Shown in pieces: positions 1-36,559 of a stretch of 36,559 nucleotides of DNA (position 1 is its first letter; each line of letters starts with the position of its first letter). Below the pieces are notes generated by a model. The model made no database searches. It was given only the letters and a program-made list of their open reading frames with translations, and had not been told where the DNA came from. A program made the position numbers and the translations under genes. Origin of the DNA: Prevotella sp. (GTDB lineage Bacteria; Bacteroidota; Bacteroidia; Bacteroidales; Bacteroidaceae); assembly GCA_017458005.1 (NCBI GenBank), contig JAFTGH010000056.1:1-36559 (forward strand), written 5' to 3'.

Positions 1-1
1 A

Positions 2-127
2 TCGTCAAATGCTGCGGCAGAGTCTTTCAATGCCAAGGTCAAGGCTTTCAGGGCTGCACTCAGAGGTATCAGGGACGAGAAATTCTTCCTCTACAGGCTC
101 TCTATGATTTATGCTTATCCCCACTGA
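2..127 (+). CDS. C-terminus of ISL3-like transposase (cut by window edge)
   Basis: An open frame runs from the window edge to TGA at 125-127 and gives 41 residues. It includes NAAAESFNAKVKAFR, followed by RGIRDEKFF and ending in YAYPH. This is the usual tail of ISL3/ISAon1-type DDE transposases in Bacteroidota; the E of AESFNAK is the position of the last catalytic acid in that family (established knowledge). The start and the rest of the element lie outside the window, so intactness cannot be judged. The reading frame stays open after the TGA until about 240, but that stretch has no recognisable family. No terminal inverted repeat was identified before 250. Confidence 0.65.
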   Translation, partial: SSNAAAESFNAKVKAFRAALRGIRDEKFFLYRLSMIYAYPH

Positions 128-178
128 TTATCGACTGACCCGGCACTCCACATCGAATACAACGGCACTTACAACTGC

Positions 179-215
179 AAAGGATGGCATCTATCGCTCG
201 TAGATGCCATCCTTT
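179..215. terminator. Perfect 15-bp stem hairpin, likely bidirectional terminator
   Basis: The arms 179-193 and 201-215 are perfectly complementary around a 7-base loop and are flanked by A and T residues. The hairpin sits between the transposase tail on the plus strand and the end of the convergent gene at 251. It can therefore end both transcripts, although the U-tract is short on either side. Confidence 0.6.
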
Positions 216-250
216 ATTACTTGATTGATAAAGTGAATTAACAAAAGCCC

Positions 251-1555
251 CTAATCCTCTTTCTTCACTACTTTGTATTCGTCTTTCAATTCGTTATTTC
301 CATTAACATTATAGGTAAGCAGAACTTGGAAGTTCCCTTCTTTGTTCATTAGTAAGAACTGCGTTCCATTTTGCCTCTTATGGCTTAATTTGGCTCCACC
401 ATAACCATACTTACTTTCATTGTCGCTATGCAATTGCTCCACATATTTTCTTGCTCTGTCTTGGTCAGTCCTTGATGGTTTAATCCTCTTCAATTCATCT
501 ATCTTCTTCTTGAGGTTTGCTTTTGCTGGTCTGATTTGAGTCATCAATCTATTATAGTCAGTTTGGGAGATCTGCTTCGTTTTATATCCATATTCCAGAT
601 TCTTCCCCAAATAATTCATGCCTATTGTCAATTCTTCAATATATCTATCCGCATCCATGTCATAATTGCCACACTCTATTAGATAGCGAGACCAGCGATA
701 AACTGATTGGTTTTCACCTTTTATATTATAAGCATTATGCTCATAGTCGAACAGCATGGCAGCCTGAACAATCCCCTCATACCGAACGTAACTATCATAA
801 TACCCAACCCCTATCAATTTTTCATCTTTGTCACAGGCATACCATTGTTTCCTGTCTATTTCGTACAGTTTATAATCGGGATACTTTTTGCTTACATAGT
901 AGTTCTCTTCTTTTGGAAATGAAGTGACGATATGATTTAGGCGGCTCTCATAGTTATATGGGTCCAAATCTTCCAGCCACTGCCATTCCGCATCGATATC
1001 AGAGTAGCCTTCACGATAATGTGGGTTCTTTTTCTTTATCGTTCTCGTTTCCTTGTGGAATGTGAGATAGTCTTTCCAATTGTAATAGACTTTATCTTCC
1101 GTTAATTTCTTATATGTTTCCTTTTGGAATGCTTTGTAATCTCTCAGATAATCACTAATTCTATGATCTGACAAGTCGCCTTTTCTTATTTGCTTACCTT
1201 CGGAAGTGTTATATAGCAGATGATTTATATGGCTATCTGTATGAGAATAGTAAGTTTTCATCTTGTACACGAAAGCGTCTCTAAGTATTTGTAGAGATTT
1301 CTCATCTTTTGCCTTTTTACAGGACAATAGACTATCTATTTGATGAATTATATCGAGTCTATAAGAATTGGATCGCAGAATTTGCTCTTTGTCCATCCTT
1401 TCCTGTTCCTCGGCTTTTCTTTTTGCAACTAAAGTATCACCGACTTCAAGTTCTATTGTTTCGTAAAGATACTCGTCACGATAATTCTTCTCTTGTGCTG
1501 TGGCATATTGCATTGCCGTTACTGCTATACCACAAATCAAAATTAGTTTCTTCAT
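251..1555 (-). CDS. Exported protein of unknown function, 434 aa
   Basis: The N-terminus is a clear signal peptide (MKKLILICGIAVTAMQYATAQ), so the protein is exported, probably to the periplasm. The mature part is very rich in Lys, Tyr, Asp and Glu, with many KK and YY pairs and no obvious membrane segment or catalytic motif; residues 100-350 look mostly helical. I do not recognise a family. The start codon is 8 bases after the stop of the lipoprotein gene at 1564, so the two are probably one transcript. The coding region is more AT-rich than the pyr and aromatic genes in this window, which together with the adjacent transposase suggests an accessory region (inference). Confidence 0.8.
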   Translation of the reverse strand: MKKLILICGIAVTAMQYATAQEKNYRDEYLYETIELEVGDTLVAKRKAEEQERMDKEQILRSNSYRLDIIHQIDSLLSCKKAKDEKSLQILRDAFVYKMKTYYSHTDSHINHLLYNTSEGKQIRKGDLSDHRISDYLRDYKAFQKETYKKLTEDKVYYNWKDYLTFHKETRTIKKKNPHYREGYSDIDAEWQWLEDLDPYNYESRLNHIVTSFPKEENYYVSKKYPDYKLYEIDRKQWYACDKDEKLIGVGYYDSYVRYEGIVQAAMLFDYEHNAYNIKGENQSVYRWSRYLIECGNYDMDADRYIEELTIGMNYLGKNLEYGYKTKQISQTDYNRLMTQIRPAKANLKKKIDELKRIKPSRTDQDRARKYVEQLHSDNESKYGYGGAKLSHKRQNGTQFLLMNKEGNFQVLLTYNVNGNNELKDEYKVVKKED

Positions 1556-1563
1556 ATCTACTG

Positions 1564-2427
1564 CTATTTATATTGATTACCATCCCATCTGTAAGTGACA
1601 CCTTTTTGTCCATTGGTCAGGTCATTCACACCATTAGTCTTAGTGGAAAGCACTTTCATTTCAAGCCAGTATTCGTCACCTGTCAGGTCGGTAGTTAATC
1701 CCTTGCTCCAATAGATATTGATGTGCATGGTCGGCTTACGATCTCTCTCCGGGTCACCCCAAACAATACCATGCATATACTCACACACTATGATTTCATT
1801 CTTGCCGTCTCCATCAAGATCATAACTTGCAGTCTTCTTATCACCATCTTCTGCCTCCATTTCAGAACCAAACATTTTGAATGGAGATAATACTAATAAC
1901 ACCTCTGCTCCTTCTGGCTCAGGACGCGTATATTCTTCGACTTTCATAATCCTACCACCTTCAAAGATAAAACGCTCATAATGGGATCCATTGCCTCCCA
2001 TAAATGACCATTTCCCTTTCCATTCCTCGACCGAGTCATTCAAGAACACACCAAAGTTTGCAAATTCAACCTTGCGGAATACTCCTGCCTCTTTGTCAAA
2101 ATACACAATTAATGGAGGAAAGTATGCGCTACCTCCTGTTGACCAAGCAACATAGGCCTCTTCCAATCCGTCACCATCATAGTCACGTTGGTCAATAATT
2201 TCATAAATATCATTCGACCCAATCCCTGTGTTCTGAAATTTGCCATCCATCGTTGCCCAAATCTCATAGCCATAAGAGTCACCGCTGGCCTGCTCTACAA
2301 CTTGATACTCAATCTTAGGAGTTCCGTTTGCCTGTTCCTTTTTACCATTGCCTGCACATGCTATCATTGTCAACGAAACAAGCATGAGGGTTGCCATTTT
2401 GTTAGTCTTAATCAATACTGCCATCAT
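1564..2427 (-). CDS. Lipoprotein with two DxDxDG calcium-loop repeats
   Basis: The frame is open from a TTG at 2460, but the ATG at 2427 is the best start: it follows an A-rich tract and gives a normal lipoprotein signal with Lys residues and the lipobox MIAC. Lipidation at this Cys would place it in the envelope. Two similar segments, DYDGDGLEEAYVAW and DLDGDGKNEIIVCE, have the D-x-D-x-D-G loop of FG-GAP/VCBS or EF-hand-like calcium sites, each followed by a beta strand, so a partial beta-propeller-like fold is possible (inference). The substrate is unknown. The gene lies upstream of and 8 bases from the 251-1555 gene; a structured RNA candidate precedes it. Confidence 0.8.
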   Translation of the reverse strand: MMAVLIKTNKMATLMLVSLTMIACAGNGKKEQANGTPKIEYQVVEQASGDSYGYEIWATMDGKFQNTGIGSNDIYEIIDQRDYDGDGLEEAYVAWSTGGSAYFPPLIVYFDKEAGVFRKVEFANFGVFLNDSVEEWKGKWSFMGGNGSHYERFIFEGGRIMKVEEYTRPEPEGAEVLLVLSPFKMFGSEMEAEDGDKKTASYDLDGDGKNEIIVCEYMHGIVWGDPERDRKPTMHINIYWSKGLTTDLTGDEYWLEMKVLSTKTNGVNDLTNGQKGVTYRWDGNQYK

Positions 2428-2469
2428 TTTATTTGTTTTGAAGTTAATGTATTCGTTCAATCAGCGATC

Positions 2470-2667
2470 ACACTAACTTTCGTTCATAGAAACAGCGCAG
2501 ACCGCCATTTCCGCAACAGGCCTTGCACAGCCTTTATAACCTAATGGGAAGCCTACGCTGCTATACGTATCTTCTTTAGGTTATAATCTTGCCCGTTCAA
2601 TCCCTGTCCGAGGTGCAAGTTCGTTGCGGAAAAGTTGAGCATTATGTCTTGTGTCTCTTACGAAACA
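2470..2667 (-). ncRNA. Candidate rod-shaped structured RNA, 6S-like
   Basis: A TAnnTTTG box (2674-2681, minus) is followed by about 190 bases that fold on themselves end to end. Paired arms are 2660-2665 with 2478-2483, 2653-2658 with 2488-2493, 2623-2632 with 2508-2517 (10 bp perfect), 2613-2619 with 2522-2528 (7 bp), and 2576-2586 with 2534-2544 (11 bp perfect), with an open bubble near 2633-2652/2494-2507. A closing stem, central bubble and long bulged terminal arm is the architecture of 6S RNA, which Bacteroidales encode. I do not recall the Bacteroidales 6S sequence well enough to claim identity. It could instead be a structured 5' leader of the lipoprotein gene at 1564-2427. No clear terminator was seen at its end. 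Confidence 0.45.
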
Positions 2668-2673
2668 CGGTGG

Positions 2674-2681
2674 CAAAATTA
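2674..2681 (-). promoter_or_regulatory. -7 box TAATTTTG before the structured RNA
   Basis: It is a perfect match to the Bacteroidota TAnnTTTG element, placing transcription start near 2667. A matching TTTG at -33 is not evident. Confidence 0.5.
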
Positions 2682-2792
2682 CGAAAAATAATCGAAAACA
2701 TATGCGTGAATGCATGAAAAATTAATTCGACGACTCCCTTTTGAGGTGAGGCGACCTACAAACGGTCGCTTAGACGTTACATTCTTTTATTG

Positions 2793-2829
2793 ACAAATCA
2801 AAGAAAAAGTTGTTTTTTCTTTGATTTGT
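2793..2829. promoter_or_regulatory. Perfect 16-bp palindrome over the pyrB -33 box
   Basis: Arms 2793-2808 and 2814-2829 are perfectly complementary with a 5-base centre. The right arm contains the TTTG -33 element of the pyrB promoter. No U-tract follows on either strand, so this looks like an operator for a dimeric regulator rather than a terminator (inference). A second, smaller hairpin (GCGACC/GGTCGC) lies at 2751-2769. No regulator gene is recognisable in the window. Confidence 0.55.
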
Positions 2830-2850
2830 GCTTACTTATTCGTACCTTTG
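2820..2850 (+). promoter_or_regulatory. pyrBI promoter
   Basis: TTTG at 2820-2823, 19 bases, then TACCTTTG at 2843-2850, matching the Bacteroidota consensus. Expected start is near 2856, giving a leader of about 30 bases before the pyrB ATG. Confidence 0.75.
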
Positions 2851-2884
2851 CCCTGATAAATCAAAACCTAAAGGAACACGAAAT

Positions 2885-3832
2885 ATGGAAAAGCATGACT
2901 TTGTGACCATTGCGGACCTCACTCGCGAGAAGATTCTCTATATGATTGAGATGGCTCAGGAGTTTGAGAAGCATCCCAACCGAGAACTGTTGAAAGGGCG
3001 TGTCGTCGCCACCCTGTTTTTTGAGCCCTCTACCCGCACACGACTGAGTTTTGAGACAGCGGCAAACCGTCTGGGAGCCCGTGTGATTGGCTTCGCCGAC
3101 CCGAAGATCACCAGTGGGACGAAGGGTGAGACACTGAAAGACACCATCTCGATGGTCGCCAACTATGCCGACGTGATTGTCATGCGCCATTTCATTGAGG
3201 GTGCCGCCCAGTATGCCTCTGAGGTCACTGAGGTGCCTATCGTGAACGCAGGTGACGGAGCCCACCAGCATCCGTCGCAGTGCATGCTCGACCTCTATAG
3301 CATCTACAAGACGCAGGGCACTTTGGACAATCTGAACATCTATCTCGTGGGTGACTTGAAATACGGGCGCACCGTCCACTCCCTGATCATGGCAATGCGC
3401 CACTTCAACCCCACCTTCCATTTCGTGGCCCCCAAGGAACTCGCCATGCCGAACGAGTATAAACTGTACTGTAAGGAGCACGGCATCAAGTTCCAGGAGC
3501 ATACCGCCTTCAACGAGAAAGTGATTGCCGATGCGGACATCCTGTATATGACCCGTGTGCAGAAGGAGCGTTTCTCCGACCTCATGGAGTACGAGCGGGT
3601 GAAGAACGTGTATATCCTCAATAACGAGATGCTGCGCCTTGCGAAGCCCAATATGAAGATCCTGCATCCACTGCCCCGTGTCAACGAGATCGCCTACGAC
3701 GTGGACGACAACCCGCACGCCTACTATATCCAGCAGGCTGGCAACGGACTCTTCGCCCGTGAGGCGATTTTCTGTGATGTGCTGGGCATCAGTCTGGAGG
3801 AAGTAAAGAAAGACAAAACAATCATTAAGTAA
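2885..3832 (+). CDS. pyrB: Aspartate carbamoyltransferase, catalytic subunit
   Basis: The protein catalyses carbamoyl phosphate plus aspartate to carbamoyl aspartate, the committed step of pyrimidine synthesis in the cytoplasm. Family motifs are intact: STRTR at 49-53 (carbamoyl phosphate binding), HPSQ at 129-132 and HPLPR at 261-265, with the SGTKGET loop that contributes to the neighbouring active site. At 315 residues it has normal length. The frame is open further upstream, but the ATG at 2885 follows GGAACACG-like purines and matches family N-termini ([12 protein letters not shown]), and upstream ATGs would lie before the promoter's -7 box. pyrI follows after 13 bases, so the product should assemble as the regulated PyrB-PyrI holoenzyme. 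Confidence 0.97.
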
Positions 3833-3845
3833 AGCGTCCGAAGTT

Positions 3846-4292
3846 ATGAATAAGAATCAAATGCTCGTCGCCGCCATTGAGAACGGCACCGTCATCGACC
3901 ATATCCCCTCTGAGAAGACCTATCAGGTGGCACAGTTGCTGAAACTTGCCGACTTAGGGACTCCCGTGACAATCGGCTATAACTTCCCCTCCAAGAAACT
4001 GGGAAAGAAGGGGTTTATCAAAGTAGAGAACAAATGGTTCACGGACGAGGAGATCTCCCGTCTCTCCGTCGTCGCCCCTAATGTCGTGCTGAACATCATC
4101 CACGATTTTGAGGTAGTCGAGAAGAAACCCGTCCGCACCCCTGACGAGATAAGGGGTATCGTGAAATGCAACAACCCCAAGTGTATCACGAATAACGAGC
4201 CGATGCGAACCCATTTCCACGTGACAGACGGCATCCTCACCTGCCACTACTGCGAGATGGAGCAGGACATAAATAAAGTGGAACTCGTCTGA
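3846..4292 (+). CDS. pyrI: Aspartate carbamoyltransferase, regulatory subunit
   Basis: This 148-residue protein is the allosteric subunit that binds nucleotides (CTP/ATP) in its N-terminal domain and holds PyrB trimers together through a zinc domain. The zinc ligands are visible as C108-x4-C113 and C133-xx-C136, the normal C-x4-C...C-x2-C pattern. It follows pyrB by 13 bases in the same transcript. The stop codon (TGA, 4290-4292) lies at the loop/stem border of the terminator hairpin that ends the operon. Confidence 0.97.
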
Positions 4293-4311
4293 GTTCCACT
4301 TTTTCTTTTTT
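4276..4311. terminator. pyrBI terminator, shared with the convergent operon
   Basis: An 11-bp perfect stem (4276-4286 with 4291-4301) with a 4-base loop is followed on the plus strand by a T-rich run to 4311. The pyrI stop codon is inside the hairpin. The convergent gene ends at 4310, within the T-run, so the hairpin can serve both directions, with a weaker T-run on the minus strand. Confidence 0.85.
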
Positions 4312-5929
4312 ATGACTTCCTTTCCAACAGGATCACGGTAGTGCTCTTGTCTTTCATCGAAGGCATCGTCTCGCCCACATCAGAGCCGACGTAGGTAGGA
4401 TCGCAGATCGTGAACTTACGTCCGTTGAGCGTGATATGGTCGCCAGGAACCTCCTCTGGGAAGTTGACAGCCATTGCCAGATGACCAGGATAGTACACCA
4501 AGACGACATCCAGACCCACCAGATCCCTCACCAGGTGAGAGAGGAGGATGGAACGGTCCTCACAGTCGCAATAGGGATAGAAGATGGTCTCCTCGCCGAA
4601 GAAAGCACGGTCGTAGCCCCATACGTCGTCATCGAAGGCATATAGCAGACAGCCCTGGTTGGGGTTCTCGCGCTTGATGTCAACCGTTCCCTGTACCCAC
4701 CAGTCTAACTGCTGTACTTTCTCCAATGGCGACATACCATTCAGTTTCTCGCGCATCGGCGGATAGAGTTGCGACGTGATACCTTTCTCCAATGGCGTGT
4801 TGGCATACATTGCCCAGCGTGTCATGAAGTTATTATCGGTATACGACGAGGGATAGGTCTCGTAGAAACTGATGTAGTTCTTGTTTGCCGTCACCGTGAA
4901 ACTGAAATCGGGGTTTCGTGGTGAGGTGATGGTACGCTCGATGGTAGGATTCTCAGAGAAATCCTGAATGGCGGAGATACGGAGTGACAGCGGACTCTCC
5001 TTGGGGAACTTCGCCTTACAGATAGACAACTTGGCATCATCTCCGATATTGTCGAGCAGGTAGTAGCACTCACCATCGACATAGAAGAACGACTTCTTGA
5101 AGATGTTATACTGACTGGACACCAGGATATAGAGGGTGCTGGCATCATGGGCGTATCGCATCTTATAGCCCGACTGGGCATAGAGGAAGCCCATCACCAG
5201 CGTAGCCTCGTTGCTGTGCTTGCCATAGAACTTGTCGGTCAGCGCAAGCAGCATCTGGTAATACGCCCAGTCAGAGAAATTATGGTTCTTACGCTCCTGC
5301 AAGCAGTCATAGAGCATGTTGTCAAACTGGGGCTTGGTAAACTCCTCGATGACATCAGCAACATCGTCACCACTGAGTCCCTTCAGACGGACACGGCAGT
5401 TGTCGCCGATGCGCACACGGCATTTGGTGCCGAAGACATCGAAGTCCATATAGTCGTTAGCCTTCTCCGGCACGGGGACCACCTCGGCGAGGGGCTGTGG
5501 CTGCTTGGGAGCGGGAGCAGGTGCCTTGACGACCTCCTGAACGACAAGGTTATCGTTGGTACGCTCGCGCTTTTTCTTCTTAGCCTCTTTCCTTGCCTGC
5601 TTCTCAGCCTCTTTCTGCGGGTCCTTCTTCCCACCACCGAACAGTTTGCTGAACCATGAGGCGGTCTCATCCTCAAACTCCGGTGTCGTCATCGGCTCCA
5701 CTCTCTCCTCGGCAGGAATCTGGACAGGCGGCTCCGCGCCGAACTCCTCCCATGCCTCACGAACAAACTGGGCGTACTCGGCAAGCGCCTTCTTGCGGAA
5801 GTCGGCATACTCCTTCCTCGCCTTGTTCTTGAAAGCCTCGAAGTCCTGGCGGAAATTCTTATTCTGAGCCTGCGTAGGCAATACCATGGCAAGCATCAGC
5901 AGTTGGATAATGAAAAACTTTCTATTCAT
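4310..5929 (-). CDS. Exported transglutaminase-like (cysteine protease fold) protein, 539 aa
   Basis: A signal peptide (MNRKFFIIQLLMLAMVLPTQAQ) is followed by a highly charged Lys/Arg/Glu-rich helix with a WFSKLFGGGKKD segment (about 23-130), a Pro/Ala linker, and a long middle domain. The C-terminal part has the triad of the transglutaminase-like superfamily in order: Cys in YCDCEDRS (about 454-456), His in YPGHLAMAV (about 483) and Asp in ICDPTY (about 510). Such domains act as proteases or amide-modifying enzymes; the substrate is unknown here. It is the last gene of the minus-strand run from 10132 and follows the FecR-like gene by 14 bases. Catalytic residues appear intact, so an active envelope enzyme is likely (inference). 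Confidence 0.85.
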   Translation of the reverse strand: MNRKFFIIQLLMLAMVLPTQAQNKNFRQDFEAFKNKARKEYADFRKKALAEYAQFVREAWEEFGAEPPVQIPAEERVEPMTTPEFEDETASWFSKLFGGGKKDPQKEAEKQARKEAKKKKRERTNDNLVVQEVVKAPAPAPKQPQPLAEVVPVPEKANDYMDFDVFGTKCRVRIGDNCRVRLKGLSGDDVADVIEEFTKPQFDNMLYDCLQERKNHNFSDWAYYQMLLALTDKFYGKHSNEATLVMGFLYAQSGYKMRYAHDASTLYILVSSQYNIFKKSFFYVDGECYYLLDNIGDDAKLSICKAKFPKESPLSLRISAIQDFSENPTIERTITSPRNPDFSFTVTANKNYISFYETYPSSYTDNNFMTRWAMYANTPLEKGITSQLYPPMREKLNGMSPLEKVQQLDWWVQGTVDIKRENPNQGCLLYAFDDDVWGYDRAFFGEETIFYPYCDCEDRSILLSHLVRDLVGLDVVLVYYPGHLAMAVNFPEEVPGDHITLNGRKFTICDPTYVGSDVGETMPSMKDKSTTVILLERKS

Positions 5930-5943
5930 AGTTCTATGATGTT

Positions 5944-6438
5944 TTAGTTATGACAACATTGTGTGGTATCAGGCTTCTCCTCCGAGAGCGAGTCTTTCTC
6001 GACCTGCTCCATGAAGAGGGAGTCCTTCACGAACTGCTCACGAGTGACGGTGGCTGGGTCGCTATGGCGGCGCACCTTTGCCGTCTTCTCCTTACGGAGT
6101 TGCGCCACGACAGACTTCACGTAGTCCTCCGTCATGTTCAGCACCGTATTGCGCTTATCGGCTAAGAATGACTCTAACTTCGCCTTACCCGGAGAGTTGA
6201 TGACATATTGCTTGTTACCATTCTCCATCAACAGGGTCATCGACCCGCTGAACGAGACATTGATGGTCATATCGGCAGTCAGGACATCGCCCTTCTCCAC
6301 CTTGCGTCGCCCTTGGGGTGTCACCAGATCAATGCGTCCACTCACTTTCGAGACGACATAGGATGTCTTGTCATTCTTAGCCATCATCGCCAGTGGGAAG
6401 AGCAGCAGCAGACATAGACCAATGAGTTTTCTATTCAT
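5944..6438 (-). CDS. Exported FecR-like domain protein, 164 aa
   Basis: The signal peptide ends near MMAK. Residues 25-95 (SKVSGRIDLVTPQGRRKVEKGDVL...SGSMTLLMENGNKQYVINSPGKAKL) have the strand pattern of FecR/SH3-like barrels, where a 'V-G-V' strand is followed by a threshold loop and a 'sGs-l-L-xNGxxy-i' strand. A basic helix and a short acidic tail follow, with Cys-Cys near the end. It lacks the membrane anchor of true FecR anti-sigma regulators, so it is more likely a periplasmic binding or adaptor protein. It overlaps the CHASE2 gene by 8 bases, implying translational coupling and joint function. The family call is moderate. Confidence 0.7.
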   Translation of the reverse strand: MNRKLIGLCLLLLFPLAMMAKNDKTSYVVSKVSGRIDLVTPQGRRKVEKGDVLTADMTINVSFSGSMTLLMENGNKQYVINSPGKAKLESFLADKRNTVLNMTEDYVKSVVAQLRKEKTAKVRRHSDPATVTREQFVKDSLFMEQVEKDSLSEEKPDTTQCCHN

Positions 6439-7564
6439 GATTCTTATTCCGTTTATATTCTATGGTAGCCTTAATAGTATCGTATAGATTCTCTGCCATG
6501 TAGATCAGTGCTATCGCCGACATGGCGATGGCGAGACTGATGCTGTAGTTGTACTTACAGAAGAGGATGAAGGTCACCCAGACTATCAGCGACAGCCAAG
6601 CGCAGATCAGCAGACCTCGTATCAGAGAGGTGGAGAGGATTACATGGAACAGGGTCTTCTTGCTGGTGGTGAACCGCTTGTACATCGCCAACAGGATGAC
6701 AGACAAGAAGACCACGATAAACGACACCACCATCGTTACCCCAGTGGAGGCGTGTTTGATCTCCGACTGCATCAGCATCGTCTCTGCGGCGTAGGCTAGC
6801 AACTCCACACCAGCGATCTTGCCCTGAGGAGTATAGTGCATGTCGCCCTCCTCCTTCATCGCTCCTATCAACACCAGATGATCCTCTATCAGGTCACGGT
6901 ATTCCAGGAGAGAGTCACACGATACTACCTGATAATACTTTGGAGAGAAGTTGATGCTCAAGTCCTTGTCGGAAAGAGGTACGACCTCCTGCTCCGCATA
7001 GAACTCCGCCACCCGTTTGATGAACGACGGCTGCACCACGCCTCCCACATCACGTCCGATACTCACACTGCGCTTCATGCCACCATACAGTTGGCGGGGC
7101 ATGTTGGTGAAGCCCTCGTTGACGGAGTCGCTGGGGGTGAAGAACGAGTGCACGGTCTCCCCCTCCATACTATCGATAATCTTATACGAGAATACGAAGT
7201 TATGAAGTTGCTTGACCGCCATGGCAAGGAGAGTGTCACCCTCCAGGTCCTCATCCTTGTAGCCCTCGAACACTACATCGACGCCCACTGCCTTGGGGTG
7301 CAGCGCATTCACCTCCATGAACAAGTCGGCGAAGTCGCGGCGCTTCCGCAACTCCGTCATGTCCACGATGGTCACGATGCGACTGGTGTCCCTCTTGCCA
7401 GCCCCGTCCAGCAGTTTATAGTAGAAATCCGTAAACGAGTAGTCGTCGAGGATCTCTGCGACGGGGTTGAATACTTTCAGGTTGAAAGCCGCCAGCAAGT
7501 AGATTCCCACCACGCAGAATGCGAGAATCGTTACGATGAAGTATCTCCAGAGTTGATTCATCAA
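6431..7564 (-). CDS. CHASE2 sensor-like membrane protein without output domain
   Basis: One N-terminal membrane helix (about 9-31) is followed by a periplasmic CHASE2-type domain: KRDTSRIVTIVDMTELRKR, then HPKAVGVDVVFEG, DSLLEYRDLIEDHLVLIGA and a GVELLAYAAETML ending. Three C-terminal helices follow (about 276-296, 313-335, 339-358), the normal CHASE2 topology. CHASE2 is usually linked to kinases, cyclases or other cytoplasmic output; here only about 20 residues remain after the last helix. Overlaps of 8 bases with the FecR-like gene and 4 bases (ATGA) with the upstream gene show tight coupling. It may sense a ligand and signal through partner proteins in the envelope (inference). Confidence 0.85.
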   Translation of the reverse strand: MMNQLWRYFIVTILAFCVVGIYLLAAFNLKVFNPVAEILDDYSFTDFYYKLLDGAGKRDTSRIVTIVDMTELRKRRDFADLFMEVNALHPKAVGVDVVFEGYKDEDLEGDTLLAMAVKQLHNFVFSYKIIDSMEGETVHSFFTPSDSVNEGFTNMPRQLYGGMKRSVSIGRDVGGVVQPSFIKRVAEFYAEQEVVPLSDKDLSINFSPKYYQVVSCDSLLEYRDLIEDHLVLIGAMKEEGDMHYTPQGKIAGVELLAYAAETMLMQSEIKHASTGVTMVVSFIVVFLSVILLAMYKRFTTSKKTLFHVILSTSLIRGLLICAWLSLIVWVTFILFCKYNYSISLAIAMSAIALIYMAENLYDTIKATIEYKRNKNHE

Positions 7565-8223
7565 TCCTTACCTAAATAAGCCTTCAACTCCTCGCTTAAC
7601 TCCTTACCCTCTTTCTCCAACTCAGCACGGATGGCCTCCTTGGCAATCTCCTGAATGGCGGCAGCCTTGGTGATCACACGAACCATCACCTCCTTGTTCT
7701 TGTTCTTCAACTCACGGGTAACGACCAATGGAGTCTGCAAGCGACCGAGTTTCTGTGAGAAGATGGTCTTGTTCTCCAGCATCGTTGTCGTGATAGAGGC
7801 AGCCTGGTCGTCAGCGAGCATCTTGTTAGCCACCAGATTATCGACGATACCTGTAGCCTCGGAACTGATCTTGCCTGCAAGGTTCATACGAGCCAGTTCG
7901 GTAGCCTGAATCTGTGCTGCGGCGAAGTTCTCGGCAGTAGCACGACCCTCACCGTCGAAGTAGAGGGGATTCATCTCGTCGTCGTACTGCTCCAGGAACA
8001 TATACAGACGGTTGACCTGCTTCTCCAGTGGCAGTCCACCAGGTGACACGGTCCATCCCTCCTTCGTGAGTCGCCTAGCCTCTTTCTTGGCGTCCTTCGA
8101 CACACCTTCTTTCTTCAACGCGGTCTTGTTCTCCTTCAGTTTCTGCTGTACTGAACTCTGACCCATTGCGCTCATTGAGAATGTCAGCGCAACAAACATA
8201 ACAAGAAATTTCATTGTTTTCAT
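7561..8223 (-). CDS. Exported LPP20-like protein, 220 aa
   Basis: A signal peptide (MKTMKFLVMFVALTFSMSAMGQ) is followed by a charged helical segment with a KKEARRLTKEGWTVSPGGLPLEKQ motif, then an LPP20-like alpha/beta part: AAAQIQATELARMNLAGKISSEATGIV, a variable centre, and a strand with LVVTRELKNKNKEVMVRVI. The '.A..A...A..NLA..I' helix is shared with the 623-residue neighbour, so the operon encodes two related modules. It overlaps the CHASE2 gene by 4 bases. LPP20-type proteins are envelope lipoproteins or periplasmic proteins of unclear role; this copy lacks a lipobox Cys. Confidence 0.75.
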   Translation of the reverse strand: MKTMKFLVMFVALTFSMSAMGQSSVQQKLKENKTALKKEGVSKDAKKEARRLTKEGWTVSPGGLPLEKQVNRLYMFLEQYDDEMNPLYFDGEGRATAENFAAAQIQATELARMNLAGKISSEATGIVDNLVANKMLADDQAASITTTMLENKTIFSQKLGRLQTPLVVTRELKNKNKEVMVRVITKAAAIQEIAKEAIRAELEKEGKELSEELKAYLGKD

Positions 8224-8260
8224 AATGCTAAAAGATTTTGTTAATACTATATTCTAATTA

Positions 8261-10132
8261 TTAAAAGTCGCCTGGACCGTAAAGACCGAACTCGGGGTCT
8301 TTCTCGGGTTGCCAGGTTCTCAGTTTTATCAGCGGTCTGTCGGGCTGGTTGATGTCGACCATCAGCATCAGGTATCCCTTGTCACCATAGGTGGAGGAAT
8401 AGTAGTCCTGCTGTATCTGGATGGCGTATGACTCACCGCCCTCTCCCATCTTGATGACATCATTGTTGGAGAATCGGATGTTCACGAACTCGTTCCGTGC
8501 GAAACACCGCTTCAGGTTCTCCAGATACTGGTCTTTCGTCTGGCGGTTCTTCCTGATGATCAGGTTACCCTCCTGACTGATGGTCGACTGGTTCTCGATA
8601 TTCACGTTCTTATTCGCCCTGCTCACTACCGATCCCGTGATGATGACGGCATCGTCGTCGAAGATGGAGCGGATATAGTCGAGACGCTTCAGGGCGTATG
8701 CCGTCTTATAGTTCTCGAGGAAGTTCATGATGGCGAAGCGTGACTTCTCCTCCCACACCCCTTTGTACAGGATATCGTCCTCGGCGGTCTTACCCAGTCC
8801 GAAGGCGATATTGTCGATCTTCTGCTCCTCGTTGAAGGCGAAGACGACATCCTCGACGAACGACTTGCGGACACCAGAGGCGAACGAGAACGACATACGC
8901 AGTCCACGTACCAGCACACTGCCCTTGTCGTCATAGAGACGGATGTCCGACGAGTCGAGCACCCTACCCTTTCCGTATTTCATCAGTTTGGTGAACATAT
9001 CCCATCCGCCATCACTGAAGAGCGGGCGTACCGAGTCGTATCTCTTCTCCTTGATAGCCTTCACCACCTGCTCCAAGGTCGTCATATACTTAGAGGCGTC
9101 CTTGTCTTTCTTGGTGAGCGTCTTGGGCGGGGCGATTGCCTCCGCGCTGTTGGTGGTGAATGACTGGGAAGCCATCTGCTGATGGCGTGCGGCAGTCTCC
9201 TTGGGCTTCTCCTTGTTCTCGAGTATCACGTTGGTATAGGCATCGGGCATAGGGGTTCCCTTGACGGCGTTCAGCACCATCTCCACCTCTTTGTCGATCT
9301 TCGCCTCACCAGCATACTCGAACTCATAGCGCAACTGCACCTGCGAGCCCTCGTAGCCGGGAGCCAGTTCCAGCACGCCCCATCCGTCCTTGGCACTATA
9401 GATGGCGCTCCATGTCTGTCCGTCCCAATACTTATAGTCGACACTGTTCACGGGCTTTCCCTTATAGGTGATGGAGAGTCGGATGTCATTGCCGTCACGA
9501 CTGTCGTAGATAGCCTTCAGTTCGTCGAAGGTATCGTCGATCTTCTCCTTACACCAGTTGGTGAGCACGTGCTCCTTGCCGTCCTCGTCGGTATAGGTGA
9601 CCTCGTTAGGATACTGCAACGACTTCAGCAGGGTCAGCGCCCAGTAGTAGTTACGCAGCACGTCGTCCACCTTACCTTTCCGCTCCGCACGGATTGCCGA
9701 CTCTACCAAGTCGATAGCCTTCCGCTTGCGCGACTCGAAGATTTTCTCCACCTCCGACTTCTTAATCCAGCGCACCACGTAGGCATCAGGCTCCGTCTGG
9801 AGCACCTGCTGCTGCGTGTTGGTCAGCGTAGCCTGTGAATAGGTGCTGACGGTCTGGGTGAACTGCGACTCCTCGTCCAGTTTACCATTGCTGCTCTGCG
9901 TCTTCAACGAGGTCTGTGCCTCACCCGTCACGTTGGTGGCTATCTTGCCAATCAGGTTGGCAAGGGCGTTACGCTCAGCCTCGGCGACGGTCTTGCCATA
10001 GCCCTCACCATAGATATAGTCCTCGCTGTCCCTGACGATTTCCCAACTCTGTGCTGAGACTGTCGTGGACAACAGCAGTAGCGACCACAAGGCAATCAGT
10101 CTGCCCACCAGATATTGTCTGTTCTTTCTCAT
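8261..10132 (-). CDS. Exported LPP20 plus NTF2-like domain protein, 623 aa
   Basis: The signal peptide ends at VSAQ (about 27). Residues 30-110 (YIYGEGYGKTVAEAERNALANLIGKIATNV...) are an LPP20-like domain with the typical 'G-G-T-x-x-A-x-x-A-L-x-x-I' start. A central beta-rich part follows, then two segments resembling NTF2/SnoaL-fold domains, one near 355-450 and one at 465-610 with 'FLENYKTAYALKRLDYIRSIFDDDAVIITG'. It starts only 5 bases after the stop of the BspA-like gene and precedes the 220-residue LPP20-like gene by 37 bases. Its ATG has a good AAGGAAA site. No enzymatic motif is visible; a periplasmic binding or scaffold role is inferred. Confidence 0.8.
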   Translation of the reverse strand: MRKNRQYLVGRLIALWSLLLLSTTVSAQSWEIVRDSEDYIYGEGYGKTVAEAERNALANLIGKIATNVTGEAQTSLKTQSSNGKLDEESQFTQTVSTYSQATLTNTQQQVLQTEPDAYVVRWIKKSEVEKIFESRKRKAIDLVESAIRAERKGKVDDVLRNYYWALTLLKSLQYPNEVTYTDEDGKEHVLTNWCKEKIDDTFDELKAIYDSRDGNDIRLSITYKGKPVNSVDYKYWDGQTWSAIYSAKDGWGVLELAPGYEGSQVQLRYEFEYAGEAKIDKEVEMVLNAVKGTPMPDAYTNVILENKEKPKETAARHQQMASQSFTTNSAEAIAPPKTLTKKDKDASKYMTTLEQVVKAIKEKRYDSVRPLFSDGGWDMFTKLMKYGKGRVLDSSDIRLYDDKGSVLVRGLRMSFSFASGVRKSFVEDVVFAFNEEQKIDNIAFGLGKTAEDDILYKGVWEEKSRFAIMNFLENYKTAYALKRLDYIRSIFDDDAVIITGSVVSRANKNVNIENQSTISQEGNLIIRKNRQTKDQYLENLKRCFARNEFVNIRFSNNDVIKMGEGGESYAIQIQQDYYSSTYGDKGYLMLMVDINQPDRPLIKLRTWQPEKDPEFGLYGPGDF

Positions 10133-10137
10133 TTTCC

Positions 10138-13100
10138 TTATTTAACTATTACTTTATTACCATTCTGAATATATACGCCCTTCGATGGATGGAGCACACG
10201 GCGACCCTGCAGGTCGTAATATACATCATCCTTCTTGCCTCTCACACCATCTATCTCTTGCAGTCCTGTCACGTTGCCGTTGTTCAAGTCCTCAAGCGAC
10301 AGGAAGCGGGAACCGCCATCCGTCAGGTGTTTCGTGAATGCCTCGAAGGGACGGAGTTCACGGTAGTTCTGCTCGAACACGCTACCCTCGGGATAGCCGC
10401 CACGTGCCTCACCCACGTTCAGCGCATAGACATACTGCTGTGCCTCCCAACGCTCGAAGACGGGGGTCATCACGTAATTACCATACTCGTCATGGACGGG
10501 ACTGGTCTCTGGCACATCCGCATTCTCTGCCGAGAAGGTCACCTCGCCAGCGAGGTTATACTCCTCGCTATACTCTGACGAGTTAGGCATACTGATCAGG
10601 TAGGCGGTGTTCGCCTCTATCTGCTGCATGCTCTGCAGTCCGTTTGAGGTCAGACGGCGCAGCCAGAAGTGGTAGTTGCCACTGTTGTTGCCGAACGGAC
10701 TAATCACGCCCTTGGTGGCATGGGTGATGGTCTGCACGTTGAACGGCAGTGCTATCGTCTCCCATCCACGGCTCACGCTAATCTGCGTCTCCTGTGAGAA
10801 CGTACGGGTGTAACTGATCTTCTCAGCCGTGAAGGGCTGTGGGCAATACCAGTTGCTCTCATCTGACAGTGTAATCTCTTGAGCGACACCGTTAATCACC
10901 ACATTCTGTATTCCCTGTGGTGCCACCGATGCATCGTTGACATATACTAACAAGTTCGGATTACCAATCTCGGCATATTGCTCGGCGGGGATATTTGCAC
11001 TTCCTGCTTTGATAGCGGCAAGGGAAGAACAGCCAGAGAACATATATCTCATATCTGTCACGTTAGCAATATTAAAACCACTTACATCAAAGGTCGTCAG
11101 ACTAGAACAGTCTCCCAACATACCATACATATCCGTCACATTGGCGGTATTAAAAGTACTTAAGTCAAGACTTGTCAAATTAGAACATTTATTGAACATA
11201 TAATTCATGCTCGTCACGTTCTCAGTATTGAAGCCACTTACATCAAGACTTGTCAAACCAGAGCAGTCGTAGAACATATTATCCATGTCTGTCACGTTCA
11301 GTGTGTTGAAACCACTTAAGTTGAGACTCGTCAAACCTGAACAACCTGCGAACATGTGTTTCATGTCCGTAACATTCTGCGTATTGAAACCCGAGAGGTC
11401 GAGACTCGTCAGGCTGTAGCAGCCTTCGAACATTCCCCACATGTCTGTAACATTCTGCGTGTTGAAACTTGAAAGGTCGAGGCTCGTTATAGCAGAGCAG
11501 TTATAGAACATACTAGTCATGTCTGTCACATTCTCTGTATTGAAGCCCGATACGTCAAGACTTCTCAGACTATAGCAACCTGTGAACATGCGATGCATGT
11601 CGGTCACGTTGTCGGTTTTCAGATTCTCTATTCCAATGATACTGGTCAATGAAGAGCACCCCTCAAACCAATAGGCAGTGCTAGTAGGCTCGTAGTCAGC
11701 AAAGGATGTGTCAAATATCGCTGTCGTTGCTGTGCCGTATGGAGAACTACTAACATACATATTGTTAATGTCCATTCCTCCACGTGCATCCTTCTGATCA
11801 TCATAATAGAAGGTCAGGACGGTATTGTCATCACTAAGTGCGGCGTAAGGTTCTGAATCAACCCAAGGTTCTGCACCAGATTCCGTAAAGTAACCAGGAT
11901 TCGCAGTACCGCCATCAATATGAGCATAGGTATGGTCGGTATTATTGGCATCAAAGTGAGTACCTGCACCACCGACAAGGACATAACATCCACGGAACAT
12001 ATTAGCACTTTCTGTAACAGATGCAGTACTCCAATCATTGCCAACATATATTGTCTTCAAGGCTGGACATCTTGTGAACATTGATCGCATATATGTTACA
12101 TTGGTCGTGTTGAAGCCACTAATGTCTAAATCCTTCAAACCAGTACACTCCTCGAACATCCAGCCCATGTCTGTCACATTTGATGTATTGAAATGACTCA
12201 AATCTAAAGTCGTCAAACCAGCACAACTTGCGAACATCTGTGACATCTGCGTTACATTGACCGTATTGAATCCGCTTACATCAAGACTTGTCAGGTTTGA
12301 ACATCTATGAAACATATTGGTCATATTTGTCACATTAGCGGTATTGAAATTGCTTACATCAAGACTCGTAAGACTAGAGCAGCCTGTAAACATTTGGTAC
12401 ATGTTCGTTACATTAGCCGTATTAAAACTACTTAAGTCAAGACTTGTCAAGCCAGAACAGTCCATAAACATACTACTCATGCTCGTTACTTTTTCCGTAT
12501 TGAAACTAGTCAAGTTAAGACTTGTAATGCTGGAACTCAATGCGAACATACTACCCATGTCCGTTACATTAGCCGTATTAAAGTTGCTTAAGTCAAGGCT
12601 CGTCAGACTGGAACATTCATAGAACATCATTTCCATATTCGTCACATTCTCTGTATTGAAATTACTCAAGTCAAGGCTCGTCAGACTAGAACAACCATAA
12701 AACATGTCACTCATTCCTGTCACATTTGATGTATTGAAACTACTTAAGTCAATACTCGTCAGACCAGAACATCGATTAAACATCATATCCATACGCGTTA
12801 CCTTTGACGTATTGAAATGACTCAAATCTAAATTTGTCAAACCAGCACAACCATAGAACATTCTTACCATATCTGTAACATTATCAGTGCTGAAAGTACT
12901 TAAATCTAGATTAGTTAGGCTGGAACATCCTTCGAACATCCCATACATGCCTGTTACATTGTCTGTTTTGAAATTTGCAATATTTTCAATCGAAGTAATA
13001 CTCTTACAATCTTTAAACAAAAATGTTGTATTGGTTAAAGAGGTACAATCAGCGAAAGAGGCATCAAACACTACAGTAGTAATTGTTTCTCTTTCTGAGT

Positions 13101-13323
13101 ACCATGGTTGATAATCAGGATAACTAAACGGTCCCACGCTCAACCCACCACGGGCATCCTTCTGATCATCATAATAGAAGGTCAGGACGGTATTGCCATC
13201 ACTAAGGACGGCATAGGGTTCTTGCGCCAACATCTTGGCTGGCATCAACACGGTTAATACGACCAGTAGGAGGGACTGGATTCTGCTTTTCATTCGGTAA
13301 TGTGTATGAATTATATTCATCAT
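10138..13323 (-). CDS. Giant secreted BspA-like 26-residue-repeat protein, 1061 aa
   Basis: The likely signal peptide is MKSRIQSLLLVVLTVLMPAKMLAQ; an alternative start at 13293 begins exactly there. Two near-identical entry segments (PYA-LSD-NTVLTFYYDDQKDARGG, about 37-60 and 490-515) each introduce an array of 26-residue repeats with consensus SLTSLDLSNFNTxNVTxMxxMF (DUF285/TIGR02167-type, BspA-like). There are about 13 units in the first array and 8 in the second. Residues 824-1061 form a beta-rich C-terminal module ending YDLQGRRV...KGVYIQNGNKVIVK, as seen in Prevotella exported proteins and reminiscent of sorting domains. BspA-like proteins mediate adhesion and aggregation at the cell surface (family knowledge). 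No terminator separates it from the LPP20 gene 5 bases downstream. Confidence 0.92.
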   Translation of the reverse strand: MMNIIHTHYRMKSRIQSLLLVVLTVLMPAKMLAQEPYAVLSDGNTVLTFYYDDQKDARGGLSVGPFSYPDYQPWYSERETITTVVFDASFADCTSLTNTTFLFKDCKSITSIENIANFKTDNVTGMYGMFEGCSSLTNLDLSTFSTDNVTDMVRMFYGCAGLTNLDLSHFNTSKVTRMDMMFNRCSGLTSIDLSSFNTSNVTGMSDMFYGCSSLTSLDLSNFNTENVTNMEMMFYECSSLTSLDLSNFNTANVTDMGSMFALSSSITSLNLTSFNTEKVTSMSSMFMDCSGLTSLDLSSFNTANVTNMYQMFTGCSSLTSLDVSNFNTANVTNMTNMFHRCSNLTSLDVSGFNTVNVTQMSQMFASCAGLTTLDLSHFNTSNVTDMGWMFEECTGLKDLDISGFNTTNVTYMRSMFTRCPALKTIYVGNDWSTASVTESANMFRGCYVLVGGAGTHFDANNTDHTYAHIDGGTANPGYFTESGAEPWVDSEPYAALSDDNTVLTFYYDDQKDARGGMDINNMYVSSSPYGTATTAIFDTSFADYEPTSTAYWFEGCSSLTSIIGIENLKTDNVTDMHRMFTGCYSLRSLDVSGFNTENVTDMTSMFYNCSAITSLDLSSFNTQNVTDMWGMFEGCYSLTSLDLSGFNTQNVTDMKHMFAGCSGLTSLNLSGFNTLNVTDMDNMFYDCSGLTSLDVSGFNTENVTSMNYMFNKCSNLTSLDLSTFNTANVTDMYGMLGDCSSLTTFDVSGFNIANVTDMRYMFSGCSSLAAIKAGSANIPAEQYAEIGNPNLLVYVNDASVAPQGIQNVVINGVAQEITLSDESNWYCPQPFTAEKISYTRTFSQETQISVSRGWETIALPFNVQTITHATKGVISPFGNNSGNYHFWLRRLTSNGLQSMQQIEANTAYLISMPNSSEYSEEYNLAGEVTFSAENADVPETSPVHDEYGNYVMTPVFERWEAQQYVYALNVGEARGGYPEGSVFEQNYRELRPFEAFTKHLTDGGSRFLSLEDLNNGNVTGLQEIDGVRGKKDDVYYDLQGRRVLHPSKGVYIQNGNKVIVK
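10141..10854 (-). repeat. 714-bp direct repeat, copy 1 (3' end of BspA-like gene)
   Basis: The stretch aligns without gaps (constant offset 4361) to 14502-15215. The encoded 238-residue modules differ at only six residues (S/G, S/N, D/E, K/T, H/Y, V/I). Identity stops abruptly at 10854, although weaker protein similarity continues upstream. Confidence 0.95.
11000..11690 (-). repeat. Second array of 78-bp (26-aa) repeats, about 8 units
   Basis: Same unit type as the first array, more uniformly NVTDM, introduced by a second copy of the DQKDARGG entry segment around 11780-11850. Confidence 0.9.
11970..13023 (-). repeat. First array of 78-bp (26-aa) repeats, about 13 units
   Basis: Within the BspA-like gene, the LDLS-FNT-NVT-M--MF unit recurs every 78 bases; for example the same 10-base core recurs at 12591 and 12669. 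The last unit has degenerated (TASVTESANMF). Confidence 0.9.
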
Positions 13324-13386
13324 TCCTTAGCGGTTTTACAAAAATATTAGCCTTAGATTTTATAGAAATCTATGATTCTTCGAATG

Positions 13387-13418
13387 CAAAGATAAGGATA
13401 AGTAGAGAAAGTGCCAAA
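13387..13418 (-). promoter_or_regulatory. Promoter of the BspA-like gene and downstream run
   Basis: TTTG (13415-13418), 20 bases, TATCTTTG (13387-13394) on the minus strand. It gives a leader of about 60-90 bases. It lies in a 34-base sequence nearly identical to the promoter at 14002-14033 (4 differences). Confidence 0.75.
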
Positions 13419-13464
13419 TTTTTTGGGAGTTTTTTTATATGTTAAGTCCATTGGACTTCAAACA

Positions 13465-13717
13465 TTATTTAATATATTCTTCCACGTTCTTCTTAATTTC
13501 CCTCTTCAATGATTCCCACTCAACAGGTTGAAACATAAAGGGCATTGGCTGTAAGTCGGCATCGTCAAAGTAAGTCATGCTCAACAGAACGGCGATGACC
13601 ATATTGAAGCGCAAGGGAGGTTCCTCCTACCAGTCTCATCTGTGAAAGCAAAGGCTGTCGAGACAATGTCCTTAGGAGTTCCAAAGTGTCGGGAAAGACT
13701 GTCTGAAGTGATAGCAT
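13465..13717 (-). pseudogene. AbiEii-like nucleotidyltransferase toxin, internally deleted
   Basis: The ATG at 13715-13717, inside the end of the DUF6922 gene, opens a 50-codon frame to TGA at 13565. It contains SQMRLVGGTSLALQYGHRRSV, the N-terminal nucleotidyltransferase signature of AbiEii-type toxins (GGT/S with following helix). Right at the stop, another frame encodes the normal AbiEii C-terminus: TYFDDADLQPMPFMFQPVEW and on to TAA at 13465. Full family members are about 200-plus residues, so the middle, including the metal-binding acidic residues after the GG(T/S) motif, is deleted and the ends are out of frame. Translation coupling with the upstream gene by overlap is the normal arrangement for this pair. 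Confidence 0.8.
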
Positions 13718-13977
13718 CTGTAATCTTCTTTATTGGTATGCGAGATAGTAGTAATAAACGAGAGGCAAACAGGGTCGAGCGTACGGATCTGTTTACACTC
13801 CTCCACAATTTTATCGAGCCCGTAATAACGGTAAATAAGTCGCCAGTCTCTCATCTGCCCATACTCCATCACTCTCTGAATGATGAATCGGGAATGATCA
13901 TCCATCGATAGTGTCGATGAATCAACATCCCAAAAAAGATTGGGCGAGAAACTATTGATATATTCCAGATTGCTCAT
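13672..13977 (-). CDS. DUF6922-type antitoxin-like protein, 101 aa
   Basis: It starts MSNLEYINSFSPNLFWDVD and continues DDHSRFIIQRVMEYGQMRDWRLIYRYYGLDKIVEECKQIRTLDP. This matches the short Bacteroidota proteins (DUF6922) that are found just upstream of AbiEii-like nucleotidyltransferases and are believed to be the antitoxin partners. The gene looks intact, ends RQSFPTLWNS, and overlaps the toxin start by 46 bases. Its own promoter is at 14002-14033. With the toxin deleted, the antitoxin would be an orphan (inference). Confidence 0.8.
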   Translation of the reverse strand: MSNLEYINSFSPNLFWDVDSSTLSMDDHSRFIIQRVMEYGQMRDWRLIYRYYGLDKIVEECKQIRTLDPVCLSFITTISHTNKEDYRCYHFRQSFPTLWNS

Positions 13978-14001
13978 CTTTGAATTTGCTTGAATTCATT
14001 G

Positions 14002-14033
14002 CAAAGATAACAATAAGTAAAGAAAATGCCAAA
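14002..14033 (-). promoter_or_regulatory. Promoter of the DUF6922 gene
   Basis: TTTG (14030-14033), 20 bases, TATCTTTG (14002-14009), about 25-30 bases before the ATG. It is a near copy of the promoter at 13387-13418, so the two lie as direct repeats either side of the toxin-antitoxin unit. Confidence 0.75.
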
Positions 14034-14443
14034 TATTATTAATACTTTTTTACGTTGACTTGTCGCCTCGAACTTGTCAAAAGGCGAGAAATCTGGCAGA
14101 CAAAACAAGGAATAATTCTGACAAAGTGCTTCTGGAGAATCGCATAAAATCGACCAACGCCCAAGTTGGCTGCAAATACGCGAAATATGAGGGGTTACGA
14201 TAACCGGCTGAACGACAGCGGCTTATCCGTTTGAGGGGTCGTTTTGACCCTAAAAAAGAGGCGAAAAAGCGGTAAAAAAGCCCCTTTTAGCCCCTATCTT
14301 CGAGGGTGGAAGGCGGCACCTTTCGGGTCGTTTGCACGTAGCAAACGGGTAGGAAGGCGGCACCTTCCTACCCGTTTCACACAAACTGATGCTTTTTTTG
14401 CTCGTTTTTGTCGTTTTGAAGCCCTCAGATTTTCTAGAAGTCC
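14034..14443. other. Non-coding stretch with nested hairpins and a 15-bp direct repeat
   Basis: No supported gene lies here. A perfect 15-bp hairpin spans 14343-14357/14363-14377 around CGGCA, overlapping a smaller one (CGTTTGC/GCAAACG, about 14329-14347). The 15-base sequence GGAAGGCGGCACCTT occurs at 14308-14322 and again at 14352-14366. Composition (runs of A and T between G/C-rich blocks) differs from coding DNA nearby. It may be a dispersed intergenic element. Confidence 0.6.
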
Positions 14444-14467
14444 TAAAAATCCTGACATAAAATCAGG
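14444..14467 (-). terminator. Probable terminator after the 14499-16067 gene
   Basis: A CCTGA/TCAGG stem (14451-14455/14463-14467) is followed on the minus strand by ATTTTTA; outer AGTCC/GGACT arms can extend it. It lies about 30 bases past the stop codon. Confidence 0.55.
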
Positions 14468-14498
14468 GACTTTTTCTTGACAAAGCAAAACTTAACAT

Positions 14499-16067
14499 TT
14501 ATTTAATTATTACTTTATTACCATTCTGAATATATACGCCCTTCGACGGATAGAGCACACGGCGACCTTGCAGGTCGTAATATACATCATCCGTCTTGCC
14601 TCTCACACCTTCTATCTCTTGCAGTCCTGTCACGTTGCCGTTGTTCAGGTCCTCAAGTGACAGGAAGCGGGAACCGCCATCCGTCAGGTGTTTCGTGAAT
14701 GCCTCGAAGGGACGGAGTTCACGGTAGTTCTGCTCGAACACGCTACCCTCGGGATAGCCGCCACGAGCCTCGCCAACGTTCAGCGCATAGACATACTGCT
14801 GTGCCTCCCAACGCTCGAAGACGGGGGTCATCACGTAATTACCATACTCGTCGTGGACGGGACTGGTCTCTGGCACATCCGCATTCTCTGCCGAGAAAGT
14901 CACCTCACCAGCGAGGTTATACTCCTCGCTATACTCTGACGAGTTAGGCATACTGATCAGGTAGGCGGTGTTCGCCTCTATCTGCTGCATGCTCTGCAAT
15001 CCGTTTGAGGTCAGACGGCGCAGCCAGAAGTGGTAGTTGCCATTGTTGTTGCCGAACGGACTGATCACGCCCTTGGTGGCATGGGTGATGGTCTGCACGT
15101 TGAACGGCAGTGCTATCGTCTCCCAACCACGGCTCACGCCAATCTGCGTCTCCTGTGAGAACGTACGGGTGTAACTGATCTTCTCAGCCGTGAAGGGCTG
15201 TGGGCAATACCAGTTACAATTACCTGTAGCAGCGTCGGTCAGGACAATCTCTGCCGCCGTACCGTTGATGACCACATTACTATGATCAGGAGCCAGTGAG
15301 GCATCGGTGACGAATATCAGCATGTTAGGATTGTCAAGTCCCTGCAAGTCGCTGTTGGTAAGTGCCACTGTACTGTTCCAGACTATTGCCGTAATCTTCT
15401 CTGCCACAGCACTCCGACCACCGACAGCCTCCAGTGCCTCGTACATGGGTACAGAGCCGCCCACCCTCAGGACACCATTGATGTCGAAATCAGCGTCTAT
15501 CGCAACAACCGTTCCGATGATTGCCTCAATCTGGTCACAATAGTCATTAATCTGTGTGGCGAAGTGCTCTGCCTCGAAATAGGGGGCGGAGCCACGAGCA
15601 CCCATCATCATTTCGCCCTCTTCCACTGCCCACTGCAGATTATCCAACAAGGTCTGGTCTACGGCAGCATTGCCATTGGCAGCATCGTAGACAGTATGAC
15701 CACGTGTAATCGCGGTACTGAGTTCCACCCATAGGGTATATCCATACGCCAAGGTAGTGGTGTCAGAGGACAGCGTGGTGCCGCCGTCGTCAACCACTGT
15801 GACCGCCTTGATGACCGCATTCCTCTTGATCTCTATCGGCTGCTGGTAAAGATTAGGCAGATCGATCAAAGCATTCGTCACATTGTCTACGGTCTGGTCT
15901 GTCAGGTCCGACAAATCAGAGATGGCGTAGAAAATACTGGCGTTTGCCGTTGTCGTCGTCATCGTAAGGTTGTCACCATCAAAGGTGAATTCCGGTGCTA
16001 CCGGTGCCTGCGCCCATCCCGAGAGAGAGGCGAGAGCAACTAGCATTATCAACAAATTCCTCTTCAT
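14499..16067 (-). CDS. Secreted protein with chitobiase-C-like repeat and shared C-terminal module, 522 aa
   Basis: A signal peptide (MKRNLLIMLVALASLSGWAQ) is followed by a domain like the CHB_HEX_C / Fn3-like repeats of exported Bacteroidota proteins (about 22-112: APEFTFDGDNLTMTTTTANASIFYAIS...IKRNAVIKAVTVVDDG). A helical middle region covers about 115-250, followed by the beta module 285-522 shared with the BspA-like protein. It also ends YDLQGRRV...KGVYIQNGNKVIIK. The gene is last in a three-gene run with the BACON lipoprotein 37 bases upstream. A role as a cell-surface or secreted adhesin-like protein is inferred; no catalytic residues are seen. Confidence 0.85.
   Translation of the reverse strand: MKRNLLIMLVALASLSGWAQAPVAPEFTFDGDNLTMTTTTANASIFYAISDLSDLTDQTVDNVTNALIDLPNLYQQPIEIKRNAVIKAVTVVDDGGTTLSSDTTTLAYGYTLWVELSTAITRGHTVYDAANGNAAVDQTLLDNLQWAVEEGEMMMGARGSAPYFEAEHFATQINDYCDQIEAIIGTVVAIDADFDINGVLRVGGSVPMYEALEAVGGRSAVAEKITAIVWNSTVALTNSDLQGLDNPNMLIFVTDASLAPDHSNVVINGTAAEIVLTDAATGNCNWYCPQPFTAEKISYTRTFSQETQIGVSRGWETIALPFNVQTITHATKGVISPFGNNNGNYHFWLRRLTSNGLQSMQQIEANTAYLISMPNSSEYSEEYNLAGEVTFSAENADVPETSPVHDEYGNYVMTPVFERWEAQQYVYALNVGEARGGYPEGSVFEQNYRELRPFEAFTKHLTDGGSRFLSLEDLNNGNVTGLQEIEGVRGKTDDVYYDLQGRRVLYPSKGVYIQNGNKVIIK
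14502..15215 (-). repeat. 714-bp direct repeat, copy 2
   Basis: It is the counterpart of 10141-10854 in the same orientation, encoding the last 238 residues of the adjacent secreted protein. Only scattered substitutions separate the two copies. Confidence 0.95.
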
Positions 16068-16104
16068 AACGTATAACGTTTAAACTATTACACTTTCATC
16101 TATA

Positions 16105-17418
16105 TTATCGTAACTGTCGGGACAAGTTTGGATCGGGGTTGTCACCGTCAGAAGGCTCAGAGGTGTCTGCAGGTGTCGTGAAGGTCAGCACATTAGGCGT
16201 GTAGATGACCTGTCCTCCAAAGTTCACATAACCACGAGCGTAATAGGTTGTCTCGGGAGTCAGTCCACCAATGAACTCCTCCACGAAGCCCTGTGTGCCA
16301 CCAGAACCAACCACCTGTGTCTCGTCATTGATGGTAGGAACTTGGTTGCGGGCACTCCAGCAGAAACCGTACTCCCCTACCTCAGAGGCAGCGTTAAACT
16401 CGAAGAAGAGCATTGCCTCTGTCGGCATCATGTGATGAGACATGATCTCGATATCACTCAGTGTAGGATACTGCACGCTGCCTACGCCCTGCTGTACGAG
16501 AACGTCAACCTGCTGCGGGTTCTGCGTACCTGCGATGATGACGATGACAGACAGACGGTCACGCTCGGTGTTGTTGTTAGGCTGGCAGTGCACGTGGATC
16601 TCACCGTTACCGATTCCCTGTGCGGGCTCTATCTGCAACCACGACTGGGCAGAAGAGGGAACGAAGGCACGCCATGCGGCATTACTGGTCACCTGAATGA
16701 CCTGGTCGCCACCGCTGGACTCCAGATTAATCTGATCGGTGTTGACACCCAAAGAGATGTCCTCACTGTTCATACCCTCCTGTGCCACCAGGACATCAGC
16801 ACTGCTGTTGCCATAAAGGATGGTGAAAGAGGTGGAGCGAGCCACATCGGTCTGGCTGGGGTCAACAGATACGTTGACGGTCTCGGTACCCACGTTGCCC
16901 GACATCTTGTCGAGGTGCAACCAGTTGATACCTGTAGGCATCTGTATCTTCCATCCCTCCACATTACTCTTGATAGAGAGCAACTGCGCTCCAACGGGGT
17001 CAGCCGCGAAGTTCAAAGTTTTTGCGGAGATATTGATGGTCGGGTCGCCACTGACCTGACGTAACGTAATCTTCTGGTTCAGTCCGCCGTCAGAGGTCAG
17101 CAGGATGGTCTCGACACGGTCGTAGACGGTCGTGTTCTGGTCGGTGGTGATTACCAGCGATCCATTACCCGTACCACGCTGTGGCTGTACGGTCAGCGAG
17201 TTCCACTCCGTCTGGTCGTAGGTCATCACCCACGAGCAGTTAGCGGTGATGGCGACATTCTTCGACTCGTCGCCCGAGCGCATCTCGATATTACCACCCT
17301 CTACCAACAAGATTTCCTTGGCGGGCTTCGCTGTCAGTTCCTCGTCCGACTTACAGCCTGTCATTCCTGCCATGATAGGCAGTGCTGCAATTATTGCGAT
17401 GATATTTCTTGTCTTCAT
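16105..17418 (-). CDS. Lipoprotein with three BACON domains, 437 aa
   Basis: The lipobox GMTGC near residue 22 marks an outer-membrane or surface lipoprotein. Three BACON-type beta domains follow (about 35-125, 128-220 and 222-312), each with the 'WL.v.P..G.G' pattern, as in NWLHLDKMSGNVGTETVNVSV and SWLQIEPAQGIGNGEIHVHC. BACON domains are spacer or glycan/mucin-binding modules in Bacteroidota. Residues 320-415 look like an Fn3-type domain (FCWSARNQVPTINDETQ...YYARGYVNFGGQVIYTPNVLTF), ending in a Ser/Asp/Pro-rich tail. It lies 35 bases after the PEGA/outer-membrane gene and 37 before the secreted-protein gene, so the three are probably one transcript. Confidence 0.88.
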   Translation of the reverse strand: MKTRNIIAIIAALPIMAGMTGCKSDEELTAKPAKEILLVEGGNIEMRSGDESKNVAITANCSWVMTYDQTEWNSLTVQPQRGTGNGSLVITTDQNTTVYDRVETILLTSDGGLNQKITLRQVSGDPTINISAKTLNFAADPVGAQLLSIKSNVEGWKIQMPTGINWLHLDKMSGNVGTETVNVSVDPSQTDVARSTSFTILYGNSSADVLVAQEGMNSEDISLGVNTDQINLESSGGDQVIQVTSNAAWRAFVPSSAQSWLQIEPAQGIGNGEIHVHCQPNNNTERDRLSVIVIIAGTQNPQQVDVLVQQGVGSVQYPTLSDIEIMSHHMMPTEAMLFFEFNAASEVGEYGFCWSARNQVPTINDETQVVGSGGTQGFVEEFIGGLTPETTYYARGYVNFGGQVIYTPNVLTFTTPADTSEPSDGDNPDPNLSRQLR

Positions 17419-17453
17419 ATCGTTCAGTCTTTATATTATATATAAGGTGTAGG

Positions 17454-18998
17454 TTAGAAATTGAAGATGGCACCCAAGGTCATCATAAAACCGCCTGCCG
17501 ATATATCACTGTTGTCAGCGATACGCTCGAAGTTGGCATCCTTGCTGACACCAATAGAGAAAGCAGGGTTAGCAAACAAGTAGAGACGCTCGATAGGCGC
17601 ATAGAGCAGTTTCGCGCCAATGGAGAGGCAGTTGGCAATAGCGCCGTCGCCATAGAGATTCGTTCCGTTCTCCACATTACCCGACAGGCGTTCTACCTCA
17701 TAGCCCAACTGTGGCACGATGCCCAGACGCTCTGTCAAAGCAAACTGGTAACCCAGTTTGACGGCAAATGTCGAGCGTTTGTAACTGATGGTGCTCAGAT
17801 AGGTGTCGTTACCGTCGGTAGAGTACCAGGGCACATCGTCAGAGCCACCCAGACCGAAGGTGTAACTAACCTGCAGGTCGTAGTTCTTATAGGTAGCGCC
17901 AGCCAGTACGCTGATACCTCCCATTGAGCGGAAGGTGTAGCCTGCGCCAAAATAGAAAGCCTGTGACTTGATATACTGCACACGGTCCAAGGTGATGGTG
18001 TCACGTGTCGTCTGGTTGTGACGCACGGTATACTCCAGACCCTGCTTGCTGACATAGCCCTTGCGGTTCAGGTTGATCTGATAGGTACCGATGGGCAGGG
18101 TCTGCGCCTCTGTCAGGTCGATGGGGTCGGTGCCATTGATGGTGGCGATGGCATTACGTGGACGGGTGTAGAGACTCAGTCGACCCGTATAAGGTGTCGG
18201 CGGAGCAGCCTGCACCGTATTGTTCGTCTGAGGAAGAACGGTGAAGGAAGTCTTCTGCGGGTCACAATCAGCCTTACGGGTCTCTACGGTATAGGTGCCC
18301 TCACGCAACTGGGTCTTCCAATAGCCATTACCCATGTTACTGCCCTCAAACCATATCTCGGCATTGTTCTCGACATTGACAGTCACATCGCCGAAATGGT
18401 CTGACATATCACGCTGCTCCACATTGATCAGGCGGAGACTGGAGTCATCGTCTGTGGTAATCATGAAAGAGGTCTCACCCTCGTAGCGGTCCTTCAAGGC
18501 ACGTACCGTATGGCGACCGTAGTTCAGATACTTGTGGTTGACAGGTAATTGTCCCACACGCTCACCGTCGATATAGATGGTGGAGTTTGCCATCTGCGCG
18601 TTGATGGTGACATAGCGACCGATACCGATGTCCAAGTACATCTCATAGGTACGGGCACCATCGATAGTAACAGGATAGTAATACTCACGCAGCACACCGT
18701 AGTCCTTGTGCTGGATGGTCAGTTTCTTGGCACGACGTGGTACGTAGAGCCATATCTCTCCATCATGTTCCTCGGATGCGACAATACCCAGCGAGCCGCC
18801 ATTGAAGGTAAAGCCACGCTCAGGAGCCTGAATCTTAATCAATGCCGCCTTCTCACCATTCTGGTCCAGTTTCTGCGTTCCATGCGTGTTTGCCGTCATG
18901 TCTTTCTCCAATCGCTCGAACTTGAGGACCTTGATGTTCTGTGCCCCTAAACCTAGAGTCACTAAACTTACAAATGTCAACAGGATTAGTTTCTTCAT
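17454..18998 (-). CDS. PEGA-domain outer-membrane protein, 514 aa
   Basis: The start at 18998 (MKKLILLTFVSLVTLGLGAQ) is chosen because it gives a normal signal peptide and because the upstream in-frame ATG at 19034 is only 1-2 bases from the expected transcription start. The mature protein begins with a domain common in Bacteroidota PEGA proteins (LEKDMTANTHGTQKLDQNGEKAALIKI...), followed by two or more PEGA modules (STIYIDGERVGQLPVNHKYLNYGRHTVRA and IATINGTDPIDLTEAQTLPIGTYQINLNRKGY). The last 150 residues form a predicted outer-membrane barrel with alternating strands and a terminal Phe (LGAIFNF). First gene of a run with the BACON lipoprotein and a secreted protein; together they look like a surface complex (inference). 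Confidence 0.87.
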   Translation of the reverse strand: MKKLILLTFVSLVTLGLGAQNIKVLKFERLEKDMTANTHGTQKLDQNGEKAALIKIQAPERGFTFNGGSLGIVASEEHDGEIWLYVPRRAKKLTIQHKDYGVLREYYYPVTIDGARTYEMYLDIGIGRYVTINAQMANSTIYIDGERVGQLPVNHKYLNYGRHTVRALKDRYEGETSFMITTDDDSSLRLINVEQRDMSDHFGDVTVNVENNAEIWFEGSNMGNGYWKTQLREGTYTVETRKADCDPQKTSFTVLPQTNNTVQAAPPTPYTGRLSLYTRPRNAIATINGTDPIDLTEAQTLPIGTYQINLNRKGYVSKQGLEYTVRHNQTTRDTITLDRVQYIKSQAFYFGAGYTFRSMGGISVLAGATYKNYDLQVSYTFGLGGSDDVPWYSTDGNDTYLSTISYKRSTFAVKLGYQFALTERLGIVPQLGYEVERLSGNVENGTNLYGDGAIANCLSIGAKLLYAPIERLYLFANPAFSIGVSKDANFERIADNSDISAGGFMMTLGAIFNF

Positions 18999-19041
18999 AT
19001 TATCTGATTGTTTTGGTTTCGCCATATTTACCATTCGGCTA

Positions 19042-19072
19042 CAAAGATAGTTAAAAATTATATACCAACAAA
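19042..19072 (-). promoter_or_regulatory. Promoter of the PEGA-BACON-secreted protein run
   Basis: TTTG (19069-19072), 19 bases, TATCTTTG (19042-19049) on the minus strand; expected start near 19036. Confidence 0.75.
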
Positions 19073-19106
19073 ACTTTTACAGATAAATTTGATGGAATAA
19101 GTCAAC

Positions 19107-19146
19107 TTTTAAAAGAAAAAGTGGAACTCATTGGAGTCCCACTTTT
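19107..19146 (-). terminator. Terminator after the C69 dipeptidase gene
   Basis: A 13-bp stem with one mismatch (19117-19129/19134-19146) is followed on the minus strand by TTTTTCTTTT (19107-19116). The stem resembles the pyrBI terminator (AGTGGAACTC type). Confidence 0.85.
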
Positions 19147-19150
19147 GTAT

Positions 19151-20797
19151 TTACTCAGGTACCGCGTACCGCTCACCAGCCTCCTTCACAAGGCGGCGGG
19201 CAAAGGGCTGAGGATAGCCGGGACGCTCCACGGTCTCCCCTAACCCGTATTTGTTGCGCTTGAACTGTCCGTTCGCATCAACGGGTTTCCGTGCCATATC
19301 ATTATGACGGACGATGAGGAATATCGCCAACTGCTTCCAGCGAGCCAGCATCTGCTGCGCCTGCTGGATGCTGTAGTCGTTGAGGTACTGGCACATCTCA
19401 CCAGATGCCATTCCCTTTGCCTTCGCCTCTATCTGGGGCTGTTGCGTCAGATAGGCATGTTGCAGGGAGTCACGTACCTGTTGCAGGTCTGGGAACATCG
19501 CGGAGTAACGGGGGTACACCATATTGCTCACCCAGTTGCACACCCAATAGGCACTCTTGTCAGAGAAGGTCACATCATCAGCCCCTGGCGCATTGAAGCA
19601 CTCGGGACGGCGGGTCATCGAGCAATAGATGGGGACGTAGGCGATCATATTGGCGTCGTCGTTGCCAAACCAGAAACAGCCGCCCACCTCACGAGGCAAC
19701 CAAGAGCGCATCTGTGAGACGAAGGAGAATGCCGACTGCTGCGTAGACACAGGACGCTCGTTGAAGTATTTCTTCCCATCCACCTTATAATATAAGGGGG
19801 TAGGACGATACGGCATCTGCCAGATACCGCCTCCGATATCCGTAGAGTCAATCTCCATCGGCGTTCCCTCGAAATGGTTACGCATATCATTCATCACGTC
19901 CTCGACACTCACTTTCTGGTCGGGAACAACCCAAAGGGGTATGTCCTCCGCATCCTTGTCGAGACCAAGTACCCAAGGCAGGTAACGGTCCATACCTTTC
20001 TTATGACGGTTGAAGAAACTCCAAGCACGGGCATCACAGATACGACGACCCGAGAAGTCGGGGAAGGCATAGGCGTTCTTCCAAGAGAACTCCTCGTCCT
20101 TGCCTGTGAACCACCCTTTCTTACGGGCATACTTGATGACATTCTTCGAGTAGAGCACGTTCTGCTTGTCTTTCTGGTCAAACACCCCTATCCTACTCTG
20201 GTTGGCATGCGCGCAGATAGCCTCATCGGGAATACGGACGGCAACCCATACGGTACGCTCCTTCGACACCTGGCGGTCTGGTCCGCATCCCTGCATCTCC
20301 AGAATCCAAGCCTCGTTAGGGTCACAGATGGTGAAGGTCTCGCCCTCTGAGCAATAGCCATACCGCTCCACCAATGTCGTCATGATCTGGATCGCCTCCC
20401 GTGCCGACTTCGCACGCTGCAAGGTGATATAGATCAGAGAGCCGTAGTCGATGACACCTGTGGAGTCGACCATCTCCTCACGACCGCCGTAGGTCGTCTC
20501 GCCAATGGTCACCTGCCACTCGTTGATATTCCCCACGACATTGTAGGTCTCCAACGCCTCCTCGATCTCGCCAAGGTATTTGTTGGTGTCCCACTCATAC
20601 ACCTGACGCTTGTCACCCTTCTGGTGCTTGGCGGCAGGATAATGGTACAGGGGCATATAGGCTCCATACGAGTCTGCGTTATAACTACAGATCACGGAAC
20701 CGTCGGTACTTGCCTTCTTACCTACGATGAAGTTGGTACAGGCATCGGCTGACGCTACCATCGCCAAAACTGCCGATATGAATAGAAATCGTTTCAT
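19151..20797 (-). CDS. Secreted C69 family dipeptidase, 548 aa
   Basis: After the signal peptide (MKRFLFISAVLAMVASADA) the mature protein begins with Cys20 in CTNFIVGKKASTDGS. This is the hallmark of peptidase family C69 (PepD-like Ntn hydrolases), where the exposed N-terminal Cys is the nucleophile. ICSYNADSYG and an EGETFTICDPNEAWILEMQG segment also fit the family. It probably hydrolyses dipeptides in the periplasm and feeds peptide-derived amino acids to the cell. It follows the M23 peptidase gene by 36 bases, with a 7-bp tandem repeat in the gap, and is the last gene before a strong terminator. Length is typical. Confidence 0.92.
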   Translation of the reverse strand: MKRFLFISAVLAMVASADACTNFIVGKKASTDGSVICSYNADSYGAYMPLYHYPAAKHQKGDKRQVYEWDTNKYLGEIEEALETYNVVGNINEWQVTIGETTYGGREEMVDSTGVIDYGSLIYITLQRAKSAREAIQIMTTLVERYGYCSEGETFTICDPNEAWILEMQGCGPDRQVSKERTVWVAVRIPDEAICAHANQSRIGVFDQKDKQNVLYSKNVIKYARKKGWFTGKDEEFSWKNAYAFPDFSGRRICDARAWSFFNRHKKGMDRYLPWVLGLDKDAEDIPLWVVPDQKVSVEDVMNDMRNHFEGTPMEIDSTDIGGGIWQMPYRPTPLYYKVDGKKYFNERPVSTQQSAFSFVSQMRSWLPREVGGCFWFGNDDANMIAYVPIYCSMTRRPECFNAPGADDVTFSDKSAYWVCNWVSNMVYPRYSAMFPDLQQVRDSLQHAYLTQQPQIEAKAKGMASGEMCQYLNDYSIQQAQQMLARWKQLAIFLIVRHNDMARKPVDANGQFKRNKYGLGETVERPGYPQPFARRLVKEAGERYAVPE

Positions 20798-20804
20798 CTA
20801 ACCT

Positions 20805-20846
20805 TTTAATATTTAATCTTTAATGTTTAATATTTAATCTTTCATC
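20805..20846. repeat. Tandem 7-bp repeat TTTAATN, six units
   Basis: Units at 20805, 20812, 20819, 20826 and 20833 read TTTAAT plus A, C, G, A, C, followed by TTTCATC at 20840. The run lies between two genes and covers the stop codon of the M23 peptidase gene (20834-20836). Confidence 0.85.
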
Positions 20847-22207
20847 TTCAATTCGTAACTGGCTCCCAACTCTCGGATGCGAGTAGTGATCCATCCATCC
20901 TGACAGACACCGCCCATGTCATGCCCACCACTGTCGATATAGAGACGGGAGGTGTCCACCCCACGGGGAATGGCGATACTCAACTCCACCCATCCGAACA
21001 ACGGACACGCTTGTTGGGCGAAGGTATAACGAGGGGATATCTTCCCTGGCTCCACCTTCGGACGGATGATTAGTCCCTCCTCCACCATGCCTGCTGGTAT
21101 TATCAGTTGCATACCAGGCAATGAGATCATGGAGAGGCGGTCGTAACGGACGTTGATGGGGTTGATGGGTTGAATGGATCTAATGGGCGTTTTGACGCCA
21201 CGAACGGTAAACTCATAGCGCGACTCGTTGCCTGTATAGTCACGCAGGATATAAAGCATCTGGTAAGGGCGCTCCTCGTCAAAGATGACATAGCCGTCGT
21301 TCTCGTCAGCCTGCAGGATAGGCAGCGTGACACCTTTAGGAATATACGAGCGCATATACCATGTCTTATGGTGCAGCCAGTGGTCGTAGTCGCCCCAGGA
21401 GTTCACCTGTCGGTTACTATAGACAGGGATGCGTCCCACATTGGCACGGAACACCTCCTGACCGTCTACCATGAGGATGGTCTCACGAATGCCATAATGG
21501 TTATATACCCCTTGCATGTAGTCGTCTGCCCATAAGGCAAAGCCCACCTTACCCCATGCCGTAAACTCCTCGTCCAAGCGGTTGGAAGTGAATCCAAAGG
21601 TCTGTTTCCCGCTTCCGCCATTGAACACCCCCTTCCCCGTCACAGGACAAGCCATGAAACTATGAGCCTGCGGTGCCACCGAGTCGTTCACATAAGGAGC
21701 GATGAAGTCCAACGGGTCCATCATATCCCAGGTGCGGGTGTCATGGATTTCCAGATGAAGGTGCGGTCCCGTACTATGTCCCGTGTTACCACTGATGGCA
21801 ATCAACTGTCCTTGGGACACGGGGAAGTCAAGGGGAGTGAAATGGAGGTCTATCTGCTCATCATGCTTCCCTGTTCGATGCACCATCCGCTCCAACTTAG
21901 GAGAGAAACGCTTCAGATGGCAATAGATACTGGTATAGCCCTCAGGATGGGTGACATAGACGGCATTGCCGAAACCGCTGATGCCAACGGTCAAACGACT
22001 CACATAGCCATCACCAATAGCATAGATATGCTTGCCCTCCACATTATCTGTCTTGATGTCCAGTCCACCATGGAAATGATTGGGACGGGGCTCACCAAAA
22101 TTACCCGCCAGTGTGATCTTGTAATCCACTGGCGAGTGATAGGTCACATTGGCATGGAGGGGATAAGCCAACAGCCAACAGCCAATAGCCAACAGCCCTT
22201 TTAGCAT
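20834..22207 (-). CDS. Secreted M23 family metallopeptidase, 457 aa
   Basis: A short signal peptide (MLKGLLAIGCWLLAYPLHA) is followed directly by the LytM/M23 domain. Zinc ligands are present: H46 and D50 in HFHGGLD and the HLH motif (H149, H151) in GPHLHLEIHD, with YAIGDGYVSRL between them. The enzyme should cleave peptidoglycan peptide cross-links or stems. About 290 further residues form a beta-rich C-terminal region (Ig-like appearance) with no named family. The start overlaps the nadC stop by 7 bases. Odd feature: the signal peptide is encoded by four tandem 7-bp repeats (22167-22194), a setting where slippage would shift the frame. Confidence 0.93.
   Translation of the reverse strand: MLKGLLAIGCWLLAYPLHANVTYHSPVDYKITLAGNFGEPRPNHFHGGLDIKTDNVEGKHIYAIGDGYVSRLTVGISGFGNAVYVTHPEGYTSIYCHLKRFSPKLERMVHRTGKHDEQIDLHFTPLDFPVSQGQLIAISGNTGHSTGPHLHLEIHDTRTWDMMDPLDFIAPYVNDSVAPQAHSFMACPVTGKGVFNGGSGKQTFGFTSNRLDEEFTAWGKVGFALWADDYMQGVYNHYGIRETILMVDGQEVFRANVGRIPVYSNRQVNSWGDYDHWLHHKTWYMRSYIPKGVTLPILQADENDGYVIFDEERPYQMLYILRDYTGNESRYEFTVRGVKTPIRSIQPINPINVRYDRLSMISLPGMQLIIPAGMVEEGLIIRPKVEPGKISPRYTFAQQACPLFGWVELSIAIPRGVDTSRLYIDSGGHDMGGVCQDGWITTRIRELGASYELKMKD
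22167..22194. repeat. Tandem 7-bp repeat GCCAAYA, four units, inside a signal peptide
   Basis: Units GCCAACA, GCCAACA, GCCAATA, GCCAACA run from 22167 to 22194 (plus-strand reading), plus a partial fifth. They encode the hydrophobic core LLAIGCWLLA of the M23 peptidase signal peptide. Confidence 0.9.
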
Positions 22208-23049
22208 GCCTTGAAACTCATGTCGAGTCCTTTGACAGAGTGTGTCAAAGCCCCCACAGAGATAAAGTCGACACCCTGCTCGGCATAGTCACGGATGGTG
22301 TCGAAGGTAATACCACCACTCGACTCCGTCTCGTAACGACCAGCGATCAGGTCGACTGCCTTCTTCGTGTCAGGCACAGAGAAGTTATCGAGCATGATAC
22401 GGTCTACGCCACCATGGTCAAGCACCTGTTGCAACTCGTCGAAAGAACGGACCTCTATCTCAATCTTCAGGTTGAGTCCCTTCTCTTGCAGATACTGATG
22501 GCAACGGTCGATGGCATTGACGATACCTCCCGCGAAGTCTACATGGTTGTCTTTCAGCAGGATCATATCAAACAGTCCGATACGATGGTTGACACCACCC
22601 CCTATCTTCACTGCCTGCTTCTCCAGCATACGCATACCTGGCGTTGTCTTACGAGTATCCAGCACACGGGTATGAGTGCCCTTGAGACGCTCCACATAAC
22701 GGTTTGTCATCGTGGCGATACCACTCATACGCTGCATGATGTTCAGCATCAGACGCTCGGTCTGCAACAGCGAACGGACACGACCCGTGACAATCATGGC
22801 GATGTCGCCTTTCTTCACCTTCGCACCATCCCCTATCAGCACTTCCACCTGCATCTCTGGGTCGAAACGACGGAACACCTCTTTTGCCACTTCCACACCC
22901 GCCAGGATGCCATCCTCCTTGATGAGCAGATGCGACTTACCCATCGCATCCGCAGGAATACAGCATAAAGTAGTATGGTCGCCATCACCGATATCCTCCG
23001 CGAAAGAGAGGTCTATCAAACGGTCCACTAACTCTTCTACACTTAACAT
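22201..23049 (-). CDS. nadC: Nicotinate-nucleotide diphosphorylase (quinolinate phosphoribosyltransferase)
   Basis: The enzyme converts quinolinate and PRPP to nicotinate mononucleotide, CO2 and PPi in de novo NAD synthesis. Motifs are intact: EDIGDGDHTT at 18-27, DTRKTTPG at 131-138, GGGVNHR at 150-156 and LKDNH at 165-169, with late strands ..RIMLDNFS and FISVGALTHS. The length of 282 is normal. It overlaps the following M23 peptidase gene by 7 bases. nadA and nadB are not in the window, so the context is unusual. A 7-bp tandem repeat lies just upstream of its ATG. Confidence 0.96.
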   Translation of the reverse strand: MLSVEELVDRLIDLSFAEDIGDGDHTTLCCIPADAMGKSHLLIKEDGILAGVEVAKEVFRRFDPEMQVEVLIGDGAKVKKGDIAMIVTGRVRSLLQTERLMLNIMQRMSGIATMTNRYVERLKGTHTRVLDTRKTTPGMRMLEKQAVKIGGGVNHRIGLFDMILLKDNHVDFAGGIVNAIDRCHQYLQEKGLNLKIEIEVRSFDELQQVLDHGGVDRIMLDNFSVPDTKKAVDLIAGRYETESSGGITFDTIRDYAEQGVDFISVGALTHSVKGLDMSFKAC

Positions 23050-23057
23050 AAGCCTTG

Positions 23058-23085
23058 TATCTATTATCTCTTATCTATTATCTCT
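23058..23085. repeat. Tandem 7-bp repeat TATCTNT, four units
   Basis: Units TATCTAT, TATCTCT, TATCTAT, TATCTCT fill most of the 37-base gap between the barrel gene's stop and the nadC start, i.e. the nadC leader. Confidence 0.85.
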
Positions 23086-23086
23086 C

Positions 23087-23587
23087 TTATTTCTTGATTT
23101 TATATTGGTCTTTAAACAGATAGATACCGATACCTACACCCAGTCCATAGGCTGAGTTCTCGAACTTCTTTGTCGAGAAGTCGATATACAGTTCCGGCTC
23201 AATGGTCACCGTACGGCTGATGAAGAAGGCATAACCCAACTGTACACCAGGTAGGAAATCGTTATAGTCTTCTGAAGCATGTTTATACTTCGCACTAACT
23301 CCCAAGTAGAGTCCATTCTGAATCATATAATAGCGACCACCAACACCCAGAGTAAAACTATTGGAACCTCCCTCACGATGATCATAGCCGACCTCTGCCA
23401 ACCCCATTAAGTTGTCGGCAAACAAATAACCAGCCTTGGCACCTATACCGAAATGAAACTGCTTTGCCTCGCTAGCAATTTCAAGACCTGTTAATTTAGC
23501 ACCAAGATATGCCTTACCCTGTTCAAACTGTGCGTTGGCAGTCAATGATGCTGCTAAAACGGTGAGTAATAAAAATACTTTCTTCAT
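23087..23587 (-). CDS. Small outer-membrane beta-barrel protein, 166 aa
   Basis: The signal peptide MKKVFLLLTVLAASLTANAQ is followed by about eight amphipathic strands with alternating aromatic/Gly pattern (AYLGAKLTGLEI, HFGIGAKAGYLFA, LMGLAEVGYDH, SFTLGVGGRYYMI, LYLGVSAKYKHA, PGVQLGYAFFI, VTIEPELYIDF, YGLGVGIGIYLF). This is the OmpA/OmpX-like 'outer membrane beta-barrel' type seen widely in Bacteroidota. No function can be assigned. It is 56 bases downstream of cstA and 37 upstream of nadC, with a 7-bp repeat in both gaps. Confidence 0.85.
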   Translation of the reverse strand: MKKVFLLLTVLAASLTANAQFEQGKAYLGAKLTGLEIASEAKQFHFGIGAKAGYLFADNLMGLAEVGYDHREGGSNSFTLGVGGRYYMIQNGLYLGVSAKYKHASEDYNDFLPGVQLGYAFFISRTVTIEPELYIDFSTKKFENSAYGLGVGIGIYLFKDQYKIKK

Positions 23588-23605
23588 AATGATATAACTC
23601 TTAAA

Positions 23606-23647
23606 CTATTAAAGATTAAACATTAAAAATTAAACATTAAAGATTAA
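23606..23647. repeat. Tandem 7-bp repeat NNATTAA, six units
   Basis: Units CTATTAA, AGATTAA, ACATTAA, AAATTAA, ACATTAA, AGATTAA run without interruption and cover the cstA stop codon (23644-23646). On the other strand the units read TTAATNN, close to the run at 20805. Confidence 0.85.
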
Positions 23648-25110
23648 CCTTTTGAACTATTAACCTCTCTCCTATACCACAGGCAGAACCAAACCACTGC
23701 GACGACAAAACAGATGCCGCCCAAGGTGTAGCCGATAGGCTCAGGCAGATGGAATGCCTGCTTGGACACAAACAGGAACGTGGAGCATACCGTTGTCATG
23801 AAGAGGGCTGGTATCAGCGTGATGACAAACGGTTTCTTCTTCCGCACGAGATAGACGGTCAGTGTCCATAGCGTGAAGACGGATAATGCCTGGTTGCTCC
23901 AGCCGAAATACTGCCAGATGGTGTTGAAGCCATCAGGGTTCTCAATCTGCCATATCAACATGGCGATAGAGGCAGCGAACATCGGGACACAGATGTACAG
24001 ACGCTTCACGATAGGACGCTGGTCGAGTTTCAACCACTCGGCAACAATCAGACGACCTGAGCGGAAAGCGGTGTCACCACTGGTGATCGGTGCTGCTACC
24101 ACACCCAGCATGGCAAGGATGGCACCTACGACACCCAACCAGTCGTTGCAGACCAAGTTTACCACGGCAGGGGCTGAGGTGAAGAAGCCCTTGTCGGCTC
24201 CTGCTATCAACTCATAACCTGGTGTCGGACTGCCATAGAAGAACCAAGACGATACCGTAGCCCATATCAAGGCAACCACACCCTCCGTAATCATCGCTCC
24301 GTAGAAGACGGGGCGACCCATGTGCTCTGACTTCACGCAACGAGCCATTAACGGACTCTGGGTAGCATGGAAGCCACTGATAGCGCCACAGGCAATAGTG
24401 ATAAACAGGGCTGGGAAGATGGCATCCGTCCATTTCTCTGGCTGTGCCTCCGCTCCCATATTATAAAGGTGTGACCATAACTCGGGCAACTGAGGCCACT
24501 TGACAAACAACACCACCATCAGGGCTCCTGCCATAAACAACAGGGAGAAGGCAAACAAAGGATATATCTTACCGATAATCTTGTCGATAGGCAGCATCGT
24601 GGCGATGATATAATAGACGAAGATGATACCTACCCACATCATCGTCTCACCACCGATGGAGTGCAGAATCTCCGCAGGACTGTACACAAATACCGTACCC
24701 ACCATAATCAGCAACAGGACGGTGAACACCAGCATTATACTTTTCGTCGTCTTGCCCAGATACTTACCAATCAACTCGGGTAGTCCCGCACCCTCATTAC
24801 GCATCGACAGCATACCCGACAGATAGTCGTGGGTGGCACCAGCGAAGATACATCCCAACACAATCCACAGATAGGCGACGGGACCGAACTTCGCTCCCAT
24901 GATGGCACCAAAGATAGGACCCGTACCTGCGATGTTCAGAAACTGAATCATGAAAATCTTCCAGTTAGGAAGCACAATATAGTCCAAGCCGTCAGCCTTT
25001 GCCACGGCAGGAGTGACACGGTCGTCTGGATGGAAAATCCTCTCCACCAGTTTGCCGTAGAAGAGATAGCCTAACAAAAGCGCTATCAAACTTAATGAAA
25101 ATGATATCAT
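23644..25110 (-). CDS. cstA: CstA family transporter (carbon starvation protein type), 488 aa
   Basis: The protein is almost entirely membrane helices (about 12-14) and begins MISFSLSLIALLLGYLFYGKLVERIF. Family features are visible: DGLDYIVLPNWKIFMIQFLNIAGTGPIFGAIMG near the start, GATHDYLSGMLSMRNEGAGLPEL, and FVYYIIATMLPIDKIIGK. CstA-type carriers import pyruvate or peptides, typically when carbon is scarce; this is the short Bacteroidota form compared with about 700 residues in E. coli. It is the first gene of the minus-strand run that continues to the dipeptidase at 19151, which would suit peptide use (inference). A TAACTTTG box lies 29 bases upstream of the ATG. Confidence 0.92.
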   Translation of the reverse strand: MISFSLSLIALLLGYLFYGKLVERIFHPDDRVTPAVAKADGLDYIVLPNWKIFMIQFLNIAGTGPIFGAIMGAKFGPVAYLWIVLGCIFAGATHDYLSGMLSMRNEGAGLPELIGKYLGKTTKSIMLVFTVLLLIMVGTVFVYSPAEILHSIGGETMMWVGIIFVYYIIATMLPIDKIIGKIYPLFAFSLLFMAGALMVVLFVKWPQLPELWSHLYNMGAEAQPEKWTDAIFPALFITIACGAISGFHATQSPLMARCVKSEHMGRPVFYGAMITEGVVALIWATVSSWFFYGSPTPGYELIAGADKGFFTSAPAVVNLVCNDWLGVVGAILAMLGVVAAPITSGDTAFRSGRLIVAEWLKLDQRPIVKRLYICVPMFAASIAMLIWQIENPDGFNTIWQYFGWSNQALSVFTLWTLTVYLVRKKKPFVITLIPALFMTTVCSTFLFVSKQAFHLPEPIGYTLGGICFVVAVVWFCLWYRREVNSSKG

Positions 25111-25138
25111 TCTTTTCTCTGTATTTAAAATCTTCCTG

Positions 25139-25146
25139 CAAAGTTA
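25139..25146 (-). promoter_or_regulatory. -7 box TAACTTTG of cstA
   Basis: It matches TAnnTTTG, about 29 bases before the cstA ATG; no good -33 TTTG at the right distance. It faces away from the divergent box at 25169. Confidence 0.5.
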
Positions 25147-25168
25147 CGAATAAATTGAGAATAATTTG

Positions 25169-25176
25169 TAATTTTG
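25169..25176 (+). promoter_or_regulatory. -7 box TAATTTTG, 8 bases before the GHL10 gene ATG
   Basis: TAATTTTG ends only 8 bases before the ATG at 25185, implying a leader of a few bases at most. The -33 region is weak. Confidence 0.5.
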
Positions 25177-25184
25177 TAGCCGAA

Positions 25185-26831
25185 ATGAAACGATTAACAT
25201 TATTTTATATAATATTCGCCTGTTTTTCCTTGCTGCTTCAAGCACAGCCTAAACAAGAACTTCGTGCCGTATGGCTGACGACGTTGGAAGGGCTCGACTG
25301 GCCCAGCACCAAAGGAACCTCCCTCGCTGTGGAGCAGAAACAGAAACAGGAACTGTGCCACATATTAGACTTGCTGAAGAAAGCAAATGTGAATACCATC
25401 CTCTTCCAGACCCGCATCCGAGGGACGGTCACCTACCCCTCTCGCATCGAGCCTTGGGATGGCTGCGTCAGTGGTCGCTTCGGCACGGCCCCCAACTACG
25501 ACCCGTTGCAGTTTGCCATCGAGGAGACACATAAAAGGGGTATGGAGATCCATGCTTGGGTGGTCACCGTTCCTACAGGGAAGTGGAACAGTTACGGAGC
25601 GAGGAACCTGCGCCAGACGCATCCGGAACTGATGCGCCATGTCGGCGAGGATGCCTGTCTGAACCCGGAGGACACTCGGACGGCAGACTATATCGCCTCT
25701 ATCTGCGAGGAGATCACCCAGCGTTATGACATCGACGGCATCCACCTCGACTATATCCGCTATCCTGAGACATGGAACATACGAGGCTCCCGCCAACAGG
25801 CTCGTGACAATATCACCCGCATCGTCCGTACCATCCATCAGAAGGTGAAAGGCTTGAAACCGTGGGTCAAACTGAGTTGCTCCCCATTAGGTAAGTTTGA
25901 TGACCTGACACGTTTTCCCAGCGGTGGATGGAATGCGTATAATAAGGTATGCCAGGATGCACAGGGGTGGCTGCGCGACGGACTGATGGACCAGTTATTC
26001 CCTATGATGTATTACGACGGAAAGCATTACTACCCCTTTGCCGCTGACTGGAGCGAGCATCGCTACGACCGTGAGATAGCCGCAGGACTGGGTATCTACC
26101 GACTGATCCGCAGTGAGGGCAACTGGAACCTGAACGCCATCGAGCGACAGATGTATGTCGCACGCCAACTGGGACTAGGACACTGCTATTTCCGCAGCCG
26201 CTTCCTGACAGATAACACCAAAGGACTCTATGACTTCGTTTGCGACTTCGACAGTTATCCCGCCGTCGTTCCGCCCATGCTGACCTTTCAGCCTGCGCCA
26301 TCAGCTCCCACTTCCCTACAGATAGAACGCACCACCCTGGGCGACAATATCAGTTGGAGTGGTGCCGTCGACAATAGCGATGGCGACTATCTGACATATA
26401 ATGTCTATGCCTCCACCACCCAACCTGTCGACATCACGGATGGACGCAACCTGATTGCCATTCGTCAGACGCAGCAACAACTCTCTGTGCGCCGCTCTGC
26501 CGATGATGCCCCACTCTACTATACGGTCACAGCCGTCAACCGCTATGGCATGGAGAGCACCCCAGCCAAAAGCCAAAGGCTAACGGCTAATAGCCAACCG
26601 CTATCATCCAACACCCTCCTCCCCAATGACGGTAATATCCTACGTGTTGAGAATTGTGATGAACTGCCCGGTGCTTTTTACGCCATCTATTCCATGCAAG
26701 GTATCCACCTCGCCATCAAGCCCTTTAGTTCTCAGGTGTTTATCGGCGATCTGCCAAAGGGTGTCTATGAACTCCGCACCGCCAGTTACACGGGTACGAA
26801 CCACCACGTGGGCTATTTCCTCATTAAATAA
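25185..26831 (+). CDS. Secreted glycosyl hydrolase-like family 10 (GHL10) protein, 548 aa
   Basis: The frame is open from 25095, but the ATG at 25185 gives a proper signal peptide (MKRLTLFYIIFACFSLLLQAQ). The GHL10 (DUF187) domain covers about 24-350: ELRAVWLTTLEGLDWP, NTILFQTRIRGTVTYPS, EEITQRYDIDGIHLDYIRYP (about 175-194) and AAGLGIYRL, all typical of this TIM-barrel family of uncharacterised glycan hydrolases. An Fn3-like domain follows (about 370-465), then a linker made of 7-bp repeats, then a short C-terminal strand region (YAIYSMQG...LPKGVYELRT...GYFLIK) like Bacteroidota sorting tails. It is transcribed alone and is convergent with tyrA, only 4 bases apart. Confidence 0.92.
   Translation: MKRLTLFYIIFACFSLLLQAQPKQELRAVWLTTLEGLDWPSTKGTSLAVEQKQKQELCHILDLLKKANVNTILFQTRIRGTVTYPSRIEPWDGCVSGRFGTAPNYDPLQFAIEETHKRGMEIHAWVVTVPTGKWNSYGARNLRQTHPELMRHVGEDACLNPEDTRTADYIASICEEITQRYDIDGIHLDYIRYPETWNIRGSRQQARDNITRIVRTIHQKVKGLKPWVKLSCSPLGKFDDLTRFPSGGWNAYNKVCQDAQGWLRDGLMDQLFPMMYYDGKHYYPFAADWSEHRYDREIAAGLGIYRLIRSEGNWNLNAIERQMYVARQLGLGHCYFRSRFLTDNTKGLYDFVCDFDSYPAVVPPMLTFQPAPSAPTSLQIERTTLGDNISWSGAVDNSDGDYLTYNVYASTTQPVDITDGRNLIAIRQTQQQLSVRRSADDAPLYYTVTAVNRYGMESTPAKSQRLTANSQPLSSNTLLPNDGNILRVENCDELPGAFYAIYSMQGIHLAIKPFSSQVFIGDLPKGVYELRTASYTGTNHHVGYFLIK
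26564..26605. repeat. Degenerate tandem 7-bp repeat inside the GHL10 gene
   Basis: Units AGCCAAA, AGCCAAA, GGCTAAC, GGCTAAT, AGCCAAC, CGCTATC run in register and encode the linker PAKSQRLTANSQPLS between the Fn3-like domain and the C-terminal tail. Confidence 0.7.
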
Positions 26832-26835
26832 TACT

Positions 26836-27630
26836 TCAACGCTTTATCTCTATATCGCGTTTGACATGATCACGAATCTTCGTCAGGTAAGCCTTCATCC
26901 CCTTGGCATCCTTCTGGTCGATGATCTCCAGCAACTCTTTCAGTTCTGTACGAATCTGACTGACCTGGTCGTGCGTATAGGGGTTGAAGAGGATTTCCTG
27001 TAACAGGTAGTCGTCCTCGTTCAGCACCCCCTTGGCAATCTTCATGTGACGCTTGAAGGTGGTACCTGGCGCATCCTGATGTTTCATGACAGCAGCGAAG
27101 ACAAAGGTTGACACAAACGGAATACTCAACGAGTAGGCAACCGTCTTATCATGCTCCTCAAAAGTATACTCATAGATATTCAGTCCCAACTTCTGGTAGA
27201 GGTCCTTGAAGAAGATGCGTCCCATGTAGTCGCCCTCGCTGATGATGATGGCGTTCTCCTCCGACAACTGGTTGAGGTTGGCGAAAGTAGGTCCGAACAT
27301 CGGGTGAGTAGAGGCATAGCGCATCCCCGTCGACTCGTAGAAGTCCTTCAAGCCCGTCTTCACTGAGGAGATATCACTGATGATACAGTCCTTCGGCAGA
27401 TAGGGTATCACCTCCTGGAAGGCTGGAATGGTATACTTCACGGTCACGGCATTCACCACCAATTCAGGGGCGAAGGCACGGATCTCCTCCAACTCCGTGA
27501 AGCGCTGGCAGTTATAGGTAAACCGCATGCGCTTCGGGTCTTTCTCAAAGACGGCGACCTCATGGTCGAAACTCAGCAGGTCGATGAAGAACGAGCCCAT
27601 CTTACCTGCGCCTAATACTAATATACGCAT
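26836..27630 (-). CDS. tyrA: Prephenate dehydrogenase
   Basis: It oxidises prephenate to 4-hydroxyphenylpyruvate with NAD(P)+, the tyrosine branch. The Rossmann motif GAGKMG is at 7-12, followed by a basic/acidic selector region (EKDPKRM), SDISSVKTGL (about 105-114), and STHPMFGPTF with the catalytic His of this family. Its length of 264 is short, typical of the stand-alone Bacteroidales form with no ACT domain or chorismate mutase fusion. Its ATG overlaps the stop of the upstream DAHP synthase/chorismate mutase gene by one base (TAATG). It is the last gene of the aromatic operon; no terminator is visible in the 4-base gap to the convergent gene. Confidence 0.93.
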   Translation of the reverse strand: MRILVLGAGKMGSFFIDLLSFDHEVAVFEKDPKRMRFTYNCQRFTELEEIRAFAPELVVNAVTVKYTIPAFQEVIPYLPKDCIISDISSVKTGLKDFYESTGMRYASTHPMFGPTFANLNQLSEENAIIISEGDYMGRIFFKDLYQKLGLNIYEYTFEEHDKTVAYSLSIPFVSTFVFAAVMKHQDAPGTTFKRHMKIAKGVLNEDDYLLQEILFNPYTHDQVSQIRTELKELLEIIDQKDAKGMKAYLTKIRDHVKRDIEIKR

Positions 27631-28694
27631 TATTTATTGATGATTTCAATTTGCTGACGGACACTCTCCTCATGGATGCTCTCAAAGACATGAGCGACAA
27701 ACTCAGGACCCATTCCTAACAGGGAGCCCTGTGCACCACGCTTGTCAAGAATCTCGTTGTAACGAGAGGTCTGCAGGACCGTCATGTTATGCTCTTTCTT
27801 ATACTGACCAATCTCACGACAAACACGCATACGCTTCGACAGCAAGTCCATCAACTGGTTGTCGAGTTCGTCAATCTGCTTACGCAGGGAGGTGATACCC
27901 TCCGTTGACGTGTTCTCGTCACGAATGACGAGCAAGGAGAGAATGTAGTCAAGCACGTCAGGAGTCACCTGCTGCTTGGCATCGCTCCATGCCTTGTCAG
28001 GATCGCAATGGCTCTCCACAATCAGACCGTCGAAGCCAAGGTCCATCGCCTGCTGGCACAAGGGGGCTATCAACTCTCTCCTACCTCCGATATGGCTGGG
28101 GTCGTTGATGATAGGCAACTCAGGAATACGACGATGCAACTCAATGGGAATCTGCCACATCGGCATGTTACGATAGATCTTCTTGTCGTAACTGGAGAAA
28201 CCACGATGGATGGCACCCAGACGCTTCACACCAGCCTGGTTCAGACGCTCCAACGCTCCAATCCATAACTCCAAGTCGGGATTGACGGGGTTCTTCACGA
28301 AGACAGGTACATCAACACCCTTCAAGGCATCGGCAAGTGCCTGCATGGCAAAGGGATTCGCAGAGGTACGGGCACCAACCCACAGGATATCGATGCCGTA
28401 TTTCAGACAGAGTTCGACATGCTCCGGTGTTGCCACCTCCGTAGACACGAGCATCTTCGTCTCCTCCTTGACCTGTTTCATCCAGACAAGGGCAGGCTCT
28501 CCATGTCCCTCGAAGCCTCCTGGCTTGGTACGTGGCTTCCACACACCAGCACGGAAGTTATGACAGCCAAACATGGCGAGTTGCTTCGCTGTTGTCATCA
28601 CTTGCTCCTCACTCTCAGCACTGCAGGGACCTGCAATGACGAAGGGGCGTTCATTGTCACTCGGTAATTTCAGGGGTTCTAATTCCAGTTCCAT
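27630..28694 (-). CDS. Bifunctional DAHP synthase / chorismate mutase
   Basis: The N-terminal part (1-260) is a DAHP synthase of the short class-I (beta) type: AGPCSAES at 21-28, NFRAGVWKPRTKPGGFEGHG, EVATPEHVELC, KNPVNPDLELW, and NDPSHIGGRRELI. It makes the first shikimate-pathway intermediate from PEP and erythrose 4-phosphate. The C-terminal 90 residues are an AroQ-type chorismate mutase (LRKQIDELDNQLMDLLSKRM, then REIGQYKKEHN and the late QQIEIINK helix). Fusion of the two lets the mutase act as an allosteric sensor of prephenate in related enzymes (family knowledge). It lies between the aminotransferase gene (35 bases) and tyrA (1-base overlap). Confidence 0.95.
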   Translation of the reverse strand: MELELEPLKLPSDNERPFVIAGPCSAESEEQVMTTAKQLAMFGCHNFRAGVWKPRTKPGGFEGHGEPALVWMKQVKEETKMLVSTEVATPEHVELCLKYGIDILWVGARTSANPFAMQALADALKGVDVPVFVKNPVNPDLELWIGALERLNQAGVKRLGAIHRGFSSYDKKIYRNMPMWQIPIELHRRIPELPIINDPSHIGGRRELIAPLCQQAMDLGFDGLIVESHCDPDKAWSDAKQQVTPDVLDYILSLLVIRDENTSTEGITSLRKQIDELDNQLMDLLSKRMRVCREIGQYKKEHNMTVLQTSRYNEILDKRGAQGSLLGMGPEFVAHVFESIHEESVRQQIEIINK

Positions 28695-28702
28695 AATTAT
28701 AT

Positions 28703-28738
28703 CTTTTTATTTTTTACCTTTTTACTTTTTTACTTTTC
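28703..28738. repeat. Imperfect 7-8 bp T-rich tandem repeat
   Basis: A residues interrupt a T-rich tract at 28709, 28716, 28724 and 28732, i.e. spacing 7, 8, 8 (TTTTTAC-like units). It covers the stop codon of the aminotransferase gene (28730-28732) and fills the gap before the next gene. Confidence 0.5.
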
Positions 28739-29902
28739 CAACGCCTTGATACGCTCAAGTGCCTGTTGTATCTTCTCTTCTTTCGCACAGAGGGAGATGC
28801 GGATATAACGCTCACCATTCGAGCCGAAGATAAAGCCTGGGGTGATGAACACACGAGCCTCATGGAGCACACGCTCCGTCAAGTCCTCCACATTCTCATA
28901 CTTAGCGGGAATCTTTCCCCAGAGGAACATACCCACCTGACTCTTGTCGTAGGTACAGCCCAGCACATCCATGATCTGCTCGGCATACTGGCGGCGACGG
29001 GCATAGGTCTCTATATTCGCCACACGATGCCACTCGTCGGTATTATCGTAAGCCTCTGCGGCAGCCAGTTGGATGCCACGGAAGGTACCACTCTCGATAT
29101 TCGACTGCACCTTCAGAATCCATGAGATAAACTCCGCATTCGAGGCACAGAGTCCCACACGCCATCCTGGCATGTTATGCGACTTCGACATGGAGTTGAA
29201 CTCGATGCAGCAGTCCTTGGCACCAGGTACCTGCAACAGCGACAGGTGCTCCTCATTCAGGATAAAGGAATAAGGGTTGTCGTTGACCACGACGATGTTA
29301 TGCTCCTTGGCAAACCTGACCAGTCGCTCATAGGTCTCACGACGGGCATTACCACCTGTCGGCATGTTGGGATAGTTGGTCCACATCAACTTCACCTTCG
29401 AGAGATCCATCTGCTCCAACTCGTCGAAGTCTGGTTGCCAACCATTGTCCTCACGCAGGTTATAGTTGACAATCTTCGCTCCCAGAATCTTACTCAGTGA
29501 GGTATAGGTGGGATAGCCAGGATTAGGCACCAGCACCTCATCGCCAGGATTGACAAAGGCGAGGGTGACATGAAGGATACCCTCCTTGGAGCCTATCAAA
29601 GGCAGCACCTCCGTCTTCGCGTCAAGGTCTACGTCATACCAACGCTTGTAGAAACGAGCCATCGCCTCACGCAACTCTGGAGTACCCATCGTAGGCTGGT
29701 AGCCATGGGCATTAGGCTGATGCGCCACCTCACACAGTTTCTCTATGGTCTTGTCTGAGGGCGGCATGTCAGGACTGCCGATGGCAAGACTGATGATGTC
29801 CTTGCCCTCCGCATTGAGTTGGGCGACCTCTTTCAGTTTACGACTGAAATAATATTCACTGACTAAACTAAGTCTGTCTGCAGGCTGTATCTCAGTAATC
29901 AT
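28730..29902 (-). CDS. PLP aminotransferase, class I/II (aromatic or prephenate/aspartate type)
   Basis: A fold-type I aminotransferase of 390 residues. Visible residues include Y129-P in PNPGYPTY, the D208 pair in VVVNDNPYS, K240 in FNSMSKSHNMPGWR (the PLP Schiff-base lysine) and a late Arg in RYIRISLC for the substrate carboxylate. Its place between pheA and the DAHP synthase/chorismate mutase gene argues for the final transamination to Phe and Tyr, or transamination of prephenate; sequence alone does not fix the substrate. Gaps to neighbours are 26 and 35 bases, each with a 7-bp type repeat. Confidence 0.92.
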   Translation of the reverse strand: MITEIQPADRLSLVSEYYFSRKLKEVAQLNAEGKDIISLAIGSPDMPPSDKTIEKLCEVAHQPNAHGYQPTMGTPELREAMARFYKRWYDVDLDAKTEVLPLIGSKEGILHVTLAFVNPGDEVLVPNPGYPTYTSLSKILGAKIVNYNLREDNGWQPDFDELEQMDLSKVKLMWTNYPNMPTGGNARRETYERLVRFAKEHNIVVVNDNPYSFILNEEHLSLLQVPGAKDCCIEFNSMSKSHNMPGWRVGLCASNAEFISWILKVQSNIESGTFRGIQLAAAEAYDNTDEWHRVANIETYARRRQYAEQIMDVLGCTYDKSQVGMFLWGKIPAKYENVEDLTERVLHEARVFITPGFIFGSNGERYIRISLCAKEEKIQQALERIKALEK

Positions 29903-29907
29903 AATTC

Positions 29908-29935
29908 CTAATTACTAATTTCTAATTACTAATTT
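29908..29935. repeat. Tandem 7-bp repeat CTAATTW, four units
   Basis: Units CTAATTA, CTAATTT, CTAATTA, CTAATTT fill the gap before the aminotransferase gene and include the pheA stop codon (29929-29931). Confidence 0.9.
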
Positions 29936-30771
29936 GTTTGTTTTCCGTCTTTGTATTCACCTAATATCTTGAAGTCCTTGGTCAAGGGGATGATGGCGTC
30001 TATCGACTGGCGATAGCGGGTCAGGTCGTCGTACATCACATCGACATAGAACAAATACTCCCACTCCCGTCCGATAATCGGCAGCGACTGGATCTTCGTC
30101 AGGTTGATCTTATAGAAGGAGAGGATGGCAAGGACATGCGACAGACTACCCTCCTCGTGGGGCAGTGAGAAGACGATACTCGCCTTGTTTGCCTCCGTCA
30201 ACGGACGGAGCAGGTCTGCCTTGTTGGGATTCGAGACCACGAGGAAGCGGGTGAAGTTATGCTTGTTATCCTCGATGTGGTCCTCCAGTACCTTCAGTCC
30301 ATAGAGTCTCGCAGCCTCCGCATGACAGATGGCAGCCCACCCTTTCTTCTGTCCCTCGGCAATCATCTTGGCACTACCTGCCGTATCCTCAGCCTCCACA
30401 TTCTTCATCGTGGGATGCTGGGCAAGGAAGTCACGACACTGCATGAGTGCCACAGGATGGGAATGAATCTCCGTAATGGTGTCCCAATCATCTTCGGGCA
30501 GACAACAGATACAGTGGGAGATATGCAGTTTATGCTCTCCCACGATGGTGGTACCAGAGTCACGCAACAACTCGTAGTTATGCAGCAACGATCCCGCAAT
30601 AGTATTCTCAATGGCGAGCATACCTATTGTCGTGGGGTCTTGCTTGATGTGCTGGAACACCTGCTCGAAGGTAGCGCAGCAGATCAGTTGTATCTGCTCA
30701 TCCTCGAAAAACAGATGCGCTGCGATGTCGTGGAATGACCCGACCAGTCCTTGTATTGCTATTCTCTTCAT
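29929..30771 (-). CDS. pheA: Prephenate dehydratase
   Basis: It converts prephenate to phenylpyruvate. Motifs: AIQGLVGSFHDIAA at the start, LAIENTIAGSL at 52-62, AEDTAGSAKMIAEG (about 127-140) and NFTRF at 172-176, all normal for the PDT domain. The C-terminal ACT domain (about 197-275) has GSL at 208-210 in place of the usual GAL and IQSLP at 227-231 where feedback-inhibited enzymes carry IESRP. Phe feedback may therefore be altered (inference). First structural gene of the aromatic operon, behind an attenuator and a Tyr/Phe-rich leader peptide. It lacks the chorismate mutase domain, which sits in the DAHP synthase fusion. Confidence 0.95.
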   Translation of the reverse strand: MKRIAIQGLVGSFHDIAAHLFFEDEQIQLICCATFEQVFQHIKQDPTTIGMLAIENTIAGSLLHNYELLRDSGTTIVGEHKLHISHCICCLPEDDWDTITEIHSHPVALMQCRDFLAQHPTMKNVEAEDTAGSAKMIAEGQKKGWAAICHAEAARLYGLKVLEDHIEDNKHNFTRFLVVSNPNKADLLRPLTEANKASIVFSLPHEEGSLSHVLAILSFYKINLTKIQSLPIIGREWEYLFYVDVMYDDLTRYRQSIDAIIPLTKDFKILGEYKDGKQTN

Positions 30772-30780
30772 ATCTTCATT

Positions 30781-30885
30781 ATTTAAAAAGAAACTCCGCT
30801 TTCACTTGTTCTGTGAAGCGGAGCCTTATTTCATTTCTTCAATCTTTCAATTTTTATTTCTTACATACGACTTCCCGCTTCACAG
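30781..30885 (-). promoter_or_regulatory. Attenuator: terminator and competing antiterminator before pheA
   Basis: On the minus strand three segments compete. Segment 30875-30885 (CTGTGAAGCGG, within the leader peptide gene) can pair with 30811-30821 to form an 11-bp antiterminator. Alternatively 30813-30823 pairs with 30794-30805 to form the terminator stem (one bulged base), which is followed by TTTCTTTTTAAAT (30781-30793) and then the pheA ATG at 30771. A ribosome stalled on the Tyr/Phe codons just upstream would leave the antiterminator free; a ribosome reaching the leader stop would cover segment 30875-30885. The mechanism is known for amino acid operons; its use here is inferred from the sequence. 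Confidence 0.88.
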
Positions 30886-30938
30886 TTCTCTGCAAAGTAA
30901 AAATAAAAGCCGTAAAAGTAAGCGTTTCTATTCAACAT
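30861..30938 (-). CDS. Leader peptide for aromatic amino acid attenuation, 25 aa
   Basis: ATG at 30936-30938, TAA at 30861-30863, beginning MLNRNAYFYGFYFYFA and ending GSRM. Residues 7-15 hold four Tyr and four Phe interrupted by one Gly, an extreme bias in a 25-codon frame. It lies about 25 bases after the predicted transcription start and immediately before the terminator/antiterminator pair, in the same direction as pheA. This is the classical architecture of the Trp, His and Phe operon leaders. Both Tyr and Phe codons are present, matching an operon that makes both amino acids. Confidence 0.92.
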   Translation of the reverse strand: MLNRNAYFYGFYFYFAENCEAGSRM

Positions 30939-30966
30939 TGTTCTATCGTTTTTGTCTTATTGGGTG

Positions 30967-30998
30967 CAAAATTATAATATTTTCCGTAATTACACAAA
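30967..30998 (-). promoter_or_regulatory. Promoter of the aromatic amino acid operon
   Basis: TTTG (30995-30998), 20 bases, TAATTTTG (30967-30974) on the minus strand; start expected near 30961, giving a leader transcript of about 190 bases before pheA. Confidence 0.8.
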
Positions 30999-31001
30999 CA
31001 T

Positions 31002-31036
31002 TTTGAAAGAAAAATCGAAAAAAAGTTATAATTTTG
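31002..31036 (+). promoter_or_regulatory. Promoter of the P-type ATPase gene
   Basis: TAATTTTG at 31029-31036, with TTTG at 31002-31005 (23-base spacing, longer than usual). The box ends 8 bases before the ATG at 31045, so the leader is only a few bases. Back-to-back with the pheA promoter. Confidence 0.55.
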
Positions 31037-31044
31037 CATTTGTT

Positions 31045-32937
31045 ATGGAGAAAAAGACATTTGCCGTATTAGGAATGATGTGCGCGGGATGCGCCGCCAA
31101 TGTGGAGAAGCGACTCAACCAGACAGAGGGAGTCGTCTCTGCCGCAGTCAACCTCCCTGCCCGTACGGCTATGATAGAATACGACGAGCAAATCACGTCG
31201 CCAGAGCAGATGAAAGCGGCTCTTGCTGATATCGGCTACGACATGGTGGTGGAGGAAGACCGTAATGTGGAGGCGATAGAGCGACAGACCTATAAGAGCC
31301 TGCGCAACAAGGTCATCGTCTCATGGGTCTTCGCCCTGCTGGTGATGGCTATCTCGATGGGATATATTAAAATAGGTACACGCGATACGGCAAACCAGAC
31401 GATGCTGATTCTCTCCCTTTTGAATATCCTGTATTGTGGCAGACAATTCTATGTGAACGCTGTGCGACAGTTGTTGCATGCCTCCGCGAATATGGACACC
31501 TTGGTAGCACTCTCCACGGGCATCTCTTTCCTCTTCAGTGCGTTCAACACGTTCTGGGGCGAGTCATATTGGGGTGCGCAGGGAATGGAATGGCACACCT
31601 ATTTCGATGCCTCCGTGATGATTATCACCTTCGTGCTTACAGGCAGACTGATGGAGGAGCGTGCCAAGCACGGTACCGCCTCCGCCATCCGTGCTTTGAT
31701 GGGACTGACTCCTAAGACGGCACATATGATAGACACTGGCGACGTGGTGGAGGTTCCCATCTCAGCCATCCAGCCAGGTGATACGATAGAGGTGCGCCCT
31801 GGTGAGAAAATTCCCGTGGACGGTCGAGTGGTAGGCGATGGCATCGCCCGCATCGACGAGTCGGCAATGACGGGAGAGTCGGTCGCTGTAGAGAAGCATG
31901 CTGGCGACAAGGTGCTTGCCGGAACGATAGTTCGTGAGGGCACTTTCCGTTTCAAGGCGGAGGAGGTCGGACAGAAGACCGTCCTCGCCAATATGATACG
32001 AATGGTGCAGGAGGCACAGGGGTCGAAGGCACCCGTCCAGCGCATCGTCGACAAGATAGCCCTCGTCTTCGTCCCCACCGTAGGAGGTATTGCCCTGTTG
32101 ACATTCCTCGCCTGGTATCTGATAGGAGGTCATGCATACCTGCCCCAGGCGATTCTCTCCGCAGTCAGTGTCTTAGTGATTGCCTGTCCCTGTGCCATGG
32201 GACTAGCCACTCCGACGGCATTGATGGTGGGTATCGGTAAGGCAGCGGAGAAAAACATCCTCATCAAAGACGCTACCGCCTTGGAGGAGATTCGCCATAT
32301 CAATGCGATGGTGATTGACAAAACAGGTACCCTCACCCAACCTACCACACCTACCTCCCCTACACCCCCTACCACACCTACCGAGACCCTCAAGCCCCAC
32401 GCTCAAGAGGCGATGCAACAGTTGCAGGACATGGGTATCGAGGTCTATATGATGAGTGGCGATAAAGAGGAGCGTGCCGCTCTGATCGCCCAAGAAGCCC
32501 ATATCGCCCATTATCGCTCAGAGGTGAAGCCCCAAGACAAGGAGGACTTGGTGCGTGACCTACAGACACAAGGTAAACAGGTGGCAATGGTGGGCGACGG
32601 TATCAACGACTCACAGGCACTTGCTGCCGCTGACGTCAGCATTGCGATGGGCAAAGGTACCGATGTGGCGATGGATGTCGCACAAGTCACGCTGATGGGC
32701 TCCGACCTCCGTCGTATTCCAGAGGCTATCAGTCTGTCGAAGCAAACCGTCAATATGATTCACCAGAACCTGTTCTGGGCATTCATCTATAATATCATCT
32801 GTATACCACTGGCGGCAGGACTCCCCTACCTCATCGGACTCTCGTGGCAGATCACACCCATGTGGGCTTCCGCTCTGATGGCGTTCTCCAGTGTCAGCGT
32901 GGTACTGAATAGTCTGAGGTTAAAATTGAAAAGTTGA
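31045..32937 (+). CDS. Copper-type P1B ATPase lacking the nucleotide-binding domain, 630 aa
   Basis: The ATG at 31045 gives an N-terminal heavy-metal domain with C13-A-G-C16 (GMMCAGCAANVEKRL). The membrane and catalytic parts are otherwise complete: TGES at 276-279, C381-P-C383 (copper-type metal site), phosphorylated D425 in DKTGTLT, GD at 472-473 and GDGIND at 517-522. Between D425 and D473 there are only about 47 residues, made of a Pro/Thr-rich stretch (PTTPTSPTPPTTPTET) plus the P-domain helix. Canonical enzymes carry well over 100 more residues here, including the ATP-binding N-domain with its HP motif. Similar shortened proteins occur in Bacteroidales, so this is probably a family feature rather than a fresh deletion. 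ATP use needs testing. AI-2E permease gene follows after 4 bases. Confidence 0.93.
   Translation: MEKKTFAVLGMMCAGCAANVEKRLNQTEGVVSAAVNLPARTAMIEYDEQITSPEQMKAALADIGYDMVVEEDRNVEAIERQTYKSLRNKVIVSWVFALLVMAISMGYIKIGTRDTANQTMLILSLLNILYCGRQFYVNAVRQLLHASANMDTLVALSTGISFLFSAFNTFWGESYWGAQGMEWHTYFDASVMIITFVLTGRLMEERAKHGTASAIRALMGLTPKTAHMIDTGDVVEVPISAIQPGDTIEVRPGEKIPVDGRVVGDGIARIDESAMTGESVAVEKHAGDKVLAGTIVREGTFRFKAEEVGQKTVLANMIRMVQEAQGSKAPVQRIVDKIALVFVPTVGGIALLTFLAWYLIGGHAYLPQAILSAVSVLVIACPCAMGLATPTALMVGIGKAAEKNILIKDATALEEIRHINAMVIDKTGTLTQPTTPTSPTPPTTPTETLKPHAQEAMQQLQDMGIEVYMMSGDKEERAALIAQEAHIAHYRSEVKPQDKEDLVRDLQTQGKQVAMVGDGINDSQALAAADVSIAMGKGTDVAMDVAQVTLMGSDLRRIPEAISLSKQTVNMIHQNLFWAFIYNIICIPLAAGLPYLIGLSWQITPMWASALMAFSSVSVVLNSLRLKLKS
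32342..32382 (+). repeat. 27-bp direct repeat in the ATPase linker
   Basis: The sequence CTACCACACCTACC occurs at 32342-32355 and 32369-32382, with related CCTAC motifs between them. It encodes the Pro/Thr linker that replaces the N-domain. Confidence 0.8.
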
Positions 32938-32941
32938 AGAT

Positions 32942-34051
32942 ATGGAACGAAAAGAGATTACATTCGACACTTTCGTGCGCGGCTTCCTTGCCGTCATCAT
33001 CGCAGTGGGTATCTATCTGTTGCTCGACCGCCTGAGCGGTGTGCTGCTGCCCTTCTTCCTGGCGTGGCTCATTGCCTACATGTTGTTCCCACTGGTGAAG
33101 TTCTTCCAGTATCGCTGTAAGATGCGTTTCCGTATCGTGGCGATTCTCTGTACCTTTATCGTGGTCATTGCCGTCCTGACAGGTGTCTTCTGGTTGATGA
33201 TTCCTCCTATCGTCAGCGAGAGTATGAGGGTGAAAGACATGCTGATAGAGTATGTCACACAGGACGGTACGATGAGTAATATCCCTGACCAGATAGAGGT
33301 GTTCCTGAAAGAGCACCTCACCACAGAGGATATCAAGGCTATCGTGACACAGGAGGGTTTCCTGAATACCATCAAGGAGACGATGCCGAAGGTGTGGGAT
33401 GTCATCATGGGCTCTGTCAACGCCCTCTCGGGACTGGTGACTGCGGCAATGGTCGCCATCTACACCCTCTTCATCCTGCTCGACTACGAGAAGTTCACGA
33501 AGGGCTGGCCTAACCTGTTGCCTGAGCGTTTCCGTGGTATGACTGTCAGACTGGTAGCCGACATAGAGGAGGGTATGAACAAGTATTTCCGTGGGCAGGG
33601 ACTGGTAGCACTTTGCGTGGGCATCCTGTTCAGCATCGGTTTCCTGATCATCGACTTCCCCATGGCAGTGGGTCTGGGCATGTTCATCGGACTGTTGAAC
33701 ATGGTGCCTTACCTGCAACTGATCGGATTTATCCCTGCCATCCTGCTTGCCATCGTCAAGGCGGCGGACACAGGACAGAACTTCTGGTTTATCATGCTGA
33801 TGGTGGTGATTGTCTTCGCTGTGGTGCAGATCATCCAAGACACTTTCCTCACCCCGAAGATCATGGGTAAGGTGATGGGACTCAATGCCGCTATCATCCT
33901 GCTCTCCCTCTCCATCTGGGGTTCCCTATTAGGTATGCTCGGCATGATAATCGCCCTGCCGATGACCACCCTGTTGCTGACCTACTACCAACGGTACGTC
34001 ATCAGACATCAGAAAGAGATCGAGGAGGAAGAAAAGAAGGAAGGCGAGTAA
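32942..34051 (+). CDS. AI-2E (PerM) family transporter, 369 aa
   Basis: The layout fits the family: two or three N-terminal helices (FLAVIIAVGIYLLLDRLSGVLLPFFLAWLIAYMLFPLV, then IVAILCTFIVVIAVLTGVFWLMIPPIV), a soluble middle region (about 90-150), then several helices with GLLNMVPYLQLIGFIPAIL and a GSLLGMLGMIIALPM end. A charged EEEEKKE tail closes it. Members export small molecules such as autoinducer-2 or act as sodium/proton antiporters; substrate here is unknown. It begins 4 bases after the ATPase stop, so they are co-transcribed. Its stop codon lies in the loop of the terminator hairpin. Confidence 0.9.
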   Translation: MERKEITFDTFVRGFLAVIIAVGIYLLLDRLSGVLLPFFLAWLIAYMLFPLVKFFQYRCKMRFRIVAILCTFIVVIAVLTGVFWLMIPPIVSESMRVKDMLIEYVTQDGTMSNIPDQIEVFLKEHLTTEDIKAIVTQEGFLNTIKETMPKVWDVIMGSVNALSGLVTAAMVAIYTLFILLDYEKFTKGWPNLLPERFRGMTVRLVADIEEGMNKYFRGQGLVALCVGILFSIGFLIIDFPMAVGLGMFIGLLNMVPYLQLIGFIPAILLAIVKAADTGQNFWFIMLMVVIVFAVVQIIQDTFLTPKIMGKVMGLNAAIILLSLSIWGSLLGMLGMIIALPMTTLLLTYYQRYVIRHQKEIEEEEKKEGE

Positions 34052-34063
34052 GCCTTCCTTCTT
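34034..34063. terminator. 12-bp hairpin with the permease stop codon in its loop
   Basis: Perfect arms 34034-34045 and 34052-34063 around GAGTAA, where TAA (34049-34051) is the stop codon. The U-tract is poor, so it may act as a bidirectional terminator or 3'-end stabiliser between convergent units. Confidence 0.65.
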
Positions 34064-34073
34064 CTGTATCTGT

Positions 34074-34087
34074 CAACTATCAACTAT
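34074..34087. repeat. Two tandem 7-bp units CAACTAT
   Basis: CAACTAT at 34074-34080 and 34081-34087, touching the stop codon of the C1B peptidase gene (34087-34089). It is short but of the same type as the other 7-bp repeats. Confidence 0.55.
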
Positions 34088-35484
34088 TAATTGTCCTCTT
34101 GAAACAGCGGATCCTCCGGCATCACCATCGTCGGTTTCTGCTCGTAGTCCTTCAGGAGTTTGTCAGAGACATACTTCTTGTTGACGACCAGACGGAACAT
34201 ATACTCACGAAACCAACGGTCGCTCATGATCAGGCAGCCCTGCTGTCCCCATGTGGCGCCCCAGGAGTTCTCCACCTTCCATTTCGCGGCATTGCCATTA
34301 GGGTCAATATCCACCGCCGTCAAGGTCATGGCATGGGTGGAGCCACTGTCGAAGGTGCTGATGCGCTCAGCCTTCGTCATACCGAAGGTAGTACCAAACA
34401 ACGAGCCATAGTCGTAGTTCTCCGTATCGGCATAGCCACGCTTACGGTCGAGTTGCTTACCCACGTCGTAACTGGAATAGAGTTTGCGACCGTCCTTCAG
34501 TGAGGCGATGGCGAGTTGCTCGATATCATCCATCGGCAGGTTCAGGTATTTCCAGTTATGTCCGTCGTAGGTATGACGGTCGTACTCCACCTCGAAGGTC
34601 TTGTAGTAAGGGCGACGGGGATCGTTCATCACCATGATAAACGTGCCGTTGAGCGGTCCGCCCACCGTCTCCTCATAGAACGACTTCGGGGTATATCGCT
34701 TCGCGGGTGTCTGTTGCTTGCCGTTCTTATCCTTAAAGGCATAGGTAAACTCCTTCACGGGTTCTCCCAAAGTCAGACAAAGCATTCCGTAGATCTGGGC
34801 GAGAGCCTCGGTCTTCACCTTCTGGATATCTGCCGTTTTCTTACCGTCGGCAACCATCTTACGCAGTTGCAAGCCGTACTCACGGAGTTTCGACTTCATG
34901 ATGGCAGCCATGCGTGAGGTGCTCTCTGCCGAGAAGGTCTCTGGCTGTACGGACATCGGTACGAGACCGTATTTCTCCGCTAAGTCGGCGACACCACAGA
35001 AGGTACCGCCATCCCCAATCGGATAATGGAAGAAGAACTGCACACGCTGGGCGTCAATCGGCTCTCTCGCCGTGTCGATGATACCCTGCAGGAAGAGGTT
35101 CGCCTTCTCCAACTGGTCGTAGAAGAAGAGGTATGCCTGCGAATACTCCACCGTCAGCGAGTCGCTACGCTGGGCGAAGTTGGCACGCAGCACGTTCAGT
35201 CCACTGAACATCCAACAGCGTCCGCTCGACTTCTGGTCGTGAATCGACTGCTTCTTGGTCTCTATACTGAAATAGGTGTCTAACGCTCCTGCGTTATCCT
35301 GATTCTTCGTCAGGTTATCGATGGCATTCGAGGCAATAGCGTTACGCAACGCCTTGTTGGTGGGCTGTGCGGCATATTGCCGCTCCATCTGCTGCAGCAT
35401 CTGCTCAGAGATACCACCCCCAGCAGTCTGTGCCATCGCGGTAAGGGTCATGGCGAGTGCCGCCAGGATAACAGTCTTTCTCAT
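34087..35484 (-). CDS. Secreted C1B family cysteine peptidase (bleomycin hydrolase/PepC-like), 465 aa
   Basis: A signal peptide (MRKTVILAALAMTLTAMAQ) precedes a papain-fold aminopeptidase domain. The catalytic Cys90 is in QKSSGRCWMFSGLN, the His in GSTHAMTLTAVDID and the Asn in VENSWGATWG, in the family order. Classical PepC and bleomycin hydrolases are cytoplasmic hexamers; this copy is exported, as in several Bacteroidota. It would remove N-terminal residues from peptides in the periplasm. It starts 3 bases after the stop of the M48 lipoprotein gene, so the two peptidases form one operon. Confidence 0.93.
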   Translation of the reverse strand: MRKTVILAALAMTLTAMAQTAGGGISEQMLQQMERQYAAQPTNKALRNAIASNAIDNLTKNQDNAGALDTYFSIETKKQSIHDQKSSGRCWMFSGLNVLRANFAQRSDSLTVEYSQAYLFFYDQLEKANLFLQGIIDTAREPIDAQRVQFFFHYPIGDGGTFCGVADLAEKYGLVPMSVQPETFSAESTSRMAAIMKSKLREYGLQLRKMVADGKKTADIQKVKTEALAQIYGMLCLTLGEPVKEFTYAFKDKNGKQQTPAKRYTPKSFYEETVGGPLNGTFIMVMNDPRRPYYKTFEVEYDRHTYDGHNWKYLNLPMDDIEQLAIASLKDGRKLYSSYDVGKQLDRKRGYADTENYDYGSLFGTTFGMTKAERISTFDSGSTHAMTLTAVDIDPNGNAAKWKVENSWGATWGQQGCLIMSDRWFREYMFRLVVNKKYVSDKLLKDYEQKPTMVMPEDPLFQEDN

Positions 35485-35487
35485 GTC

Positions 35488-36366
35488 CTACTTCTTTTTA
35501 GTGGATTTCTTGGTTGTCTTGGTCGTCTTCTTGGTGGTTGTCGTCGTAGTAGTAACCTTCGGCTTGTAATACTGCTTTGCCTCAGGCAACCAACCCTGTA
35601 TCTGCTGAATACGGGTAGCATCGGTGGGGTGGTCGCTGAAGATGGACGAGGAACCGCCACCCGTGGCTGACGACATGCGCTGCCAGAAATTCACGGCAAC
35701 CTGTGGGTCGTAACCTGCCATCGCCGCGAAGATTAGTCCCATGTGGTCTGCCTCACTCTCCTGCTTGCGGGAGAAACCTGACGACCATGCCTGGGCACCA
35801 ACACCCAGCACCTGAGTACCCAACTGCGTCAACGTACTGCTGGCACCTGCACCCTGAGCCACCGCACTGATGACCTGCAAGCCATACTGCTGCTTATAGG
35901 CGTTGCTCAGCCGCTCTGCCGAGTGCTTAGCCACGGCATGCGCTATCTCATGACCCAGCACGATGGCGAGCGATGCCTCATCCTGCGTCACGGGCAGGAT
36001 ACCCTCATACACCACGATCTTACCACCAGGCATACAGAAGGCATTGACCTGCTTGTCCTGCACGAGGTTGAACTCCCACTTATACTGTGAGACCTCCGCA
36101 CCCAGTCCGTTGGCATTCAGATAACTCACCACGGCATTGGCGAGGTTCTGCCCCACCCGCTTCACCATTGCCGTATTCGTGGCATTGGTAGAGGCTTTCG
36201 CCGTCTTCATATACTCCTGATACTGCTGGTTGCTGAGACTGAGCACTTGCTCGTCGCTCACAATCAGGTTCTGCTTACGCCCTGTGATGGGCACCGTCGA
36301 TGTCGTTCCGCAACTGACCAGGATCAGTGCCACAACCGACAAAAGGATTACTTTTACGTTCTTCAT
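35488..36366 (-). CDS. M48 family metallopeptidase lipoprotein, 292 aa
   Basis: The ATG at 36366 gives a lipoprotein signal (MKNVKVILLSVVALILVSC, lipobox VSC at 17-19); the longer frame to 36462 would begin upstream of the promoter. The zinc motif is H139-E-x-x-H143 in GHEIAHAVAKH, with the third ligand Glu in the later QESEADHMGL. This is the BepA/LoiP-like type of M48 lipoprotein, which works in outer-membrane protein quality control. The C-terminus is a low-complexity Thr/Lys tail of about 22 residues (TTTTTTKKTTKTTKK), unusual for the family. First gene of a two-peptidase operon. Confidence 0.93.
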   Translation of the reverse strand: MKNVKVILLSVVALILVSCGTTSTVPITGRKQNLIVSDEQVLSLSNQQYQEYMKTAKASTNATNTAMVKRVGQNLANAVVSYLNANGLGAEVSQYKWEFNLVQDKQVNAFCMPGGKIVVYEGILPVTQDEASLAIVLGHEIAHAVAKHSAERLSNAYKQQYGLQVISAVAQGAGASSTLTQLGTQVLGVGAQAWSSGFSRKQESEADHMGLIFAAMAGYDPQVAVNFWQRMSSATGGGSSSIFSDHPTDATRIQQIQGWLPEAKQYYKPKVTTTTTTTKKTTKTTKKSTKKK

Positions 36367-36402
36367 ATCACGTTCATATTTTATATCTATAGTTTCGTGT
36401 CG

Positions 36403-36434
36403 CAAAGTTACGAATATTTTAGGAAAGCACCAAA
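36403..36434 (-). promoter_or_regulatory. Promoter of the M48-C1B peptidase operon
   Basis: TTTG (36431-36434), 20 bases, TAACTTTG (36403-36410) on the minus strand, about 37 bases before the ATG at 36366. Confidence 0.75.
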
Positions 36435-36462
36435 GTTTCAAAAGAAAAAAGTCCCTCTCCAT

Positions 36463-36559
36463 ATCTTGTAGAAATTTATTAGAATCTTACAGTCTTACAC
36501 TTACAGTTTAGTAAGGTTGTAAGATACAAAAAAACTGGTACTAATTTTATTATTATATA
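36463..36559. other. AT-rich intergenic edge with inverted and 7-bp repeats
   Basis: No gene is visible. ATCTTACA (36484-36491) is inverted at 36518-36525. Within it, CTTACAG, TCTTACA, CTTACAG (36486-36506) run in 7-base steps. Confidence 0.4.

Follow-up and report, generated by a model that had tools for sequence, protein, structure and literature searches.

The pheA operon of this Prevotella sp. is very probably preceded by a ribosome-mediated transcription attenuator that would read charged tRNA-Tyr and charged tRNA-Phe. This interpretation draws on a short frame and its codons, on competing hairpins, on their spacing and conservation, and on a match between leader codons and operon content, all of which can be read in the DNA examined, namely the 36,559-nucleotide stretch referred to as the window and the genomes compared with it. 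The predicted mechanism is a familiar one that has barely been described in this phylum; what is new is its breadth, the way leader codons fit the genes of operons that have split, and the fixed spacing.

Four genes follow the leader in the order pheA, aminotransferase, DAHP synthase/chorismate mutase fusion (DAHPS/CM), and tyrA, all in one direction and with short gaps or overlap (Table 1). The pheA gene is 98% identical over 280 residues to that of a rumen-associated Prevotella. NCBIfam prephenate dehydrogenase models match tyrA below their cut-off, and the best NCBIfam match of the aminotransferase, LL-diaminopimelate aminotransferase, is also below cut-off; a probable aromatic role is assigned to the aminotransferase from its place in the operon. 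A copper-type P-type ATPase gene (31003-32937, plus strand) is divergent from the leader and pheA and has the intergenic region in common with them. A generic sigma-70 scan places a promoter-like site for the plus side in that same region, at 31003-31032.

Table 1. Features of the putative attenuator and of the operon behind it, in window coordinates
Feature	Positions	Strand	Details
Promoter, Bacteroidetes type	30967..30998	minus	TTTG 30998-30995, 20 nt, TAATTTTG 30974-30967 (TAnnTTTG)
Leader peptide frame, 25 codons	30861..30938	minus	MLNRNAYFYGFYFYFAENCEAGSRM, then stop; ATG start; read from sequence
Aromatic codon run YFYGFYFYF (putative sensor)	30894..30920	minus	4 Tyr and 4 Phe in 9 codons
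Segment 1	30890..30897	minus	CTTTGCAG; pairs with 30885-30878; end of aromatic run
Segment 2, antiterminator 5' strand	30875..30885	minus	CTGTGAAGCGG; inside leader frame
Segment 3	30811..30823	minus	Terminator 5' arm 30823-30813 plus complement of segment 2, CCGCTTCACAG, 30821-30811
Segment 4	30785..30805	minus	Terminator 3' arm 30805-30794 plus T tract TTTCTTTTT, 30793-30785
pheA, prephenate dehydratase	29929..30771	minus	Pfam PF00800, E 4.8e-57; ATG at 30771
Class I/II aminotransferase, probably aromatic	28730..29902	minus	Pfam PF00155
DAHP synthase/chorismate mutase fusion	27630..28694	minus	Pfam PF00793 and PF01817
tyrA, prephenate dehydrogenase	26836..27630	minus	Pfam PF02153, E 3.9e-09

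The sequence-only reading of this region had described a promoter followed by a 25-codon frame with four Tyr and four Phe in nine codons, and exactly these elements are found on the minus strand between 30998 and 30861. The sigma-70 scan reported no promoter at the leader because it covers only promoters of the E. coli type. The upstream TTTG and its spacing are taken here to be part of a Bacteroidetes promoter. Of 243 leader loci, 212 have TAnnTTTG in the 70 nt ahead of the frame, compared with 46 of 1,215 shuffled sequences, and the median distance from TTTG to ATG at the leader loci is 28 nt. In PMC9723704, TAnnTTTG is given as the -7 box of sigma-A in Flavobacterium.

Segment 2 starts 9 nt past the last aromatic codon and is the perfect complement of a sequence that makes up most of the terminator 5' arm. 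An 11-base segment within the frame had been described as complementary to the arm itself; the perfect complement inside the frame is there, and it is the target that needs correction, being shifted 2 nt from the arm with 9 of 11 bases in common. The T tract is directly behind the terminator 3' arm, and 13 nt separate its end from the pheA start, in keeping with the earlier description of a terminator ending just before pheA. Segment 2 can pair partly with segment 1 or fully with its complement in segment 3, which can also pair with segment 4. Computed energies in the window are -20.9 for the 2:3 duplex and -17.7 for 3:4, and the fold of the leader RNA is 4.4 standard deviations below 200 dinucleotide shuffles, none of which was as low (0/200).

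In the proposed mechanism, transcription would start just downstream of 30967 and a ribosome would begin translating the 25-codon leader. With ample Tyr and Phe the ribosome would cross the aromatic run and cover segment 2, partly at codon 16 and wholly by codon 19. Segments 3 and 4 would then form the terminator, and RNA polymerase would stop about 13 nt before pheA. When Tyr or Phe is short, the ribosome would stall in the run, and its leading edge would extend no further than the start of segment 2 even from the final aromatic codon. Segment 2, left free, would capture segment 3, no terminator would form, and pheA, the aminotransferase gene, DAHPS/CM, and tyrA would be transcribed. In Prevotella the 1:2 hairpin, which includes the Phe15 and Ala16 codons together with the final base of Tyr14, may favor termination when no ribosome is present. 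Translation of the leader, stalling, termination in the cell, and the response to Tyr and Phe are what we infer from the arrangement of these elements.

To evaluate how widely this arrangement is conserved, 267 pheA loci were compared: 80 from named close relatives, 87 from the family (the window's own included), 60 from the order, 20 from the class, which we take to be Bacteroidia from where Prevotella belongs, and 20 from the rest of the phylum. The 80 named contigs are the best 80 of 512 relatives and are mostly labeled Prevotella or Prevotellaceae. Within the family, 121 genomes were searched and 98 had a pheA match; the 11 that do not contribute to the 87 loci were 2 partial matches and 9 distant ones (29-32% identity). 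In the order, 247 genomes were searched and 111 matched, 107 of them outside the family, and 60 were used, taken down the list with some skipped. The 20 loci each for the class and for the rest of the phylum are a non-random choice among the matches listed of 255 matching genomes. Locus counts are not independent, because some named loci and other genomes may be the same or near-identical species; the leaders of L002 and L049 are identical, as are those of L149 and L150.

A leader was called when the 500 nt upstream of pheA had a short frame in which 10 codons included 6 or more aromatic residues. Such a frame is found at 243 of the 267 loci: 78/80 among the named close relatives, 83/87 in the family, 58/60 in the order, 19/20 in the class, and 5/20 outside the class. 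It is present in 35/35 families of the order and 6/6 families of the class that were sampled. Three loci counted as leaderless (L029, L069, and L072) are cut by contig ends. At the remaining 15 of 20 loci outside the class, neither a leader nor the operon accompanies pheA. One genome of 1.2 million bases (L180) has kept the four-gene operon with no recognizable leader, and there is no leader directly before pheA at L245. At the latter locus an open stretch that by eye resembles the end of aroA abuts pheA, and a leader might sit further upstream.

Shuffled sequence and the regions ahead of other genes hardly ever have such a frame. With a stricter threshold of at least 7 aromatic codons in 10 and a distance of no more than 300 nt, they were found at 232 of 263 pheA loci (the 267 minus 4 with less than 300 nt upstream) and in none of 1,052 shuffled sequences. 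Upstream regions of other long open reading frames at 160 loci gave 5 hits in 827, four of which were the pheA leader itself, picked up through a different start codon. Lowering the threshold to 6 at the same distance gave 240/263 for pheA, 5/1052 for shuffles, and 11/827 for the other upstream regions. These results bear out the earlier suggestion of a Tyr/Phe attenuator to the extent that its predicted elements are conserved far beyond the genus and behave in comparison as would be expected.

Conservation of a start codon and an open frame would also be expected if the frame encoded a functional small peptide and the hairpin were an ordinary terminator, or if the leader were constitutive. 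However, it is mainly the aromatic content that is kept rather than the sequence, with Tyr and Phe exchanging for each other, and the peptide ranges from 15 to 41 residues among the leaders listed, with its stop codon 9 to 75 nt past the run. In Prevotella it is the pairing RNA segment that specifies the amino acids following the run, and the codons of the leaders follow operon content, as detailed below. A functional peptide is accordingly considered extremely unlikely.

A different possibility is that the RNA is a ligand-binding riboswitch, or another leader that senses a protein or an RNA, with the aromatic run as a by-product of U-rich RNA. The strong competing structures and the U-rich runs are in line with this. 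Yet shuffling the same U-rich sequence does not generate such frames (0/1052 at 7 in 10), no Rfam family matches at its gathering score, and by eye there is no constant RNA core across families beyond the pairing strands. In 162 distinct aromatic runs, TTT, TAC, TAT, and TTC account for 1,341 of 1,551 codons. Base placement within the runs also speaks against a riboswitch: A is mostly at codon position 2 (626 versus 68 and 53 at the others) and C mostly at position 3 (592 versus 10 and 82), a bias that is partly built in because the runs were chosen as aromatic and that is therefore not counted as independent proof. Of the alternatives weighed here, a riboswitch or comparable sensor has the least chance of being correct. 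Trp codons also occur in or beside the aromatic run in several lineages (such as L042, L205, L215, and L237), with 14 TGG among the 1,551 codons, and possibly indicate added sensing of Trp.

If the attenuator interpretation is correct, a terminator should accompany the leaders. One of -10 kcal/mol or better was found between run and pheA for 228 of 243 leaders, compared with 7 of 1,215 shuffles; the scan requires TTTT, and 15 of the 243 leaders had no terminator of -10. This distribution, together with the T tract right behind the hairpin, bears on whether the leader might act mainly on translation or mRNA stability rather than on termination, as erm-type leaders do. A hairpin and T tract that end only 13 nt before the pheA start would suit such an effect, but the terminator-like features make it a very unlikely main mode of action, if a somewhat less remote one than a functional peptide.

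The antiterminator pairing is also stronger than chance. A duplex of -12 or better was found in 197 of 228 loci, versus 446 of 4,560 dinucleotide shuffles and 104 of 228 swaps of strands between loci. In a set of 70 loci from beyond the family, with roughly one locus for each genus, the cognate strands paired better than the mean of swapped strands in 63 (Wilcoxon p 7e-12); class and phylum loci were labeled singly in this test, so that L246 and L247, which belong to one genus, could both count. Over 185 distinct loci the advantage of cognate strands gave p 2e-27, uncorrected for kinship. Segment 2 and the arm change together, as in AAGGTGGGA/TCCCACCTT in L169, GAGCAGG/CCTGCTC in L191, and GACCGGGA/TCCCGGTC in L208. 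The cognate strand beats 95% of swaps in only 78 of the 185 distinct loci because many arms have a similar CCCGC-like core.

The sequence-only reading had proposed an alignment across relatives as a check, looking for a conserved frame and for compensatory changes in the stems. The frame is conserved, as described above, and changes on both sides are seen in two of the three stems. In an alignment of 68 Prevotella-type leaders, 98.5% of cells are paired in stem 1:2, with one pair exchanged between A-U and G-C on both sides in 31 sequences, and 99.3% in stem 3:4, where both partners have changed in two pairs, in 24 and 32 sequences respectively. For both stems the cell counts and the covariation score exceed all 500 shuffles, and the number of pairs changed on both sides and the number of pair types do not exceed shuffles. 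The support expected from compensatory changes does not extend to stem 2:3, which is nearly invariant in Prevotella (92.5%) and has no covariation; because it hardly varies, covariation there is uninformative, and the cross-locus swap tests were used instead. As a class-wide feature, the 1:2 stem was rejected, since it was found in 86 of 185 loci versus 359 of 925 shuffles, which is not above chance. The layout had also been called a complete one of Trp-operon style. All of the named elements are indeed present, with a 1:2 stem in Prevotella, and it is this stem that is not above chance across the class.

The spacing between codons and RNA strands is consistent with a ribosome as the sensor. 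The gap between the last aromatic codon and the start of segment 2 is 6 to 15 nt at 165 of 185 distinct loci, compared with 113 of 925 shuffled sequences, and its median over 228 loci is 10 nt. This spacing holds regardless of whether the stop codon, at its variable distance past the run, falls before or behind segment 2. Consequences for pairing were evaluated with a stall model in which the ribosome, taken to be as large as that of E. coli, covers the RNA as far as 12 nt from the A-site codon's first base. In this model the 2:3 helix forms at all 228 loci when the ribosome sits on the final aromatic codon. It stays free at 218 of the 228 for a ribosome at any aromatic codon in the run, and it forms at 5 of the 228 when the ribosome has reached the stop codon. 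The figures for aromatic codons are partly built in because segment 2 was picked by its pairing, which applies less to the spacing and to the behavior at the stop codon. In the window, the model gives a 2:3 helix that keeps 11 pairs for codons up to 14 in the A site, drops to 10 pairs when the last Phe (codon 15) is there and to 7 at codon 16, and is gone once codon 19 is reached. Judged by sequence and geometry, the antiterminator strand competes for the terminator 5' arm and is placed so that it would be exposed only when a ribosome stalls.

Operons that have come apart serve as a natural experiment on the amino acids sensed by each leader. An operon was considered joint if the fetched sequence had any of the aminotransferase, DAHPS/CM, or tyrA genes downstream of pheA and on its strand, and the densest 10 residues were taken as the leader core. 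The core has 2 or more Tyr in every one of the 237 leaders of joint operons. In the six leaders before pheA alone (L019, L172, L185, L190, L212, and L216, from five families) the core has 0 or 1 Tyr without exception (6/6; Fisher p 4e-12 for joint versus alone, kinship not corrected).

The remainder of the split operon was then searched for in those six genomes and in four with a leaderless lone pheA from the order or family (L151, L155, L156, and L189). The DAHP synthase part has its own Tyr/Phe-rich leader in 9 of these 10 genomes (L271, L272, L273, L274, L276, L282, L283, L284, and L285), and terminators were found behind 8 of the 9, in a count made without a shuffle control. No leader precedes the DAHPS operon in the tenth genome (G331), where the contig starts 381 nt upstream. 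One genome has three attenuator-like leaders in a single stretch of about 8 kb (L282:1480-9720, minus strand): a Phe-rich one (FFSNFFFVF) before pheA, a Trp-rich one (FWWW) before seven trp genes (trpB-E-G-D-C-F-A by Pfam), and a Tyr-rich one (YVYSYYYF) before the aminotransferase gene and DAHPS/CM, with a terminator of about -18 after each. At L285, tandem aromatic-rich short frames, MVNFEFYYGFYYYLD and MTTYTFSYFYYWFRTP, each followed by a stop codon, are located at 2316 and 2450 (minus strand) before an aminotransferase gene.

These patterns suggest that modular ribosome-read attenuators govern the aromatic pathway of the class and that their codons are rewritten when the operon breaks up. 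Tyr and Phe codons would be read before joint operons, Phe before a lone pheA, mostly Tyr before the DAHPS-tyrA part, and Trp before the trp genes, with up to three leaders in a row, as in L282, and with the antiterminator strand kept at a fixed distance of about 10 nt from the last sensing codon, as if by a ruler. We consider this generalization likely, with less confidence than the attenuator before the pheA operon itself.

Further candidate leaders are present in the genome from which the window was taken, outside the window. A Trp leader, MNAWWWRNSRLK followed by a stop codon, with a terminator of -20.6 kcal/mol, is located at 119-157 of L287 (G000 contig C27); it precedes a gene that looks by eye like trpB, upstream of trpE. 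A His leader was sought before hisG, and there is none directly upstream. A frame with 6 His in 10 residues, MPWHHAHGWHHHYRRQG and a stop codon, lies about 1 kb upstream of hisG (L288:358, plus strand).

The closest known counterpart of the predicted attenuator is pheL-pheA of enterobacteria (Rfam Phe_leader, RF01859), which likewise has an aromatic-rich leader peptide, alternative hairpins, and a terminator directly before pheA. pheL has Phe rather than Tyr codons and controls pheA alone, whereas the window leader would read both Tyr and Phe and precedes four genes. RF01859 scores 19.1 bits on the window leader over its full model length, short of its gathering score of 55; nothing in the window matches Rfam at the gathering threshold, and the leader itself has sub-threshold matches only. 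As in trpL-type attenuators, a stalled ribosome would choose between antiterminator and terminator, a choice predicted here from sequence. In contrast to the trpL type, the wider class has no 1:2 protector stem above chance, and the stop codon can either precede or follow segment 2. Leaders that sense several amino acids are known from the thr and ilv operons (thrL and ilvL). The Bacteroid-trp RNA (RF01692), presumably linked to Trp attenuation, is also a candidate cis-regulatory RNA of Bacteroidetes and differs in that it has no match in this genome or in the window. It is given as such a candidate in Table 1 of PMC2864571.

The attenuator idea was partly anticipated within the phylum. According to the accessible text of PMC9723704 (2021), conserved structured 5' elements without an Rfam match precede pheA and hisG in Flavobacterium psychrophilum, are conserved in other Flavobacteriaceae, and provide "strong clues" for leader-peptide attenuation of amino acid operons. 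That element belongs to the same phylum and the same gene; Tyr/Phe codons, alternative stems, and operon logic are not named in the accessible text. Short frames reminiscent of leader peptides have been noted in 5' untranslated regions of B. thetaiotaomicron (PMC7366714). PMC2965389 (2010) names Proteobacteria and Actinobacteria as the only groups in which such systems had until then been demonstrated, and contributes a case from Firmicutes. PMC4833913 gives counts of leader genes lying near structural genes, in Bacteroidetes among other phyla, and favors reinitiation; the distances given there are shorter than that between the window leader and pheA. The sequence-only reading knew of no described Tyr/Phe attenuator in Bacteroidales, and none was found in the open literature searched; the Flavobacterium pheA element remains the partial precedent.

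The attenuator proposed here provides a concrete, testable form of control over aromatic amino acid synthesis in gut and rumen Bacteroidetes, and it turns earlier hints of leader-peptide attenuation in the phylum into a detailed case that appears to hold across a class. Because the spacing is fixed, the coupling of transcription to translation in Bacteroidetes can be put to a test. If the leaders are indeed a modular family, transcription and translation would have to be coupled closely enough across the class for leader attenuation to operate.
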